This document shows positions 1 through 52,688 of a DNA stretch of 52,688 bases, in pieces (within the stretch, counting starts at the first letter, position 1; each line of letters starts with the position of its first letter). The stretch comes from an uncultured Roseburia sp. (GTDB taxonomy: Bacteria > Bacillota > Clostridia > Lachnospirales > Lachnospiraceae): NCBI GenBank assembly GCA_947567625.1, contig CANONN010000022.1, forward strand, positions 1-52,688, given 5' to 3'. The notes beneath the pieces were generated by a model. It was not told the DNA's origin, did no database searches, and saw only the letters and a program-made list of their open reading frames with translations. A program made the translations under genes and the position numbers.

Positions 1-66
1 GATTCCCGCTTGGCTAAATATACGCGTTCTTACGGACTTTGCAGCGAGTGCAAAGCCCTGAGCCAA
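1..66. repeat. Dispersed palindromic repeat, family A, copy 1
   Basis: A ~50-bp block here recurs in the same orientation at the far right end of the window (52634-52688), differing at only a few bases. It holds a hairpin: GGACTTTGCA (34-43), loop GCGAG, TGCAAAGCCC (49-58), with one mismatch in this copy. An outer pair TTGGCT (10-15) and AGCCAA (61-66) would close a larger stem-loop. No long T run follows, so it is a poor intrinsic terminator on its own. It lies upstream of the MATE gene and may be the 3' end of a transcription unit outside the window. Confidence 0.7.
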
Positions 67-104
67 ACGGTTACTTTAGAAGTACTTCTCACACGAAATA
101 CCTC

Positions 105-132
105 TGTTAAGTTTTTATCTTTGTGTTATAAT
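105..132 (+). promoter_or_regulatory. Putative sigma-A promoter for the first MATE gene
   Basis: A perfect -10 box TATAAT lies at 127-132 in an AT-rich stretch. The best -35 candidate is TGTTAA at 105-110, with a 16-bp spacer; it is a weak match. The gene starts about 50 bp downstream behind a strong GAGGAGG ribosome binding site. Confidence 0.5.
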
Positions 133-183
133 AAATAGATAAAAGCGACAGGGGTATTTTTTTATGATAGAGGAGGCAGACCA

Positions 184-1539
184 ATGGAAGATGTAAAAAA
201 GACGGTACTTTTCGAGCGGACACCGATTCCAAAGGCAGTCATGACTTTAGCGATACCTACGATTATCAGCTCGCTGGTAATGGTGATCTATAATCTGGCC
301 GACACCTATTTTGTGGGCATGTTAAATGACTCCATCCAGAATGCGGCGGTGACGCTGGCGGCTCCGGTGCTTTTGGCGTTCAATGCGGTAAACAATCTGT
401 TTGGCGTCGGGAGTTCTAGTATGATGAGCCGGGCGCTGGGGCGAAAGGACTATGATACTGTCTCGCGCAGTTCGGCGTTCGGTTTTTACTGCGCCCTGAT
501 TGCCGGTATTTTGTTTGGCGCGGGCTATAGCCTTGGCAAAACGCCGCTGCTGCATTTGCTGGGGGCGGACAGCGGCACGGTGGGGGCCACGGGCGCCTAT
601 CTGATGTGGACGGTTTCGTGCGGCGCCGTGCCTGCGATTTTAAACGTGGTGCTCGCCTATCAGGTGCGGGCGGAGGGGGCTTCCCTGCACGCCAGCCTTG
701 GAACCATGAGCGGATGCCTGCTCAATATCGTGCTGGACCCGTTTTTCATCCTGCCATGGGGGTTAAACATGGGGGCCGCAGGGGCCGGTTGTGCGACCTT
801 TCTCTCCAACTGTGTGGCGTGCCTTTATTTTTTTGTGGTACTGCTGGTCAAAAGAGGCCGCACCTATGTCTGCATAAATCCGCGGAAGTTCTCGTTTCGC
901 CGGGATATCGTCGCGGGAGTATTCGGTGTGGGGATTCCGGCGTCGATTCAGAACCTGCTCAATGTGACCGGTATGACGATTCTCAACAATTTTACCGCCG
1001 CTTACGGGGCGGAAGCGGTGGCCGCGATGGGCATTGCCCAGCGCGTCAATATGGTTCCCATGTATATTGCGCAGGGATTTTCGCAGGGCATTATGCCGCT
1101 GGTGGGCTATAATTATGCCAGCGGCAACGGAAAGCGCATGAAGTCGGCGATCTATTTTTCATTTGCCGTCACCGCGGGCTTTATGGCGGCGGCGACACTG
1201 CTCTATTTCGCGGGCGCCGATTTTTGGATATCGCTGTTTATGAAAAACGATGCGATTATTGCCTGCGGCGGCAGGCTGCTGCGGGGATTGTGCCTTGCCA
1301 TGACGTTTCTTGCGGTGGATTTTCTGGCCGTGGGCGTGTTTCAGGCCACCGGTATGGGGAAAAAGTCGCTGGTGTTTGCCATTATGCGTAAAATCGTGCT
1401 GGAGATTCCGGCACTGTTCCTCTTAAACTGGCTGTATCCTCTGTACGGCCTTTCGTACGCGCAGTTTGTGGCGGAGTTCTTGCTGGCCATCGCGGCGGTG
1501 ATAGAACTCAGAAAAATTGTTAAAAAAGTGACACTTTGA
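184..1539 (+). CDS. MATE family multidrug efflux transporter
   Basis: This is a 451-residue integral membrane protein of the MATE (MatE/NorM-DinF) superfamily, which exports cationic drugs or metabolites in exchange for Na+ or H+ across the cytoplasmic membrane. Seen: about twelve hydrophobic segments, the usual two-lobed MATE layout, an N-terminal stretch with TPIPKAVMTLAIPTIIS followed by NLADTYFVGML, and length typical of the family. A strong GAGGAGG site sits 7 bp before the ATG. It stands alone behind its own TATAAT promoter; the next gene has a separate promoter. The substrate cannot be read from sequence. A second MATE gene at 40.0 kb is only distantly similar. Confidence 0.93.
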   Translation: MEDVKKTVLFERTPIPKAVMTLAIPTIISSLVMVIYNLADTYFVGMLNDSIQNAAVTLAAPVLLAFNAVNNLFGVGSSSMMSRALGRKDYDTVSRSSAFGFYCALIAGILFGAGYSLGKTPLLHLLGADSGTVGATGAYLMWTVSCGAVPAILNVVLAYQVRAEGASLHASLGTMSGCLLNIVLDPFFILPWGLNMGAAGAGCATFLSNCVACLYFFVVLLVKRGRTYVCINPRKFSFRRDIVAGVFGVGIPASIQNLLNVTGMTILNNFTAAYGAEAVAAMGIAQRVNMVPMYIAQGFSQGIMPLVGYNYASGNGKRMKSAIYFSFAVTAGFMAAATLLYFAGADFWISLFMKNDAIIACGGRLLRGLCLAMTFLAVDFLAVGVFQATGMGKKSLVFAIMRKIVLEIPALFLLNWLYPLYGLSYAQFVAEFLLAIAAVIELRKIVKKVTL

Positions 1540-1563
1540 TTTTGGCGCCGAGTGTGGTAAAAT
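1536..1563 (+). promoter_or_regulatory. Putative extended -10 promoter for the DUF362 gene
   Basis: TTGATT at 1536-1541 overlaps the MATE stop codon. After a 16-bp spacer comes TAAAAT at 1558-1563, preceded by TGG, giving an extended -10 element. About 95 bp of untranslated leader follow before the DUF362 start codon. Confidence 0.45.
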
Positions 1564-1659
1564 AAATAACAGACGACCGATTTGTATGGAATCGGAACCT
1601 GTTTTCGGATGCGGTTGGCGCTTAAGCAGTATAAAGCAGGATAGAATGGGAGGATATGA

Positions 1660-2529
1660 ATGGAAAAAGCGAAAATTTATTTTACAAAAGAGATCAGCCC
1701 GGAGAGCGTGGTAAGGATGTTTGAGCAGGTGGGGATAACGCTGAATGGGAAAGTGGCGGTAAAACTCCATTCCGGTGAGAGGGGCAACCAGAATTATCTG
1801 CGGCCGGAGTTTGTAAAAGCGATAGTAAACCATGTAAACGGGACGGTCGTGGAGTGCAATACCGCCTACGAGGGCGCGCGCAATACGACGGAACGCCACA
1901 GAAAGCTGATGGAAGAGCACGGCTGGACCAGGTATTTTGACGTGGACCTTATGGACGCCGAAGGACCCGATCTGGTGCTCGACATTCCGGGCGGCAAAGT
2001 GATTCAGAAAAATTATGTCGGTAAAAATCTGGCAGACTATGATTCTATGCTGGTGCTGTCCCATTTTAAAGGACACCCCATGGGCGGGTACGGCGGCGCG
2101 CTAAAACAGCTCTCGATCGGTTGCGCATCTTCCTACGGTAAGGCGTTTATCCACGGGGCCGGCGATTACGAGGCAGGTTTTATGGGCGACCACGACGGCT
2201 TTCTGGAGTCGATGGCCGACGCCGCTTCCTCTGTGGCGGATTACTTTGGGGGAAATCTGGTTTATATCAATATCATGTGCAATATGTCGGTCGACTGTGA
2301 CTGCTGCGCCGTGGCCGAAGACCCCTGTATGAAAGATATCGGGATTTTGGCCGGCACAGACCCGGTTGCCATCGACCAGGCGTGTTTGGATTTGGTGTAC
2401 GCGTCGGATGACCCCGGCCGGGATCATCTGCTGGAGCGCATCGAGTCGCGAAACGGCGTCCATACGATCGAGGCGGCGGCCGCGCTCGGGGTTGGAACGA
2501 GAGCGTATGAACTGATTTCGGTTGATTGA
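1660..2529 (+). CDS. DUF362 domain-containing protein
   Basis: A 289-residue soluble protein matching the DUF362 family by its central motif SHFKGHPMGGYGGALKQLS, the conserved NYLRPEFVKAIV region, and a late segment GTDPVAIDQACLDL. Members often carry or sit beside 4Fe-4S ferredoxin domains. Here there is no full ferredoxin repeat, but there is a cysteine cluster (CNMSVDCDCC, then C seven residues on) in the right place for metal or cluster binding. The biochemical function of DUF362 is not established. The start follows a GGGAGGA site. The next gene, a chemoreceptor, begins about 30 bp downstream and may be co-transcribed. Confidence 0.85.
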   Translation: MEKAKIYFTKEISPESVVRMFEQVGITLNGKVAVKLHSGERGNQNYLRPEFVKAIVNHVNGTVVECNTAYEGARNTTERHRKLMEEHGWTRYFDVDLMDAEGPDLVLDIPGGKVIQKNYVGKNLADYDSMLVLSHFKGHPMGGYGGALKQLSIGCASSYGKAFIHGAGDYEAGFMGDHDGFLESMADAASSVADYFGGNLVYINIMCNMSVDCDCCAVAEDPCMKDIGILAGTDPVAIDQACLDLVYASDDPGRDHLLERIESRNGVHTIEAAAALGVGTRAYELISVD

Positions 2530-2558
2530 TAGAGAAATCCAAGGAGGAAGTGGAAACG

Positions 2559-4220
2559 ATGGAAGATCTGACAGGGAAAAAGGGGTTAAATCTTATCAGT
2601 AAAATTCTGGTTGTAGCATTGATTCCGATTGTTGTGATGGTGCTGCTTTCCGGTTATGCAATCAAGTCGACAGCGGAGAAGACGGCGCAGCGGATGGCGC
2701 TTTCCCAGTTAAAGACGGCTGTCTGTGGGGTGGAGAAAGCGCTCTCGACGGGCGACGCCGAAGGACGGCAGTCATTTTTGGAACAGTTTGCGGAGCGCGC
2801 GCAGGTGGAGGCGGCCGTGTTTGCAAACGGGGCGGTGAAAGTGTCTGGCGTGCGCGATGCCTCTGGCAATTACACCAGCAATCTTAAGCTGGATGAGGCA
2901 GTTAAGAGCCAGTTGACGAAAGAGGGCTCTTATTTTGCCACCAACGTCAGGATGGGTGATAAAAAGTATTACGGCTATTTTCAGACCATCCCGTTTAGCG
3001 ATGCGGAAGTAGTTGCGTTTGCGGGCCTTGAGACGTCCTATGTCGCGAGTCTCTACCGCACGCGCATGCAGGTCAATATTCTGATTATCGTGGTGATTGC
3101 GGGCGTCGCCGGCATTTTGATCGCGCTTGTGATGCGAAAGATCGTACTTGCGATCAGCGGAACCATACGCAATCTGGACAAGGTGGCCGACGGGGAGCTC
3201 AATTTCGAGATGAGCCGCAAGCTGGTGGAGCGCAGCGACGAGATCGGCAATATAGCCAGAAACGTACATACTCTGATGGCGAACCTCGCCAAGACGGTCA
3301 CCAATATTTACCGTGCCACAGATACCCTGAATAATTTTTCCGGGAAGTTTAGCGATAATTTCGCGAATATCGAAAATTCCATTTCCAATGTCAATATCGC
3401 GATCGACGAGATCGCAAACGGCGCCACCAACCAGGCGCAGGAGACGCAGAAGGTCAACGACCAGATGAGCCGCATGGGTGATGCGATTACAGCGACGACG
3501 AGAAATACCGATTCCCTGATGAAAACGACGGACGAGATGAAAGCGGCCAATGAGCAGATGAACCAGACGTTGGACGCACTGGTGACGATGAATGACCGCA
3601 CGATGCAGTCCGTCAATGAGGTCAACGAACAGACCGATATCACAAACAAGTCAGCGATGGAGATTCGCGGCGTAATCGAGTTTATCAATGAAGTGGCAGA
3701 TCAGACGAGCCTTCTGTCCCTTAACGCCAGCATAGAGGCGGCGAGGGCCGGCGAGCAGGGCAGAGGATTCGCGGTGGTTGCGGACGAAGTCAGGGTGCTT
3801 GCCGACCAGACGATGGAGTCCACGGAGCGCATCGGCGCCATCGTAGAGACATTGATTCACAACTCCAACATGAGCGTAAAGACGATGCAGTCGGTATTGT
3901 CTGAGATCACAAACCAGAGTAAATTGCTGAATGAAACGAGAGACGTGTTTGACAGGCTCGATCACGAGATCACCGCGGTGGCGGGCGCTGTGGGCAGCAT
4001 TTCCGGCGAGGTGGATTCCATCAACGACACGAAAAACGGCGTGCTCGGCAGTCTCGACAGCCTGTCGGCCATCGCGCAGCAGAATGCGGCCAGCACGCAG
4101 GAGACCGCCGCTTCGATGGAGGAGCTCAGCGAGATTGTGCAGGAGTGCAATACCGATGCGCAGCAGCTGGTGGGCATTGCGGATGACATCAACGGGAATG
4201 TACAGAAGTTTAAGATTTAA
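2559..4220 (+). CDS. Methyl-accepting chemotaxis protein
   Basis: A 553-residue transmembrane chemoreceptor. Layout seen: short cytoplasmic tail, TM1 at about residues 14-32, an extracellular sensor of about 135 residues consistent with a single Cache-type fold, TM2 at about 170-193, a HAMP linker, then a long helical signalling domain. Its hairpin tip is clear at about residues 377-404 (EVADQTSLLSLNASIEAA and GRGFAVVADEVRVLA), the site that contacts CheA and CheW. An in-frame ATG at 2526 overlaps the preceding gene, but AAGGAGG at 2541-2547 supports the start at 2559. The ligand is unknown. No other che or flagellar gene is in the window, so it must act with chemotaxis proteins encoded elsewhere. 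Confidence 0.95.
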   Translation: MEDLTGKKGLNLISKILVVALIPIVVMVLLSGYAIKSTAEKTAQRMALSQLKTAVCGVEKALSTGDAEGRQSFLEQFAERAQVEAAVFANGAVKVSGVRDASGNYTSNLKLDEAVKSQLTKEGSYFATNVRMGDKKYYGYFQTIPFSDAEVVAFAGLETSYVASLYRTRMQVNILIIVVIAGVAGILIALVMRKIVLAISGTIRNLDKVADGELNFEMSRKLVERSDEIGNIARNVHTLMANLAKTVTNIYRATDTLNNFSGKFSDNFANIENSISNVNIAIDEIANGATNQAQETQKVNDQMSRMGDAITATTRNTDSLMKTTDEMKAANEQMNQTLDALVTMNDRTMQSVNEVNEQTDITNKSAMEIRGVIEFINEVADQTSLLSLNASIEAARAGEQGRGFAVVADEVRVLADQTMESTERIGAIVETLIHNSNMSVKTMQSVLSEITNQSKLLNETRDVFDRLDHEITAVAGAVGSISGEVDSINDTKNGVLGSLDSLSAIAQQNAASTQETAASMEELSEIVQECNTDAQQLVGIADDINGNVQKFKI

Positions 4221-4285
4221 CCGTGCCGTTGTTCTAAAATTATTTTCTCGGACATAAGATAAAATATATTTTAGAGAGACGGGAA

Positions 4286-4684
4286 ATGAGCATGGATTTC
4301 AAGAATAAGATGCGGACGAAAGATACGGCGGTGAGTATGGGAAAGGCAGTTGGAATCAGTCTGTTTCTTATGTTTGCCGTAAGCGGGGCGCTGTTATTGC
4401 TGCTGGCATTTTTGCTTTACCAGATGGAGCTTGGCGAGGAGGCGGTGAAAGCCGGAATTATCGTGATCTATATCATTTCCGGTATCGCAGGCGGATTTCT
4501 GATCGGTAAAATGCGGCGTGAGAAGAAGTTTTTGTGGGGGCTTTGCGCGGGCGTACTTTATTTTATGCTGCTGTTTTTGATTTCGTGCGCAGTCAACCGC
4601 GGACTGCCGCAGGATATGGTGAAAGTGCTCACCACCCTCATCCTGTGCACGGCCTCTGGTATGGCGGGCGGCATGATTAGCTGA
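4286..4684 (+). CDS. TIGR04086-type small membrane protein of the SCIFF locus
   Basis: A 132-residue protein with four predicted membrane helices and basic loops (KMRREKK), ending in a GMAGGMIS-like segment. Size, topology and position just before scfA match the TIGR04086 family of clostridial membrane proteins, often encoded beside the SCIFF peptide gene. Its role is unknown; a part in export or membrane handling of the peptide is an inference from neighbourhood only. The ATG at 4286 is 7 bp after GAGAG; a second ATG at 4292 is also usable. The scfA promoter lies in the 158-bp gap after it, so the two genes need not share one transcript. Confidence 0.75.
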   Translation: MSMDFKNKMRTKDTAVSMGKAVGISLFLMFAVSGALLLLLAFLLYQMELGEEAVKAGIIVIYIISGIAGGFLIGKMRREKKFLWGLCAGVLYFMLLFLISCAVNRGLPQDMVKVLTTLILCTASGMAGGMIS

Positions 4685-4747
4685 AGATGGAAACATATAC
4701 ATATAAGAAAATGATGCATGAAAATGATACATTATGAAAAAAGTGCT

Positions 4748-4775
4748 TTGCATATAGGGGAAGTTATGTTATACT
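4748..4775 (+). promoter_or_regulatory. Strong extended -10 promoter in front of scfA
   Basis: TTGCAT (4748-4753), a 16-bp spacer, then TATACT (4770-4775) with TGT immediately before it, which makes an extended -10 element. The start codon of scfA is 68 bp further on. This is one of the best promoter matches in the window, in keeping with high expression of a small peptide precursor. Confidence 0.7.
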
Positions 4776-4842
4776 ATACGAGTTAATAAACGAAATTAAG
4801 ACCGTGTGCAACAGGTAAGCGCAGGCAAAACGGAGGACGAAC

Positions 4843-4983
4843 ATGAAACATGTAAAGACATTGAGCACCAAAAAATTACAGAATACTGTAAAAAAAGGCG
4901 GATGCGGCGAGTGCCAGACTTCCTGCCAGTCAGCATGCAAGACTTCCTGTACCGTGGGAAATCAGAGCTGTGAGAACAAATAA
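4843..4983 (+). CDS. scfA: SCIFF peptide precursor (six cysteines in forty-five residues)
   Basis: A 46-residue peptide with an N-terminal leader (MKHVKTLSTKKLQNTVKKGG) and a core with exactly six cysteines, at residues 21, 24, 28, 32, 36 and 43, ending SCENK. This is the SCIFF signature: ribosomally made peptides whose cysteines are crosslinked as thioethers by a radical SAM maturase. GGAGGA at 4832-4837 precedes the ATG. It has its own strong promoter and is followed by the maturase gene. The bioactivity of SCIFF products is not established. The match of length, cysteine number, spacing and neighbours makes the call close to certain although the gene is very short. Confidence 0.95.
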   Translation: MKHVKTLSTKKLQNTVKKGGCGECQTSCQSACKTSCTVGNQSCENK

Positions 4984-5020
4984 TTACAGTGTTTTGGAAC
5001 CTTATAAGTACGATACAATC

Positions 5021-5109
5021 GACCGTTCGCACAGCGTGCGGTCATTTGTATGCAAAGAGATGCAATGTATGGCCATGCATTGCACCACGCCGTTGTACGG
5101 TGTGGTGCA
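5021..5109 (+). other. Array of three stem-loops between scfA and scfB
   Basis: Three consecutive inverted repeats fill the 150-bp spacer. The first pairs GAC(5021-5023)/GTC(5041-5043) and CGCAC(5028-5032)/GTGCG(5036-5040). The second is a near-perfect palindrome, TGCAATG (5061-5067) against CATTGCA (5078-5084). The third is a stem of about 13 bp with a TGT loop, GCACCACGCCGT (5082-5093) against ACGGTGTGGTGC (5097-5108). The second and third share TGCA at 5081-5084 and so compete. None is followed by a T run, so they are more likely RNA-processing or stabilising elements, or an attenuator, than terminators. Confidence 0.65.
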
Positions 5110-5133
5110 CAGGGAAAGAGAGGAAATATTGTA

Positions 5134-6489
5134 GTGGTTCATCAGTATAAGAATAACGGCTATAATATTGTTCTGGATGTAAACAGCGGTGCAATCCATG
5201 TGGTGGATGACGTGATGTATGACGCTATCGCCATGTATGAGGCTCAGGGTGAAGATGAAATCATAGCTGCCCTGCGGGACAAGTATGATAAGACAGAGAT
5301 CAAAGAGGCTTTGGACGAGATTAGGGTTCTGTGTGATAACGGGGAACTTTTTACCAAAGATACCTATGAAGATTATATGACGGATTTCAAGAAGAGGCCC
5401 ACGGTGGTCAAGGCGCTGTGCCTGCATATTGCCCATGACTGTAATCTCGCCTGCCAGTATTGCTTTGCCGGCGAGGGTGAATATCACGGCAGAAGGGCGC
5501 TCATGAGCTTTGACGTAGGGAAGGCGGCGCTCGACTTTTTGATCGCCCATTCCGGCGCCCGAAGGAATCTTGAGGTGGATTTTTTTGGCGGGGAGCCGTT
5601 GATGAACTGGCAGGTGGTAAAAGATCTGGTCGCCTACGGGAGAGAGCAGGAAAAGCTGCACGATAAGAAGTTTCGCTTTACCCTGACGACCAACGGCGTG
5701 CTCTTAGACGACGAGGTCATGGAGTTTTGCAACCGCGAGATGGGCAATGTGGTGCTCAGCATTGACGGAAGGAAAGAGGTGCATGATGAGATGCGTCCGT
5801 TCCGCAAGGGAGCCGGAAGCTACGATCTGATTGTTCCCAAGTTCCAGAAGTTTGCCGAGAGCAGAGGGCAGGACAAGTATTACGCGCGCGGAACGTTCAC
5901 CCATTATAATCTTGATTTTGCCGCCGATGTGCTGCATCTGGCAGATCTGGGATTTCAACAGATTTCGGTGGAACCGGTGGTCGCCGACCCCAAAGAGCCG
6001 TACGCCATCCGCGAGGATGACCTGCCGCAGCTTTTTGAGGAGTACGATAAACTTGCCGCCGAGATGGTAGAGCGCAAAAAACAGGGAAAAGAGTTTACGT
6101 TTTTTCACTTCATGATCGATCTTACGGGCGGCCCCTGTGTGGCGAAGCGTTTATCCGGCTGCGGCTCCGGCACGGAGTATCTGGCGGTCACGCCGTGGGG
6201 AGATTTCTATCCCTGCCATCAGTTTGTCGGCAACGAGAAGTTTTTGCTGGGCAATGTAAACGACGGAATCACGCAGACGCAGATTTGTGACGAATTTAAA
6301 GGTTGTAATGTCTACGCGAAAGAAAAGTGCCGCAGCTGTTTCGCTAAATTTTATTGCAGCGGCGGGTGCGCGGCCAATGCGTATCACTTTACCGGTGATA
6401 TCTGCGGCGCCTATGATGTGGGCTGCGAGCTTCAGAAAAAGCGTGTGGAGTGCGCAATTATGATGAAAGCGGCCGAGGCGGGCATGTAA
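5134..6489 (+). CDS. scfB: Thioether cross-link-forming SCIFF peptide maturase (radical SAM, SPASM)
   Basis: A 451-residue radical SAM enzyme that installs Cys-to-alpha-carbon thioether bridges in the SCIFF peptide. Seen: an N-terminal region of about 90 residues consistent with a peptide-recognition (RRE) domain, the CX3CX2C cluster motif CNLACQYC at residues 103-110, the GGEP motif (FFGGEPLMNW), and a cysteine-rich C-terminal SPASM/Twitch region (GCGSGTEYLAVTPWGDF, then CRSCFAKFYCSGGCAANAY) for auxiliary clusters. An upstream in-frame ATG at 5050 would run through the stem-loops. Family members begin VHQYKNNGYN-like, so I use GTG at 5134, 10 bp after AGAGAGG. It lies between scfA and secDF. 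Confidence 0.93.
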   Translation: MVHQYKNNGYNIVLDVNSGAIHVVDDVMYDAIAMYEAQGEDEIIAALRDKYDKTEIKEALDEIRVLCDNGELFTKDTYEDYMTDFKKRPTVVKALCLHIAHDCNLACQYCFAGEGEYHGRRALMSFDVGKAALDFLIAHSGARRNLEVDFFGGEPLMNWQVVKDLVAYGREQEKLHDKKFRFTLTTNGVLLDDEVMEFCNREMGNVVLSIDGRKEVHDEMRPFRKGAGSYDLIVPKFQKFAESRGQDKYYARGTFTHYNLDFAADVLHLADLGFQQISVEPVVADPKEPYAIREDDLPQLFEEYDKLAAEMVERKKQGKEFTFFHFMIDLTGGPCVAKRLSGCGSGTEYLAVTPWGDFYPCHQFVGNEKFLLGNVNDGITQTQICDEFKGCNVYAKEKCRSCFAKFYCSGGCAANAYHFTGDICGAYDVGCELQKKRVECAIMMKAAEAGM

Positions 6490-6529
6490 CATCTGTATCC
6501 GTTCATTACAACGTTGCGGTACATTTATT

Positions 6530-6559
6530 TACTTTATAGGAAACTGCGTCGTCAGACAC
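6530..6559. repeat. Short dispersed repeat, family B, copy 1
   Basis: Thirty bases here match 17181-17210 in the same orientation with three differences. The shared core is GGAAACT, one variable base, then CGTCGTCAGACAC. Both copies lie at the 3' end of a transcription unit beside an intrinsic terminator. No protein or mobile gene is linked to it. Confidence 0.55.
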
Positions 6560-6588
6560 GTCAATTCTCAAGTTGCGGAGCAACCTGC

Positions 6589-6614
6589 AAAGAATCACGG
6601 AGTGATTCTTTTTT
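6589..6614 (+). terminator. Rho-independent terminator or attenuator between scfB and secDF
   Basis: Stem AAAGAATCAC (6589-6598), loop GGA, stem GTGATTCTTT (6602-6611), merging into a run of six T (6609-6614). A second small hairpin with the same GGA loop, GTTGC/GCAAC, lies just before it (6573-6585). Only 29 bp separate the T run from the secDF start, too little for a downstream promoter. It therefore either ends scfB while some transcripts read through, or acts as an attenuator in the secDF leader. Confidence 0.75.
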
Positions 6615-6643
6615 ACAAGTACAAGAAAAGGAAGGAAAAAGAA

Positions 6644-8857
6644 ATGAAAAAGAGGAAATCAATTGTCATACTGGCGCTGATACTGGCGGCGCTGGTGGGG
6701 CTGGGGTACTATGCGACCGTTATTCTCTCGTCCACCGGTGTGGGTGAGAATATGAGCATTCCTTTGGGCCTCGATCTGTCCGGCGGCGTCTCTATTACTT
6801 ACCAGGTAGTGGACAAAAACCCCAGCGCGGAGGACATGAGCGATACCATATACAAGCTGCAAAAGCGTGTCGAGGGGTACAGCACGGAGTCTTCGGTTTA
6901 TCAGGTGGGAGACGACCGTATCACGGTTGAGATTCCGGGAGTTTCGGACGCCAACGCGATACTGGCGGAGCTTGGCAATCCGGGTTCTCTGGAATTTCAG
7001 TTATCCGACGGCACGGTGTTTATGACGGGCGATCAGGTGGCGGACGCGCAGGCGGCTACGACCACCGATCAGTACGGCAATAAGGAATACATTGTGCAGT
7101 TGTCTTTAAACGACGAAGGCACGCAGATTTTCGGCGATGTGACGACGGCAAATGTCGGCAATGTGCTGCCGATCGTATATGACGGCGAAGTCATCAGTTA
7201 TCCGACCGTACAGCACGCCATTACCGGCGGTACGGCGCAGATCAGCGGTATGGATACTTTCGAGGAAGCACAGGCTCTGGCAACCCAGATTCGTATCGGT
7301 TCCCTCTCCCTGCAGTTGGAGGAGCTGGAATCGAGCGTGGTGGGCGCACAGCTCGGCAGCCAGGCGATCTCCACCAGCTTGAAGGCGGCGGCGATCGGTC
7401 TCGTGCTGGTTATGATCTTTATGATTGCTGTCTATTCCGTTCTCGGTGTGGCGGCTTCCCTGGCCCTGCTTGGCTATGTCGAACTTGTGATCGCGACCTT
7501 GTATTTATTTGATATTACGCTGACCTTACCGGGTATTGCGGGTATTATCCTTGGTATCGGTATGGCGGTGGATGCGAACGTAATTATCTTTGCGCGAATC
7601 CGCGAGGAGATCGCAACCGAAAAGAGCGTGGCGATGAGTATGCAGATCGGTTTTAAGAAAGCGCTATCTGCGATTTTGGACGGAAATATCACCACATTCC
7701 TTGCGGCAGTGATTTTGATGGCGATGGGTAGCGGTACGGTAAAAGGGTTTGCCTACACGTTGATGATCAGTATTGTGATGTCCATGTTTACGGCGCTCGT
7801 TGTGACCAGATGGATTTTATATTCGTTCCACGCGCTCGGTCTGAAAAATGAAAAGTTATACGGCCGCGCCAAAGAGAAAAAAACGATCAATTTTGTCGGC
7901 AAGCGCGCGATTTTCTTTACAATCCCGGTGGTTGTGATCGCGGCAGGGCTGATCTGCATGGGCGTGCGCGCAGGTGCAGGCGACGGCGCGCTCAATTACG
8001 GGCTTGATTTTGTCGGCGGTACATCGACAACCGCTGATTTCGGAAAAGACTATACGATCGAGCAGATCGAGAGCGAGATCGTTCCCAAGGTGGCGGAGAT
8101 TACCGGGGATAACAATATTCAGACCAATAAAGTCGAGGGCACAAACCAGATCACGATCAAGACGCGCACCTTAGAGCTTGAGGAGCGCGATGCGTTTGAG
8201 ACGCTGCTGACCGATCAGTTTGGCGTAGATGCGGGGACGATCACCACACAGAGCATCAGTTCTACGATCAGCGGAGAGATGCGTTCCGACGCATTTTTGG
8301 CTGTGATCGTTTCCAGTATCTGTATGCTGATCTATATCTGGTTCCGCTTCAAAGATATCCGCTTCGGCGCGAGTGCAATCGCGGCGCTGCTGCATGATGT
8401 TCTGGCGGTTCTGGCGGTGTATGCGCTGGTGCGCATTTCCGTGGGAAGCACCTTTATCGCGTGTATGCTTACGATTATCGGTTATTCGATCAACGATACG
8501 ATCGTTATTTTCGACCGTATCCGTGAGAATCTTGGCAAGCTGAGCGGCAAACAGACGAGGGAGAGCCTTGCGGAGGTGGCAAACCGCAGTTTGACGCAGA
8601 CCCTCTCGAGAAGTATCAGTACTTCCATTACCACGATTATCATGGTATTAATGCTGTTTATCTTCGGTGTGGCGAGCATCCGTGAATTTTCACTGCCGCT
8701 GATGGCCGGTATGATTTTTGGTACTTACTCTTCGGTATGTATCGCGGCGCAGCTGTGGTATGTGATGAAAGTAAATCTTGGCAGGAACAAGGTCGCGGCA
8801 GAAAGCGCTCCCGCGGCGAAAAAGACTGAGGGAAATAAAGTAGACATAAAGAAATAA
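6644..8857 (+). CDS. secDF: Protein translocase subunit SecDF (SecD-SecF fusion)
   Basis: A 737-residue fusion of SecD and SecF, the proton-driven accessory subunits that pull secreted proteins out of the SecYEG channel. SecD half: TM1, the signature LGLDLSGG at about residue 40, a reduced extracytoplasmic P1 region, then a five-helix membrane block (GIAGIILGIGMAVDANVIIF). SecF half: new TM, YGLDFVGG at about residue 452, and a second block with YSINDTIVIFDRIRENLG. Fused SecDF proteins occur in Firmicutes, including Bacillus subtilis. An upstream ATG at 6602 overlaps the terminator; AAGGAAGG before 6644 and the KKRKSIVI membrane start support 6644. Its place next to scfAB is typical of SCIFF loci. 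Confidence 0.95.
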   Translation: MKKRKSIVILALILAALVGLGYYATVILSSTGVGENMSIPLGLDLSGGVSITYQVVDKNPSAEDMSDTIYKLQKRVEGYSTESSVYQVGDDRITVEIPGVSDANAILAELGNPGSLEFQLSDGTVFMTGDQVADAQAATTTDQYGNKEYIVQLSLNDEGTQIFGDVTTANVGNVLPIVYDGEVISYPTVQHAITGGTAQISGMDTFEEAQALATQIRIGSLSLQLEELESSVVGAQLGSQAISTSLKAAAIGLVLVMIFMIAVYSVLGVAASLALLGYVELVIATLYLFDITLTLPGIAGIILGIGMAVDANVIIFARIREEIATEKSVAMSMQIGFKKALSAILDGNITTFLAAVILMAMGSGTVKGFAYTLMISIVMSMFTALVVTRWILYSFHALGLKNEKLYGRAKEKKTINFVGKRAIFFTIPVVVIAAGLICMGVRAGAGDGALNYGLDFVGGTSTTADFGKDYTIEQIESEIVPKVAEITGDNNIQTNKVEGTNQITIKTRTLELEERDAFETLLTDQFGVDAGTITTQSISSTISGEMRSDAFLAVIVSSICMLIYIWFRFKDIRFGASAIAALLHDVLAVLAVYALVRISVGSTFIACMLTIIGYSINDTIVIFDRIRENLGKLSGKQTRESLAEVANRSLTQTLSRSISTSITTIIMVLMLFIFGVASIREFSLPLMAGMIFGTYSSVCIAAQLWYVMKVNLGRNKVAAESAPAAKKTEGNKVDIKK

Positions 8858-8912
8858 GCTCGATTGATTTCAATGAGAGCAGCGAAAGCTGGAAAATGAA
8901 GGAGGATGCGAT

Positions 8913-10151
8913 ATGTACACACTCGAGGATATTCAGGCGGTAGATATGGAAGTGGCCGACGCCATCACCAAAGAATTTGACAGACAGAGCAGCCATATTG
9001 AGCTGATTGCGTCGGAGAACTGGGTAAGCCCTGCGGTAATGTCCGCGATGGGCAGTGTTATGACCAACAAATATGCGGAGGGTTATCCGGGCAAGCGGTA
9101 TTACGGCGGCTGTGACTGCGTCGATATCGTAGAAGAGCTGGCCAGAGAGCGTGCCAAAGAGCTGTTTGGCTGTGACTATGCCAATGTGCAGCCACATTCG
9201 GGGGCGCAGGCCAATATGGCTGTGCAGTTTGCCATCTTAAAACCGGGCGATACCGTGATGGGCATGAACTTAGACCATGGCGGACATTTGACGCACGGAA
9301 GTCCTGTGAATTTTTCCGGTTCGTATTTTAACATCGTACCGTACGGCGTCAATGATGATGGGTTTATCGATTACGATAAGGTGCTTGAGACGGCCATGGA
9401 GTGTAAGCCAAAGATGATTATCGCCGGCGCCTCCGCTTACGCGAGAACGATAGATTTTAAGAGATTTCGTGAGATCGCCGACGCCTGCGGCGCGGTGCTT
9501 ATGGTGGATATGGCGCATATCGCGGGTCTTGTGGCGGCGGGACTTCACCCGAGCCCGATTCCTTATGCCGATGTGACGACGACAACAACGCACAAAACGC
9601 TGCGCGGTCCGCGCGGCGGTATGATACTCTGCAATCAGGAGGCCGCGGACAAATACAACTTTAATAAAGCGGTATTCCCGGGGATTCAGGGCGGTCCGCT
9701 GATGCATGTGATCGCGGCCAAGGCGGTTTGCTTTAAGGAGGCTCTGCAGCCGGAGTTTAAGGCTTACCAGCAGAATATTGTGGACAATGCCCAGGCGCTT
9801 TGCAAAGGGCTTTTAAGCCGTGATATCAAGATTGTTTCCGGCGGTACGGACAATCACCTGATGCTCGTGGATCTGACGAATTATGATCTGACCGGCAAGG
9901 CAGTGGAAAAGCTGCTCGATTCCGTGAACATCACCTGCAATAAAAACACGATTCCGAATGATCCGAAGTCGCCGTTTGTCACCAGTGGTGTCCGTCTCGG
10001 CACGCCGGCCGTGACTTCGCGCGGATTAAATACCGCAGATATGGATCAGATTGCCGAGGCGATCGCCATGATGATAAAAGAGGGCGAACCCGCGGCCGAG
10101 AAGGCAAAGGCAATCGTGAAGTCTTTGACAGAGAAGTATCCGTTAAAATAA
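8913..10151 (+). CDS. glyA: Serine hydroxymethyltransferase
   Basis: A 412-residue PLP enzyme that interconverts serine and glycine while charging tetrahydrofolate with a one-carbon unit, in the cytoplasm. Seen: the N-terminal [14 protein letters not shown] motif, [15 protein letters not shown], the histidine of HSGAQAN, and the PLP-lysine motif [14 protein letters not shown]. Length is usual for bacterial GlyA. GAAGGAGG lies 9 bp upstream of the ATG. The gap to secDF is only 55 bp with no terminator, so it may share that transcript. A strong terminator follows. Confidence 0.97.
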
Positions 10152-10172
10152 ATTTGTTCGGGTAATAAGCGA

Positions 10173-10214
10173 CAACGGGGGACTGCGTGTTAGTTCCCCG
10201 TTGCATTTTATTTA
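10173..10214 (+). terminator. Rho-independent terminator after glyA
   Basis: Stem CAACGGGGGACT (10173-10184) and AGTTCCCCGTTG (10192-10203) form about 12 bp including one G-T pair, with a 7-nt loop. A T-rich tail (CATTTTATTTA) follows. It closes the scf-secDF-glyA region; the next 190 bp hold a promoter and no gene. Confidence 0.85.
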
Positions 10215-10332
10215 GAAATTATTAAGTTTGTATGACAGTTAAAAAAGGCGGTCTGTTTTCACATATTTTTAACAAACATTTTTTAAGATATTTGTGGTTT
10301 CATGATACGGATTCACTAGTGTGCCGGCAGGT

Positions 10333-10360
10333 TTGATTTTGAGCAGGGCATTGGTATCAT
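10333..10360 (+). promoter_or_regulatory. Putative extended -10 promoter for the ABC export operon
   Basis: TTGATT (10333-10338), a 16-bp spacer, TATCAT (10355-10360) with TGG just before it. About 43 bp of leader remain before the first adaptor gene. It is the only good promoter candidate in the gap and probably serves the four or five genes downstream. Confidence 0.6.
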
Positions 10361-10402
10361 AGGGACGAAGCAGTACACTAAGGCGCAGGAATGGAGATTA
10401 AT

Positions 10403-11974
10403 ATGAAAAAGAAGAAAGTTGCGGTATTCGCGGGAGTAATCGTATTGCTGGCGGCAATCGGCGGTGCGGGTTATTATTATCGCGATCAGATTATGGAGTT
10501 GGTACCGTTTTTGAATTTCGCCAGATCGGATGATAGAGTATATGTGGAAAAAGTCGGCAAGATCATGAATCAGTTTTATGGTGTGGCAAACCGTTACAAC
10601 GGCGTCGTGGAAGCGCAGGATACATACGACGTCAATGTCGATACGGACCGCACGATCAAAGAGGTGCTGGTGTCCGTCGGCGATACCGTAGAGGTGGGGC
10701 AGCAGCTTGTTATTTATGATACGCAGGAGATCGAGATGCAAAAGAGGCAGGCCGAGCTTGAGCTGCAAAGTATGCAAAACGAGATCGCCACATACCGAAA
10801 GCAGATCGAGGTATTAAGAAAAGAGCGGGATACTGTGGCGGAGGCCGATAAGTTTTCCTACACGACCGAGATACAGTCTCTTGAAAACAATATAGAACAG
10901 AGCAATTTCGATTTGGAAAGCAAGCAGTTGGAAATTGATAAATATCAGGAGCAGATCACAGACTCGATTGTGGTCAGCAAGAACAGCGGTATTGTGCGCA
11001 CGATCAATGAGAGCGGTTATGACGATAACGGCAACACCGTGGCGTTTATGACCGTGCAGCAGGCGGGCGGCTACCGGATTAAGGGCTCCATCAGTGAGCA
11101 AAACGTGTGGAATTTGGAAGAGGGACAGACCGTCATCATTCATTCCCGCGTCAATGCGGACGTGACATGGGATGGCGTCATCACCAAGATCGACCGTGAG
11201 AGTACCATGTCGGGCAATAATAATGGCAATATGGGATACGACAGTTACGAGGGGGCGGAATCTGCCACCAAGTATCCGTTTTATGTGGAGGTTCAGTCTC
11301 AAAACGATCTGATGCTCGGACAGCATGTCTATATGGAGCTCGACGAGGGGCAGCAGGAGGAGAAAGAGGGACTCTGGCTGTACAGTTATTATATTGTGTT
11401 TGAGGATGATGAGACGGCCGCAGAGAACATGTTCGGCGAGCTTGAAACGACAGAGATGACAGAAATGGTAATGCCGGAGATGGCCGAGTCGATTGATTCG
11501 GACAGTACGGAGACGGCGCCTGTGCGAAAAGCGTATGTGTGGGCGGCCAACGAAAAGAACCGCATCGAAAAGCGTTATATCACGCTGGGACAGTATGATG
11601 CGGAGTTAGACGAGTACGAGATACTCGACGGGCTTACGGAGGAGGATTATATTGCGTGGCCGATGGAAGGGCTGTATGAGGGTGTCATCACCGTCACCAA
11701 CGAGGAGGACATTGACTACTCTTCGCCGCTGTATAACAGCGGGGAAGATACCGAGACGAATCTGGAGGATTATGATTACGATACCGACGGCCTCGATCTC
11801 GATTCGATGGACGGTATAGACGGCATGGAGACAGATGATTTCTACAACAGGGATACACTCGAATTGGAGAATGGCGACGATTCCGTCGACGGGGATTACA
11901 TGGATGATTTGGAAGATATCGAGGATGTGGAAAATATTGACGATCTGGATGATAACGAGGGAGAGGAGATCTGA
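10403..11974 (+). CDS. HlyD/MacA-type periplasmic adaptor-like protein with acidic tail (ABC export operon)
   Basis: A 523-residue membrane-anchored adaptor for an ABC exporter. Seen: basic N-terminus and one TM (KKKKVAVFAGVIVLLAAIG), a biotinyl-lipoyl-like half (VEAQDTYDVNVDTDRTIKEV, GDTVEVGQQLVIYDT), a coiled-coil hairpin of about 80 residues, the second lipoyl half (SKNSGIVRTI), and beta-barrel segments. In Gram-positives such proteins work without an outer membrane. Unusual: the last ~90 residues are extremely acidic (Asp/Glu with Gly, Asn, Tyr) with no recognisable fold. An ATG at 10391 is too close to its ribosome site; GGAG at 10393 suits 10403. The stop overlaps the next start (TGATG). 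Confidence 0.82.
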   Translation: MKKKKVAVFAGVIVLLAAIGGAGYYYRDQIMELVPFLNFARSDDRVYVEKVGKIMNQFYGVANRYNGVVEAQDTYDVNVDTDRTIKEVLVSVGDTVEVGQQLVIYDTQEIEMQKRQAELELQSMQNEIATYRKQIEVLRKERDTVAEADKFSYTTEIQSLENNIEQSNFDLESKQLEIDKYQEQITDSIVVSKNSGIVRTINESGYDDNGNTVAFMTVQQAGGYRIKGSISEQNVWNLEEGQTVIIHSRVNADVTWDGVITKIDRESTMSGNNNGNMGYDSYEGAESATKYPFYVEVQSQNDLMLGQHVYMELDEGQQEEKEGLWLYSYYIVFEDDETAAENMFGELETTEMTEMVMPEMAESIDSDSTETAPVRKAYVWAANEKNRIEKRYITLGQYDAELDEYEILDGLTEEDYIAWPMEGLYEGVITVTNEEDIDYSSPLYNSGEDTETNLEDYDYDTDGLDLDSMDGIDGMETDDFYNRDTLELENGDDSVDGDYMDDLEDIEDVENIDDLDDNEGEEI

Positions 11975-12675
11975 TGGAGGCGAATAAGATTTTAGATCTT
12001 CAGAACATATATAAAGATTATGTCCAGGAAAAACTGGTGGTTCCGGTGTTAAAGGACGTAAGTCTCACCGTGGAGGAGGGGGAGTATGTCGCGATCATGG
12101 GGCCGTCCGGCTCCGGCAAGACGACGCTGATGAATATTATCGGATGCCTGGATAAGCCTACGAGCGGTTCCTACTCTCTGGCGGGCGAGGACGTCATGCG
12201 CTTAAAAGACAAAGAGCTGTCCGATTTGCGCTTAAAGAGCATCGGCTTTGTCTTTCAGAGCTTTCACCTGATGCCGCGGGAGACGGCGATCGAGAATGTC
12301 TCACTGCCGTTAAGTTACGCCGGCATCAAGAAAAAGGAGAGAAAAGAGCGCTCGATTGCGGCGCTTGAGCGCGTGGGATTGGGTGACCGCGTGACGTTCC
12401 GTCCGACACAGCTTTCCGGCGGACAAAAGCAGCGCGTCGCCATCGCGCGGGCCATGGTCAACAGTCCCAAGATACTGCTCGCGGATGAGCCGACCGGCGC
12501 GCTCGACTCCAAGTCCGGCGAACAGATCATGGAATTGTTTGACAAGCTGAACGAAGAGGGGGTCACGGTGGTAATGATTACCCACGATTCCAATATCGCG
12601 GCCCGCGCCAAACGCATGGTGCGCATTATTGACGGCGTGATCTATGAGGGAAGCGAGCAAAAGCAGCAAGGGTAA
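11974..12675 (+). CDS. ABC transporter ATP-binding protein (MacB/LolD type)
   Basis: A 233-residue cytoplasmic ATPase driving the exporter. Seen: Walker A GPSGSGKTT, Q-loop FVFQSFHLMP, signature LSGGQKQRVAIARA, Walker B ILLADEPTGALD, and H-loop MITHD. The GALDSKSG stretch after Walker B is characteristic of the LolD/MacB/FtsE-like subfamily that pairs with FtsX-type permeases. The start overlaps the stop of the first adaptor gene by one base, with GGAGAGGAG upstream, so translation is probably coupled. The matching permease lies two genes downstream, with a second adaptor between. Confidence 0.95.
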   Translation: MEANKILDLQNIYKDYVQEKLVVPVLKDVSLTVEEGEYVAIMGPSGSGKTTLMNIIGCLDKPTSGSYSLAGEDVMRLKDKELSDLRLKSIGFVFQSFHLMPRETAIENVSLPLSYAGIKKKERKERSIAALERVGLGDRVTFRPTQLSGGQKQRVAIARAMVNSPKILLADEPTGALDSKSGEQIMELFDKLNEEGVTVVMITHDSNIAARAKRMVRIIDGVIYEGSEQKQQG

Positions 12676-12711
12676 TGTGTTTCGATCGTTCATGCAGGAA
12701 TGAGGATAAGA

Positions 12712-14598
12712 ATGAAAATAAAAAAAATATTGGCGGTAATTGTCAGCCTTGGCATTGTGGTCGGGGCCACTGTCGGCGGCATTTACGGTTATCAGGCATA
12801 TCAGGATAAGAATACCGTAGTCGATGTGATATCGGTTTCTGATATTAACTGGGGTTACTATGACAGCGGGGAAACCAGCTATGGTATGGTGACAAATGAT
12901 TCTGCCCAGGAGATCTTTTTGGAGGGAAACAATCAGGTCGAGGAGGTCTATGTGCAGGTGGGGGATGAGGTGACAATCGGCGAGCCGTTGTTTAAATATG
13001 ACACCAGGCAGGTAGAGATTGATATCCGAAGAAAGACCCTGGAAATCAGTACGTTGGACAACGATCTGGCGATCGCACAGCACGAGTTGGCGGAGCTGCG
13101 GAAAAAGACGCCGGTTGACGCAGAGGGAGACGAGAAGACGGCCGCTTATCTGGAGGCGCGCATTGATCAGATCGAAGCTTCAATCGACAAGCTGGAGGCA
13201 CAGCCGCAGAAAGACCCCAGGGATGCGAATATCTATAATTATATTACAAATACCGTGGTGCCCTACAATTATTCCACCTCGGCCGGCACACAGGCAGACC
13301 CCTATATTATCTGCTGTAATCAGGGGGCGTATGTCTACGGCAGTTTTTTCAATAAGCTGAGGAATGAGTGGAGAGGGAAATACGTTAAGTTTGTGGTAGT
13401 GAAAAAGAACAGCAGCGGTAAGATGCTTACCACGGTCAAAGATATCGTGGATTCCAGCGAAGCCGGCGATAGTGAGACCGGAGACCAAAAGCCCAATGTG
13501 GGGACGGACTCGGAGACGCCGACGCTACCCGACCGGCCGGTACCGGACCGCCCGGTCATCACACCGTCTCACGGAGAGCAGAGGGATGGAGCCCTCACAT
13601 ATGAGGTGATAAAAGAACCGCGCTATAGCAGCGCCTCTGCCACCAAGAAAGTGACGGTGCCGGTGGCGGACAGCAGTGTCTCTCCCAATACGGTTACCTA
13701 CAGCAGCAATAACTGCCCGGTGCCGGCCAATTCCGGGGAGATGTGGTATGTATTTTCGGGCGTCAAGATCACGGCGGAGCTCGACCGTCTGAAAGCGGAG
13801 CTGGCGGTGGTTGAGAAGAGACAGGAGCAGAATGAAGGAGCCTACACAAAAACGGAGCTGGCGGCGGCGATTGCCGAGAAGGAAGACGAGGTAAAAAAGC
13901 TGAACATTAACAGGCAGCAGCAGGAGCTGCAATTACAGTCGTTAGAGAGCGCAGCTGCAAATGGGATTGTCTATGCAACGGTAGTAGGGCATGTAAAAAC
14001 GCTGAACGAAGCGAACGATCAGGACAACGAGTCCGGCAGGCATGGGGCGTTTATGGTGGTAACCAGTGACGACGGGCTATATGTCAGCGGTTCGGTCAGC
14101 GAGCTCAAGCTGGATACGGTGATGCCGGGAACCATGGTTACGGCCAATTCATGGGAGAGCGGACAGTCATTCGAGGCGGTGATCACCAAGATTTCGGAGT
14201 ATCCGACACAGAATAACGGCTGGGGAGAAGGCAATCCCAATGTTTCTTATTATCAGTATACCGCCTACATTCAGGACAGCCTAGAGCTTACGAACGGCGA
14301 GTATGTGGATTTGACGATCGGCGGCAGAAGCGGTGAAAACGGCGAACTCATGGAAGAGGAGGAGTCCTCTGACAGCCTCTATATTGAAAAAGCATATGTC
14401 AGACAGGAGGACGGCAAATCTTACTGTATGATTGCAGGGGAAGACGGTCGTCTGAAAAAGCAGTATGTTTTGACCGGCAAGACCGTGTGGGGCAATTCCG
14501 TGGAGATCAAGGCAGGTCTAAGCGAAGAGGACAGGATAGCGTTTCCCTACGGAAAGAATGTGAAAGAGGGCGTATTGGTTTCGGACGAGGCAGAGTGA
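12712..14598 (+). CDS. Second HlyD/MacA-type adaptor, with a large insertion in its coiled-coil hairpin
   Basis: A 628-residue membrane-anchored adaptor. Seen: one TM (KIKKILAVIVSLGIVVGAT), first lipoyl half with GDEVTIGEPLFKYDT, first coiled-coil helix (about residues 105-165), second helix (about 350-420), second lipoyl half (ANGIVYATVVGHVKTL), and beta-barrel parts (YVSGSVSELKLDTV). Between the two helices lies an extra block of nearly 200 residues (about 13210-13770) rich in Tyr, Ser, Thr and Pro, with the proline run LPDRPVPDRPVITPS. Ordinary adaptors have a short turn there. GAGGA at 12702-12706 supports ATG 12712 over 12700. The permease start follows after 13 bp. Confidence 0.82.
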   Translation: MKIKKILAVIVSLGIVVGATVGGIYGYQAYQDKNTVVDVISVSDINWGYYDSGETSYGMVTNDSAQEIFLEGNNQVEEVYVQVGDEVTIGEPLFKYDTRQVEIDIRRKTLEISTLDNDLAIAQHELAELRKKTPVDAEGDEKTAAYLEARIDQIEASIDKLEAQPQKDPRDANIYNYITNTVVPYNYSTSAGTQADPYIICCNQGAYVYGSFFNKLRNEWRGKYVKFVVVKKNSSGKMLTTVKDIVDSSEAGDSETGDQKPNVGTDSETPTLPDRPVPDRPVITPSHGEQRDGALTYEVIKEPRYSSASATKKVTVPVADSSVSPNTVTYSSNNCPVPANSGEMWYVFSGVKITAELDRLKAELAVVEKRQEQNEGAYTKTELAAAIAEKEDEVKKLNINRQQQELQLQSLESAAANGIVYATVVGHVKTLNEANDQDNESGRHGAFMVVTSDDGLYVSGSVSELKLDTVMPGTMVTANSWESGQSFEAVITKISEYPTQNNGWGEGNPNVSYYQYTAYIQDSLELTNGEYVDLTIGGRSGENGELMEEEESSDSLYIEKAYVRQEDGKSYCMIAGEDGRLKKQYVLTGKTVWGNSVEIKAGLSEEDRIAFPYGKNVKEGVLVSDEAE

Positions 14599-14611
14599 TG
14601 GGAGGAACAGA

Positions 14612-15865
14612 ATGTTTGAAAATATAAGACTGTCATTTCAGGGAATCTGGTCACACAAAATGCGTTCTTTTTTGACGATGCTTGGTATCATCATCGGAAT
14701 TGCGGCAATTATTGCGATAGTCTCTACTATTAAGGGAACCAATGAGCAGATCAAACAAAATCTCATCGGTTCCGGCGATAATACAGTGGAGGTTTCACTC
14801 TACCAGAGTGACTGGGAATACGATATGAGTTACAACGGGGCGCCCGAGGGAGTGCCGTTGATCGAAGAAGCAATGATGAAACAGATTCGGGCCATTGATG
14901 ATGTGCAGAACGTATCGCGCTATGTCACCAGACAGGATTACGGCGGCGTTTACTATCTGAATACGGCATTGTCCGGCGGTTTCGTCCGCGGTATTGACAA
15001 TAGTTATTTTGCCACCTGTAATTACATTATGCAGCGGGGCAGGGGATTTGTGGAGACAGACTTTACAAATTTTAACAAAGTGGCGATTCTCGACAATAAT
15101 TCGGCGTATTCCCTCTTCCAGGGCGAAGACCCGCTGGGAAAAGTGATCGAGATACATCAGGAGCCGTTTACGGTTATCGGCATTGTGACGAAGAAAAAGG
15201 TGTTTGAGCCGGTGATTAATTCTATCGACGAGTACTATACTTACGCGGAGAATTCGGCCGGTACGGTTTATATTCCCGACGCCGCGTGGCCGATCTGCTA
15301 TCAGTATGATGAGCCGCAGAATGTGGTAATCCGCGTGGGAACGACGGACAGTATGACGACAGCCGGAAAGGCATGTGCCGATCTGCTCAACCAGTATCTG
15401 AATGTGACGGATGACACGATTTCTTATAAAGCGACCGATTTGTTGGAACAGGCACAGCAGATACAGGAGCTGGGCAGCTCCACAAACACGATGTTGATCT
15501 GGATTGCCGGGATATCCCTGATCGTGGGCGGTATCGGCGTCATGAATATTATGCTGGTCTCCGTGACGGAGCGCACGCAGGAGATCGGTCTCAAAAAGGC
15601 GATCGGAGCCAGAAAGTCAAAAATACTGGGACAGTTTTTGACCGAGGCGGCAGTGCTCACCAGTATGGGGGGACTGATCGGCGTTATAGTGGGAATCGTG
15701 CTCGCAGAGCTGATCTCCTATATCACGACGACGCCTGTGGCAATCAGTGCTCCGGCGGCGGTCGGCGCCGTGGCGTTTTCCATGATTATCGGTGTGGTGT
15801 TCGGCGTATTCCCGTCCTACAAAGCGGCCAATCTAAATCCGATCGACGCGCTGCGGCACGAATAA
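14612..15865 (+). CDS. ABC transporter permease, MacB/FtsX type
   Basis: A 417-residue permease forming the membrane part of the export system. Seen: an N-terminal TM ([18 protein letters not shown]), an extracytoplasmic MacB-PCD-like domain of about 220 residues, and a C-terminal FtsX module of three helices ([20 protein letters not shown], then [19 protein letters not shown], then two more helices). The sequence [20 protein letters not shown] is the family hallmark, seen here with Q for R. It pairs with the ATPase at 11974. Systems of this kind export peptides, antibiotics or lipoproteins; the substrate here is unknown. Confidence 0.95.
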   Translation: [417 protein letters not shown]

Positions 15866-15895
15866 TGGTATATGGATGTTCAGGAAACGGATAGG

Positions 15896-17113
15896 ATGAT
15901 AAAGCGAATTGTGATGTGTACGAACGGCGTGGAGACGCTGGATTATTTTTCAGGGCAGATGGCAGACACCTTTACCGCGGAAGGGGTAAAGGTGTTTTTC
16001 CATGATCTTAAAAATCCCGCAGATAGCGCCGACAAATTAAAAGCGTTTATAAGGTCCGGGGAGACCGCGTTTCTCACCTTTAATTTTGAGGGCTTGGAGA
16101 AGGAGGAGGGAATCTATCATCCCCTGGAAGGCTATCTGTGGGACTATTTTGATATTCCCTGTTACAATATTGTGGCGGATCATCCCTACTATTATCATGA
16201 TAAACTGATTTCGGATGAGAGGGGCGCAGATTTGCCGCGGCGCTATTATCACATCAGTGTCGACCGAAATCATGAATCCTATATGAAGCGGTTTTATCCC
16301 GAGTATCAGAGTGCGGGGTTTCTGCCGCTGGCGGGGGCGGCGCTGTGTGAGCCGACCGTTCTTCAAACGGACAATATGCGCAGTGATCAGGTCCTGTTTA
16401 CCGCCAATTATACGGCGCCGGCGTTTTTTGAACCTTACATCCATCGCATTGATGAGGAGTATGCAACGTTTTACCGGGGAATCATCGACGATCTGATAGC
16501 AAATCCCGCGCAGACCGTGGAGGAGGCGGCGCTGCGACATTGTGAGCGGGAGCTGGGGGAGCTGCCTGACGCGCAGCTGCGGACCGTGATGCACCACATG
16601 CTTTTTATTGATTTGTATATCCGCAATTACTGGAGGGGAGAGGTGGTAAAGACGCTGCTTGCGGCGGGTATCCCGGTGGAAACTGCGGGCAGGGGATGGG
16701 AGCGCCTGGAGTGTAAAAACAGGCGGCTGCTTGACGTCCATCCCCAGACCGATACCAGGACTTGCCTTATGATGCAGCGGCGGGCAAAGGTGTCTTTAAA
16801 TGTCATGCCGTGGTTTAAGGACGGCGCGCACGACCGGGTGTTTCATGCGATCTTAAACGGGGCCGTGAGCGTGACCGATGCAAGCCGGTATCTGAGGGAG
16901 GAGCTAAAAGACGGTATGGGACTTTGCTATTATAGCCTGAAACGTCTGGATGAGCTTCCGGGGCTTGTGGAAGGGCTGCTGGCCGATGCTTGTAGGAGAC
17001 GCGACATGGTGGAGAGCGGGATTGCGTATGTGCGGGAACATCATACTTGGGAAAGCCGGGCGAGGAGGCTGCTTCGCTTCATAAGAGAAGACAACGGACG
17101 CTATGTTCTGTGA
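15896..17113 (+). CDS. Glycosyltransferase-like protein (CgeB / DUF3880-type)
   Basis: A 405-residue protein resembling CgeB-like glycosyltransferases: an N-terminal Rossmann-like half opening IKRIVMCTNGVETLDYF, and a C-terminal half with the pattern LNVMPWFKDGAHDRVFHAIL followed by NGAVSVTD, typical of this family's sugar-nucleotide-binding region. The function would be transfer of a sugar to an unknown acceptor in the cytoplasm. It begins 30 bp after the permease stop in the same direction, so it may belong to the export operon, perhaps modifying substrate or envelope (inference). An in-frame ATG at 15872 lacks a ribosome site; AGGA at 15882 favours 15896. A bidirectional terminator ends it. 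Confidence 0.7.
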   Translation: MIKRIVMCTNGVETLDYFSGQMADTFTAEGVKVFFHDLKNPADSADKLKAFIRSGETAFLTFNFEGLEKEEGIYHPLEGYLWDYFDIPCYNIVADHPYYYHDKLISDERGADLPRRYYHISVDRNHESYMKRFYPEYQSAGFLPLAGAALCEPTVLQTDNMRSDQVLFTANYTAPAFFEPYIHRIDEEYATFYRGIIDDLIANPAQTVEEAALRHCERELGELPDAQLRTVMHHMLFIDLYIRNYWRGEVVKTLLAAGIPVETAGRGWERLECKNRRLLDVHPQTDTRTCLMMQRRAKVSLNVMPWFKDGAHDRVFHAILNGAVSVTDASRYLREELKDGMGLCYYSLKRLDELPGLVEGLLADACRRRDMVESGIAYVREHHTWESRARRLLRFIREDNGRYVL

Positions 17114-17131
17114 ACAGTTATGGTGTGTATA

Positions 17132-17178
17132 AAAAAGGTGTGAAATCTTGAGGTTGTTTCGAGATTTCACACCTTTTT
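17132..17178. terminator. Bidirectional rho-independent terminator
   Basis: A perfect 17-bp inverted repeat: AAAAAGGTGTGAAATCT (17132-17148) and AGATTTCACACCTTTTT (17162-17178), loop of 13 nt. It carries A runs on one side and T runs on the other, so it can stop transcription from both strands. It separates two convergent genes. Confidence 0.95.
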
Positions 17179-17180
17179 CT

Positions 17181-17210
17181 TACATTATGGGAAACTCCGT
17201 CGTCAGACAC
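17181..17210. repeat. Short dispersed repeat, family B, copy 2
   Basis: Matches 6530-6559 with three differences over 30 bp. It begins directly after the bidirectional terminator. Its reverse strand supplies the TGA stop codon of the CPBP protease gene, so insertion or spread of this repeat may have reset that protein's C-terminus. Confidence 0.55.
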
Positions 17211-18132
17211 ATTCATGCGCCTGCCCGCTTGCGTGGGATGTATGCTTTCTGCCCCACAGATAGAGAGCGATACATGCCAAAATGAGAACGATATCCGCCA
17301 GCAGCGTTCCCTCGATACCGAAGCCGACGTTGTAGGCGAAACTGTTTTCTGCCGTGGAGGCGTCGAGCCCAAAGACAGAATATGGAAGCACGATACCGCT
17401 GTTGGGCAGGCCGAAGATAATGTTTTGCATAAAATTCCAGGCCGTATGCGCCGCCATCGCGCACCATAAGCTGTCGAGATAAAAAACCATCATGGAAAAC
17501 AGGATTCCCACGACAAAGATGTTGATCACCGATAATACCGTAATCCCCTCGTTGAACAGATGCAGTATGGCAAAGAGCAGGGAATTCCCTATGACAGCCA
17601 CCGCCGGACTGCTGTAGCTTTTGCGCAGCCTCTGATAGAGAAAACCTCTGCAAATCAGCTCTTCCGCCGAGGACTGGATAAAGACGGCGACAAAGATCAG
17701 AATCAGATAAACGGGCTGAAAGCCTTTGTAGTAGAGTGCAATGTCTTTATGCAGCCAGGCGGCCAGGATACAGATGCCGTTTAGGCCAAAACCTATCATG
17801 AGGCCCAGAACAAATAATTTTCCATTGTTGCCTGCCGTGCGGGGGCCGATCGACTGCAAGATCGGACGGTTTTTCTTTGTGAAGACAAGAAAAAGGAGCG
17901 TCAAAAACCAGATACCGATAAATTGTACATACATATAGGCCGTGACGCCGATATCGGTATTGGTCATAAACGGAATCAGCTCTAAGAATGAGCCTAAAAT
18001 TTGACCGAGCAAAATGAGCGCCAGCGCGAGCAGATACAGGACGGGCAGATGATCGGAAAATCTGCGCTTTTCGGGTTTGGTATCGACTGTGTGCGGCGTA
18101 TTGTGTCCCGAAGTTTCATGCGGCTGGTTCAT
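17203..18132 (-). CDS. CPBP family intramembrane metalloprotease (CAAX/Abi type)
   Basis: A 309-residue polytopic membrane protein of the CPBP family, glutamate- and histidine-dependent intramembrane proteases that include Rce1 and bacteriocin-linked Abi proteins. Seen: about eight hydrophobic segments and the motifs in order, EELICRGFLYQRL (EExxxR), FAILHLFNEG (FxxxH) and CAMAAHTAWNFMQN (HxxxN). An upstream in-frame ATG at 18186 has no ribosome site, while AGGAGAC sits about 8 bp before the ATG at 18132. A near-consensus promoter lies further upstream. Substrate unknown; it borders the tail island but nothing else links them. Confidence 0.88.
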   Translation of the reverse strand: MNQPHETSGHNTPHTVDTKPEKRRFSDHLPVLYLLALALILLGQILGSFLELIPFMTNTDIGVTAYMYVQFIGIWFLTLLFLVFTKKNRPILQSIGPRTAGNNGKLFVLGLMIGFGLNGICILAAWLHKDIALYYKGFQPVYLILIFVAVFIQSSAEELICRGFLYQRLRKSYSSPAVAVIGNSLLFAILHLFNEGITVLSVINIFVVGILFSMMVFYLDSLWCAMAAHTAWNFMQNIIFGLPNSGIVLPYSVFGLDASTAENSFAYNVGFGIEGTLLADIVLILACIALYLWGRKHTSHASGQAHECV

Positions 18133-18207
18133 GGGCGTGTCTCCTGTTTTGATCTTTTTGGGTCTGTAGGCGCTTTGGGGCGTCACGCAGCGTTATTGTT
18201 ACAATAG

Positions 18208-18236
18208 AGTATAGCAGAGAGTACACGATTGTACAA
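18208..18236 (-). promoter_or_regulatory. Sigma-A promoter for the CPBP protease gene
   Basis: On the minus strand: TTGTAC (18236-18231), a 17-bp spacer, TATACT (18213-18208). Spacing is ideal and both boxes are close to consensus. It drives leftward transcription away from the tail leader that starts at about 18288. Confidence 0.8.
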
Positions 18237-18287
18237 GGGATTCCGTGAAATGTCCTGGTTTTTCATTTGATAAGCACAAACATTTCT

Positions 18288-18400
18288 AAAGTTACTTTTT
18301 TTATTTTTGATCGTTTTGTTTTTTGCCGGAACTTCCGGGAGAGAGGGGCGGAACTTCCGCTAAAAATAAAGGTTGCGGATAAGGGAGCCATAGGAAGAAA
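18288..18400 (+). promoter_or_regulatory. Tail-island leader repeat, copy 1, with tandem palindromic sites
   Basis: This ~110-bp block matches 26909-27022 in architecture. Elements in order: AAAGTTACTTTTT; a T-rich stretch; palindrome CCGGAAcTTCCGG (18326-18338); palindrome GCGGAAcTTCCGC (18348-18360), centres 22 bp apart; an AAAATAAA stretch; then GATAAGGGAGCCATAGGAAG. The distance from GTTACT to the first palindrome centre is 41 bp in both copies. Two palindromes two helical turns apart suggest tandem operators for a dimeric regulator, or recombinase arms. No sigma-A promoter is evident inside. The block lies between the CPBP promoter and the tail-tip gene. Confidence 0.7.
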
Positions 18401-18617
18401 GAAATGCATGCAGAATATTCCACTCATGTATCAATATTTGTTATCAGGAGGTAGAAAGGCGGAATAAACTGCTCGATGGCAATTCATTCCACATGCCGAA
18501 CAAGTTCGGCAGGAATTTGTGCCGAAGCGTCACAAATTCTGCGATGGCGGAGCGATATCGGACATTTCGCTCGCCCTCTTGGCGCAAAACGCTTCAGAAT
18601 GGAGGAAAAAATAAAAA
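18401..18617 (+). repeat. Hairpin-rich leader of the tail-tip gene (repeat-like)
   Basis: This 217-bp stretch has no convincing gene. It holds an orphan AGGAGG site (18447-18452) and three hairpins in a row: TGCCGAAC/GTTCGGCA (18494-18511), AATTTGTG/CACAAATT (18514-18538), and GGCG-AGCGA/TCGCT-CGCC (18546-18575). It ends at the GGAGGAAAAA ribosome site of the tail-tip gene. A short open frame from ATG 18476 runs through the hairpins and ends just inside the tail gene, but reads as translated repeat. The dense palindromes suggest a dispersed intergenic repeat; only a genome search can confirm. Confidence 0.5.
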
Positions 18618-21600
18618 ATGAAAAAACCATGTGAAGTAATTGAGATCAACAAGATCACAGGGCGGATGGAGCCGCCCAGGCTGCTGCTGATGAACCGTTC
18701 TTTTTCCGTGATCGGGGTGATCGGTTTCTATGAAAACTGGAATATTTCGCTTGTCGCAAACGGGATGGACGAGATAGCGTTCCAGGTTCACAAATCGATC
18801 AATGGGAGCGCGTGCCCGATCTGGGATGAGCTGGTCGACTTAAAAATTGTCGACGTCGCAGAATTCGGCAGGTTCGAGATTTCTGTCAATTATACGGACA
18901 ATACGCAGACGGTCAAATCAGTCCACGGCGTATCGCTGGAGACAGAGCTGGCACAGATACGGCTGTATGATTTCCATGTCAACGACGAGGATGCGGCTGA
19001 TATGGAGCTGACCGAGTGGAGCGCGGAAAACTATGATGAAGAGGGCAATTTTATCCCGACGGTCTTTTATAATCCACAGGATACGAAACACTCGCTTCTG
19101 CACCGTGTTCTGGCGGACAAGGCGCCGCACTGGAGTATCGGCTATGTGACGCCCTTTATAGCGCTGGAGGAAAGCAGCCGTCCCGAGCCGTCCACCGCTT
19201 TTCAGAGGACCTACACGGCTGACGGAGAATCCATCTATGATTTTTTGACCGGCACGGTTGCTGCCGAGAGCAATGTCGTATTCCTCTTTGACACGCGCAG
19301 CAGACGTATTCACTGTTACAGCCTGTGTGACTGCATCGACCCGCAGACCGGAACCGTCATGCGCGATGCGAATGGGGAGGAATTGAGAGGGATTGGAGAA
19401 GATACCACGGTGTTTGTCTCCAAGGTCAGGCTGGCAAAAGAGATCAGTATCGTATCCCATAAGGACAACGTGAAAAATTGTTTCCGCGTCCGGGGCGGTG
19501 ACGATGTGATCACGGATTTGGTGCGCGCCGTCAACATGAACGGTTCCGGTTATATTTATCGTTTCGCGGATTTCCAGTATAACGACATGTCCAAAGAATT
19601 GAGGGACAAGATCATTTCTTACCAAACGCTGATGGCATCGGAAGAAGTACAGGAGGAATATTATGGAGAAAATGGTATCTATACCAGAATGTGCCGGGCT
19701 TACGAAGATTTGGCCTGGTATGAATCTTCTATGATGCCGGATACGGAAAAGCTGACCGAGCCGGGAGAGGCTAAGGCGCAGTATGAAAAGGTGTTCGCGG
19801 CGTTAGACATGCCAGGCGGGGCTGCCGTGGCGGTGTCCTCTATGGGCAATTATGACGACCGTCTTTTTGTGGGCGTGACAAACAACATCGAGGCGTATGC
19901 AAAAATATTCCTCGACCCGCGCTTTGACTTGGAAATTGTGCCGGACACGGCGTCCTATTCGCATAATCCGCAGGAAGATGCGGAGGGAAAAGATTGCGGC
20001 ACCGGGGTATGGCAAGGGAAAATCCGCGTCACGCAGCACAGTGACGGGACGAACGTATATCCGGTGGATATGGCCGCCGCACAGTTCCTGCGGGTGGCCG
20101 TAAACGGCGACGAAGAAACGTTTGCCAGACAGAAGCTGCACAAAGCGATGTCAGAGGCTTCGATGTCAGACATTGATTTTAAAGTGAGCGCGATGTCCGA
20201 ACAAGAGATGAGAGACTATTTCGGGCAGTTTGCCTTAAACCGCCTGCAATCTTTTTCCGACGGATACCATGCCTGCATCAGTATTCTGACGACAAGAGGG
20301 ATGGCAAGCACGGACGAACAGTATAACGAGCTGTATGACGCCTACCAGAAGCGGCAGAAGATTGTGGATGAGGTGAAAGCGGTGCGCAGGGCGCAGGCGG
20401 ACGAAACCCGGGCACGGATTGAGAGCATCAAAAAGGAGCAGCAGATCTTTCAATACGGAGATGAAACCCATGTGGGACATGATTTTCGGACCTACCTGGG
20501 GGAGGCTTTGTATTTAGAGTTTTGCAGTTACCGGAGAGAAGACACCTATACCAACAGCAATTATTGTTCCGACGGTTTATCAACGGCAGAGTGCCTGAAA
20601 AAAGCCAGGGAACTGGTGGAGGCGGCGGACAAGGAGCTTGGCAGGGCCTGTGTGCTGCAGCGCACCGTGTCCACATCCCTGCTCAATTTGTTTGCGCTCC
20701 CGGAGTTTGAACCGCTCTACGACAAGTTTGCCTTGTTTAACTACATCAGGGTCGGCACGGAGGACGAGGTCTTAAAGCTGCGTCTGATCGGCATAGAGTT
20801 TAACGGCGAGAATGTGGGGGATATTCAGGTCACCTTCTCGGAGCAGGTCGAAGCGGTCGACGGGAGTATGAGCGATCTGCAAAGTATCATAAAACAGGCG
20901 GGCAATATGGCTTCGAGCTACCCTGCGACTATTTTACAGGCAAAAAAGGGGGAGACGGCGCAGAATACGTTTCTTGACATTTACCGCAATGGGCTAAACG
21001 CCGCCAGAACCATGCTTACCAATAATGACAGCAATGAGGTGACAGTCACACAGTCCGGCATTCTTTGCAGACGCATGGATGACGAGGGATTTTATGGGGA
21101 TAAGCAGTTTCGGGTGACGGGGAATATCATGGCGTTTACCGACGATAGCTGGCAAACCGTGAAGCTCGCCGTCGGGGAGACGACGCTTTATAACCCGATC
21201 ACCGAAAAGTATGAGAAAAAGTATGGCGTGCTCGCGCCGGCCCTCGTCGGCGAGCTTATAGCAGGCGGGGCGCTGCATATCGGCAACGAAAACGGTTCCG
21301 TGCAGATCACCGGCAGCGGGATTAAGATCACGAAGGGAGAGATTACCTGGGGGAAAGGAGATGACGGCGTCTCCGCGCCGGCGATTGCGGATATTGAGGG
21401 GTTGTCGGGTTATTTAGAACAACTTGACGGAAGGATACAGACATACTCGCAGAAAGAGGACCCCAAAAAGACGGCCGGCATTGGCTGGGCGGATGAGGAC
21501 AATGCAAATCACTTGGGCGACGTGTGGATGAATACGGAAAACGGTATTGTCTATGTGTATACAAAAGATACCGATCAGAAATACAAGTGGCAGGAGACGC

Positions 21601-23120
21601 AGGATTCCAGGCTGCGAGAGCTCGCGCAGAAAAAAGCGCAGATTTTCACCAGTAAGTCTGCCCTGCTCTCGGAGGGCTACAAAGTAGGCGATTTGTGGAT
21701 ACTGGGAAAAGATGATGTAATGAAGGACTACAAAGTGGGGACGATTCTGGTTGCCGTGGAAAGTGCGAAGCCGAACGGGTTTCGGGAAGGGCATTGGGGC
21801 GAGACTACGGTTAATGAGGCTGCGGATGCTATGACACGAGTGGTAAAAGTGGAAGACTTTAAAGATAAAGTAGATCAAGCACTTTGGAGAAATAAGGGCA
21901 CGATTATTAACGAAAATTATGTTATTTCACCCAGCATAGGAGTTGGATACGGCTGTTGGATGAATGATGACTATATGGTAGAAATTGACCCAAAACATGA
22001 GTCGAAGGATACCTATAATCAGTACATCTTTTGTGTCCGTGATAAAAAGAAAAACGGAGAGGCTTCTGTTATAATGGGAGTGAAAACAAATGGCGATGGT
22101 TTTTTTAAGGGGACACTATCTGGTGCGACAGGAACATTTTCCGGTAAGTTATCAGCTGCGACAGGTTCGTTTTCTGGAAGTTTGACTACTGATAAAATTT
22201 TATTGAATCCTGATTCTAATGTAAACAAAGGGTGTATTATGCTAAATGATTTAACAGAAAGTGATGGTAATACTTATAAAGAGATCACGTTAATAAATGA
22301 CTTAGAAAGTAATACTGATAACTTGGCAATTAGTTTTGGGTTCAAGAACTCTGATACTTCCCAATATTATGCTACAGCTGGATTAGCCATAGTAAAAAAA
22401 TCAGGGAGTATCTACAATAAATTGTACTCAAATACTTATTTGGGAGGTAAAATATATTTTAGGAATAATGTTTATCTAACAGACCAGTTAGAAAGGTGTA
22501 TTTATTGTTCTGGAAAATTTAATACGGAGGGAGCTGTTTCTATAGGCAATAAGGATCCTGGTTCTTATATGCTTTATGTGAATGGTTCAGGATATTTGAA
22601 TGGTGACTTATACTGTAACAGTCCTGTGAAAGGAAGTATGGTACATATGTTTGTGCAAAATGGCCAGCATAAAGGTGCGCTGGCTGTCAACGGTGATAAT
22701 TTTGGACTTTTTGATACTACATATGAACATTGGTTAATCCATGTAAACGCAAGCGGTAAAGTCACAACAGCTAGTTCGCTATCAGATCAACGTTTGAAAT
22801 CTGGTATTAAAGAAAGTTCTGTAAATGATGCATTGCATCAGATCTTAGCGATTAACCATAGGGAGTTTACGTTAGACTATAACAACGAGTACAAAGATAT
22901 CGGGTACATTGCACAGGAGTTAATGGAAATAAATCCTAAAATGGTGATTGAACCAGATGACAAAAAGGACTACTATCATATTGATACTTTTTATTTGGAA
23001 TCGATTATCACAAAGGCGATGCAGGAATTTTATTCGGAATTTGAAAACAGTCTTAAAAGGATTTCTCAATTGGAACAGGAGAATAAACAGTTGAAAGAAA
23101 TGATGAAAAACAAGAGTTAG
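18618..23120 (+). CDS. Phage tail-tip / receptor-binding protein with C-terminal S74 chaperone domain
   Basis: A 1500-residue tail protein. Residues 1 to ~400 resemble the siphophage tail-associated (Tal, prophage endopeptidase tail) hub. The middle contains helical and beta segments with the tail-fibre pattern GDVWMNTENGIVYVYTKD. At about 1140-1190 a beta repeat reads FKGTLSGATGTFSGKLS, AATGSFSGSL. The C-terminus is a peptidase S74 intramolecular chaperone domain starting SLSDQRLKSGIKE; it should trimerise the fibre and cut itself off before the Ser (about residue 1389), leaving a 112-residue coiled-coil-ended chaperone. DNA from about 21,850 to the end is clearly AT-richer than upstream, a mosaic junction. 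No lytic domain was recognised. Confidence 0.88.
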   Translation: MKKPCEVIEINKITGRMEPPRLLLMNRSFSVIGVIGFYENWNISLVANGMDEIAFQVHKSINGSACPIWDELVDLKIVDVAEFGRFEISVNYTDNTQTVKSVHGVSLETELAQIRLYDFHVNDEDAADMELTEWSAENYDEEGNFIPTVFYNPQDTKHSLLHRVLADKAPHWSIGYVTPFIALEESSRPEPSTAFQRTYTADGESIYDFLTGTVAAESNVVFLFDTRSRRIHCYSLCDCIDPQTGTVMRDANGEELRGIGEDTTVFVSKVRLAKEISIVSHKDNVKNCFRVRGGDDVITDLVRAVNMNGSGYIYRFADFQYNDMSKELRDKIISYQTLMASEEVQEEYYGENGIYTRMCRAYEDLAWYESSMMPDTEKLTEPGEAKAQYEKVFAALDMPGGAAVAVSSMGNYDDRLFVGVTNNIEAYAKIFLDPRFDLEIVPDTASYSHNPQEDAEGKDCGTGVWQGKIRVTQHSDGTNVYPVDMAAAQFLRVAVNGDEETFARQKLHKAMSEASMSDIDFKVSAMSEQEMRDYFGQFALNRLQSFSDGYHACISILTTRGMASTDEQYNELYDAYQKRQKIVDEVKAVRRAQADETRARIESIKKEQQIFQYGDETHVGHDFRTYLGEALYLEFCSYRREDTYTNSNYCSDGLSTAECLKKARELVEAADKELGRACVLQRTVSTSLLNLFALPEFEPLYDKFALFNYIRVGTEDEVLKLRLIGIEFNGENVGDIQVTFSEQVEAVDGSMSDLQSIIKQAGNMASSYPATILQAKKGETAQNTFLDIYRNGLNAARTMLTNNDSNEVTVTQSGILCRRMDDEGFYGDKQFRVTGNIMAFTDDSWQTVKLAVGETTLYNPITEKYEKKYGVLAPALVGELIAGGALHIGNENGSVQITGSGIKITKGEITWGKGDDGVSAPAIADIEGLSGYLEQLDGRIQTYSQKEDPKKTAGIGWADEDNANHLGDVWMNTENGIVYVYTKDTDQKYKWQETQDSRLRELAQKKAQIFTSKSALLSEGYKVGDLWILGKDDVMKDYKVGTILVAVESAKPNGFREGHWGETTVNEAADAMTRVVKVEDFKDKVDQALWRNKGTIINENYVISPSIGVGYGCWMNDDYMVEIDPKHESKDTYNQYIFCVRDKKKNGEASVIMGVKTNGDGFFKGTLSGATGTFSGKLSAATGSFSGSLTTDKILLNPDSNVNKGCIMLNDLTESDGNTYKEITLINDLESNTDNLAISFGFKNSDTSQYYATAGLAIVKKSGSIYNKLYSNTYLGGKIYFRNNVYLTDQLERCIYCSGKFNTEGAVSIGNKDPGSYMLYVNGSGYLNGDLYCNSPVKGSMVHMFVQNGQHKGALAVNGDNFGLFDTTYEHWLIHVNASGKVTTASSLSDQRLKSGIKESSVNDALHQILAINHREFTLDYNNEYKDIGYIAQELMEINPKMVIEPDDKKDYYHIDTFYLESIITKAMQEFYSEFENSLKRISQLEQENKQLKEMMKNKS

Positions 23121-23244
23121 ATCAAGTCAAGACTCGGTAAGCAAGGTAAAGAATTCGGATAAAATAAACGCGAAATCAGCGATTATTTACAAGTTGATTG
23201 CAATTTGCGCGGTGCGCAGAAAAGAGTGCGGCTTAATGATTAAA

Positions 23245-23285
23245 TCATCAAAGATGAATTCCGTAAAAGAATTCATCTTTGATGA
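23245..23285. terminator. Hairpin between convergent tail-tip and LRR genes
   Basis: Perfect 17-bp inverted repeat TCATCAAAGATGAATTC (23245-23261) and GAATTCATCTTTGATGA (23269-23285), loop of 7 nt. T runs are weak on both strands, so termination strength is uncertain, but the position between convergent genes fits. A degraded version (AAAAGATG with CATCTTTT, about 25396-25426) lies at the same place next to the second LRR copy. Confidence 0.6.
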
Positions 23286-23295
23286 AATAGTAACA

Positions 23296-25179
23296 TTATA
23301 TGATGATATTGACAGTGGGTTTCTGGCCTTTTTTCTTGAAAGTATTTTGATATATCTTAAGCTTTTTTGCCGGTACTTTGATCTGGGCTTTCGGGTGGAT
23401 GCCTTTGAGTGCGTTTTTTCCAACTTTGGTGAGTTTTTTGGAAGTTATGGTAAGTGTTCTTAATTTTTTGCAACCCTGAAAAGCTTCCGCACCGATTGTT
23501 TTCACTCCTTTTCCGATCGTGACAGTTTTTAGTTTGGTGCATCCTGAAAATGCACGTTTTCCGATGGTTTCTACATAGTTTCCAATCGTTACCCTGGCAG
23601 CCTTTTTGTTATTCTTAAGTGCGTTGTCATTTATGGCGGTTACTCTATAGGTGATATCATCAATCGTGACTTTATCAGGGATGATGATATGAGTTTTGGA
23701 GCTCCGAGTTCCTGTGAATGAAACGGTTCCGCCGGTTAAGCCGCCTTTTATCACTTTATAAGATGCTTCTGCTTTGGAGAGAATGTCACCCTTTTGCGGG
23801 ATATCGCTGTTTTTAATGCTTGTGTATGTTATTTCCCCGCATACGGTACAGGTGAGTATTTTTTTCTTTGATTTGACGTCAATGATACCTTGGTCATATT
23901 TATGGCCTAATGGCGGATCATCTTGAGGAATATAGATGTGCCCACCGTTTTCATCAATGTACATTTCTTTGCAGAATTCACAATAGATTTCGGTTTTACC
24001 ACATTGTGTGCATGTAGGTGGCGTGTATTTGCGTATTATTTTATGTTTCTGGCGTGGAATAAAATGAATCCAGCCGGTGTCTTCCCCACAGACAGCGCAG
24101 CGGCCTTTCGTTCCACCGGCATTTTTGCAGGTGGCTGGGATATCCTCACCTGGGACAATGGTGTGTCCGGTAGCCGGGATAGCTTCCCCGCTGCTGATGC
24201 TTTGATTGCAAACAGAACAGTGGCTGCCTTGTGTCGCTCTGCCAGGTAATGTACAGGTAGCCGGGATAGGCGGGTCAATAACGGGCTTGTGTCCGGTGGC
24301 CGGGATAACGTCTCCACCGCTAATGACTTGGCTGCAAACAGAACAGAGAGTTATTGGTGTTCTGCCAGGTGATGTGCAGGTGGCTGGGATACCAGAGCCT
24401 GAGACAACGGTATGCTCGATGGTAGGAATCGTTTCCCCGCCGTTTGCAAAAGTTCCACATATGGTGCAGAGTTCGCCTGCCGTCCTGCCGACGGTGGAAC
24501 AAGTAGCCGGAATTTCAGGCATTGCAACTGTCTCTTGATGTTTTATACAACTGAATGGTATGTCATTTTCCGTAAAATAGTTTTGAGCATAAGAACCTGC
24601 ATTTGTATAAACAGGGACATATTTTAACCAGCCCAGAAAAAATGCGCCGTCTCCGATTTTAACAACACTGTCTGGAATTTCCAGTTTTTCAAGTGAATGA
24701 CAGTCTTGAAATGCTGCCTCACCGATCTCTGTTAGGTTTTCTGGCAGAACTAATTGGTTTAGTTTTTTGCAGGCGGAAAAGGCATAGTCTCCAATTTTCG
24801 TTAGGGTACTTGGCAAAGAAACTGTTTCCAGATTATAGCAATCCCGGAACGCACCGCCATTGTATTTTTTTTCGGGATGTGCGATAATGGATTTAATTCC
24901 TTCCGGGATAATGATATGTTTTACGGTATCGCGCTCCCAAGAACTATAAGCATAGTAGTCTAAACAGATTGTGGTTACTTGCTTTCCGTTTATTACAGAT
25001 GGAAACACAATCGTTTCTTCATTACCATAATATTTACTGATACTTAATGTTCCGTCATCATTTTCGAAATATAAAAACCCGTCACCCGAATCCGAATCGA
25101 TAGCTTTGACATCAACCCTGCCAATGCCAATCAGCGCCATGATCATACAAACCATAACAACCCATCTTACTTTTTTCAT
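23296..25179 (-). CDS. Secreted BspA-like leucine-rich-repeat protein with Cys-rich repeats
   Basis: A 627-residue exported protein. Seen: signal peptide (MKKVRWVVMVCMIMALIGIG), N-terminal LRR_5 repeats of the form FRDCYNLETVSLPSTLTKIG and FQDCHSLEKLEIPDSVVKIG, a middle block of five to six Cys-rich units of about 40 residues (C-x(n)-CSVC, then GGxxIPATGH) that look like metal-binding ribbons, and C-terminal LRR_5 units (FSGCTKLKTVTIGKGVKTIG). LRR_5 proteins usually bind surfaces or host proteins. No sorting motif is evident. GGGGGA lies 7 bp before ATG 25179; the ATG at 25206 lacks a site. It is antisense to the tail genes, behind its own promoter, and duplicated just to the right. Confidence 0.85.
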   Translation of the reverse strand: MKKVRWVVMVCMIMALIGIGRVDVKAIDSDSGDGFLYFENDDGTLSISKYYGNEETIVFPSVINGKQVTTICLDYYAYSSWERDTVKHIIIPEGIKSIIAHPEKKYNGGAFRDCYNLETVSLPSTLTKIGDYAFSACKKLNQLVLPENLTEIGEAAFQDCHSLEKLEIPDSVVKIGDGAFFLGWLKYVPVYTNAGSYAQNYFTENDIPFSCIKHQETVAMPEIPATCSTVGRTAGELCTICGTFANGGETIPTIEHTVVSGSGIPATCTSPGRTPITLCSVCSQVISGGDVIPATGHKPVIDPPIPATCTLPGRATQGSHCSVCNQSISSGEAIPATGHTIVPGEDIPATCKNAGGTKGRCAVCGEDTGWIHFIPRQKHKIIRKYTPPTCTQCGKTEIYCEFCKEMYIDENGGHIYIPQDDPPLGHKYDQGIIDVKSKKKILTCTVCGEITYTSIKNSDIPQKGDILSKAEASYKVIKGGLTGGTVSFTGTRSSKTHIIIPDKVTIDDITYRVTAINDNALKNNKKAARVTIGNYVETIGKRAFSGCTKLKTVTIGKGVKTIGAEAFQGCKKLRTLTITSKKLTKVGKNALKGIHPKAQIKVPAKKLKIYQNTFKKKGQKPTVNIII

Positions 25180-25231
25180 AAATATCCCCCTGACATAAGC
25201 TTTCAAATACTACATCTCATTTCCTATTACC

Positions 25232-25260
25232 AGTATATGCCAGCTGATGTGTGAAGTCAA
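25232..25260 (-). promoter_or_regulatory. Sigma-A promoter for the intact LRR gene
   Basis: On the minus strand: TTGACT (25260-25255), a 17-bp spacer, TATACT (25237-25232). Near-consensus in boxes and spacing, 52 bp upstream of the start codon. No equivalent remains upstream of the truncated second copy. Confidence 0.8.
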
Positions 25261-25433
25261 GGATGGGCGGGATTTTCTGGAAGTTTTAAAGCGTTATCGA
25301 CATGGAAATACGAGGGGAGAGACAGAGCGCGAAAACAGCAGTAAATCAAGTCAAAGTCGTGTAAGCCAGCGGAAAGAAAAATACTAAATTTAAAAAGATG
25401 AATTCCGCATGGGAACCCATCTTTTATGAAATA

Positions 25434-26890
25434 TTATTTAATGATACAGACAGTAGGCTTCTGGCCTTTTTTCTTGAAAGTATTTTGATATATCTTAAGT
25501 TTTTTTGCAGGTACTTTGATCTGGGCTTTCGGGTGGATGCCTTTGAGTGCATTTTTTCCAACTTTGGTGAGTTTTTTGGAAGTTACGGTAAGTGTTCTTA
25601 ATTTCTTACAGCCCTGAAAAGCTTCCGCACCGATTGTTTTCATTCCTTTTCCGATTGTGACAGTTTTTAGTTTGGTGCATCCTGAAAATGCACGTTTTCC
25701 GATGGTTTCTACATAGTTTCCAATCGTTACCCTGGCAGCCTTTTTGTTATTCTTAAGTGCGTTGTCATTTATGGCGGTTACTCTATAGGTGATATCATCA
25801 ATCGTGACTTTATCAGGGATGATGATATGAGTTTTGGAGCTCCGAGTTCCTGTGAATGAAACGGTTCCGCCGGTTAAGCCGCCTTTTATCACTTTATAAG
25901 ATGCTTCTGCTTTGGAGAGAATGTCACCCTTTTGCGGGATATCGCTGTTTTTAATGCTTGTGTATGTTATTTCCCCGCATACGGTACAGGTGAGTATTTT
26001 TTTCTTTGATTTGACGTCAATGATACCTTGGTCATATTTATGGCCTAATGGCGGATCATCTTGAGGAATATAGATGTGCCCACCGTTTTCATCAATGTAC
26101 ATTTCTTTGCAGAATTCACAATAGATTTCGGTTTTACCACATTGTGTGCATGTAGGTGGCGTGTATTTGCGTATTATTTTATGTTTCTGGCGTGGAATAA
26201 AATGAATCCAGCCGGTGTCTTCCCCACAGACAGCGCAGCGGCCTTTCGTTCCACCGGCATTTTTGCAGGTGGCTGGGATATCCTCACCTGGGACAATGGT
26301 GTGTCCGGTAGCCGGGATAGCTTCCCCGCTGCTGATGCTTTGATTGCAAACAGAACAGTGGCTGCCTTGTGTCGCTCTGCCAGGTAATGTACAGGTAGCC
26401 GGGATAGGCGGGTCAATAACGGGCTTGTGTCCGGTGGCCGGGATAACGTCTCCACCGCTAATGACTTGGCTGCAAACAGAACAGAGAGTTATTGGTGTTC
26501 TGCCAGGTGATGTGCAGGTGGCTGGGATACCAGAGCCTGAGACAACGGTATGCTCGATGGTAGGAATCGTTTCCCCGCCGTTTGCAAAAGTTCCACATAT
26601 GGTGCAGAGTTCGCCTGCCGTCCTGCCGACGGCGGAACAAGTAACCGGAATTTCAGGCATTGCAACTGTCTCCTGATGTTTTATACAACTGAATGGTATG
26701 TCATTTTCCATAACATAGGTGTGTGCATAAGAACTTGGATTTGCATAAACAGGGATATATTCTAGCCAGTTTAGATAATATGCACTCTTTCCAATTTTAA
26801 CCACGCTGTCAGGTATCTCTAGTCTGTTAAGTGAATAGCAATGTTCAAATGCTGCAACACCGATTTCTGTTAAATTTTCCAGTAAAATGT
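25434..26890 (-). pseudogene. Truncated duplicate of the LRR/Cys-repeat gene
   Basis: This copy repeats the gene at 23296-25179. From the Cys-rich block to near the C-terminus the proteins differ at only a handful of residues (for example GKGVKTIG against GKGMKTIG), while the N-terminal LRR portion is clearly diverged. It has no signal peptide or promoter: similarity stops at about the ENLTEIG unit (about 26890). Upstream the open frame runs on to 27044 through the antisense strand of the tail leader, giving an artificial N-terminus. It is probably not made as a functional secreted protein. Degenerate copies of the 3' flank (ATCAAGTCAA) show that the duplication included sequence just downstream of the tail-tip gene. 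Confidence 0.8.
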
Positions 26891-26908
26891 AGTTCGCTTT
26901 TATTACGC

Positions 26909-27022
26909 AAAAGTTACTTTTTCCCTTTCCGCTCCGTCTAATTTTCCCCGGGACTTCCGAGTAATTGGGCCGGAACTTCCAGGCAAAATAAACTTTTGGC
27001 GATAAGGGAGCCATAGGAAGAA
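26909..27022 (+). promoter_or_regulatory. Tail-island leader repeat, copy 2
   Basis: Second copy of the block at 18288-18400. AAAGTTACTTTTT starts at about 26910. The first palindrome is imperfect here (GGGAcTTCC, centre 26954) and the second perfect (GGAAcTTCC, centre 26976), again 22 bp apart. The conserved GATAAGGGAGCCATAGGAAG begins at 27001, one base further from the second palindrome than in copy 1. The LRR duplicate is broken at its left edge, so this block marks a module boundary. The tube gene starts 58 bp downstream. Confidence 0.7.
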
Positions 27023-27047
27023 AAATCCCAAAAAATAATATCATTGA

Positions 27048-27080
27048 AATGCCGCTTACGCGGCGGAAAGAGAGGAAATT
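27048..27080 (+). promoter_or_regulatory. Hairpin plus Shine-Dalgarno cassette, family D, copy 1
   Basis: Hairpin GCCGC-TTAC-GCGGC (27051-27064) followed by GGAAAGAGAGGAAATT and the ATG of the tube gene at 27081. Hairpin, purine-rich ribosome site and start codon keep almost the same spacing in two other copies (28032-28060 and 50308-50336). The loop base varies while the stem is kept. Confidence 0.75.
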
Positions 27081-27836
27081 ATGACAAATGCAAACATGGC
27101 AAACAGAGAAGTATGCGATTTAATCTTCGTGGATTACGCGACAGGGAAACCGTTTTTAAACCTGGATTTTGCAAACGTATCTACGACAGAGCTGACCGGC
27201 GAGTCGGTATTTGCCTATGGCGGCAAAGGACACCCAAAGCGGATGCAGTTCGCCGGCGAGCGGGGCGGCACGATGACGATCGAGACGCAGATGCAGACCG
27301 TCAAACTGTGGCAGTTAATCACCGGCGGCAGGCTTGATACTTCCGCAAAATTTGTGGCAAGGGAAGAGGCTGTTGTGGCTGCGGACGGCAAGACCGTTAC
27401 CTTAAAGGCTGCGCCTGCGGCGGGAACAGTTTTTGTGTATCCGGCAGAAGACGACTGCGGAGAAGCGCTTCCATGTACGAGTGCGGGTGAAACCGTGACA
27501 CTTGATGCGGCGCTTGGCAGCGGCAGCAATGTTATTGTTTACTACATGAAGGAAGTGACAAAAGATGTGCAGCGGATCAATATCAAATCGACCAGCTTCC
27601 CGAAGAACTTCAGGGTTTACGGGGATACCGTCATGAAGACGGAGGATGACAACCTTTTGCCGTACAAGCTTACGGCCTACAAGGTGGCGCCGCAGAGCAA
27701 TCTGTCCTTAAGCTTTTCCAACAACGGCGATCCGGGTTCCATCACCATCACCTGTGATCTGATGGCGGACGCGGACGACAATATCCTTGATCTGGTACTG
27801 ATTGAGGAGAATGAGGATGCGCAAAGCCAGCCGTAA
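27081..27836 (+). CDS. Phage tail tube-like structural protein
   Basis: A 251-residue protein, beta-rich by eye, without signal peptide or TM. The N-terminal part (DLIFVDYATGKPFLNLDFAN) and the SLSFSNNGDPGSITITCDLM segment near the end resemble major tail (tube) proteins of siphophages. A central insert (about residues 90-150, AEDDCGEALPCTSAG region) could be an exposed Ig-like or decoration loop. Position directly before a tape measure gene is what is expected for a tube protein. It has a hairpin-linked ribosome site. I am fairly sure it is a tail structural protein and less sure that it forms the tube. Confidence 0.65.
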   Translation: MTNANMANREVCDLIFVDYATGKPFLNLDFANVSTTELTGESVFAYGGKGHPKRMQFAGERGGTMTIETQMQTVKLWQLITGGRLDTSAKFVAREEAVVAADGKTVTLKAAPAAGTVFVYPAEDDCGEALPCTSAGETVTLDAALGSGSNVIVYYMKEVTKDVQRINIKSTSFPKNFRVYGDTVMKTEDDNLLPYKLTAYKVAPQSNLSLSFSNNGDPGSITITCDLMADADDNILDLVLIEENEDAQSQP

Positions 27837-28071
27837 GGCAAAGCGGGTGGAAGTCCTTTCGGAAAACGTATATGGCAATAGGGAAGGGCGGCTGCCTGTC
27901 AGAAAGAGGGGCGGTGGTTCACAGTGGATGTGGGCTGCCGTCCCTATAAATTTGCAGATGAAAATCCATAACGAAGCGGTTGTGAATCCGGCCGGCGCTT
28001 ACGGAACCGACAGAAAAGTTAAAATGAAAATGCCGTTTATGCGGCGGAAAGAGAGGAAATATGAGCAATAA
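27817..28071 (+). CDS. Possible small basic protein between tube and tape measure genes
   Basis: An open frame of 84 residues starting at ATG 27817, 7 bp after GAGGAG, overlapping the end of the tube gene in another frame and running 11 bp into the tape measure gene. In siphophages this position usually holds tail assembly chaperones, often made by programmed frameshift. The sequence (MRKASRKAKRVEVLSEN at the start, very basic throughout) does not resemble a known chaperone, and its last third is translation of the family D hairpin cassette. A good ribosome site is the only support; it may be a chance frame. Confidence 0.2.
   Translation: MRKASRKAKRVEVLSENVYGNREGRLPVRKRGGGSQWMWAAVPINLQMKIHNEAVVNPAGAYGTDRKVKMKMPFMRRKERKYEQ
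28028..28060 (+). promoter_or_regulatory. Hairpin plus Shine-Dalgarno cassette, family D, copy 2
   Basis: Hairpin GCCGT-TTAT-GCGGC (28032-28045), with one G-T pair in the stem, followed by GGAAAGAGAGGAAAT and the ATG of the tape measure gene. The 15 bp after the hairpin are the same as in copy 1 apart from one added T there. Confidence 0.75.
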
Positions 28072-31000
28072 AAATAAATCAAATAAAATAACAGTCCAGG
28101 CGGTGCTTGACAAAGTAAAATCGCTGGCAAAATTAAAGTCAGGTATGAAAGCGCTCGCATCAAAGCTGACAGTCAAAGTAAAAACCGCGCTGGACAAAAA
28201 AGCGGCGCAAAAAGAGCTTGATAAGAGCTTGAAGAACATGGTTCCCAAAATCAAATTGGAAGCGGAAACGTCAAAAATAGTGAAAAAATTAAAGAGTTTG
28301 GGTCGGCAGAAAGCGCGTATTATCATTGAGCCAGATCTTGACAATTCACAGGTAAGGTCCGTTTTGGAGGAAACACAAAACGAAATAAAAGAGCTTTCTA
28401 TGAAACCGATACAGATAACGGCAAAAGAAACTGGTTCGCAGACGGCACCATCAGGCGCTTCCGGCGGCGGCAAGCCAAAAGGGGGCGGGGCAGCGAAAGA
28501 AGCCGTTTCCCAAAATGAAAGCCCGGGGATCTTATTTTCCGGCGTCAAGGAAGCGACGCTTGATCTGGTGGAATTTTTGGACAAAATGAGCGTGCTGGAG
28601 GGCTCGGTGTCTATCCTGGATCAATTGAAAAACAAAGACTATGAATCTATGGTGAAAGGCCTGCTTCATGCAGCCGAGAGCACAACCCGGCTGACAGGGG
28701 CCTTGTCGCTGCTTGACGGTGAAATGAGCGCGGAGAAATTGGAGAAAATCGGGCAGGCATGCATCGGACTGAGCGAGGGGCAATTAAAGCTGGTCTTGTC
28801 GGCCCAGGAACTTGGAAATGAAGAACGGCAGGCGATATTGGCCGGAATGGGCATGGAAGAACAGCAGCGGGAGCAAACAATAGCAACGCTTGGATTTGCA
28901 GATGCGCAAGATGTGGCGACGGCGGCGGCCTTTTCTTTTAAAGGCGCATTAAATGCCATAAAAGCGGCATGGGCGTCCAACCCGGTTGGGGTAATTGTCA
29001 CAGCGATCACGACGGCGGTGTCCCTCGCATCCACAGCATTTTCCTACTTTGAAAAGCAGCGCGAGGAGGAGGCGCAGGCGCTGAAAGATTCCATTGCGGA
29101 GTATGATTCTGCGACCGCAGAGCTTAAGAATATTAACGCCGAATTGGAAGAACATGGCAAAAAGCTGGATGAGCTGGCGGCAAAAGATAAGCTTACCTAT
29201 GTCGAGAAGGGGCAGCTAAAGGAGCTGCAGGAACTCACAAAAGAGCTGAGGATACAGGCCGACATGGAGGAGCGGAAGGCGGCGCGTTCTGCCACAGAGA
29301 TGGCCCACGGCACAATGAAGGCGTATAAGGAGGAATACGGCGATTATGAGATTTCCCAAGATGCCGTCAACGAACATTTAAAGTATGATGCAACGGGCGC
29401 AAACGTCCAGTTGGCGGATGAAAACGATATTTCAAAAAATCTTGCATACTTGTCGCAATTTGAGGCAAAGCTTGCGGCGGCAAAGGAAAAATTGTCAAAT
29501 CCAGGGAACCTTACGGAGCACGAGATTGCCTGGTTGGAAGAAGATTGTGATACCTATATGGAAAGCATCAATGAATTATCCGGGCGTTTGGATACGGCAT
29601 ACTTGGATTTGGCAGAGAAACAGGCCAATATGAAACCGGAATACGCGGCGCTTCTGGCAAAGCAGGCGAACGGTGAAGTGCTTTCCGCGATGGAACAGGA
29701 GACCGTGAAATCGTATGAAGCGATAAGCGGCAACCTGGATTTGATGTACAAATATCTCTTTCGGGATGACTGGAACAATATGGAAGTCACAAAGATTTTT
29801 CAGACAGAGAATTTGGAACAGACAAGGGACGGGCTCTTAGAAATGGCCAAGGCAGGGAAACTGACGGCTGAAACAATAGCAAAAGATTTTCCCAACCTGA
29901 ACCAGGCGATACAGGAGAGCGGAATAGTTCCAAAGGAGGGCGAGAGTGCCGCGGAAGTATTTTGTAAGAGAATGAGAGAAGAGGCAAGGACCTGGACCAA
30001 AGACGTGCCGCTAACCTTTGAAGAGATGTTTCATTCTGCTGAATTTTCTTCCGGCAAAGAAGCACTGATGGAGCTGGCAAAATCCGGTGAGCTTTCCCCA
30101 TCTGTCTTATTATCCTCGGAACAATATGCGGATTTGCTTACCAAAACAAAATTGTCGGCAGAGGAAGCGGCGGAAAAAATTCTTGCGCTGTTGTCCGTAC
30201 AGGAAAAGCTGGCGGCGGCGTCAAAGGGGCTCAACAAACTAAAATCTGCCTACGATGAATTTCAGAAAGCGGGATCGGTTTATGCGGATACCTTGGAGGA
30301 GCTGCCGGATGTAATCAAGCAGTTGGAGGGCTTCGACGCTTTTTCCAAAGTTGTTTCTGACCCCATGCAGGGGGCAGAGAACATGCAGCAGGCATTCGAT
30401 GGCATTGTAAAAGAATATCTGAGCAGTCAGGATACGATGGAAGCTTTGCTCGGCGCCACAGACGCGGAAAAGCAGACTTATATTGCGAACCTCAAACAGA
30501 TGGGGATTGCGAATGCTAAGGAGCTTATAAACCAGAGTATTGGTATCTTAGACCAGAACAGGCAGTTCGTCAATGAGGCGGAGGCAGAGTATATGCAATA
30601 TTTGGCGGATAAGGACACGGCGGATACCTCGTATCTGGAAAGTTTGGCATCGAAAAACGGTCAGCTTGCCAATGCCCTGGGCGCTCCATACGAGGCGGAT
30701 TACCAAAACTGGTGCGGCCTTTTGGAAAAGAAATCAGAAATTTACAATGAATTTGTAGAGCGTATCGGCGGTTCTTATAATGAAGACTTAGACGCGGCAG
30801 GCAATTTGCTGGCAAATGGAAAAAATGTCAATACATTTAGTTTACAGGAATATTATACCTATAAAAATGCCGCCGATCAGGCTGCAAAGGAAGCAGAAGA
30901 AGCGTCAAACAAGATTAGGCTGGATTTATTAAAAGTAGATCCTGTTTTTGATCCCACTTACACGCCCAAAACTTCTGCATCATCTTCTAACCCATCGTCT

Positions 31001-33841
31001 GGCTCATCTTCTTCTAATGAAGAAAAAGAACAGGAAGCCACTGTCGAAACCTTTAATTTTATCGAAACCCTCCTAAACCGTCTTGCCAGCGCATTTGAAA
31101 AGCTGAAATCTGCGGGTGCTGACGCCTTTTTGACGCTGGCCGCGCGCGCCAAATCATACGAATCGGCGCTTTCCAATGTAGAAAAACAGATCGATACACA
31201 GCAGCAGGCGTATCACACCTATATGGAAAAGGCGTACGCGGTCGGCCTCGACGAATACTGGGCGGCGCAGGTGCAGAGCGGAAGTATGAACCTGGCAGAC
31301 GTCACGGACGACGGGTTAAAAGAAAAGATCAAAGAATATCAGGAATGGTATGAAAAAGCCCTCGCCTGCGCCGATGCGGTGGAAAGCTTAAAGCGCGAAC
31401 AGACCGAACTTATGCAGGCAAAAATCGAGCTTTTCGTCGCGCAGTACGATAACCTGCTCGAAAAGCTGTCCGGCAAAAACGACCGAATCCAGGGGCGCAT
31501 CGACTTAAAGGAGGCGTGGGGATTCTCTGCCGGCAAGGCCAATTACAAAAATATGAACAAAAATCTCCAACAGCAGATTGCCTATACGATCGAACAGAAC
31601 AGAGAGTTAGAGAATCTGAAATCTACGGTAAAGGAGGGCTCCGAAGCGTGGTACGAATACAACAAGCGCATCGACGCGAACAACGCTTCCTTACAGGAAA
31701 TGAAAAAGACTATGGCGGAAAATGCCAAAGCCGCGGCCGCGTTGGCCGGGGAGACGGCAGCTTCCAAAGTGGAAAAGCAGGATGACAAAAAGGAGCTTTA
31801 TGACGCTAAGATAGACAATGCCACGACGGCAAAACAAAAAAATAAACTGATCGACAAAAAGAGCGGCGCGATTGACAGGCAGCAGGATGCCTATAACGAT
31901 GCCGTGGCCAAAGACAAAAAGAATTTAAACAGCGCCAAGCGGGCGATCAAGAACTTTAAGGGCACGAAGGAGAACAAATCCCTGCTCAAATCCTTGAAAA
32001 AATACACCAAATCGGGTACGAAAATACCAAAAGATGTTCTGGACAAAGCGGCGGGATTAAACGATAACGGAAAGCTTTACAACGCATGCGTGCAGTACAA
32101 TGCCTATCTGGAAGCGTACAACGCAGACAAGGCGGCAGCGGAATTGTTTGCGGAGACCGCTAAGAAAGAAAAGACAGGGCTGGCCCTGGAGAAATTTCAA
32201 AATATCGCAGCCGGGTATGAGCGCCGCACGAGTCAGCTCGACGACAGGAAAGCGGCGATCGGCAGCCGGATTGCGGAGAACGAGGCGGCGGGAAGAAAAG
32301 CGGACAAATCCGCCTACGAAGAGCAAAAAACGATCAACGAGCGAAAAGTTTCTGTCCTGCGCGAGGAAAAAGAAGCGCTCGAGCAGAGCATCAAAGACAT
32401 TCCGGCGGGCACCGATGAATGGCAGGAAGCAAATGAAACGATCAAACAGGTGGCGGAATCTATTTCAGAGTGTGTTAAGGATACCTGTGAACTGAATGAT
32501 GCGATCAATCAGATTCACTTTGATGCGTTTGCCCAAATGTCGGAATCTATCAGCAATATCATAGGGGAGCAGGAATTTTTGCGGGAACTGTCCGCGCACG
32601 AGAAAATGACAGACGAAGAGACAGGGGAGTTTACAAAGGCGGGTTATGCGAAATTGGGTTCGCTGTCGATTGGCTATCATGCATCGGCAGAGCGTGCAGA
32701 CAGGACAGGGGCAGAGGTCAGGGAATTGCAGCGGATGCTGGAATCGGGCGCGCTCCACAGTGACGTTTTGGGCGTAACATTCAACTCTGTGGATGGTCTG
32801 GAGAAAAAATTAAAAGAAATGTATGGGCAGTGGCAGGACAATATCAAGGAAACCTACAGTCAGGAATCTGAGATAGCAGAGCTTAGGAAAGAACAATATA
32901 ACGCCGAGATCGAGCTGTTTGGCAAGCTGGTGGATGCAAGGAAAGAAGCCCTGCAGGCGCAGAAAGATCTTCATGATTACCAGAGGACGATTGCGGAGAA
33001 AACCGACAATATTGTAACGGTGCAAAAGCAGATCGCAGCGTATCAGGGCGATTCGTCGCAGGAGGCACTCGCAAGGCTGCAAAAGCTGCAAAAAGAACTT
33101 GCAAACCGCCAGGAGGAGCTTCGGGAAACCGAGTATGAGCGGTATATTTCTGACCAGGAAGAACTGTTAAATAAGCTGTATGAAGAGTACGAAGAGCTGA
33201 TGACAAAAAAGCTCGAGGATTTTATGCAGCTGGTGCAGAGCGGACTTGGACTGGCAGACGAACATTTAAAAGAGGCATGTGACTATATGTCAAAGATTGC
33301 GGATGAAAGCGGATATACCGTGGAGACAAAAGCATTGTTTGACAATGTCACAAACGGCATTGCAGGCAGCGTCAAAGAGCAGATTGCGAAAGTCGTCGAA
33401 GCGATAGAACAGAATGGAACCAAAGCAGAGAACGGCGGGGACAAAGAGGGCGAACAGACGGCTTATCCCACAATAGACCGCAGCAAAGTTGAGAGGGAAC
33501 ATGATTTGGGAGTGGATATTACCCGGCCTATCGAGCGTACAGCCGATCTTTTGCAGAACGCCCAGATGAGAATCCCGGACATGCAGACCGTGCTCGAGCA
33601 TATACCGCCGACGTTTGGAATCCCGCAGCTTCCCGACATTTCTAATATCTTACCGGAACATATAGGAAATACGAGAACGGTCGGCGACTGTACGTTCCAA
33701 TTTGACCTGCCGAATGTGACGGATTCACAATCGTTGATAGAGGCGATACGGGATGACAGTAAAGTACAGAGAGCCATTCGGGATGTTTCGGTGGGACAGC
33801 TTACCGGGAACGGGCGATTGGAGGTGAAAGGGATACGATAG
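28061..33841 (+). CDS. Phage tail tape measure protein
   Basis: A 1926-residue, mostly alpha-helical protein. Seen: a basic N-terminus, long heptad-rich coiled coils, one hydrophobic stretch at about residues 297-330 (ALNAIKAAWASNPVGVIVTA, then further hydrophobic residues) typical of tape measure proteins, a Ser-rich linker at about 966-990 (SASSSNPSSGSSSSNEE), and a second helical half. By the usual ~0.15 nm per residue it would specify a tail of about 290 nm. It would scaffold tube polymerisation and be ejected on contact. No lysozyme or peptidase domain was recognised. It follows the tube gene with its own hairpin-linked ribosome site. No Dit or other tail gene follows. Confidence 0.9.
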   Translation: MSNKNKSNKITVQAVLDKVKSLAKLKSGMKALASKLTVKVKTALDKKAAQKELDKSLKNMVPKIKLEAETSKIVKKLKSLGRQKARIIIEPDLDNSQVRSVLEETQNEIKELSMKPIQITAKETGSQTAPSGASGGGKPKGGGAAKEAVSQNESPGILFSGVKEATLDLVEFLDKMSVLEGSVSILDQLKNKDYESMVKGLLHAAESTTRLTGALSLLDGEMSAEKLEKIGQACIGLSEGQLKLVLSAQELGNEERQAILAGMGMEEQQREQTIATLGFADAQDVATAAAFSFKGALNAIKAAWASNPVGVIVTAITTAVSLASTAFSYFEKQREEEAQALKDSIAEYDSATAELKNINAELEEHGKKLDELAAKDKLTYVEKGQLKELQELTKELRIQADMEERKAARSATEMAHGTMKAYKEEYGDYEISQDAVNEHLKYDATGANVQLADENDISKNLAYLSQFEAKLAAAKEKLSNPGNLTEHEIAWLEEDCDTYMESINELSGRLDTAYLDLAEKQANMKPEYAALLAKQANGEVLSAMEQETVKSYEAISGNLDLMYKYLFRDDWNNMEVTKIFQTENLEQTRDGLLEMAKAGKLTAETIAKDFPNLNQAIQESGIVPKEGESAAEVFCKRMREEARTWTKDVPLTFEEMFHSAEFSSGKEALMELAKSGELSPSVLLSSEQYADLLTKTKLSAEEAAEKILALLSVQEKLAAASKGLNKLKSAYDEFQKAGSVYADTLEELPDVIKQLEGFDAFSKVVSDPMQGAENMQQAFDGIVKEYLSSQDTMEALLGATDAEKQTYIANLKQMGIANAKELINQSIGILDQNRQFVNEAEAEYMQYLADKDTADTSYLESLASKNGQLANALGAPYEADYQNWCGLLEKKSEIYNEFVERIGGSYNEDLDAAGNLLANGKNVNTFSLQEYYTYKNAADQAAKEAEEASNKIRLDLLKVDPVFDPTYTPKTSASSSNPSSGSSSSNEEKEQEATVETFNFIETLLNRLASAFEKLKSAGADAFLTLAARAKSYESALSNVEKQIDTQQQAYHTYMEKAYAVGLDEYWAAQVQSGSMNLADVTDDGLKEKIKEYQEWYEKALACADAVESLKREQTELMQAKIELFVAQYDNLLEKLSGKNDRIQGRIDLKEAWGFSAGKANYKNMNKNLQQQIAYTIEQNRELENLKSTVKEGSEAWYEYNKRIDANNASLQEMKKTMAENAKAAAALAGETAASKVEKQDDKKELYDAKIDNATTAKQKNKLIDKKSGAIDRQQDAYNDAVAKDKKNLNSAKRAIKNFKGTKENKSLLKSLKKYTKSGTKIPKDVLDKAAGLNDNGKLYNACVQYNAYLEAYNADKAAAELFAETAKKEKTGLALEKFQNIAAGYERRTSQLDDRKAAIGSRIAENEAAGRKADKSAYEEQKTINERKVSVLREEKEALEQSIKDIPAGTDEWQEANETIKQVAESISECVKDTCELNDAINQIHFDAFAQMSESISNIIGEQEFLRELSAHEKMTDEETGEFTKAGYAKLGSLSIGYHASAERADRTGAEVRELQRMLESGALHSDVLGVTFNSVDGLEKKLKEMYGQWQDNIKETYSQESEIAELRKEQYNAEIELFGKLVDARKEALQAQKDLHDYQRTIAEKTDNIVTVQKQIAAYQGDSSQEALARLQKLQKELANRQEELRETEYERYISDQEELLNKLYEEYEELMTKKLEDFMQLVQSGLGLADEHLKEACDYMSKIADESGYTVETKALFDNVTNGIAGSVKEQIAKVVEAIEQNGTKAENGGDKEGEQTAYPTIDRSKVEREHDLGVDITRPIERTADLLQNAQMRIPDMQTVLEHIPPTFGIPQLPDISNILPEHIGNTRTVGDCTFQFDLPNVTDSQSLIEAIRDDSKVQRAIRDVSVGQLTGNGRLEVKGIR

Positions 33842-34095
33842 CAGGAGAGGCAGATAATTTTTTGAACAATAGAAAGATGTGCAAATATAGTAAATAAAAA
33901 TGACAAAATACAGAATATTATTGTGCGAAATCTATAAATATGTTAGGGTTTGTTCAGGGAGGTGAGATGAGTTGCGAAAACAGGCAGTAGTATCCATAAT
34001 GAGTAATAGTTTTGGAATACTAAGAATACACTGTCAAAAGTAGTAAAAATAATAATTATTTTGGGAGGTAAGATAAATAGAAGGAGAGATCTGTT
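33842..34095. other. Intergenic region after the tape measure gene
   Basis: AT-rich 254-bp gap with no clear terminator hairpin. A strong ribosome site GGGAGGTGAG (33958-33967) stands in front of two tiny frames: ATG 33967 (7 codons, MSCENRQ) and TTG 33972 (23 codons, ending RIHCQK). Neither can be supported further. A second site, GAAGGAGAG, belongs to the lipoprotein gene at 34096. No convincing promoter could be fixed. Confidence 0.4.
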
Positions 34096-34734
34096 ATGAA
34101 AAAATACTTCAGAATCATGCTGTGTGTTTTGTTTGTTTTCTGTCTTTTTGGCTGCGGCGGCAGGGAAACTGGCGCCGCAGAAACCGAACTGGATTTAAGG
34201 CACGGTTACTGGGAGTTAAATTCCCTGTGCGGTTATGGAGTTGCGGATGTCAACCGCCTCTTAGGAGAGGAGCTGACTTTTGTAGAAGTAAACTGGGATA
34301 CGACAGATTCCTATGTCAGTTCGGAGGGACACATTTATTATTTCTGGAAAGATGCGGATGCCCTCTACCGTATCGACTATATGGAACAGACCATTGAGGA
34401 AGCCTATGAGATGGCAAAGCAGAGCCATGATGCTCTTGTCCCGTTGTATGGGGACGATTATCCTGGCTCTACCAAAGTGGCGATCCACGATTTGGAGAGT
34501 GCCCAATTTTTGCAGGAGAATTACAAACCGCAAAAAGCCCCGGAGGTAAAACAATATACGGAAAACTGGCCGGTTCCCTACAATCAAAGGATGGAGCAAA
34601 AAGTGAAAGATATCCTGGATTTGGAGAAAGTCTCTGTGAGCGTTATCATCCGCACACCGGCTTTCATGCGGGGACTCGGAAAGGGGGAGAATTTTTCCGT
34701 GAGCTTCATGCATTATTCGATGCCCCAAAATTGA
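34096..34734 (+). CDS. Hypothetical lipoprotein
   Basis: A 212-residue exported protein with a type II signal peptide: basic start MKKYFR, hydrophobic core, lipobox LFGC with the lipidated cysteine at residue 20, then a Gly-rich spacer. The mature part is mixed alpha/beta and contains no motif that I recognise. GAAGGAGAG is the ribosome site. It follows the tail island but shares none of its leader or cassette repeats, and terminator hairpins follow it, so it is probably an independent unit. The function is unknown. Confidence 0.75.
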   Translation: MKKYFRIMLCVLFVFCLFGCGGRETGAAETELDLRHGYWELNSLCGYGVADVNRLLGEELTFVEVNWDTTDSYVSSEGHIYYFWKDADALYRIDYMEQTIEEAYEMAKQSHDALVPLYGDDYPGSTKVAIHDLESAQFLQENYKPQKAPEVKQYTENWPVPYNQRMEQKVKDILDLEKVSVSVIIRTPAFMRGLGKGENFSVSFMHYSMPQN

Positions 34735-34793
34735 TGCCGTGCGTGTAAGTTTATAATTACCGTTTGCAAAGGAAAACAGTTTCTTACTCATTT

Positions 34794-34854
34794 AAAAATC
34801 CGGTGTATGGTGACACAGATTTTTTACGGGGAGACCAGAATATGGTTTTCCCGT
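34794..34854 (+). terminator. Terminator-like hairpins after the lipoprotein gene
   Basis: First hairpin: AAAAATC (34794-34800) and inner GTGT pair with ACAC and GATTTTT (ending 34825), closing into a T run. Second: ACGGGGAGACC (34826-34836) with GGTTTTCCCGT (34844-34854), containing two G-T pairs. The first has the features of a rho-independent terminator. The rest of the 342-bp gap to serS holds the serS promoter and a second TATAAT at 34963-34968; I see no gene and no T-box. Confidence 0.6.
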
Positions 34855-35006
34855 AGAAAATGATGATTACCGTAAATCGGATTTTTGCATTTTGGTAATG
34901 AATAGCTTCAATTCGCACCTACATATAACAAAAGCTTTATGAAATTTGGCGTGGGTGTGAATTATAATACAGAATATTTGTAGTCGTCCAGGTGTTCCTA
35001 AAATAC

Positions 35007-35035
35007 TTGTATTTTATGTGCAATAGGTGTATAAT
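35007..35035 (+). promoter_or_regulatory. Sigma-A promoter for serS
   Basis: TTGTAT (35007-35012), a 17-bp spacer, TATAAT (35030-35035). The start codon is only 41 bp downstream of the -10 box, so there is no space for a T-box leader, a common control of aminoacyl-tRNA synthetase genes in Firmicutes. Confidence 0.8.
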
Positions 35036-35076
35036 GCAAAAAATCAAAGAATTGTGGGAAACGAGGAAAAAACAGG

Positions 35077-36366
35077 ATGATTGATTTAAAGTTTTTGAGA
35101 GAAAATCCAGAAATTGTAAAGCAGAATATCAAAAATAAGTTCCAGGATCACAAGCTTCCTCTTGTGGACGAGGTGATAGAGCTCGACGCGACAGCGCGCA
35201 AAACACAACAGGAGGCGGACGAGCTGCGCGCTAAGCGCAATCAGCTCTCCAAAGAGATCGGCAAGCTGATGGGACAGGGGAAAAAGGACGAGGCCGAAGG
35301 CATAAAGGCGCAGGTAAACGAGGGCGCTAAGCGGCTGGCTGAGCTAGAAGCACAGGAGAAAGAGTTACAGGAAAAGATTACGAAGATCATGATGACGATT
35401 CCCAACATCATCGATCCGTCGGTGCCGATTGGCAAGGATGATTCCTGCAACGTTGAGATTGAGAAGTTCGGCGAGCCCGTCGTGCCGGATTTTGAAATTC
35501 CATACCACACCGATATCATGGAGCGGTTCGGCGGCATTGATATCGACGCGGCCGGAAAAGTGGCGGGGAATGGCTTTTATTATCTCATGGGGGATATCGC
35601 GCGCCTACATTCGGCCGTGATCTCCTATGCGCGCGATTTCATGATCGACAGGGGATTCACTTATGTGGTTCCGCCGTTTATGATTCGCAGCAACGTAGTG
35701 ACCGGCGTGATGAGCTTTGACGAGATGGATGCGATGATGTATAAGATCGAGGGGGAAGACCTTTATCTGATCGGGACCTCCGAACACTCCATGATCGGCA
35801 AGTTTATCGACACGATTCAAAACGAGGACAAGCTGCCCTACACGCTGACTTCTTATTCCCCCTGCTTCCGCAAGGAGAAAGGCGCGCACGGGATTGAGGA
35901 GCGCGGCGTCTACCGCATCCACCAGTTTGAAAAGCAGGAGATGATCGTTGTCTGCAAGCCGGAGGAATCCATGCTCTACTATGAGAAGCTCTGGCAGAAT
36001 ACCGTTGATTTGTTCCGCAGTCTCGACATACCGGTGCGCACGTTGGAGTGCTGTTCCGGCGATCTGGCGGATTTGAAAGTAAAGTCCTGTGACGTCGAGG
36101 CATGGTCTCCGAGACAGAAAAAATATTTTGAGGTCGGAAGCTGCTCCAATCTCGGCGACGCGCAGGCGAGGCGTCTCAAAATCCGCGTCAAGGGCAGGGA
36201 CGGCGGCAAATATTTTGCACATACGCTCAACAATACCGTGGTGGCTCCGCCGCGTATGCTGATTGCATTTTTGGAAAACAACCTAAACGAGGACGGCAGC
36301 GTCTCCATTCCCGCTGCATTGCGGCCTTATATGGGCAATAAAGAAAAACTGGTCTGTACACATTAG
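35077..36366 (+). CDS. serS: Serine--tRNA ligase
   Basis: A 429-residue class II aminoacyl-tRNA synthetase that charges tRNA-Ser (and tRNA-Sec where present). Seen: N-terminus MIDLKFLRENPEIVKQNIKN, the antiparallel coiled-coil arm (about residues 30-110) that contacts the tRNA long variable arm, motif 2 region SPCFRKEKGAHG with its arginine, and motif 3 (NNTVVAPPRMLIAFLENN). Length is standard. It stands as a single gene between its own promoter and a strong terminator. Confidence 0.97.
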   Translation: MIDLKFLRENPEIVKQNIKNKFQDHKLPLVDEVIELDATARKTQQEADELRAKRNQLSKEIGKLMGQGKKDEAEGIKAQVNEGAKRLAELEAQEKELQEKITKIMMTIPNIIDPSVPIGKDDSCNVEIEKFGEPVVPDFEIPYHTDIMERFGGIDIDAAGKVAGNGFYYLMGDIARLHSAVISYARDFMIDRGFTYVVPPFMIRSNVVTGVMSFDEMDAMMYKIEGEDLYLIGTSEHSMIGKFIDTIQNEDKLPYTLTSYSPCFRKEKGAHGIEERGVYRIHQFEKQEMIVVCKPEESMLYYEKLWQNTVDLFRSLDIPVRTLECCSGDLADLKVKSCDVEAWSPRQKKYFEVGSCSNLGDAQARRLKIRVKGRDGGKYFAHTLNNTVVAPPRMLIAFLENNLNEDGSVSIPAALRPYMGNKEKLVCTH

Positions 36367-36405
36367 ATGCCGGAGAGCGGCATAGACTTAAAAGTGTTTT
36401 TAAGG

Positions 36406-36434
36406 AAGGCATCCGCGAAAACGGATGCCTTTTT
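36406..36434 (+). terminator. Rho-independent terminator after serS
   Basis: Stem AAGGCATCCG (36406-36415), loop CGAAAA, stem CGGATGCCTT (36422-36431), then T run to 36434. A textbook intrinsic terminator 40 bp after the serS stop codon. Confidence 0.95.
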
Positions 36435-36489
36435 GAGATAAAAGAAGAGACGGCTTTTGTCAGATAAAAGTCCGTTGGAAAGGATAAAA

Positions 36490-36615
36490 GATTGAAAATT
36501 AAAATTTTCAATCGCGAGATTTGTGTCTGCGCGTTGCAAAGCCATTTATGGCTTACACAAACTCGATATGCGCAATAAAGCTAATGCGAACATAGTTCGC
36601 AATGCAGAAATGGAG
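36490..36615 (+). repeat. Hairpin-rich leader with dispersed repeat, family C, copy 1
   Basis: Three hairpins precede the ABC ATPase gene: GATTGAAAATT/AATTTTCAATC (36490-36513), AAGCCAT/ATGGCTT (36539-36554), TGCGAAC-ATA-GTTCGCA (36585-36601). From CAAACTCG (36558) to GCAGAAATGG (about 36613) the sequence matches the reverse complement of 48119-48171, with only a few substitutions and single-base gaps. In both places it ends at the ribosome site of an ABC transporter gene. Confidence 0.7.
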
Positions 36616-36622
36616 AAAAAAT

Positions 36623-37372
36623 ATGCTGGAAATAAAAGGCTTGACGAAAGTATACGGAAAATATAAGGCGGCGGATGAGGTGAGCTTTACCGTGCAAAAC
36701 GGCGAGATCGGGATACTGCTTGGGCCGAACGGGGCGGGCAAATCCACGGTCATAAAGAGCATCGCAGGACTACTGCGCTATCAGGGAAATATCTATATCA
36801 AGGGAAAGGACGCCCGCAGCATGGAGGCGAAAAAAGTCTTTGCGTATGTGCCGGAGATTCCGGCGATGTACGAGGCGCTGACCGTGCGCGAGCATATCGA
36901 TTTTATCGTCCATGCCTATCATCTGCAGGTGTCGGAAGAGGAGATAAAAGAGCTGTTAGAGCGGTTTGAATTGTGGGATAAGCAGGATAAGCTTGGCAAT
37001 GAGCTCTCAAAAGGAATGATGCAGAAGGTCAGCATCTGTTGCGCGCTGATTATCCGCCCGGATGTGATTATGCTGGACGAACCGATGGTTGGCTTGGATC
37101 CTGCGGCGATCAAGCAGCTAAAGCAGGTGATTTTGGAATTGAAGGCGGCGGGCGTGACTGTTTTGATCAGTACGCATATGCTCGAGATGGTAAAAGAGCT
37201 GTGGGACATCATGTTTGTCATGGATAAAGGGCACATCATAGCGTCGTATCAGAAGAGCTGTTTTTCCATGTCACAGAAGCAGAGGGCAGCGAAGAAGGCC
37301 AAAAGTCCGGAAAGGATGAAGAGAAATGAAAAAGAAAATGGAAAATTGGCCGGTGCTGTTCTTCCTCTATAA
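36623..37372 (+). CDS. ABC transporter ATP-binding protein, frameshifted C-terminus
   Basis: A 249-residue ABC-2-type exporter ATPase. Seen: Walker A GPNGAGKST, LSKGMMQKVSICCAL at the signature position, Walker B VIMLDEPMVGLDP, and H-loop ISTHML, so the nucleotide-binding domain is complete. After IIASYQ the frame is wrong: it reads KSCFSMSQKQRAAKK, runs 47 bp into the permease gene and stops at 37372. One frame over, from 37252, the DNA reads EELFFHVTEAEGSEEG and stops at 37329, overlapping the permease ATG as ATGA. A small indel near 37250 (real or sequencing) therefore replaced the natural tail. The start at 36623 is set by TGGAGA and family N-terminus. Confidence 0.85.
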   Translation: MLEIKGLTKVYGKYKAADEVSFTVQNGEIGILLGPNGAGKSTVIKSIAGLLRYQGNIYIKGKDARSMEAKKVFAYVPEIPAMYEALTVREHIDFIVHAYHLQVSEEEIKELLERFELWDKQDKLGNELSKGMMQKVSICCALIIRPDVIMLDEPMVGLDPAAIKQLKQVILELKAAGVTVLISTHMLEMVKELWDIMFVMDKGHIIASYQKSCFSMSQKQRAAKKAKSPERMKRNEKENGKLAGAVLPL

Positions 37373-38918
37373 GAAAATGCTGAAAAACAGGGTGAAAAAA
37401 GCGCTCCACAAACCGGTGACGTACCTGTACATGGTTTTTGTAATCGCCTATATGGTATTGATTTTTGGCTCTTTTCGCACAATATTTGCTTCAATGGACG
37501 GCGGGGAGTCGGCGTCCACGCTGACGGCGCTGCTGACGGTGTTTACATTTTTTATGATTCCGGCAAACCTGATTTCGTATTGTAAGAGAAAAGGGCTGAT
37601 CTTTCGGCAGTCAGACATCCATTTCCTGTTTCCGGCGCCGGTCGGTCCCAAAAGCATTTTGCTGTATGCGCATGTTAAGACTGTTATGATGGAATTGATA
37701 TTGAACCTTGTTCTGACGGTCGGCGGCGTCCTGTGGTTTCATATGCCGGTCTGGAAGATGCTTGCCTATCTGCTGATATCCTGTGTGGTAGACAATATCA
37801 TGGAGGCTTCGATGATGGTGCTCTGTTATGGAAATGAAAAATTGGGGCCAAAACAGATGGGGATGCTTCGTTTGTTCCTGTATGCCGTGCTCGGAGTCTT
37901 TGTATTGATCGGCGTCATGCTATATGTCAGGGAAGGCGCCGGATTTGGAGTGGTGGCCTCATATCTGCACAGCCCTACGATTCAGATGGTGCCGGTCATC
38001 GGATGGTATATTGCGATGCTCCACCTGCTTTTCTTGGGGCCTACCGTATGGAATGTGGCAGGTACGGCGCTGTATTTTGTTACGGTGCTCATCCTGTTTG
38101 TCCTGGCGGTGCGCATGCGGTGTGTCGGCGCATATTATGAGGACGCCATAAAGTTTGCCGACGACTATGAGGAGGCAAGACAGCGCGGGAAAAAGGGCGA
38201 GGTGGCCGTTGTCGGCTGGAAGAAAAAATACAAGAAAGCTTCGGTGACTTACAAGGGCAGCTATGCGAAAGCCCTGTTTTACCGGCAGTATTTAGAGTAT
38301 AAAAAGAACAGGTTTTTTATCTTCGGGTTTTATACGCTGGTATGTCTCATCATTGGAATCGGCCTGGCGGTGATTGCCTACAGGGGGCAGCTTGGCGAGA
38401 TGGCGCCGTTTGCCATCCTTGGCGTGATGGCTTACCTGACGTTTATTTTCGCGGGCTATTCCGGGAAATGGGGGAAAGAGCTGACAAGGCCGTATACGTT
38501 TCTGATTCCCGACCGTGCGTTTCACAAATTATGGTATGCCACCTTAATGGAGCATATCAGGGCATTGGCCGACGGCTGTCTGATCACCCTGCCGACGGCC
38601 CTCGTGCTGGGAATCCCGTTTTTACAGACCGTGCTGATCATCGCGGTGTATATCTGTCTGCAGGCATGTAAGCTGTATGCGGAGGTCATGCTTGAAGCTT
38701 TGCTCGGCAATATTTTAGGGTCGGTCGGCAAGCAGTTTGCCAGGATGTTTTTTGAGGGGCTTGTCATTGCGTTTGGAATCGCGGGGGCAGCGGTGGGGAC
38801 CTTTCTGGTTTCACTGGAAGTCGGACTTGCCGCTTTAATCATCATTATGGCGCTTCTGACAGCCGTTATGATGGTCATTGCCTCGCTCAATTTTAAACGG
38901 ATGGAGAGCGTGGCATAA
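37326..38918 (+). CDS. ABC exporter permease (putative ABC_export family)
   Basis: A 530-residue polytopic membrane protein with about twelve hydrophobic segments and charged loops (KFADDYEEARQRGKKGE), consistent with the putative ABC exporter permeases that pair with ABC-2-type ATPases. The N-terminus is cytoplasmic and basic (YKKMLKNRVKKALHKPVTYL). It overlaps the end of the ATPase gene; with the frameshift corrected the overlap would be the usual ATGA. The substrate is unknown. A reverse AraC gene follows after 39 bp without a clear terminator. Confidence 0.8.
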   Translation: MKKKMENWPVLFFLYKKMLKNRVKKALHKPVTYLYMVFVIAYMVLIFGSFRTIFASMDGGESASTLTALLTVFTFFMIPANLISYCKRKGLIFRQSDIHFLFPAPVGPKSILLYAHVKTVMMELILNLVLTVGGVLWFHMPVWKMLAYLLISCVVDNIMEASMMVLCYGNEKLGPKQMGMLRLFLYAVLGVFVLIGVMLYVREGAGFGVVASYLHSPTIQMVPVIGWYIAMLHLLFLGPTVWNVAGTALYFVTVLILFVLAVRMRCVGAYYEDAIKFADDYEEARQRGKKGEVAVVGWKKKYKKASVTYKGSYAKALFYRQYLEYKKNRFFIFGFYTLVCLIIGIGLAVIAYRGQLGEMAPFAILGVMAYLTFIFAGYSGKWGKELTRPYTFLIPDRAFHKLWYATLMEHIRALADGCLITLPTALVLGIPFLQTVLIIAVYICLQACKLYAEVMLEALLGNILGSVGKQFARMFFEGLVIAFGIAGAAVGTFLVSLEVGLAALIIIMALLTAVMMVIASLNFKRMESVA

Positions 38919-38957
38919 ATGATTCCATGCCCATAAACGGATGGGGGGGCGTGACAT

Positions 38958-39875
38958 TCACGGCTCCTGGTGAAGCAGGCTGTATTTTCCGGGCGTCATG
39001 CCGGTATGCTTTTTAAATATTTTAGAAAAATAATAAACGTCGCAAAACCCGGTCTGGGCGGCAACCTCCTCTATGGTATAGTAGCCGGTGAGCAGAAGCT
39101 GCCTGGCCCGTGCGATGCGCGTCATATTCAAATATTGAAAAATGGTCTGTCCGGTCCATTTTTTAAACTGGCGGTTGAGATAATCAAAATGATAATTAAA
39201 ATGTTGCTGTATCAGTTCGCCGGAAATATCCTGCGCGTAGCACTGATTTAAAAAGCGGATGAGCTCCGGGATGATCAGCCTTGCTTTGCCCCGGACGGAT
39301 ACAACATTGGCTTCCTGCTGGTAGCAGTAGTCCTTGGCGAGAGTCAGCAGCATTTCATAGAAAAGACAGGCGGCCTGCAGCCTGTTGTAACGGATTTGTC
39401 CGTGGAATGTATCGAGCAGGTTTTCTTTGAGCTGGGAAATAAAAATAATATTTTCCTGCAATTCAACATGTCCATATTTTGGCACAATGACAGCGGGCAG
39501 CTTGTAATCCTGCGGCAGTGGAACACAGTCGCAGGCGTGAGCAATTGAAGTTGTGTCGAACGTTTTGGCAGCGGACGGTTCTGTCCGTTCGGTCAGATTT
39601 CCGCGGAAATGCACATACAGGAAACGGCAGGCGGGCATCTGCCGGGTGCCGTAGTGCGTGCGGCTTGGGTCTAACAGAATAAAGTCGTTTTTCTTCAAAA
39701 TATAATCGGTCGTATCTTCACTTAAATACATTTCCCCATCCAAAATATAATAAAGGATATACTCTGGGTACTGCCGCCGGAAATGAATGTAGGGCGGCTT
39801 GGGGCTTGCAATGTCAGCCGCGGAAAGGACAGGCAGGGATTCGCTGGACAGTTCGTAATATAAGTGTGGATGCAT
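38958..39875 (-). CDS. AraC family transcriptional regulator
   Basis: A 305-residue regulator. The N-terminal part (YILDGEMYLSEDTTDYILKK and DFILLDPSRTHYG) is a cupin-like ligand-sensing domain. The C-terminal ~100 residues are the two-helix-turn-helix AraC DNA-binding domain, with FQYLNMTRIARARQLLLTG, then EEVAAQTGFCDVYYFSKIF and KKHTGMTPGKYS. AAAGGAG precedes the ATG at 39875. It is divergent from the MATE gene at 40050 with a 174-bp gap carrying a TATAAT on its side, so it may control that exporter (inference). The ligand is unknown, possibly a sugar as in many cupin-AraC proteins. Confidence 0.92.
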   Translation of the reverse strand: MHPHLYYELSSESLPVLSAADIASPKPPYIHFRRQYPEYILYYILDGEMYLSEDTTDYILKKNDFILLDPSRTHYGTRQMPACRFLYVHFRGNLTERTEPSAAKTFDTTSIAHACDCVPLPQDYKLPAVIVPKYGHVELQENIIFISQLKENLLDTFHGQIRYNRLQAACLFYEMLLTLAKDYCYQQEANVVSVRGKARLIIPELIRFLNQCYAQDISGELIQQHFNYHFDYLNRQFKKWTGQTIFQYLNMTRIARARQLLLTGYYTIEEVAAQTGFCDVYYFSKIFKKHTGMTPGKYSLLHQEP

Positions 39876-40049
39876 CTTATTTTTCTCCTTTGTTTTGAAA
39901 GATATCGGTTATTATAACAGAGACAGGAACAAAAGAAAAGTCGTTTATACACAAAAACGGGTCTGTATTATATATTGTACAATCCGGCATTTTGATTAAG
40001 ATATTAGTTAAAAACATACGCAAGATTATGTGCGGGAACGGAGGACGGC

Positions 40050-41384
40050 ATGAAAGACATGACACAGGGAAATCCCATCCGGCTGATTGTCGGTTTTGCG
40101 ATACCGATGCTGATCGGCAATATTTTTCAGCAAATCTATAACGTGGTCGATACGGTTGTGGTGGGGCGCTATCTCGGGGAGGAAGCGTTGGCGGGCGTCG
40201 GTAGCACCGGAACATTAAATATGTTCCTGCTGGCGCTCATATTCGGGCTCTGCAACGGTGCGGGACTGGTGATTGCACAGTGCTTCGGCTGCCAGGATTG
40301 GGAAAAGCTAAAGCGGGCGGTGACGGCGATGATCTGGGTGGTCGGCATCCTTACGGTAGTGATCTCCGTGCTGGGAATTACCGCCTGCCGCTTTTTTCTG
40401 GGGCTTCTCAGCGTGCCGGACAATGTCATCGGCTATTCCGTGACATACCTGCGCATCATCTACAGCTTTGTGCTCGGAAGCGTGCTGTACAATGCGGCCT
40501 CTGCGATTCTTAGAAGCACCGGCGATTCGCGGACGCCGCTGTATGCGCTGATTGCCGCTTCTCTGGTAAATGTGGCGCTGGATCTGTTCTTTATCGTAGT
40601 GTGCGATATGGGCGTAGCCGGCGTTGCCCTCGCCACCGTAATCGCGCAGTTTTTGTCCGCGGCGATCACCATCTGTTTTTTACTCAAAAAGAGAAGACAG
40701 ATCGGGCTGTTTGACATGAATTTTCGGCCCGCAAAAGAAGATATTGTTTTAATCATAAAGACCGGTTTTCCGGCTGCTTTCCAGTCATCCATGATTTCGC
40801 TCGGCGGCATGAGCGTGCAGCGCTTAATCAATTCCTACGGCTCCGAAGTTATGGCGGCCTATGTCGCGGCAAACCGCATTGACACCGTAGCAATCCAGGT
40901 GATCGTCTCGATCGGGACGGCGCTCTCTGTATTTACCGGGCAGAATATGGGCAAGGACCAGTTTGACAGAATCCGCGAGGGCCTCTATAAGACACTGGCG
41001 ATTATGGTGGGGGCCAGCGTTTTGATCGCCGCGCTTGTCCTGATTTTCCGCTATCAGCTTATGGCGCTGTTTTTGGACAGCGACGCCTCCGCGCGCGTGA
41101 TCTCGATCGGCGTCAATTACCTGTCAATCATCGGCATCGCCTATGTGATCGCCGGTATCATGCAGAGTTACCAGAATGTCATCCGCGGCGCCGGCGACGT
41201 CAATACCTGTATGGTGGCGGGACTTACCGAGCTGGCGGGCAGAATCGTTTTTGCTTACCTGCTCTCCCATTTTATCGGCGTCAACGGCATCTGGATTGCC
41301 ACGCCGATCTCATGGGGGTGCGGCTGCGTCATCCCCGTGATACGATACTATTCCGGCAGATGGAAAACGAAAAAATTGGTGTAA
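40050..41384 (+). CDS. MATE family efflux transporter
   Basis: A 444-residue MATE transporter with about twelve membrane helices. Seen: DMTQGNPIRLIVGFAIPML at the N-terminus, QIYNVVDTVVVGRYLGEEAL, and the second-lobe counterpart AANRIDTVAIQVIVSIGTAL. It exports unknown small molecules using an ion gradient. CGGAGGA precedes the ATG. The divergent AraC gene upstream is a plausible regulator. It ends in a short T-rich stretch before the lepA promoter. It belongs to a different MATE subgroup from the gene at 184. Confidence 0.94.
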   Translation: MKDMTQGNPIRLIVGFAIPMLIGNIFQQIYNVVDTVVVGRYLGEEALAGVGSTGTLNMFLLALIFGLCNGAGLVIAQCFGCQDWEKLKRAVTAMIWVVGILTVVISVLGITACRFFLGLLSVPDNVIGYSVTYLRIIYSFVLGSVLYNAASAILRSTGDSRTPLYALIAASLVNVALDLFFIVVCDMGVAGVALATVIAQFLSAAITICFLLKKRRQIGLFDMNFRPAKEDIVLIIKTGFPAAFQSSMISLGGMSVQRLINSYGSEVMAAYVAANRIDTVAIQVIVSIGTALSVFTGQNMGKDQFDRIREGLYKTLAIMVGASVLIAALVLIFRYQLMALFLDSDASARVISIGVNYLSIIGIAYVIAGIMQSYQNVIRGAGDVNTCMVAGLTELAGRIVFAYLLSHFIGVNGIWIATPISWGCGCVIPVIRYYSGRWKTKKLV

Positions 41385-41414
41385 TATCTTAAGAAAACCT
41401 TTCCCTTTTTGCAA

Positions 41415-41443
41415 TTGCATTGAAAGTGGCGGGATGATATAAT
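41415..41443 (+). promoter_or_regulatory. Sigma-A promoter for lepA-hemW
   Basis: TTGCAT (41415-41420), a 17-bp spacer, TATAAT (41438-41443), with GAT before the -10. A leader of about 145 nt follows, filled with hairpins. Confidence 0.8.
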
Positions 41444-41462
41444 CGGTAAAGAGTAGGTTTAT

Positions 41463-41593
41463 AAATCAGCATGACCGCTGATTTTATGACACGTGAACTT
41501 GTTCACGTTGGCTATATGAAGTCAGAGCCTTCAATATGCCCTGTTCGAAGATGTTGTGCAGGTTTTGAGCACACAAATTTTGGAGGAACATTC
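41463..41593 (+). promoter_or_regulatory. Structured 5' leader of lepA
   Basis: Hairpins in order: AAATCAGC/GCTGATTT (41463-41484, loop ATGACC, ending in TTTT), ACGTGAAC/GTTCACGT (41491-41508, perfect, TT loop), TGAAG/CTTCA (41517-41533), and an imperfect TTGTGC/GCACACAA pair. The ribosome site TTTTGGAGG follows. The longest open frame begins inside this leader at 41471, but that is not the real LepA start. Confidence 0.55.
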
Positions 41594-43411
41594 ATGGCGA
41601 TTGACCAGAGTAAAATCAGAAATTTTTGCATTATTGCACATATTGACCATGGCAAGTCGACGCTTGCCGACCGCATCATAGAGCGGACAGGCACGCTCAC
41701 CAGCCGGGAAATGCAGGCGCAGGTGCTTGATAACATGGACTTGGAGCGGGAGCGCGGCATCACGATCAAGTCGCAGGCGGTGCGTATCATCTACAATGCC
41801 AGGGACGGCGAAGAGTACATTTTTAACCTGATCGACACGCCGGGCCATGTCGATTTTAACTATGAAGTTTCGCGCAGCCTGGCCGCGTGTGACGGCGCAA
41901 TCCTTGTCGTGGACGCCGCGCAGGGCGTGGAGGCGCAGACGCTCGCCAATGTCTACCTGGCGCTCGACCACGATCTCGACGTGATGCCGGTGATCAACAA
42001 GATCGATCTGCCCAGCGCGATGCCGGACGAGGTGGTTAAGGAGATTGAGGACGTGATCGGCATCGAGGCCCAGGATGCGCCAAGGATTTCCGCCAAGACG
42101 GGACTTAACATCGAGGATGTCTTAGAACAGATTGTAAAGAAAATACCGGCGCCCGCGGGAGACGCAGGCGCGCCGCTCTCGGCCCTGATTTTTGATGCGC
42201 TCTACGATTCCTACAAGGGCGTGATCGTTTTCTGCCGCATCAAGGAGGGGACGGTAAAGGTCGGCGATATGATACAGATGATGGCTACGGGCGCAAAGTC
42301 CGAGGTGACGGAAGTCGGTTATTTTGGCGCCGGGCAGTTTATCCCGTGCGAGGAGCTCTCGGCCGGCATGGTCGGGTATCTGTGCGCCAGCATCAAAAAC
42401 GTGCAGGACACGCGGGTCGGCGATACGGTGACAAACGCGGAGCGTCCCTGCGATACGCCCCTGCCGGGCTATAAAAAGGTCAATCCGATGGTCTACTGCG
42501 GCCTTTATCCGGCGGACAGCGCCAAATACCCCGATTTGCGGGATGCGTTGGAAAAATTGCAGATCAACGACGCCTCGCTGCATTTTGAGCCGGAGACCTC
42601 CATGGCGCTCGGGTTTGGCTTTCGTTGCGGCTTTTTGGGGCTGCTGCATTTGGAGATTATCCAGGAGCGCTTAGAGCGCGAGTTTGCCCTCGACCTGGTG
42701 ACGACGGCGCCGGGCGTTATTTATCATGTGTATAAGACCAATGGGGAAATGATCGAGCTGACCAATCCCTCCAACCTGCCCGACCCCTCCGAGATCGAAT
42801 ATATGGAAGAACCGGTGGTGGCGGCGGAGATCATGGTCACCAGCGAATATGTCGGCGCCATCATGAAGCTCTGCCAGGAACGACGCGGCGTCTATATCAG
42901 TATGGAATATCTCGAGGAGACGCGCGCGCTGATCAAGTATGACCTGCCGCTCAATGAGATTATCTATGATTTCTTTGACGCGCTCAAGTCGCGCTCGAGG
43001 GGGTACGCTTCCTTCGATTATGAATTAAAGGGTTATGTGCGTTCCGAGCTGGTGAAGCTCGACATTTTAATCAACCGTGAGCAGGTGGACGCCCTCTCGT
43101 TTATCGTATTCAAGGACAGCGCCTATGAGCGCGGCAGAAGAATGTGTGAGCGCTTGAAGGAAGAGATACCCAGGCATTTATTCGAGATACCGATACAGGC
43201 GGCTGTCGGCGGCAAAGTGATTGCCAGGGAAACCGTCAAGGCCATGCGCAAAGACGTGCTGGCAAAATGCTACGGCGGCGATATCACGCGCAAGAGAAAG
43301 CTTTTGGAGAAGCAGAAGGAGGGAAAGAAGCGTATGCGCCAGGTGGGCAATGTAGAGATTCCGCAGGAGGCGTTTATGAGCGTACTCAAATTGGACGAGG
43401 ATGGAAATTAA
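41594..43411 (+). CDS. lepA: Translation elongation factor 4 (back-translocating GTPase LepA)
   Basis: A 605-residue ribosome-associated GTPase. Seen: G1 [15 protein letters not shown], the switch region [13 protein letters not shown]3 DTPGHVDF, G4 NKIDLP, the EF-G-like domains II, III and V, and the LepA-specific C-terminus ([20 protein letters not shown], then [15 protein letters not shown]). LepA acts on stalled or mistranslocated ribosomes and affects initiation. GGAGG at 41582-41586 and the standard N-terminus ([20 protein letters not shown]) place the start at 41594. hemW follows with no gap, the usual order in Firmicutes. Confidence 0.98.
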
Positions 43412-44638
43412 ATGAGACAGATGCAGCTGTATTTGCACATTCCGTTCTGCATGAAAAAATGCCTGTACTGCGATTTCCTCTCTTTTGCGGAGGACGAAAA
43501 GACGCAGGATGCCTATATGGATGCGCTGATACGGGAGATTCGTTATTACGGGGAGCGAGAAAAAGACGTCCTCATCTCCACGGTCTATATCGGCGGCGGC
43601 ACCCCCTCGTGGCTGAAAGCGGATCGGATTATGGCGCTGATGCAGGCCGTGCGGGGGTCATTTGCACTGATGACGGATGCCGAGATTACAATCGAGTGCA
43701 ATCCGGGCACCGTCACGGAAGAGAAGCTCGCGGCCTACCGGGCGGCCGGGATTAACCGTTTAAGTATCGGCCTGCAGTCGGCGGACGACGCAGAGCTTAG
43801 GCTGCTCGGCAGGGTGCACACTTTCGCGCAGTTTATCAGGACTTACGAGTTGGCGCGCGGCAGCGGATTTACTAATATCAATGTCGATCTCATGAGCGGC
43901 CTGCCGGGGCAGACGGTCCGTGCGGTCAGGGCTACACTGCAAAAAGTGCTGATGCTTAGGCCGGAGCATATCTCGTCCTATTCCCTGATCGTGGAGGAGG
44001 GAACGCCTTTTTATGACAGGTATCACGCGGATGTGCAGAGGCAGCAGGCGGGACTTGCCACAGAGCTTCTTCCCACGGAGGATGAGGCGTACGAGATGGC
44101 AAAGGCGACGGAGCATATGCTCTCTAAGGCGGGGTATGAGCACTATGAGATTTCCAACTTTGCCAAGCCGGGCTATGCATGCCGCCACAACATCGGTTAT
44201 TGGCGGAGGGCGGAATACCTTGGGCTGGGGCTGGGGGCCGCTTCTCTGCTGGGGGAGTACCGCTGTGCCAACCGCAGGGATTTGGCAGAGTACCTGCGGC
44301 TTTTCAGACAGATTGATATTTTGGCGCTGCGGCAGGAAAACGGAGAGCAATGCCCCGCCTCTAATCTTCACGCGACGGTGGAAAAGCTTTCGGTGAAAGC
44401 ACAGATGGAAGAATTTATGTTTTTGGGGCTTCGCTTGACAGAAGGCGTATACCGGGAGGATTTTGAGAGATTTTTTCGGATACCTGTGGAGAGCGTATAT
44501 GGAGAGCCGCTCAGACGCATGGCGGCAGCGGGGCTTCTGGTAAAAAGGGAGGGAAGAATCTATCTCACCGGGCGCGGGCGGGATGTCAGCAACTATGTAT
44601 TGGCACAATTTTTGCTTGAGGAAACAAAGACCGGATAA
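43412..44638 (+). CDS. hemW: Radical SAM family heme chaperone HemW
   Basis: A 408-residue HemN-like radical SAM protein. The N-terminus LYLHIPFCMKKCLYCDFLSF carries the CX3CX2C cluster at Cys13, Cys17 and Cys20; the SAM-binding GGGTPSWL and the later ECNPGT and IGLQSADDAELRLLGRVHTF motifs are HemW hallmarks. The C-terminal HemN_C-like domain is present (MFLGLRLTEGVYREDF). HemW is thought to bind and deliver heme rather than oxidise coproporphyrinogen; annotators once called it coproporphyrinogen oxidase. The start codon abuts the lepA stop, so the two are surely co-transcribed. Confidence 0.95.
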   Translation: MRQMQLYLHIPFCMKKCLYCDFLSFAEDEKTQDAYMDALIREIRYYGEREKDVLISTVYIGGGTPSWLKADRIMALMQAVRGSFALMTDAEITIECNPGTVTEEKLAAYRAAGINRLSIGLQSADDAELRLLGRVHTFAQFIRTYELARGSGFTNINVDLMSGLPGQTVRAVRATLQKVLMLRPEHISSYSLIVEEGTPFYDRYHADVQRQQAGLATELLPTEDEAYEMAKATEHMLSKAGYEHYEISNFAKPGYACRHNIGYWRRAEYLGLGLGAASLLGEYRCANRRDLAEYLRLFRQIDILALRQENGEQCPASNLHATVEKLSVKAQMEEFMFLGLRLTEGVYREDFERFFRIPVESVYGEPLRRMAAAGLLVKREGRIYLTGRGRDVSNYVLAQFLLEETKTG

Positions 44639-44665
44639 ACAGGCAATGACGGGATAAACATTGAT

Positions 44666-46321
44666 ATGAACAAGAGAAAGAAGAAAAAGTTATTAAGAAA
44701 CCTGATATGTATTGCGTACTGCTCCGTACAGCTCTTAGTGGTGGTGGTAGCCTTTAAGGGGCTTGGCGTGCTGATCGAAAAAATAACCGGAAAAGATATC
44801 AGTGAGGTGTTCAGTTCCGGGATTATTTTTGATGCCGACGACGAAGAGGAAGAAGAAAAGTATCTGTTTACCGTGTGTCTGGATGCCGGGCACGGAGGGA
44901 AAGACAACGGTTCCGACAACGGGGCGCGCTTTGAAAAAAATGACACGCTGACCATTACCAACGAAGTGGCTGCCTACTTGAGGGAACAGCAGGTAAAAGT
45001 CGTCATGACGCGCGAGGACGATACCTTTTTAAAATTGTCCGAGCGCTGCGATATCGCCAATGCCAGTCAGGCGGATTATTTTGTCTCCTTACATAGAAAC
45101 AGCGGCGAGGGAAACGGCGTGGAGATCTGGATTGCGACCGATGCGGGGGCGGATACGAGTGAGATGGCCGATCGGATTATGGACGGCCTGAACGCAGTGG
45201 GGATTTCGAGAAACCGCGGCGTGCGCAAGGGAACGCAGCAGCAAAACGGCAACAATTATTATATCAACGCACATTCCAATATGCCCTCCTGCATCGTGGA
45301 GCTGGGTTTTATGAACAGCCCCAATGACAATCAGTTGTTTGACGAAAAGTTAAAGGAATACGCAAAGGCTGTCGGGGATGCGGTGATTGCCGTATGGCAG
45401 AAGCAGAATACAGGCAGCAGTGAGGGCGGTGTGAGCCCGTCCGGCAGTGAGGGCGGCACGGGGACGCCGGGCACAACCGGGCCAAATCCCGGGACGCCGG
45501 ATGGCAGCGGGGATGGCACGATGACAGGAGGCAGCGAAAATACAGGAGGAGACGCGGCTTTGGATGGCGCGGTGTCCTCCAACACCGGCCGGGTGGAACA
45601 CTTTACGCCGATTGAAAATGTGGCGTCTCTTAGCAACAGTGCGATGGACTGGGGGCAGGGCTCCAACATGGACGAGAAGAACCGGCCGGAGGGAGCCGTC
45701 AGCGCCCAGGCAAAGTACGGCAGTTACGAGGCGTATTTTATTGATGATAAGATGGAGGATAACATCCTATATCTGACATTTGACGAGGGATATGAGTACG
45801 GATGCAGTCCCTCTATTTTAGATACCTTAAAAGAGAAAAACGTAAAAGCGGTATTTTTTGTAACGGAACCCTACGCGAAAGACCAGCCCGATCTGGTGCG
45901 GCGGATGATCGATGAGGGGCATACGCTGGGAAACCATTCCGTGACGCATCCCTCTAAGGGCTTGCCGTCCCAGTCGTTGGAGACACAGGAAAATGAGGTG
46001 ATGGAGAATCACCGTTACATCAAGGATAATTTCGGCTATGACATGCATCTGTTCCGCTATCCGGCCGGAAAGTTCAGTGAGCAGTCGTTGGCTCTCGTGC
46101 ACAACTGCGGTTATAAAAGCCTGTTCTGGAGCTTCGCCTATCTGGACTATGATGTCAACAATCAGCCCGATCAGGCAGCGAGCCTGCAAAAGATGTTGGA
46201 TAAGCTTCATCCCGGCGCCATCTATCTGCTCCACGCGGAATCGGAGACGAACACCGCGGTGCTGGGAGAGTTTATTGACAGGGCGAGAGCGGCAGGGTAT
46301 GAGTTTGCCGTGTTCGATTAA
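44666..46321 (+). CDS. CwlD-like N-acetylmuramoyl-L-alanine amidase fused to PdaA-like deacetylase
   Basis: A 551-residue membrane-anchored two-enzyme protein. After one TM, residues ~70-250 form an Amidase_3 domain (VCLDAGHGGKDNGSDNG, SLHRNSGEGNGVEIW, CIVELGFMNSPNDN) that cuts the stem peptide from MurNAc. A Gly/Ser/Thr/Pro linker of about 70 residues follows. Residues ~355-551 are a polysaccharide deacetylase with the PdaA-type motif TFDEGYEYG, then GNHSVTHPS, RYPAGKFS and LLHAESET. In Bacillus, CwlD and PdaA act one after the other to make muramic-delta-lactam in spore cortex. Here both activities are in one chain. The ribosome site (ACGGGA) is weak. It follows hemW closely. Confidence 0.88.
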   Translation: MNKRKKKKLLRNLICIAYCSVQLLVVVVAFKGLGVLIEKITGKDISEVFSSGIIFDADDEEEEEKYLFTVCLDAGHGGKDNGSDNGARFEKNDTLTITNEVAAYLREQQVKVVMTREDDTFLKLSERCDIANASQADYFVSLHRNSGEGNGVEIWIATDAGADTSEMADRIMDGLNAVGISRNRGVRKGTQQQNGNNYYINAHSNMPSCIVELGFMNSPNDNQLFDEKLKEYAKAVGDAVIAVWQKQNTGSSEGGVSPSGSEGGTGTPGTTGPNPGTPDGSGDGTMTGGSENTGGDAALDGAVSSNTGRVEHFTPIENVASLSNSAMDWGQGSNMDEKNRPEGAVSAQAKYGSYEAYFIDDKMEDNILYLTFDEGYEYGCSPSILDTLKEKNVKAVFFVTEPYAKDQPDLVRRMIDEGHTLGNHSVTHPSKGLPSQSLETQENEVMENHRYIKDNFGYDMHLFRYPAGKFSEQSLALVHNCGYKSLFWSFAYLDYDVNNQPDQAASLQKMLDKLHPGAIYLLHAESETNTAVLGEFIDRARAAGYEFAVFD

Positions 46322-46400
46322 ACATGACAGCGCTTCGCATACAGAATCAGGAAACATTGGTTGTTTATCCTTATACTAAAGAGCAGGAAAGGATAAAGCG

Positions 46401-47273
46401 ATGGATTGGATTACAGGTATTCAAAAGGCGATCGACTATGTGGAAGAGCATTTGCTAGAGCCGATCTCGTACGAGGAGACAGCGAAAAGAGCATACGCGT
46501 CCAGCTTTCATTTTCAACGTATTTTTGGCATCATATGCGGATATACGCTCGGTGATTATATCCGTTTCCGCAGGTTATCCCTTGCCGGCAGAGAGCTTGC
46601 AGAGCAAAACGGGAAAGTGATCGACGTCGCGCTGAAATACGGATATGATACGCCGGAGAGCTTTACGCGGGCGTTTGTCCGTTTCCACGGCGTTTCTCCC
46701 ACGCAGGCGAAGCGTGGAGCTACCTTGAAAACCTTTTCGCGCCTTTCCGTAAAACTTTCATTAAACGGAGGGACAACTATGGAGTACAGAATCGAAAACA
46801 GAGAGACATTCCAACTGATTGTCAAAAAGAAACGTTTCCCCAAAGGAACGGAGCTCACTGCCGTACAGATTTCAGATTTTTGGGCGGAGTGCGGAAAGGA
46901 CGGAACGATTGGCCGCATGATCGAGAGCGCCGACGAGAGCGTAATTGGCAAAAATATCGTTGGAGTCAGTTTTGAGTATGAGGGGACTGACGATGAATTC
47001 CCTTACGGTATCGGGGCTGCCTATAATGGTAGCGGCAGTTTGGGCAAAGACGTAACCGTTGTGACAATCCCTGCGCACACCTATGTTGTGTTTGCGTGTG
47101 TCGGTAAAATGCCGGAGGCGTTTTCGGACACCTACCGTAATATTTGCACAGAGTTTTTTCCGACGAGTGAATATCGGCCGATCGGATTGGGATTTGAGTC
47201 CTATCCGTCGGCCGATGTGTCAAACCCGGCGTATCAATGTGAGATCTGGGTTGCGGTAGAGAAAAAGAATTAG
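46401..47273 (+). CDS. AraC family regulator with GyrI-like effector-binding domain
   Basis: A 290-residue regulator. The AraC DNA-binding domain is N-terminal (MDWITGIQKAIDYVEEHLLE, SFHFQRIFGIICGYTLGDYI, then GYDTPESFTRAFVRFHGVSP). The C-terminal ~160 residues are a GyrI/Rob-like small-molecule-binding domain (YRIENRETFQLIVKKKRFP, and CEIWVAVEKK at the end). This order is common in multidrug or stress regulators. GGAAAGG is the ribosome site. Its targets are unknown; the reverse-strand ABC operon ends just downstream and the amidase-deacetylase gene lies upstream. Confidence 0.92.
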   Translation: MDWITGIQKAIDYVEEHLLEPISYEETAKRAYASSFHFQRIFGIICGYTLGDYIRFRRLSLAGRELAEQNGKVIDVALKYGYDTPESFTRAFVRFHGVSPTQAKRGATLKTFSRLSVKLSLNGGTTMEYRIENRETFQLIVKKKRFPKGTELTAVQISDFWAECGKDGTIGRMIESADESVIGKNIVGVSFEYEGTDDEFPYGIGAAYNGSGSLGKDVTVVTIPAHTYVVFACVGKMPEAFSDTYRNICTEFFPTSEYRPIGLGFESYPSADVSNPAYQCEIWVAVEKKN

Positions 47274-47322
47274 ACGCAACTTGTGTAGGTTTTCTTTTTA
47301 CTAAGTCCGCGGGGCAGATATC

Positions 47323-48108
47323 TTAAGCAATGTCTTTGTTCTGATAGCGAACGAATGCGGCGGTTATACCGATCACCGTCAAAAGCAGGCCAACTGCCAG
47401 ATATTTGATTTCCAGGCTGCCGTTTGCCAGGATGTCTGCCCCGTCGGCATAACCATACGGCGTAAAATATTTTAAAAATGCGGCCTCTTTGGTCAGATTG
47501 GCAACAATATTCAAAAAGTAAAACAGCGCCGCGAGGCCAAGGCCGATTCCCAGCCCGCTCTTGTTGATAAAAGCGGAAATCCCAAAACAGATGGCGGCTG
47601 TCTCAACCTGTAAAATAAAGTACGCCAAAAATAAGAGGCCAAATGTCTGAAACTCCATTTTTTCCCCGATCAGCAGCGCAGATAACACCGAGACGCCGAC
47701 CACCGCTGCGTTGAGTATCAGAATCTGCAATAGTACGGAGGCAAGCTTTTGCGCCACGACCGTAGTGCGTTTGAGCGGATGGGTGAGAAGGAACTCCGCC
47801 GTCTGTTCTTTTTCCTCCTTTGCCAGTGCCAAGATGCCGAGCAGAGCCGCGAAAAAGGCGCCGCCTAAGCCTAGCACATTGCCACATTCCGTACAAAAGT
47901 AACCGCCAAACTCGCCGAAATTGATTTTATCCATCCCGAATGCGGCGGAAAAACTTCCCATATCGGCAAACATGCTGCTGATTTCATTCATCTGGCTTTC
48001 CATCTCCGGGTAGATCAAAATACAGACTCCCAGCATAAACGCAATAATTGCAGTCCAAAGCAGTAACGTCAGTCTCCCCTGTTTCATTTCCTGTTTCAAA
48101 ATAACCAT
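47323..48108 (-). CDS. ABC-2 type transporter permease
   Basis: A 261-residue membrane protein with six hydrophobic segments and the ABC-2 permease look (LALAKEEKEQTAEFLLTHPL, then KRTTVVAQKLASVLLQILIL). It pairs with the ATPase encoded just upstream on the same strand. A longer frame to 48249 only translates the intergenic repeat; the ATG at 48108, after AGGGA and at the end of family C repeat copy 2, fits the family N-terminus (MVILKQEMKQGRLTLLLW). It is the last gene of the sdpR-sdpI-ABC operon. Confidence 0.88.
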   Translation of the reverse strand: MVILKQEMKQGRLTLLLWTAIIAFMLGVCILIYPEMESQMNEISSMFADMGSFSAAFGMDKINFGEFGGYFCTECGNVLGLGGAFFAALLGILALAKEEKEQTAEFLLTHPLKRTTVVAQKLASVLLQILILNAAVVGVSVLSALLIGEKMEFQTFGLLFLAYFILQVETAAICFGISAFINKSGLGIGLGLAALFYFLNIVANLTKEAAFLKYFTPYGYADGADILANGSLEIKYLAVGLLLTVIGITAAFVRYQNKDIA

Positions 48109-48118
48109 GTTTATATCC

Positions 48119-48171
48119 CTTTCTGCATTGCGAACGATGTTCGCATTTGCTTTTTGCGCATAACGAGTTTG
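48119..48171 (-). repeat. Dispersed repeat, family C, copy 2
   Basis: Read on the minus strand it runs CAAACTCG, TATGCGCAA, then hairpin TGCGAAC-ATC-GTTCGCA, ATGCAGAAA and GGG, matching the sequence in front of the ABC ATPase at 36623. The loop differs (ATA there, ATC here) while the stem is unchanged. It ends at the ribosome site of the ABC permease, inside an operon. Confidence 0.7.
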
Positions 48172-48255
48172 TTCTGTTATGCCTGAACCGTTCCATTGTC
48201 GTGCAGAAAATTTCTTTCCCGTCAGTCTTACAGTAATGCTGAAAGCCATTGCCCG

Positions 48256-49125
48256 TCAGTCAGCCTGATAATAGTGCAGAAAAATTTCTTCCAGGTCCGG
48301 TTCCGCAATATTTACGTCCGCCAGCGGGAGCGTGGCAAGCGCCTGCAAGAGTACTTCCGGCTTGCCGCTGTAGAGAAAATTGACGGTGTCGCCGCAGACT
48401 TTGATGTCTTTTATCCCGTCAAGCGCAGGCGGCGCATCGACGCCCCGAAGCGAGACACGCTTGGCGTGCGCCTGCCCTAGGTTGGCGATGCTGTCCGAGA
48501 CGAGGAGTTCTCCCTGGCGTATCACGGCGGCGTGTTTGCAGTAACGCTGTACTTCGGATAACACATGGGAGGACAAAAAAATGGTCGTCCCCTGGGCGTT
48601 GCGCTCCTCCAAGACCGCATAAAATTCCCGCTGCATCAGCGGGTCAAGCCCGCTTGTGGGCTCGTCAAAAATGCAGAGCTTTGGCTTGTGCTGCAGGGCG
48701 CAGACGATGGAGACTTTTTTGCGGTTCCCGAGCGAGAGCGCTCCGATTTTCTTTTCCGTGTCCAGCTCCAGCCTTTTACAGAGCTCCTCCGCTTCGCCGT
48801 CACAGCGTTTGCCTCTTAGCGCCGCGGAATATTGGATTACCTCGCGCACTTTCATATTGCGGTAAAAAGTGGCTTCGGAGGGCATATAGCCGATGTCTGC
48901 CAGTATTTCGTTCCGCTGTTTTTTGATCTCTTTGCCGAAGATCTCGGCAGAGCCCCCGGTCGGTGCGATCAGGCCGAGCAGTGTGCGGATGGTCGTGCTC
49001 TTTCCCGCGCCGTTCGGCCCGATAAATCCAAAGAAGTCACCCTCCGGCACCGCCAGATTGATGTTACTGATGCCTCTTGACGCGCCGTAAAATTTTGTCA
49101 GCGCATCCGTCTGTATGATGTTCAT
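48256..49125 (-). CDS. ABC transporter ATP-binding protein (ABC-2 type)
   Basis: A 289-residue ATPase. Seen: Walker A GPNGAGKSTTIRTLLGL, signature LSLGNRKKVSIVCALQ, Walker B LCIFDEPTSGLDP, H-loop SSHVLSEVQ, and a C-terminal extension ending EPDLEEIFLHYYQAD, typical of CcmA/DrrA-type exporter ATPases. The longer frame to 49419 is not coding; AAAGGAA upstream and the N-terminus MNIIQTDALTKFYG place the start at 49125. The gap to the permease gene (147 bp) carries the family C repeat. Likely substrate: a peptide or toxic compound, judging by the adjacent sdpRI genes (inference). Confidence 0.92.
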   Translation of the reverse strand: MNIIQTDALTKFYGASRGISNINLAVPEGDFFGFIGPNGAGKSTTIRTLLGLIAPTGGSAEIFGKEIKKQRNEILADIGYMPSEATFYRNMKVREVIQYSAALRGKRCDGEAEELCKRLELDTEKKIGALSLGNRKKVSIVCALQHKPKLCIFDEPTSGLDPLMQREFYAVLEERNAQGTTIFLSSHVLSEVQRYCKHAAVIRQGELLVSDSIANLGQAHAKRVSLRGVDAPPALDGIKDIKVCGDTVNFLYSGKPEVLLQALATLPLADVNIAEPDLEEIFLHYYQAD

Positions 49126-49220
49126 ATCGTGTTCTGATTCCTTTCTTTGTGGTGCAGTGTTCTCCTTGTATGGCCATGTCTCATAGCTGCCTGCCGCGCC
49201 GTTTATGCAGGCGGCAGCCG

Positions 49221-49862
49221 TCATTGCTGCCTGGTATGCCTGATATAATAGAGGTAGGAATAGGCGGTGGGCAAGACAAACACGATCAGCAGTGCGGCAA
49301 AAATAATCCAGGAATTGTGCCAGTATGCCGTCGCGAGGAGGACGATACCGGCAGCCACCATACAATAGCCCGCAAGGCGGTTGGTGCGGTTCCAGTTTTC
49401 CGGGTCGTGCAGCGTCCACGGAAGCTTAAAGCCAAACGTGTAGTTTTGTCTCGCCTTGGGCAGCGTATTTCCCAGTATAAGAAAAACAAGGCCGAGCAGC
49501 AGGCTGCAGCTAAAGCCGATATCGACCGCATAGCCAAGGGCATTGCCATAGATTGACACGGTCATGATAAACGATATGGCAGGTACAATCCAAAACACAA
49601 ACTGAAGCGGCTTTGGCCCGATGTTTTTTCGCTTTGGGTCGGCGGCGGTAGCCGTCAGACCGAGAAAATGGGCGATCAATAAAAAGATCGGGATTGCGAA
49701 CACGGTAAAAGGTTTGCTGCTCCAGCCGTTCGCCGTATTGTCTGCGCCAAAATGCGTTGCGATCGTGTCGGGAAGCCTGTTCCACAGTATACAGCCGACA
49801 TACATCGGAAGCAATGTAAGAAATGAGGTAAAGATTATTTTTCGTTTATTCTCCTTGAACAT
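49221..49862 (-). CDS. sdpI: SdpI family membrane protein
   Basis: A 213-residue protein with six hydrophobic segments. The N-terminal part is a DUF1648-like region (LPDTIATHFGADNTANGWSS), followed by the SdpI core with NYTFGFKLPWTLHDPENWNR. In Bacillus subtilis SdpI gives immunity to the SdpC killing peptide and controls the repressor SdpR by sequestering it at the membrane. The start overlaps the end of sdpR by 17 bp. The ATG at 49871 touches its ribosome site, so 49862 (9 bp from AGGAG) is better. No sdpC-like toxin gene is visible nearby, so the role may be general envelope defence. Confidence 0.9.
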   Translation of the reverse strand: MFKENKRKIIFTSFLTLLPMYVGCILWNRLPDTIATHFGADNTANGWSSKPFTVFAIPIFLLIAHFLGLTATAADPKRKNIGPKPLQFVFWIVPAISFIMTVSIYGNALGYAVDIGFSCSLLLGLVFLILGNTLPKARQNYTFGFKLPWTLHDPENWNRTNRLAGYCMVAAGIVLLATAYWHNSWIIFAALLIVFVLPTAYSYLYYIRHTRQQ

Positions 49863-50130
49863 CCGTATCATCTCCTTTCAATTCGGTAAGCCACAACATG
49901 ATTTCCTCCAGCACCGAAGTGCTCAATTCGTAAAAAATAAACTTTCCTTCCCTGTGGTCCGCAATCAGCCCGGCCTCCTTCAACACCGAAAGATGCCGGG
50001 AAACAGCGGCATCCGTCACGGAAAAATGATCGGCGATCTCGCCGGCGGACATTTGGCCCTGCCGTAACATCATCAGAATGTCCCGCCGAATCGGATCCGC
50101 TAACGCGCGAAGCGTCCGCTGCATCGACAT
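49846..50130 (-). CDS. sdpR: ArsR-type autorepressor of the SdpR family
   Basis: A 94-residue winged-helix protein: RTLRALADPIRRDILMMLRQ, then the recognition helix region DHFSVTDAAVSRHLSVLKEA and the wing (HREGKFIFYEL). No metal-binding cysteines, as in SdpR rather than ArsR metal sensors. It leads a four-gene reverse operon: sdpR, sdpI, ABC ATPase, ABC permease. AAGGAG lies 8 bp upstream of the ATG at 50130. An inverted repeat directly upstream is the likely operator. Confidence 0.92.
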   Translation of the reverse strand: MSMQRTLRALADPIRRDILMMLRQGQMSAGEIADHFSVTDAAVSRHLSVLKEAGLIADHREGKFIFYELSTSVLEEIMLWLTELKGDDTDVQGE

Positions 50131-50146
50131 GTGATACACTCCTTTC

Positions 50147-50173
50147 ATTTAATAATTTACTTAATTGTTAAAT
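50147..50173. promoter_or_regulatory. Candidate SdpR operator
   Basis: Inverted repeat ATTTAA (50147-50152) and TTAAAT (50168-50173) around an AT-rich centre, 17 bp upstream of the sdpR start codon. ArsR-family repressors commonly bind such AT-rich dyads. The same stretch contains TTTACT (50156-50161) and TATAAA (50178-50183) reading rightward, a possible promoter for the GH2 gene. Confidence 0.5.
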
Positions 50174-50307
50174 GTAGTATAAAAGATGGAGGAAGATTTG
50201 TCAAGCCCAAAAAGAAAAGGAAACGGTCAAGAAAATATATATGCGCGATGTATGTTTCTTCCATCTTTGGAAAACCTATTCTAAAGAGACGTAAGGAAAA
50301 TTATAAT

Positions 50308-50336
50308 GCCGCTTAAGCGGCGGAATGAGAGGAAAT
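50308..50336 (+). promoter_or_regulatory. Hairpin plus Shine-Dalgarno cassette, family D, copy 3
   Basis: Hairpin GCCGC-TTAA-GCGGC (50308-50321), then GGAATGAGAGGAAAT and the ATG of the GH2 gene. Spacing from hairpin to ATG is 15 bp, the same as at the tape measure gene. Only the loop base and one base of the ribosome-site segment differ. Confidence 0.75.
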
Positions 50337-52625
50337 ATGCGACAAATCTATCACTTAAACACGAAATGGGCCTTTACCAAGGAGGCGGATGAGCCGCCGA
50401 AGGAGATGCCACAGAGATGGTACTACGTGAATCTTCCTCATACATGGAATGATATCGACGGACAGGACGGCGGCGCGGACTATTACTGCGGCACTTGCTA
50501 TTACGCGAAAGAAGTCGAGATGAGCGAGCTGCCAAAGGCGGAGCAGTACTTTTTGGAGCTGCGCGGCGCCAACTCTTCCGCGGACGTCTATGTCAACGGC
50601 GAGAAACTTGCGCACCACGACGGCGGGTATTCTACCTGGCGCGTCAACGTCACCGATGCGCTGCAGGAGAGAAATTTGTTTGTCATTGCGGTGGATAACA
50701 GTGCCAATGACGAAGTATATCCGCAGAATGCAGATTTTACGTTTTACGGCGGTCTTTATCGGGATGTCGCGATCATAGCCGTGCCCCGGTCTCATTTTGA
50801 TCTGGAATATTACGGCGGCCCGGGCATGGCAGTGACCGCCGAGGTGGAAGGAAACAATGCCAAGGTAAACGTCAAAGTATTTTTGAGCGGGGAGAGGAGG
50901 AAGCAGGAGCTTTATTATCAGATACATGATGCACTGGGCAATCTGGTCGCAGAAGAACATGCGCCGGTGACGGTAGACAGGGTATCGTTTGAGATTGCTG
51001 ACGCACATCTGTGGCAGGGCAGAAAAGATCCCTATCTCTATACGGCGACGGTGACATTGCTTGAGGACAATGAAAATCTGGATTTAGTCAGCACCAAGTT
51101 CGGCTGTCGCAGCTTTGAGATTGACCCGGAGAGAGGATTCCTCTTAAACGGGGAGAGCTACCCGCTGCGCGGCGTCTCCCGCCATCAGGACTGGTGGGGC
51201 ATCGGCAATGCGCTCCTGCCTAAGCACCACCGCAAAGACATGGAGCTCATCTGTGAGCTCGGCGCGACGACGATACGTCTGGCGCATTATCAGCACGACG
51301 ACTTTTTCTATGATCTCTGCGATGAAAAGGGCATGGTCGTGTGGGCGGAAATACCCTATATATCGGCTCACATGCAGGGCGGCAGGGAAAACACGATTTC
51401 CCAGATGAAAGAGCTGATCATACAAAACTATAATCATCCGAGTATTGTCGTGTGGGGTCTGTCCAATGAGATCACCATGAAGGGCGAGGCGGACGAGGAT
51501 TTATTAGAAAACCACAGAATCCTCAATGATTTGGCGCACGAACTGGACCCCTGTAGAAAGACGGCGATCGCGGTCGTTTCTATGTGTGATACAGACAGCC
51601 CCTATTTAAAGATACCGGATGTTGTGTCCTACAATCACTACTTTGGCTGGTATGGCGGCGACACCTCCATGAACGGCCCATGGCTCGACCAGTTTCACGA
51701 AAAACATCCGCAGATACCGCTTGGCGTGAGCGAGTATGGGTGCGAGGCCCTAAACTGGCACACCTCCAACCCGGAACAGGGGGATTACACCGAAGAATAC
51801 CAGGCGTATTATCACGAAGAGCTGATCAAGCAGCTCTATACGAGGCCGTATCTGTGGGCGACCCATGTCTGGAATATGTTTGATTTCGGTGCCGATGCCA
51901 GAAACGAGGGCGGGGAAAACGGGCAAAACCATAAAGGCTTGGTGACGTTTGACCGCAATTACAAAAAAGACGCTTTTTACGCATACAAGGCATGGCTCTC
52001 CGACGAGCCGTTCGTGCACATCTGCGGCAAACGCTATATCAACCGCGAGGAGGCGGTCACGAAAGTGACGGTATACTCAAACCAGCCGGAGGTCGAGCTT
52101 TTTGTCAACGGAAAGAGTGTGGGGAAACAGCGCAGCAAGGAGCATTTTTTCTATTTCCAGGTGCAAAACCAGGGAGAGTCCCACCTCAAGGCCGTGGCGG
52201 GCGCTTACGAGGATGAGAGCCGCATCCGCAAAGTAGAGGAATTCGACGAGGCGTACCGCATGAAAGAGAAAGGGGCAGTCTTAAACTGGTTTGACATCAC
52301 GGCGCCGGACGGGTATTTTTCTCTGAATGACAAGCTGCGCGATATTTTTGCCAAACCGGAGGGCAGGGAATTGGTGCTCGGCGCCTTAGGCGGCATGGGC
52401 AAACAGAGCGGAGAGGATAAGCCAAATGGCAAATCTTCCAGAGACGGCGCCGGCAAAGGCGGTGAGAAAGGGGCCGGCGGAATGTTCGACGAAAAGATGT
52501 TTGACATGATGGGCAGCTTTACGGTCCTGCGCCTGATCAATCTGATGGGCGCGGTCAACGAGAAAATGACCAAAGAACAGCTGCTCGATCTCAATACCAG
52601 GTTAAATCAGATCAAAAAGCAATGA
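50337..52625 (+). CDS. Glycoside hydrolase family 2 enzyme (beta-galactosidase/glucuronidase-like)
   Basis: A 762-residue cytoplasmic GH2 enzyme. Seen: N-terminal sugar-binding jelly roll (VNLPHTWNDIDGQDGGADYY), Ig-like domain, then the TIM barrel with ERGFLLNGESYPLRGVSRHQ, the acid/base Glu in GLSNEITMKG (about residue 379) and the nucleophile Glu in LGVSEYGCEA (about residue 466). A C-terminal Ig-like DUF4982-type domain follows (VYSNQPEVELFVNGKSVGKQ). The last ~110 residues are an unusual extension with a Gly/Lys/Ser-rich linker and a Met-rich helical end. No signal peptide. The exact substrate cannot be told. No sugar transporter is adjacent. ATG 50337 is fixed by GAGAGG. Confidence 0.92.
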   Translation: MRQIYHLNTKWAFTKEADEPPKEMPQRWYYVNLPHTWNDIDGQDGGADYYCGTCYYAKEVEMSELPKAEQYFLELRGANSSADVYVNGEKLAHHDGGYSTWRVNVTDALQERNLFVIAVDNSANDEVYPQNADFTFYGGLYRDVAIIAVPRSHFDLEYYGGPGMAVTAEVEGNNAKVNVKVFLSGERRKQELYYQIHDALGNLVAEEHAPVTVDRVSFEIADAHLWQGRKDPYLYTATVTLLEDNENLDLVSTKFGCRSFEIDPERGFLLNGESYPLRGVSRHQDWWGIGNALLPKHHRKDMELICELGATTIRLAHYQHDDFFYDLCDEKGMVVWAEIPYISAHMQGGRENTISQMKELIIQNYNHPSIVVWGLSNEITMKGEADEDLLENHRILNDLAHELDPCRKTAIAVVSMCDTDSPYLKIPDVVSYNHYFGWYGGDTSMNGPWLDQFHEKHPQIPLGVSEYGCEALNWHTSNPEQGDYTEEYQAYYHEELIKQLYTRPYLWATHVWNMFDFGADARNEGGENGQNHKGLVTFDRNYKKDAFYAYKAWLSDEPFVHICGKRYINREEAVTKVTVYSNQPEVELFVNGKSVGKQRSKEHFFYFQVQNQGESHLKAVAGAYEDESRIRKVEEFDEAYRMKEKGAVLNWFDITAPDGYFSLNDKLRDIFAKPEGRELVLGALGGMGKQSGEDKPNGKSSRDGAGKGGEKGAGGMFDEKMFDMMGSFTVLRLINLMGAVNEKMTKEQLLDLNTRLNQIKKQ

Positions 52626-52633
52626 TAACTATT

Positions 52634-52688
52634 CCGCTTGGCTAGATATACGCGTTCTTACGGACTTTGCAGCGAGTGCAAAGTCCTG
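52634..52688. repeat. Dispersed palindromic repeat, family A, copy 2
   Basis: Direct-orientation copy of the sequence at the window start. Hairpin GGACTTTGCA (52662-52671), loop GCGAG, TGCAAAGTCC (52677-52686), perfect here. It begins 9 bp after the GH2 stop codon and runs off the window, so any outer stem cannot be seen. Its place suggests a 3'-end structure for the GH2 transcript. Confidence 0.75.

Follow-up and report, generated by a model that had tools for sequence, protein, structure and literature searches.

A conserved leader in front of phage tail genes in an uncultured Roseburia sp. is probably, with a chance that we would put at roughly three in four, a promoter for late transcription by a YonO-type RNA polymerase, of which chromosomal tail units at two or more loci have received copies. 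The polymerase would, with similar confidence, be a phage-derived, single-chain, two-barrel enzyme of the YonO class, for which the leader is the proposed late promoter. The genes that it appears to serve are tail and lysis genes, apparently without head genes of the SPbeta type; they are probably grouped into five or more units at two or more loci, every unit being equipped with a promoter copy. If confirmed, this would provide a candidate promoter for a class of polymerases whose promoter was still open in the original description (PMC5467207).

The window, the whole stretch of 52,688 nucleotides analysed here (contig C22), contains two copies of the leader, both on the forward strand and at the positions given in an earlier note on this DNA. 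In the first copy, the upstream word AAAGTTACTTTTT (18288..18300) is followed by two dyads identified by sequence and dyad scan, both reading GGAACTTCC (18328..18336 and 18350..18358), and by an exact match of the invariant 20-base box GATAAGGGAGCCATAGGAAG (18378..18397), the proposed core promoter. Behind it lies a gene for the fibre or tip of the tail (18618..23120, + strand), encoding 1500 aa with a C-terminal S74 chaperone domain. The second copy has the same upstream word (26910..26922), a first dyad with one mismatch, GGGACTTCC (26950..26958), a second dyad GGAACTTCC (26972..26980) and again the exact box (27001..27020), and is located ahead of the genes for the tail tube (27081..27836, + strand; phrog_2729, 251 aa, one of the three tube copies in the genome) and the tape measure (28061..33841, + strand; 1926 aa). 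Allowing up to three mismatches, the box was found in the window as two exact copies versus a mean of 0.00 expected from 100 shuffles, and the dyad pair twice versus 0.06 expected, a count of two being reached in 0/100 shuffles. The claimed spacing of 22 bp between dyad centres holds in both copies, and the box, claimed at about 25 bp past the second dyad, begins 24 and 25 bp from its centre. The claimed 41 bp between upstream word and first dyad, however, did not survive counting, since the first dyad centre is 44 bp from the first base of AAAGTTAC, and 39 bp from the centre of this word, in both copies.

The genome-wide search that the earlier note had proposed found five leader copies with up to three mismatches, on three contigs, and the listing of downstream genes revealed a tail or lysis unit behind every one of them. 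These are the fibre and the tube/tape-measure units of the window contig and, on contigs C65 and C89, a tube/tape-measure, a holin/endolysin and a tube/fibre unit. A profile search of the genome returned the same five places, weakly also on their reverse strands, and one extra match at chance level (E 0.17). Because all five copies head tail or lysis units and all three tube genes of the genome carry the leader, we consider it a regulatory leader common to tail genes; this much of the shared regulator of two adjacent dyads suggested previously stands, with the difference that the probable reader of the site is the YonO-type polymerase encoded elsewhere. The assembly is a draft of 110 contigs, 93% complete, in which C65 and C89 could adjoin the polymerase contig C41, and the units apart from the polymerase for certain are those of C22, located in a 52.7-kb contig without polymerase and with some 18 kb of other genes on either side. 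Genome-wide counts cover just tubes, chaperone and polymerase, and leaderless tail genes may therefore exist.

The dispersion of five copies over three contigs, and of three tubes among them, could also reflect a site of recombination or transposition by which tail modules spread, as the earlier note had offered in second place, but this appears highly improbable. All five copies lie immediately 5' of a unit and point into it, each phage record (see below) has a single copy at one fixed place, and no recombinase was seen among the genes annotated beside the leaders (part of the C65 and C89 ORFs were scanned). Duplication may possibly have occurred by ordinary homologous recombination.

Beyond this genome, a single copy of the leader was found in one bacterial genome of another genus (G013), and one each in four phage contigs, which are two closely related pairs. 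In both settings it directly follows a gene for an RNA polymerase and an HU-like gene, 10-15 bp after the HU stop in the phages (4/4 contigs, one copy per record) and overlapping it in G013. A search with the box alone found G013 and the phage contig L130, and both turned out to encode the polymerase; in the reverse direction, the L130 polymerase led to three further contigs, and the leader was behind HU in all three. Every leader carrier, genome or record (6/6), encodes the close polymerase. Late homologues downstream of the leader were checked in two phage records: portal, tape measure and fibre homologues on the same strand were clear in the 142-kb record, and only weak matches were found in the one of 114 kb.

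Across this range the box is conserved, with 20/20 identical bases among the five own copies, 18/20 in G013 and a conserved length of 17-20 bases across copies. Synonymous divergence of the tube genes, in contrast, is 25-54% between the three own copies and 67-72% relative to G013, and the tube genes are under purifying selection as computed here. The arms GGAA..TTCC are not the constant part, being altered in the phage copies with their symmetry and position retained, and both G013 and the holin copy of C65 have a dyad spacing of 21 instead of 22 bp. Dyad symmetry is retained at set positions in G013 and in three phages (L132, L133 and L134, two of them close kin); in a test restricted to these four, with places chosen beforehand, 1 and 0 of 5000 mononucleotide shuffles reached the two symmetry sums and none reached both. 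The stretch AAAAGT-T-ACTTTT is itself a dyad in most leader copies and is broken in G013.

The same polymerase (67-68% identical) is encoded in the Roseburia genome on contig C41, within a polymerase-HU-chaperone gene set that has a host-type promoter and lies beside a Cro/CI-type repressor gene, the contig ending right after the chaperone gene. The order of repressor, polymerase and HU is that of SPbeta, which has an extra small gene, yonP. The polymerase promoter (TTGACA-17-TATGAT) is flanked on each side by two GCAAAAATGC repeats. As a regulator site of the leader this repeat was discarded, none of its three window matches (4406, 24119 and 26257) being in a leader. The leader scan of the genome found no copy ahead of the C41 operon, and part of the tail set, the chaperone, must therefore be transcribed with the polymerase.

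Assignment of the polymerase to its class by sequence alone is weak. Neither our polymerase nor that of G013 matched Pfam RdRP at E 0.01, relatives scored 22.5 (L132), 25.3 (L134) and 40.3 bits (L053) with a curated cut-off of 23.8, and with a profile of 12 polymerases the PDB match to QDE-1 had an E-value no better than 0.73. The catalytic Asp triad (D613/D615/D617) is invariant among 32 aligned proteins. A structure model of the G013 polymerase (pLDDT 80, pTM 0.81) had RDR2 and QDE-1 chains as its best 21 PDB matches (E 8e-16 to 9e-12; TM-scores of 0.39-0.48) and the crAss-like phage polymerase 6vr4 as the 22nd. We therefore predict a two-barrel, QDE-1/RDR2-like fold from this model.

More distant polymerases did not come with the leader. 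Six of six whole genomes with a polymerase 25-43% identical to ours gave no leader-profile match better than E 0.004, and no leader was found in G419 (44% identical) or in a 176-kb phage record (43%). Polymerases of a second clade are accompanied by a different block, placed in front of HU. Other tube loci (46 bacterial and 5 viral) contained no box at up to five mismatches with an upstream dyad, and the profile run over 30 loci or records, some without a polymerase gene, found no leader besides L024. A dyad-pair scan at up to two mismatches gave a few pairs (L022, L037, L041 and L054), all without box. Several weaker candidates were read and rejected: profile hits in other genomes at E 0.004 or worse (five loci, none leader-like), five more sites that nearly match the box, spread over four genomes and with no dyads ahead of them, and a dyad-pair match in the virus contig L131 that had no box.

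The leader could instead be a promoter of the host RNA polymerase, with dimers of a late phage activator on dyads two helical turns apart and GATAAG as a weak -10. Dyad centres separated by 21-22 bp and located some 25 bp before the box do resemble tandem activator sites, and GATAAG has, as counted, four of the six bases of a -10. Yet the conserved 17-20 bases exceed what a -10 requires, no activator gene was identified among the genes annotated, a close phage-type polymerase accompanies the leader in all six carriers and, in the phages and G013, the leader comes directly behind the HU neighbour of that polymerase, all of which makes the host promoter rather unlikely. No sigma-70-like site was found on the + strand ahead of either window unit, and host sigma promoters inside the leader were dismissed as the best -35/-10 pairs shift position from copy to copy. 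The resemblance of GGAACTT to an ECF sigma -35, pointed out in the earlier note, was not upheld either: the motif is replaced in the phage copies, and there is no -10 at a constant place, no conserved sequence being found 16-17 bp on from GGAAC.

Action of the leader as RNA, that is, a 5' untranslated element with small hairpins and a single-stranded conserved box (a site for processive antitermination or a translation factor), seems less likely still. Some dyad arms could pair using G-U, a possible ORF of 16 codons follows one copy, and for three own copies the computed fold is better than that of shuffled sequences (z -2.0 to -4.6), but the remaining seven of ten copies have z between -1.5 and +1.0, no fold is common to the ten, there is no Rfam match within the window and a centre spacing of two helical turns suits DNA better.

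Under the preferred reading as a promoter of the YonO-type enzyme, relief of repression, presumably upon induction, would let the host RNA polymerase produce the phage-type polymerase and HU. The former would initiate transcription at the box GATAAGGGAGCCATAGGAAG, with the GG of CATAGG as a possible start, and might be assisted by a dimeric factor bound to dyads some 25, 47 and 87 bp further upstream. All leader units would fire together, tails would assemble, presumably into particles, and holin and endolysin would release them. A portal and one further head-region protein were absent in 14/14 bacterial genomes and present in 3/3 virus records. We give even odds to the broader picture of an orthogonal phage polymerase and promoter domesticated by a gut bacterium, in which the enzyme, under control of a repressor, activates five or more units at two or more loci that together build headless tails with three tubes, two tape-measure lengths and several fibres, possibly as particles of more than one type.

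In SPbeta, transcription of the late operon by YonO begins upstream of yonK, which follows yonO-yonN; the paper states that the promoter sequence needs further work and leaves as a question the role of YonO-like proteins encoded in the main genomes of bacteria (Forrest et al. 2017, PMC5467207). The position of the leader just behind the polymerase and HU genes in the phages matches this region of the YonO late start. Both systems also share a single-chain two-barrel polymerase (here predicted), a divergent repressor followed by polymerase and HU, and late structural and lysis genes as targets (here proposed from sequence), whereas SPbeta has one late operon with head genes instead of at least five units (PMC5467207). 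The SPbeta polymerase sequence is far diverged from ours, and no leader copy was found in the SPbeta stretch searched. What we describe is a candidate promoter with a defined consensus sequence, shared by phages and bacteria of two genera, and a candidate role for YonO-like chromosomal polymerases, the coordination of separate tail units; both are testable using short templates. If true, a single enzyme could activate distinct phage-tail and lysis units at the same time, and polymerase and promoter, as a specific pair of this class, could find use in laboratory expression.

Late promoters of the T7 type have a long strict consensus of about 23 bp with a purine-rich end, recognized by a single-chain polymerase, and are in these respects similar to the leader as proposed here, although their polymerase family is unrelated and they lack upstream dyads. 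Known F-type tailocins and monocins are generally single clusters under control of the host polymerase. The genes described here similarly point to non-contractile tails with holin and endolysin and without the head genes tested, whereas several tubes and tape measures, a proposed dedicated polymerase and units set apart, those of C22 being separate from the polymerase contig, distinguish them from such a contiguous cluster.

The two blocks claimed in the window by the earlier note are both present and exceed chance expectation, and the genome-wide search for more copies that it had proposed recovered, outside the window, two on contig C65 and one on contig C89 of the same draft genome. The 20-base box that ends the leader (an upstream word, dyads with centres 21-22 bp apart and the box) was found at these five places, every time exactly, in a search that allowed up to 3 mismatches. 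A profile search returned the same five places, with a single other match at E 0.17. The draft is 93% complete and may hold further copies.

The setting in the window is ordinary chromosome, the tail genes being flanked by genes for SecDF, SHMT, seryl-tRNA synthetase and LepA. Block 1 lies upstream of a fibre/tip gene of 1500 aa, which has an S74 domain at its C-terminus, and block 2 upstream of a phrog_2729 tube gene and a tape measure gene of 1926 aa. On C65 one leader stands before a lysis unit (holin and endolysin) and the other before a tail unit (tube, a 322-aa gene and a 2210-aa tape measure), while the C89 leader opens a unit of tube, 147-aa gene, DUF6558 tail protein, BppU-like protein and S74 fibre. 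There are exactly three tube genes in the genome and all three have the leader in front. Purifying selection acts on the tubes (dN/dS 0.13-0.15 between the three copies), and their synonymous sites differ by 25-54% among copies, whereas the five boxes are identical.

Some smaller features of these units can be added. BspA-type leucine-rich repeat genes adjoin tail units that have a leader, both in the window (- strand, 23296-25206 and 25434-27044) and on C65 (locus L006, 16866-17996). Two of these genes are oriented away from a leader; the window ORF listed at 25434-27044 extends across the leader, and its listed start is provisional. The fibre and holin copies have ATGCATGC in common 3' of the box (window 18404-18454; L006 near 16400, - strand), which in the fibre copy begins a possible 16-codon ORF.

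Relatives of the tube were searched in one genome per species (84,980 species), which gave 47 loci, titled as Lachnospiraceae or other Clostridia or, for a few, merely as Bacillota or bacterium. A protein of about 910 aa was encoded in 34 of 55 clustered sequences, not all of the 55 being long enough to extend to the gene. The member from the window's genome is located on contig C41, in the order divergent HTH repressor gene, polymerase, HU-like gene and tail chaperone. Upstream of the polymerase gene, TTGACA-17-TATGAT forms a near-perfect host promoter, flanked on each side by two GCAAAAATGC repeats. Neither box nor profile searches found a leader on C41, which ends directly behind the chaperone; C41, C65 and C89 might adjoin one another. 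The window's units stand separate from the polymerase, for which their 52.7-kb contig has no gene.

Sequence alone assigns this polymerase weakly to the YonO type. One member of the family has a Pfam RdRP match (2e-10), and by tblastn the C41 protein has matches in a 176-kb faecal phage record (42% identity) and in Enterocloster phage PMBT24, where the match is annotated as RNA-dependent RNA polymerase (E 7e-9). The Asp triad does not vary among 32 aligned proteins. A structure model of the homologue from G013, a genome of the same family and a different genus (CAJTHL010000008.1), had pLDDT 80 and pTM 0.81; its structural ranks 1-21 were chains of plant RDR2 and fungal QDE-1, rank 22 was the crAss-like phage polymerase 6vr4, and among viral models the top two were phage proteins named RNA dependent RNA polymerase. 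As side observations, three matches to the YonO-type polymerase, of 23-30% identity, occur in the same-genus genome G427 (contigs C18, C35, C45), and 30 of the 55 clustered sequences encode a further protein family divergently near the polymerase gene (examples are L034 3378-5207 and L028 4146-5513, - strand); in two members scanned, GmrSD_N matched one above and one below the cut-off.

Searches with the box alone found two carriers, G013 among 397 genomes of the family and one contig among 2.9 million viral contigs. Each carries a gene for the polymerase, with 67% identity to the C41 protein in G013 and 68% in the viral contig, and an HU-like gene. Through the polymerase of the viral contig three further contigs were reached (94%, 75% and 75% identical to that protein), and all four phage contigs carry the leader in a single copy per record (E 7e-8 to 3e-12), 10-15 bp 3' of the HU stop. 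In a 142-kb record, homologues of portal, tape measure, DUF6558 and fibre follow downstream on the same strand; the examined part of a 114-kb record has weak portal and tape-measure matches. The G013 leader overlaps the HU stop, and chaperone and tube come next. None of six whole genomes whose polymerases share 25-43% identity with the C41 protein gave a leader match better than E 0.004. Within Roseburia the leader was found, under stricter filters, in 1 of 61 genomes, and a polymerase in 7 of 61; the genome with the next closest polymerase of the genus (44%) is without the leader (best match E 0.009, partial). In the genus of G013 the leader is present in 1 of 4 genomes. Judged from these searches, leader and polymerase occur together.

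Ten aligned copies share, without variation, A.AGTTA and ATAAGGGA.CC.TAGG.A. The dyads are placed about 25, 47 and 87 bp upstream of the box, the outermost being broken in G013. In G013 and three phages the arms partly depart from GGAA..TTCC and symmetry is kept at the same places: the inner-dyad symmetry sums were reached by 1 and 0 of 5000 mononucleotide shuffles, and both together by none, for places picked beforehand from an earlier analysis and with two of the three phages being close kin. In two related phage copies an outer arm base and its partner differ together (C..G vs T..A). An RNA element was also considered, and folding of the leader copies gave no common structure. Because dyad symmetry is kept and a common RNA fold is absent, we read the dyads as putative DNA sites for a dimeric protein and the box as a candidate core promoter. 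The leader is a candidate late promoter of the YonO-type polymerase. The GG of CATAGG is our guess for the transcription start.

SPbeta has a gene order of yonR (repressor, divergent), yonP, yonO, yonN (DNA-binding), a gap of about 1.7 kb and yonK, and we infer that its late start is located in the yonN-yonK gap. According to PMC5467207, YonO initiates the late operon of SPbeta upstream of yonK; that paper leaves the promoter for further work and treats the role of YonO-like proteins in bacterial main genomes as speculation only. Passages of PMC8270828, PMC11534266 and PMC5848175 do not give the promoter sequence. Neither element nor system is described in the titles and abstracts returned by searches of the open-licence literature. 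The SPbeta-type portal family is absent from all 14 bacterial genomes with chromosomal tubes, the window's among them; all 3 related virus records have it, as does, of 14 control genomes, B. subtilis alone. A second head-region protein has the same pattern across those 17 genomes and records, headlessness being judged on these two families. At locus L025 there are two tube ORFs and repeated tape-measure pieces, and at L021 and L051 tape-measure and small ORFs are repeated, one of these having weak matches to zinc ribbons that stay below curated cut-offs.

Another conserved block, close to AAGTTACATAGGAGAGG, lies roughly 25-61 bp 3' of the polymerase gene and 5' of HU in the 176-kb phage record with its relatives and in four bacterial genomes whose polymerases share 42-44% identity with the C41 protein (behind the polymerase gene in bacterial loci L017, L029, L042 and L112 and in phage L100, L141-L145 and L147). 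Its pattern was drawn up from an alignment already seen and is not a rare one, matching 66 times in 292,430 bases when up to 5 mismatches are allowed. It occurs at up to 4 mismatches in 11 of 12 sequences, and at 5, elsewhere, in the twelfth (L146). Outside this count, L026 (43% polymerase, no HU gene seen) has no clear second block. In most, a small dyad whose sequence varies lies upstream. The leader and this block have the words GTTAC and CATAGGA in common, an overlap that may be chance. This block is possibly the promoter of a second polymerase clade. GOLLD, skipping-rope and DUF3800-VIII RNAs and several tRNAs are found 3' of phage polymerase-HU genes (L100 9855-10345; L134 9456-9543; L099 9410-9475), a hint that such late promoters drive some of the large phage RNAs.
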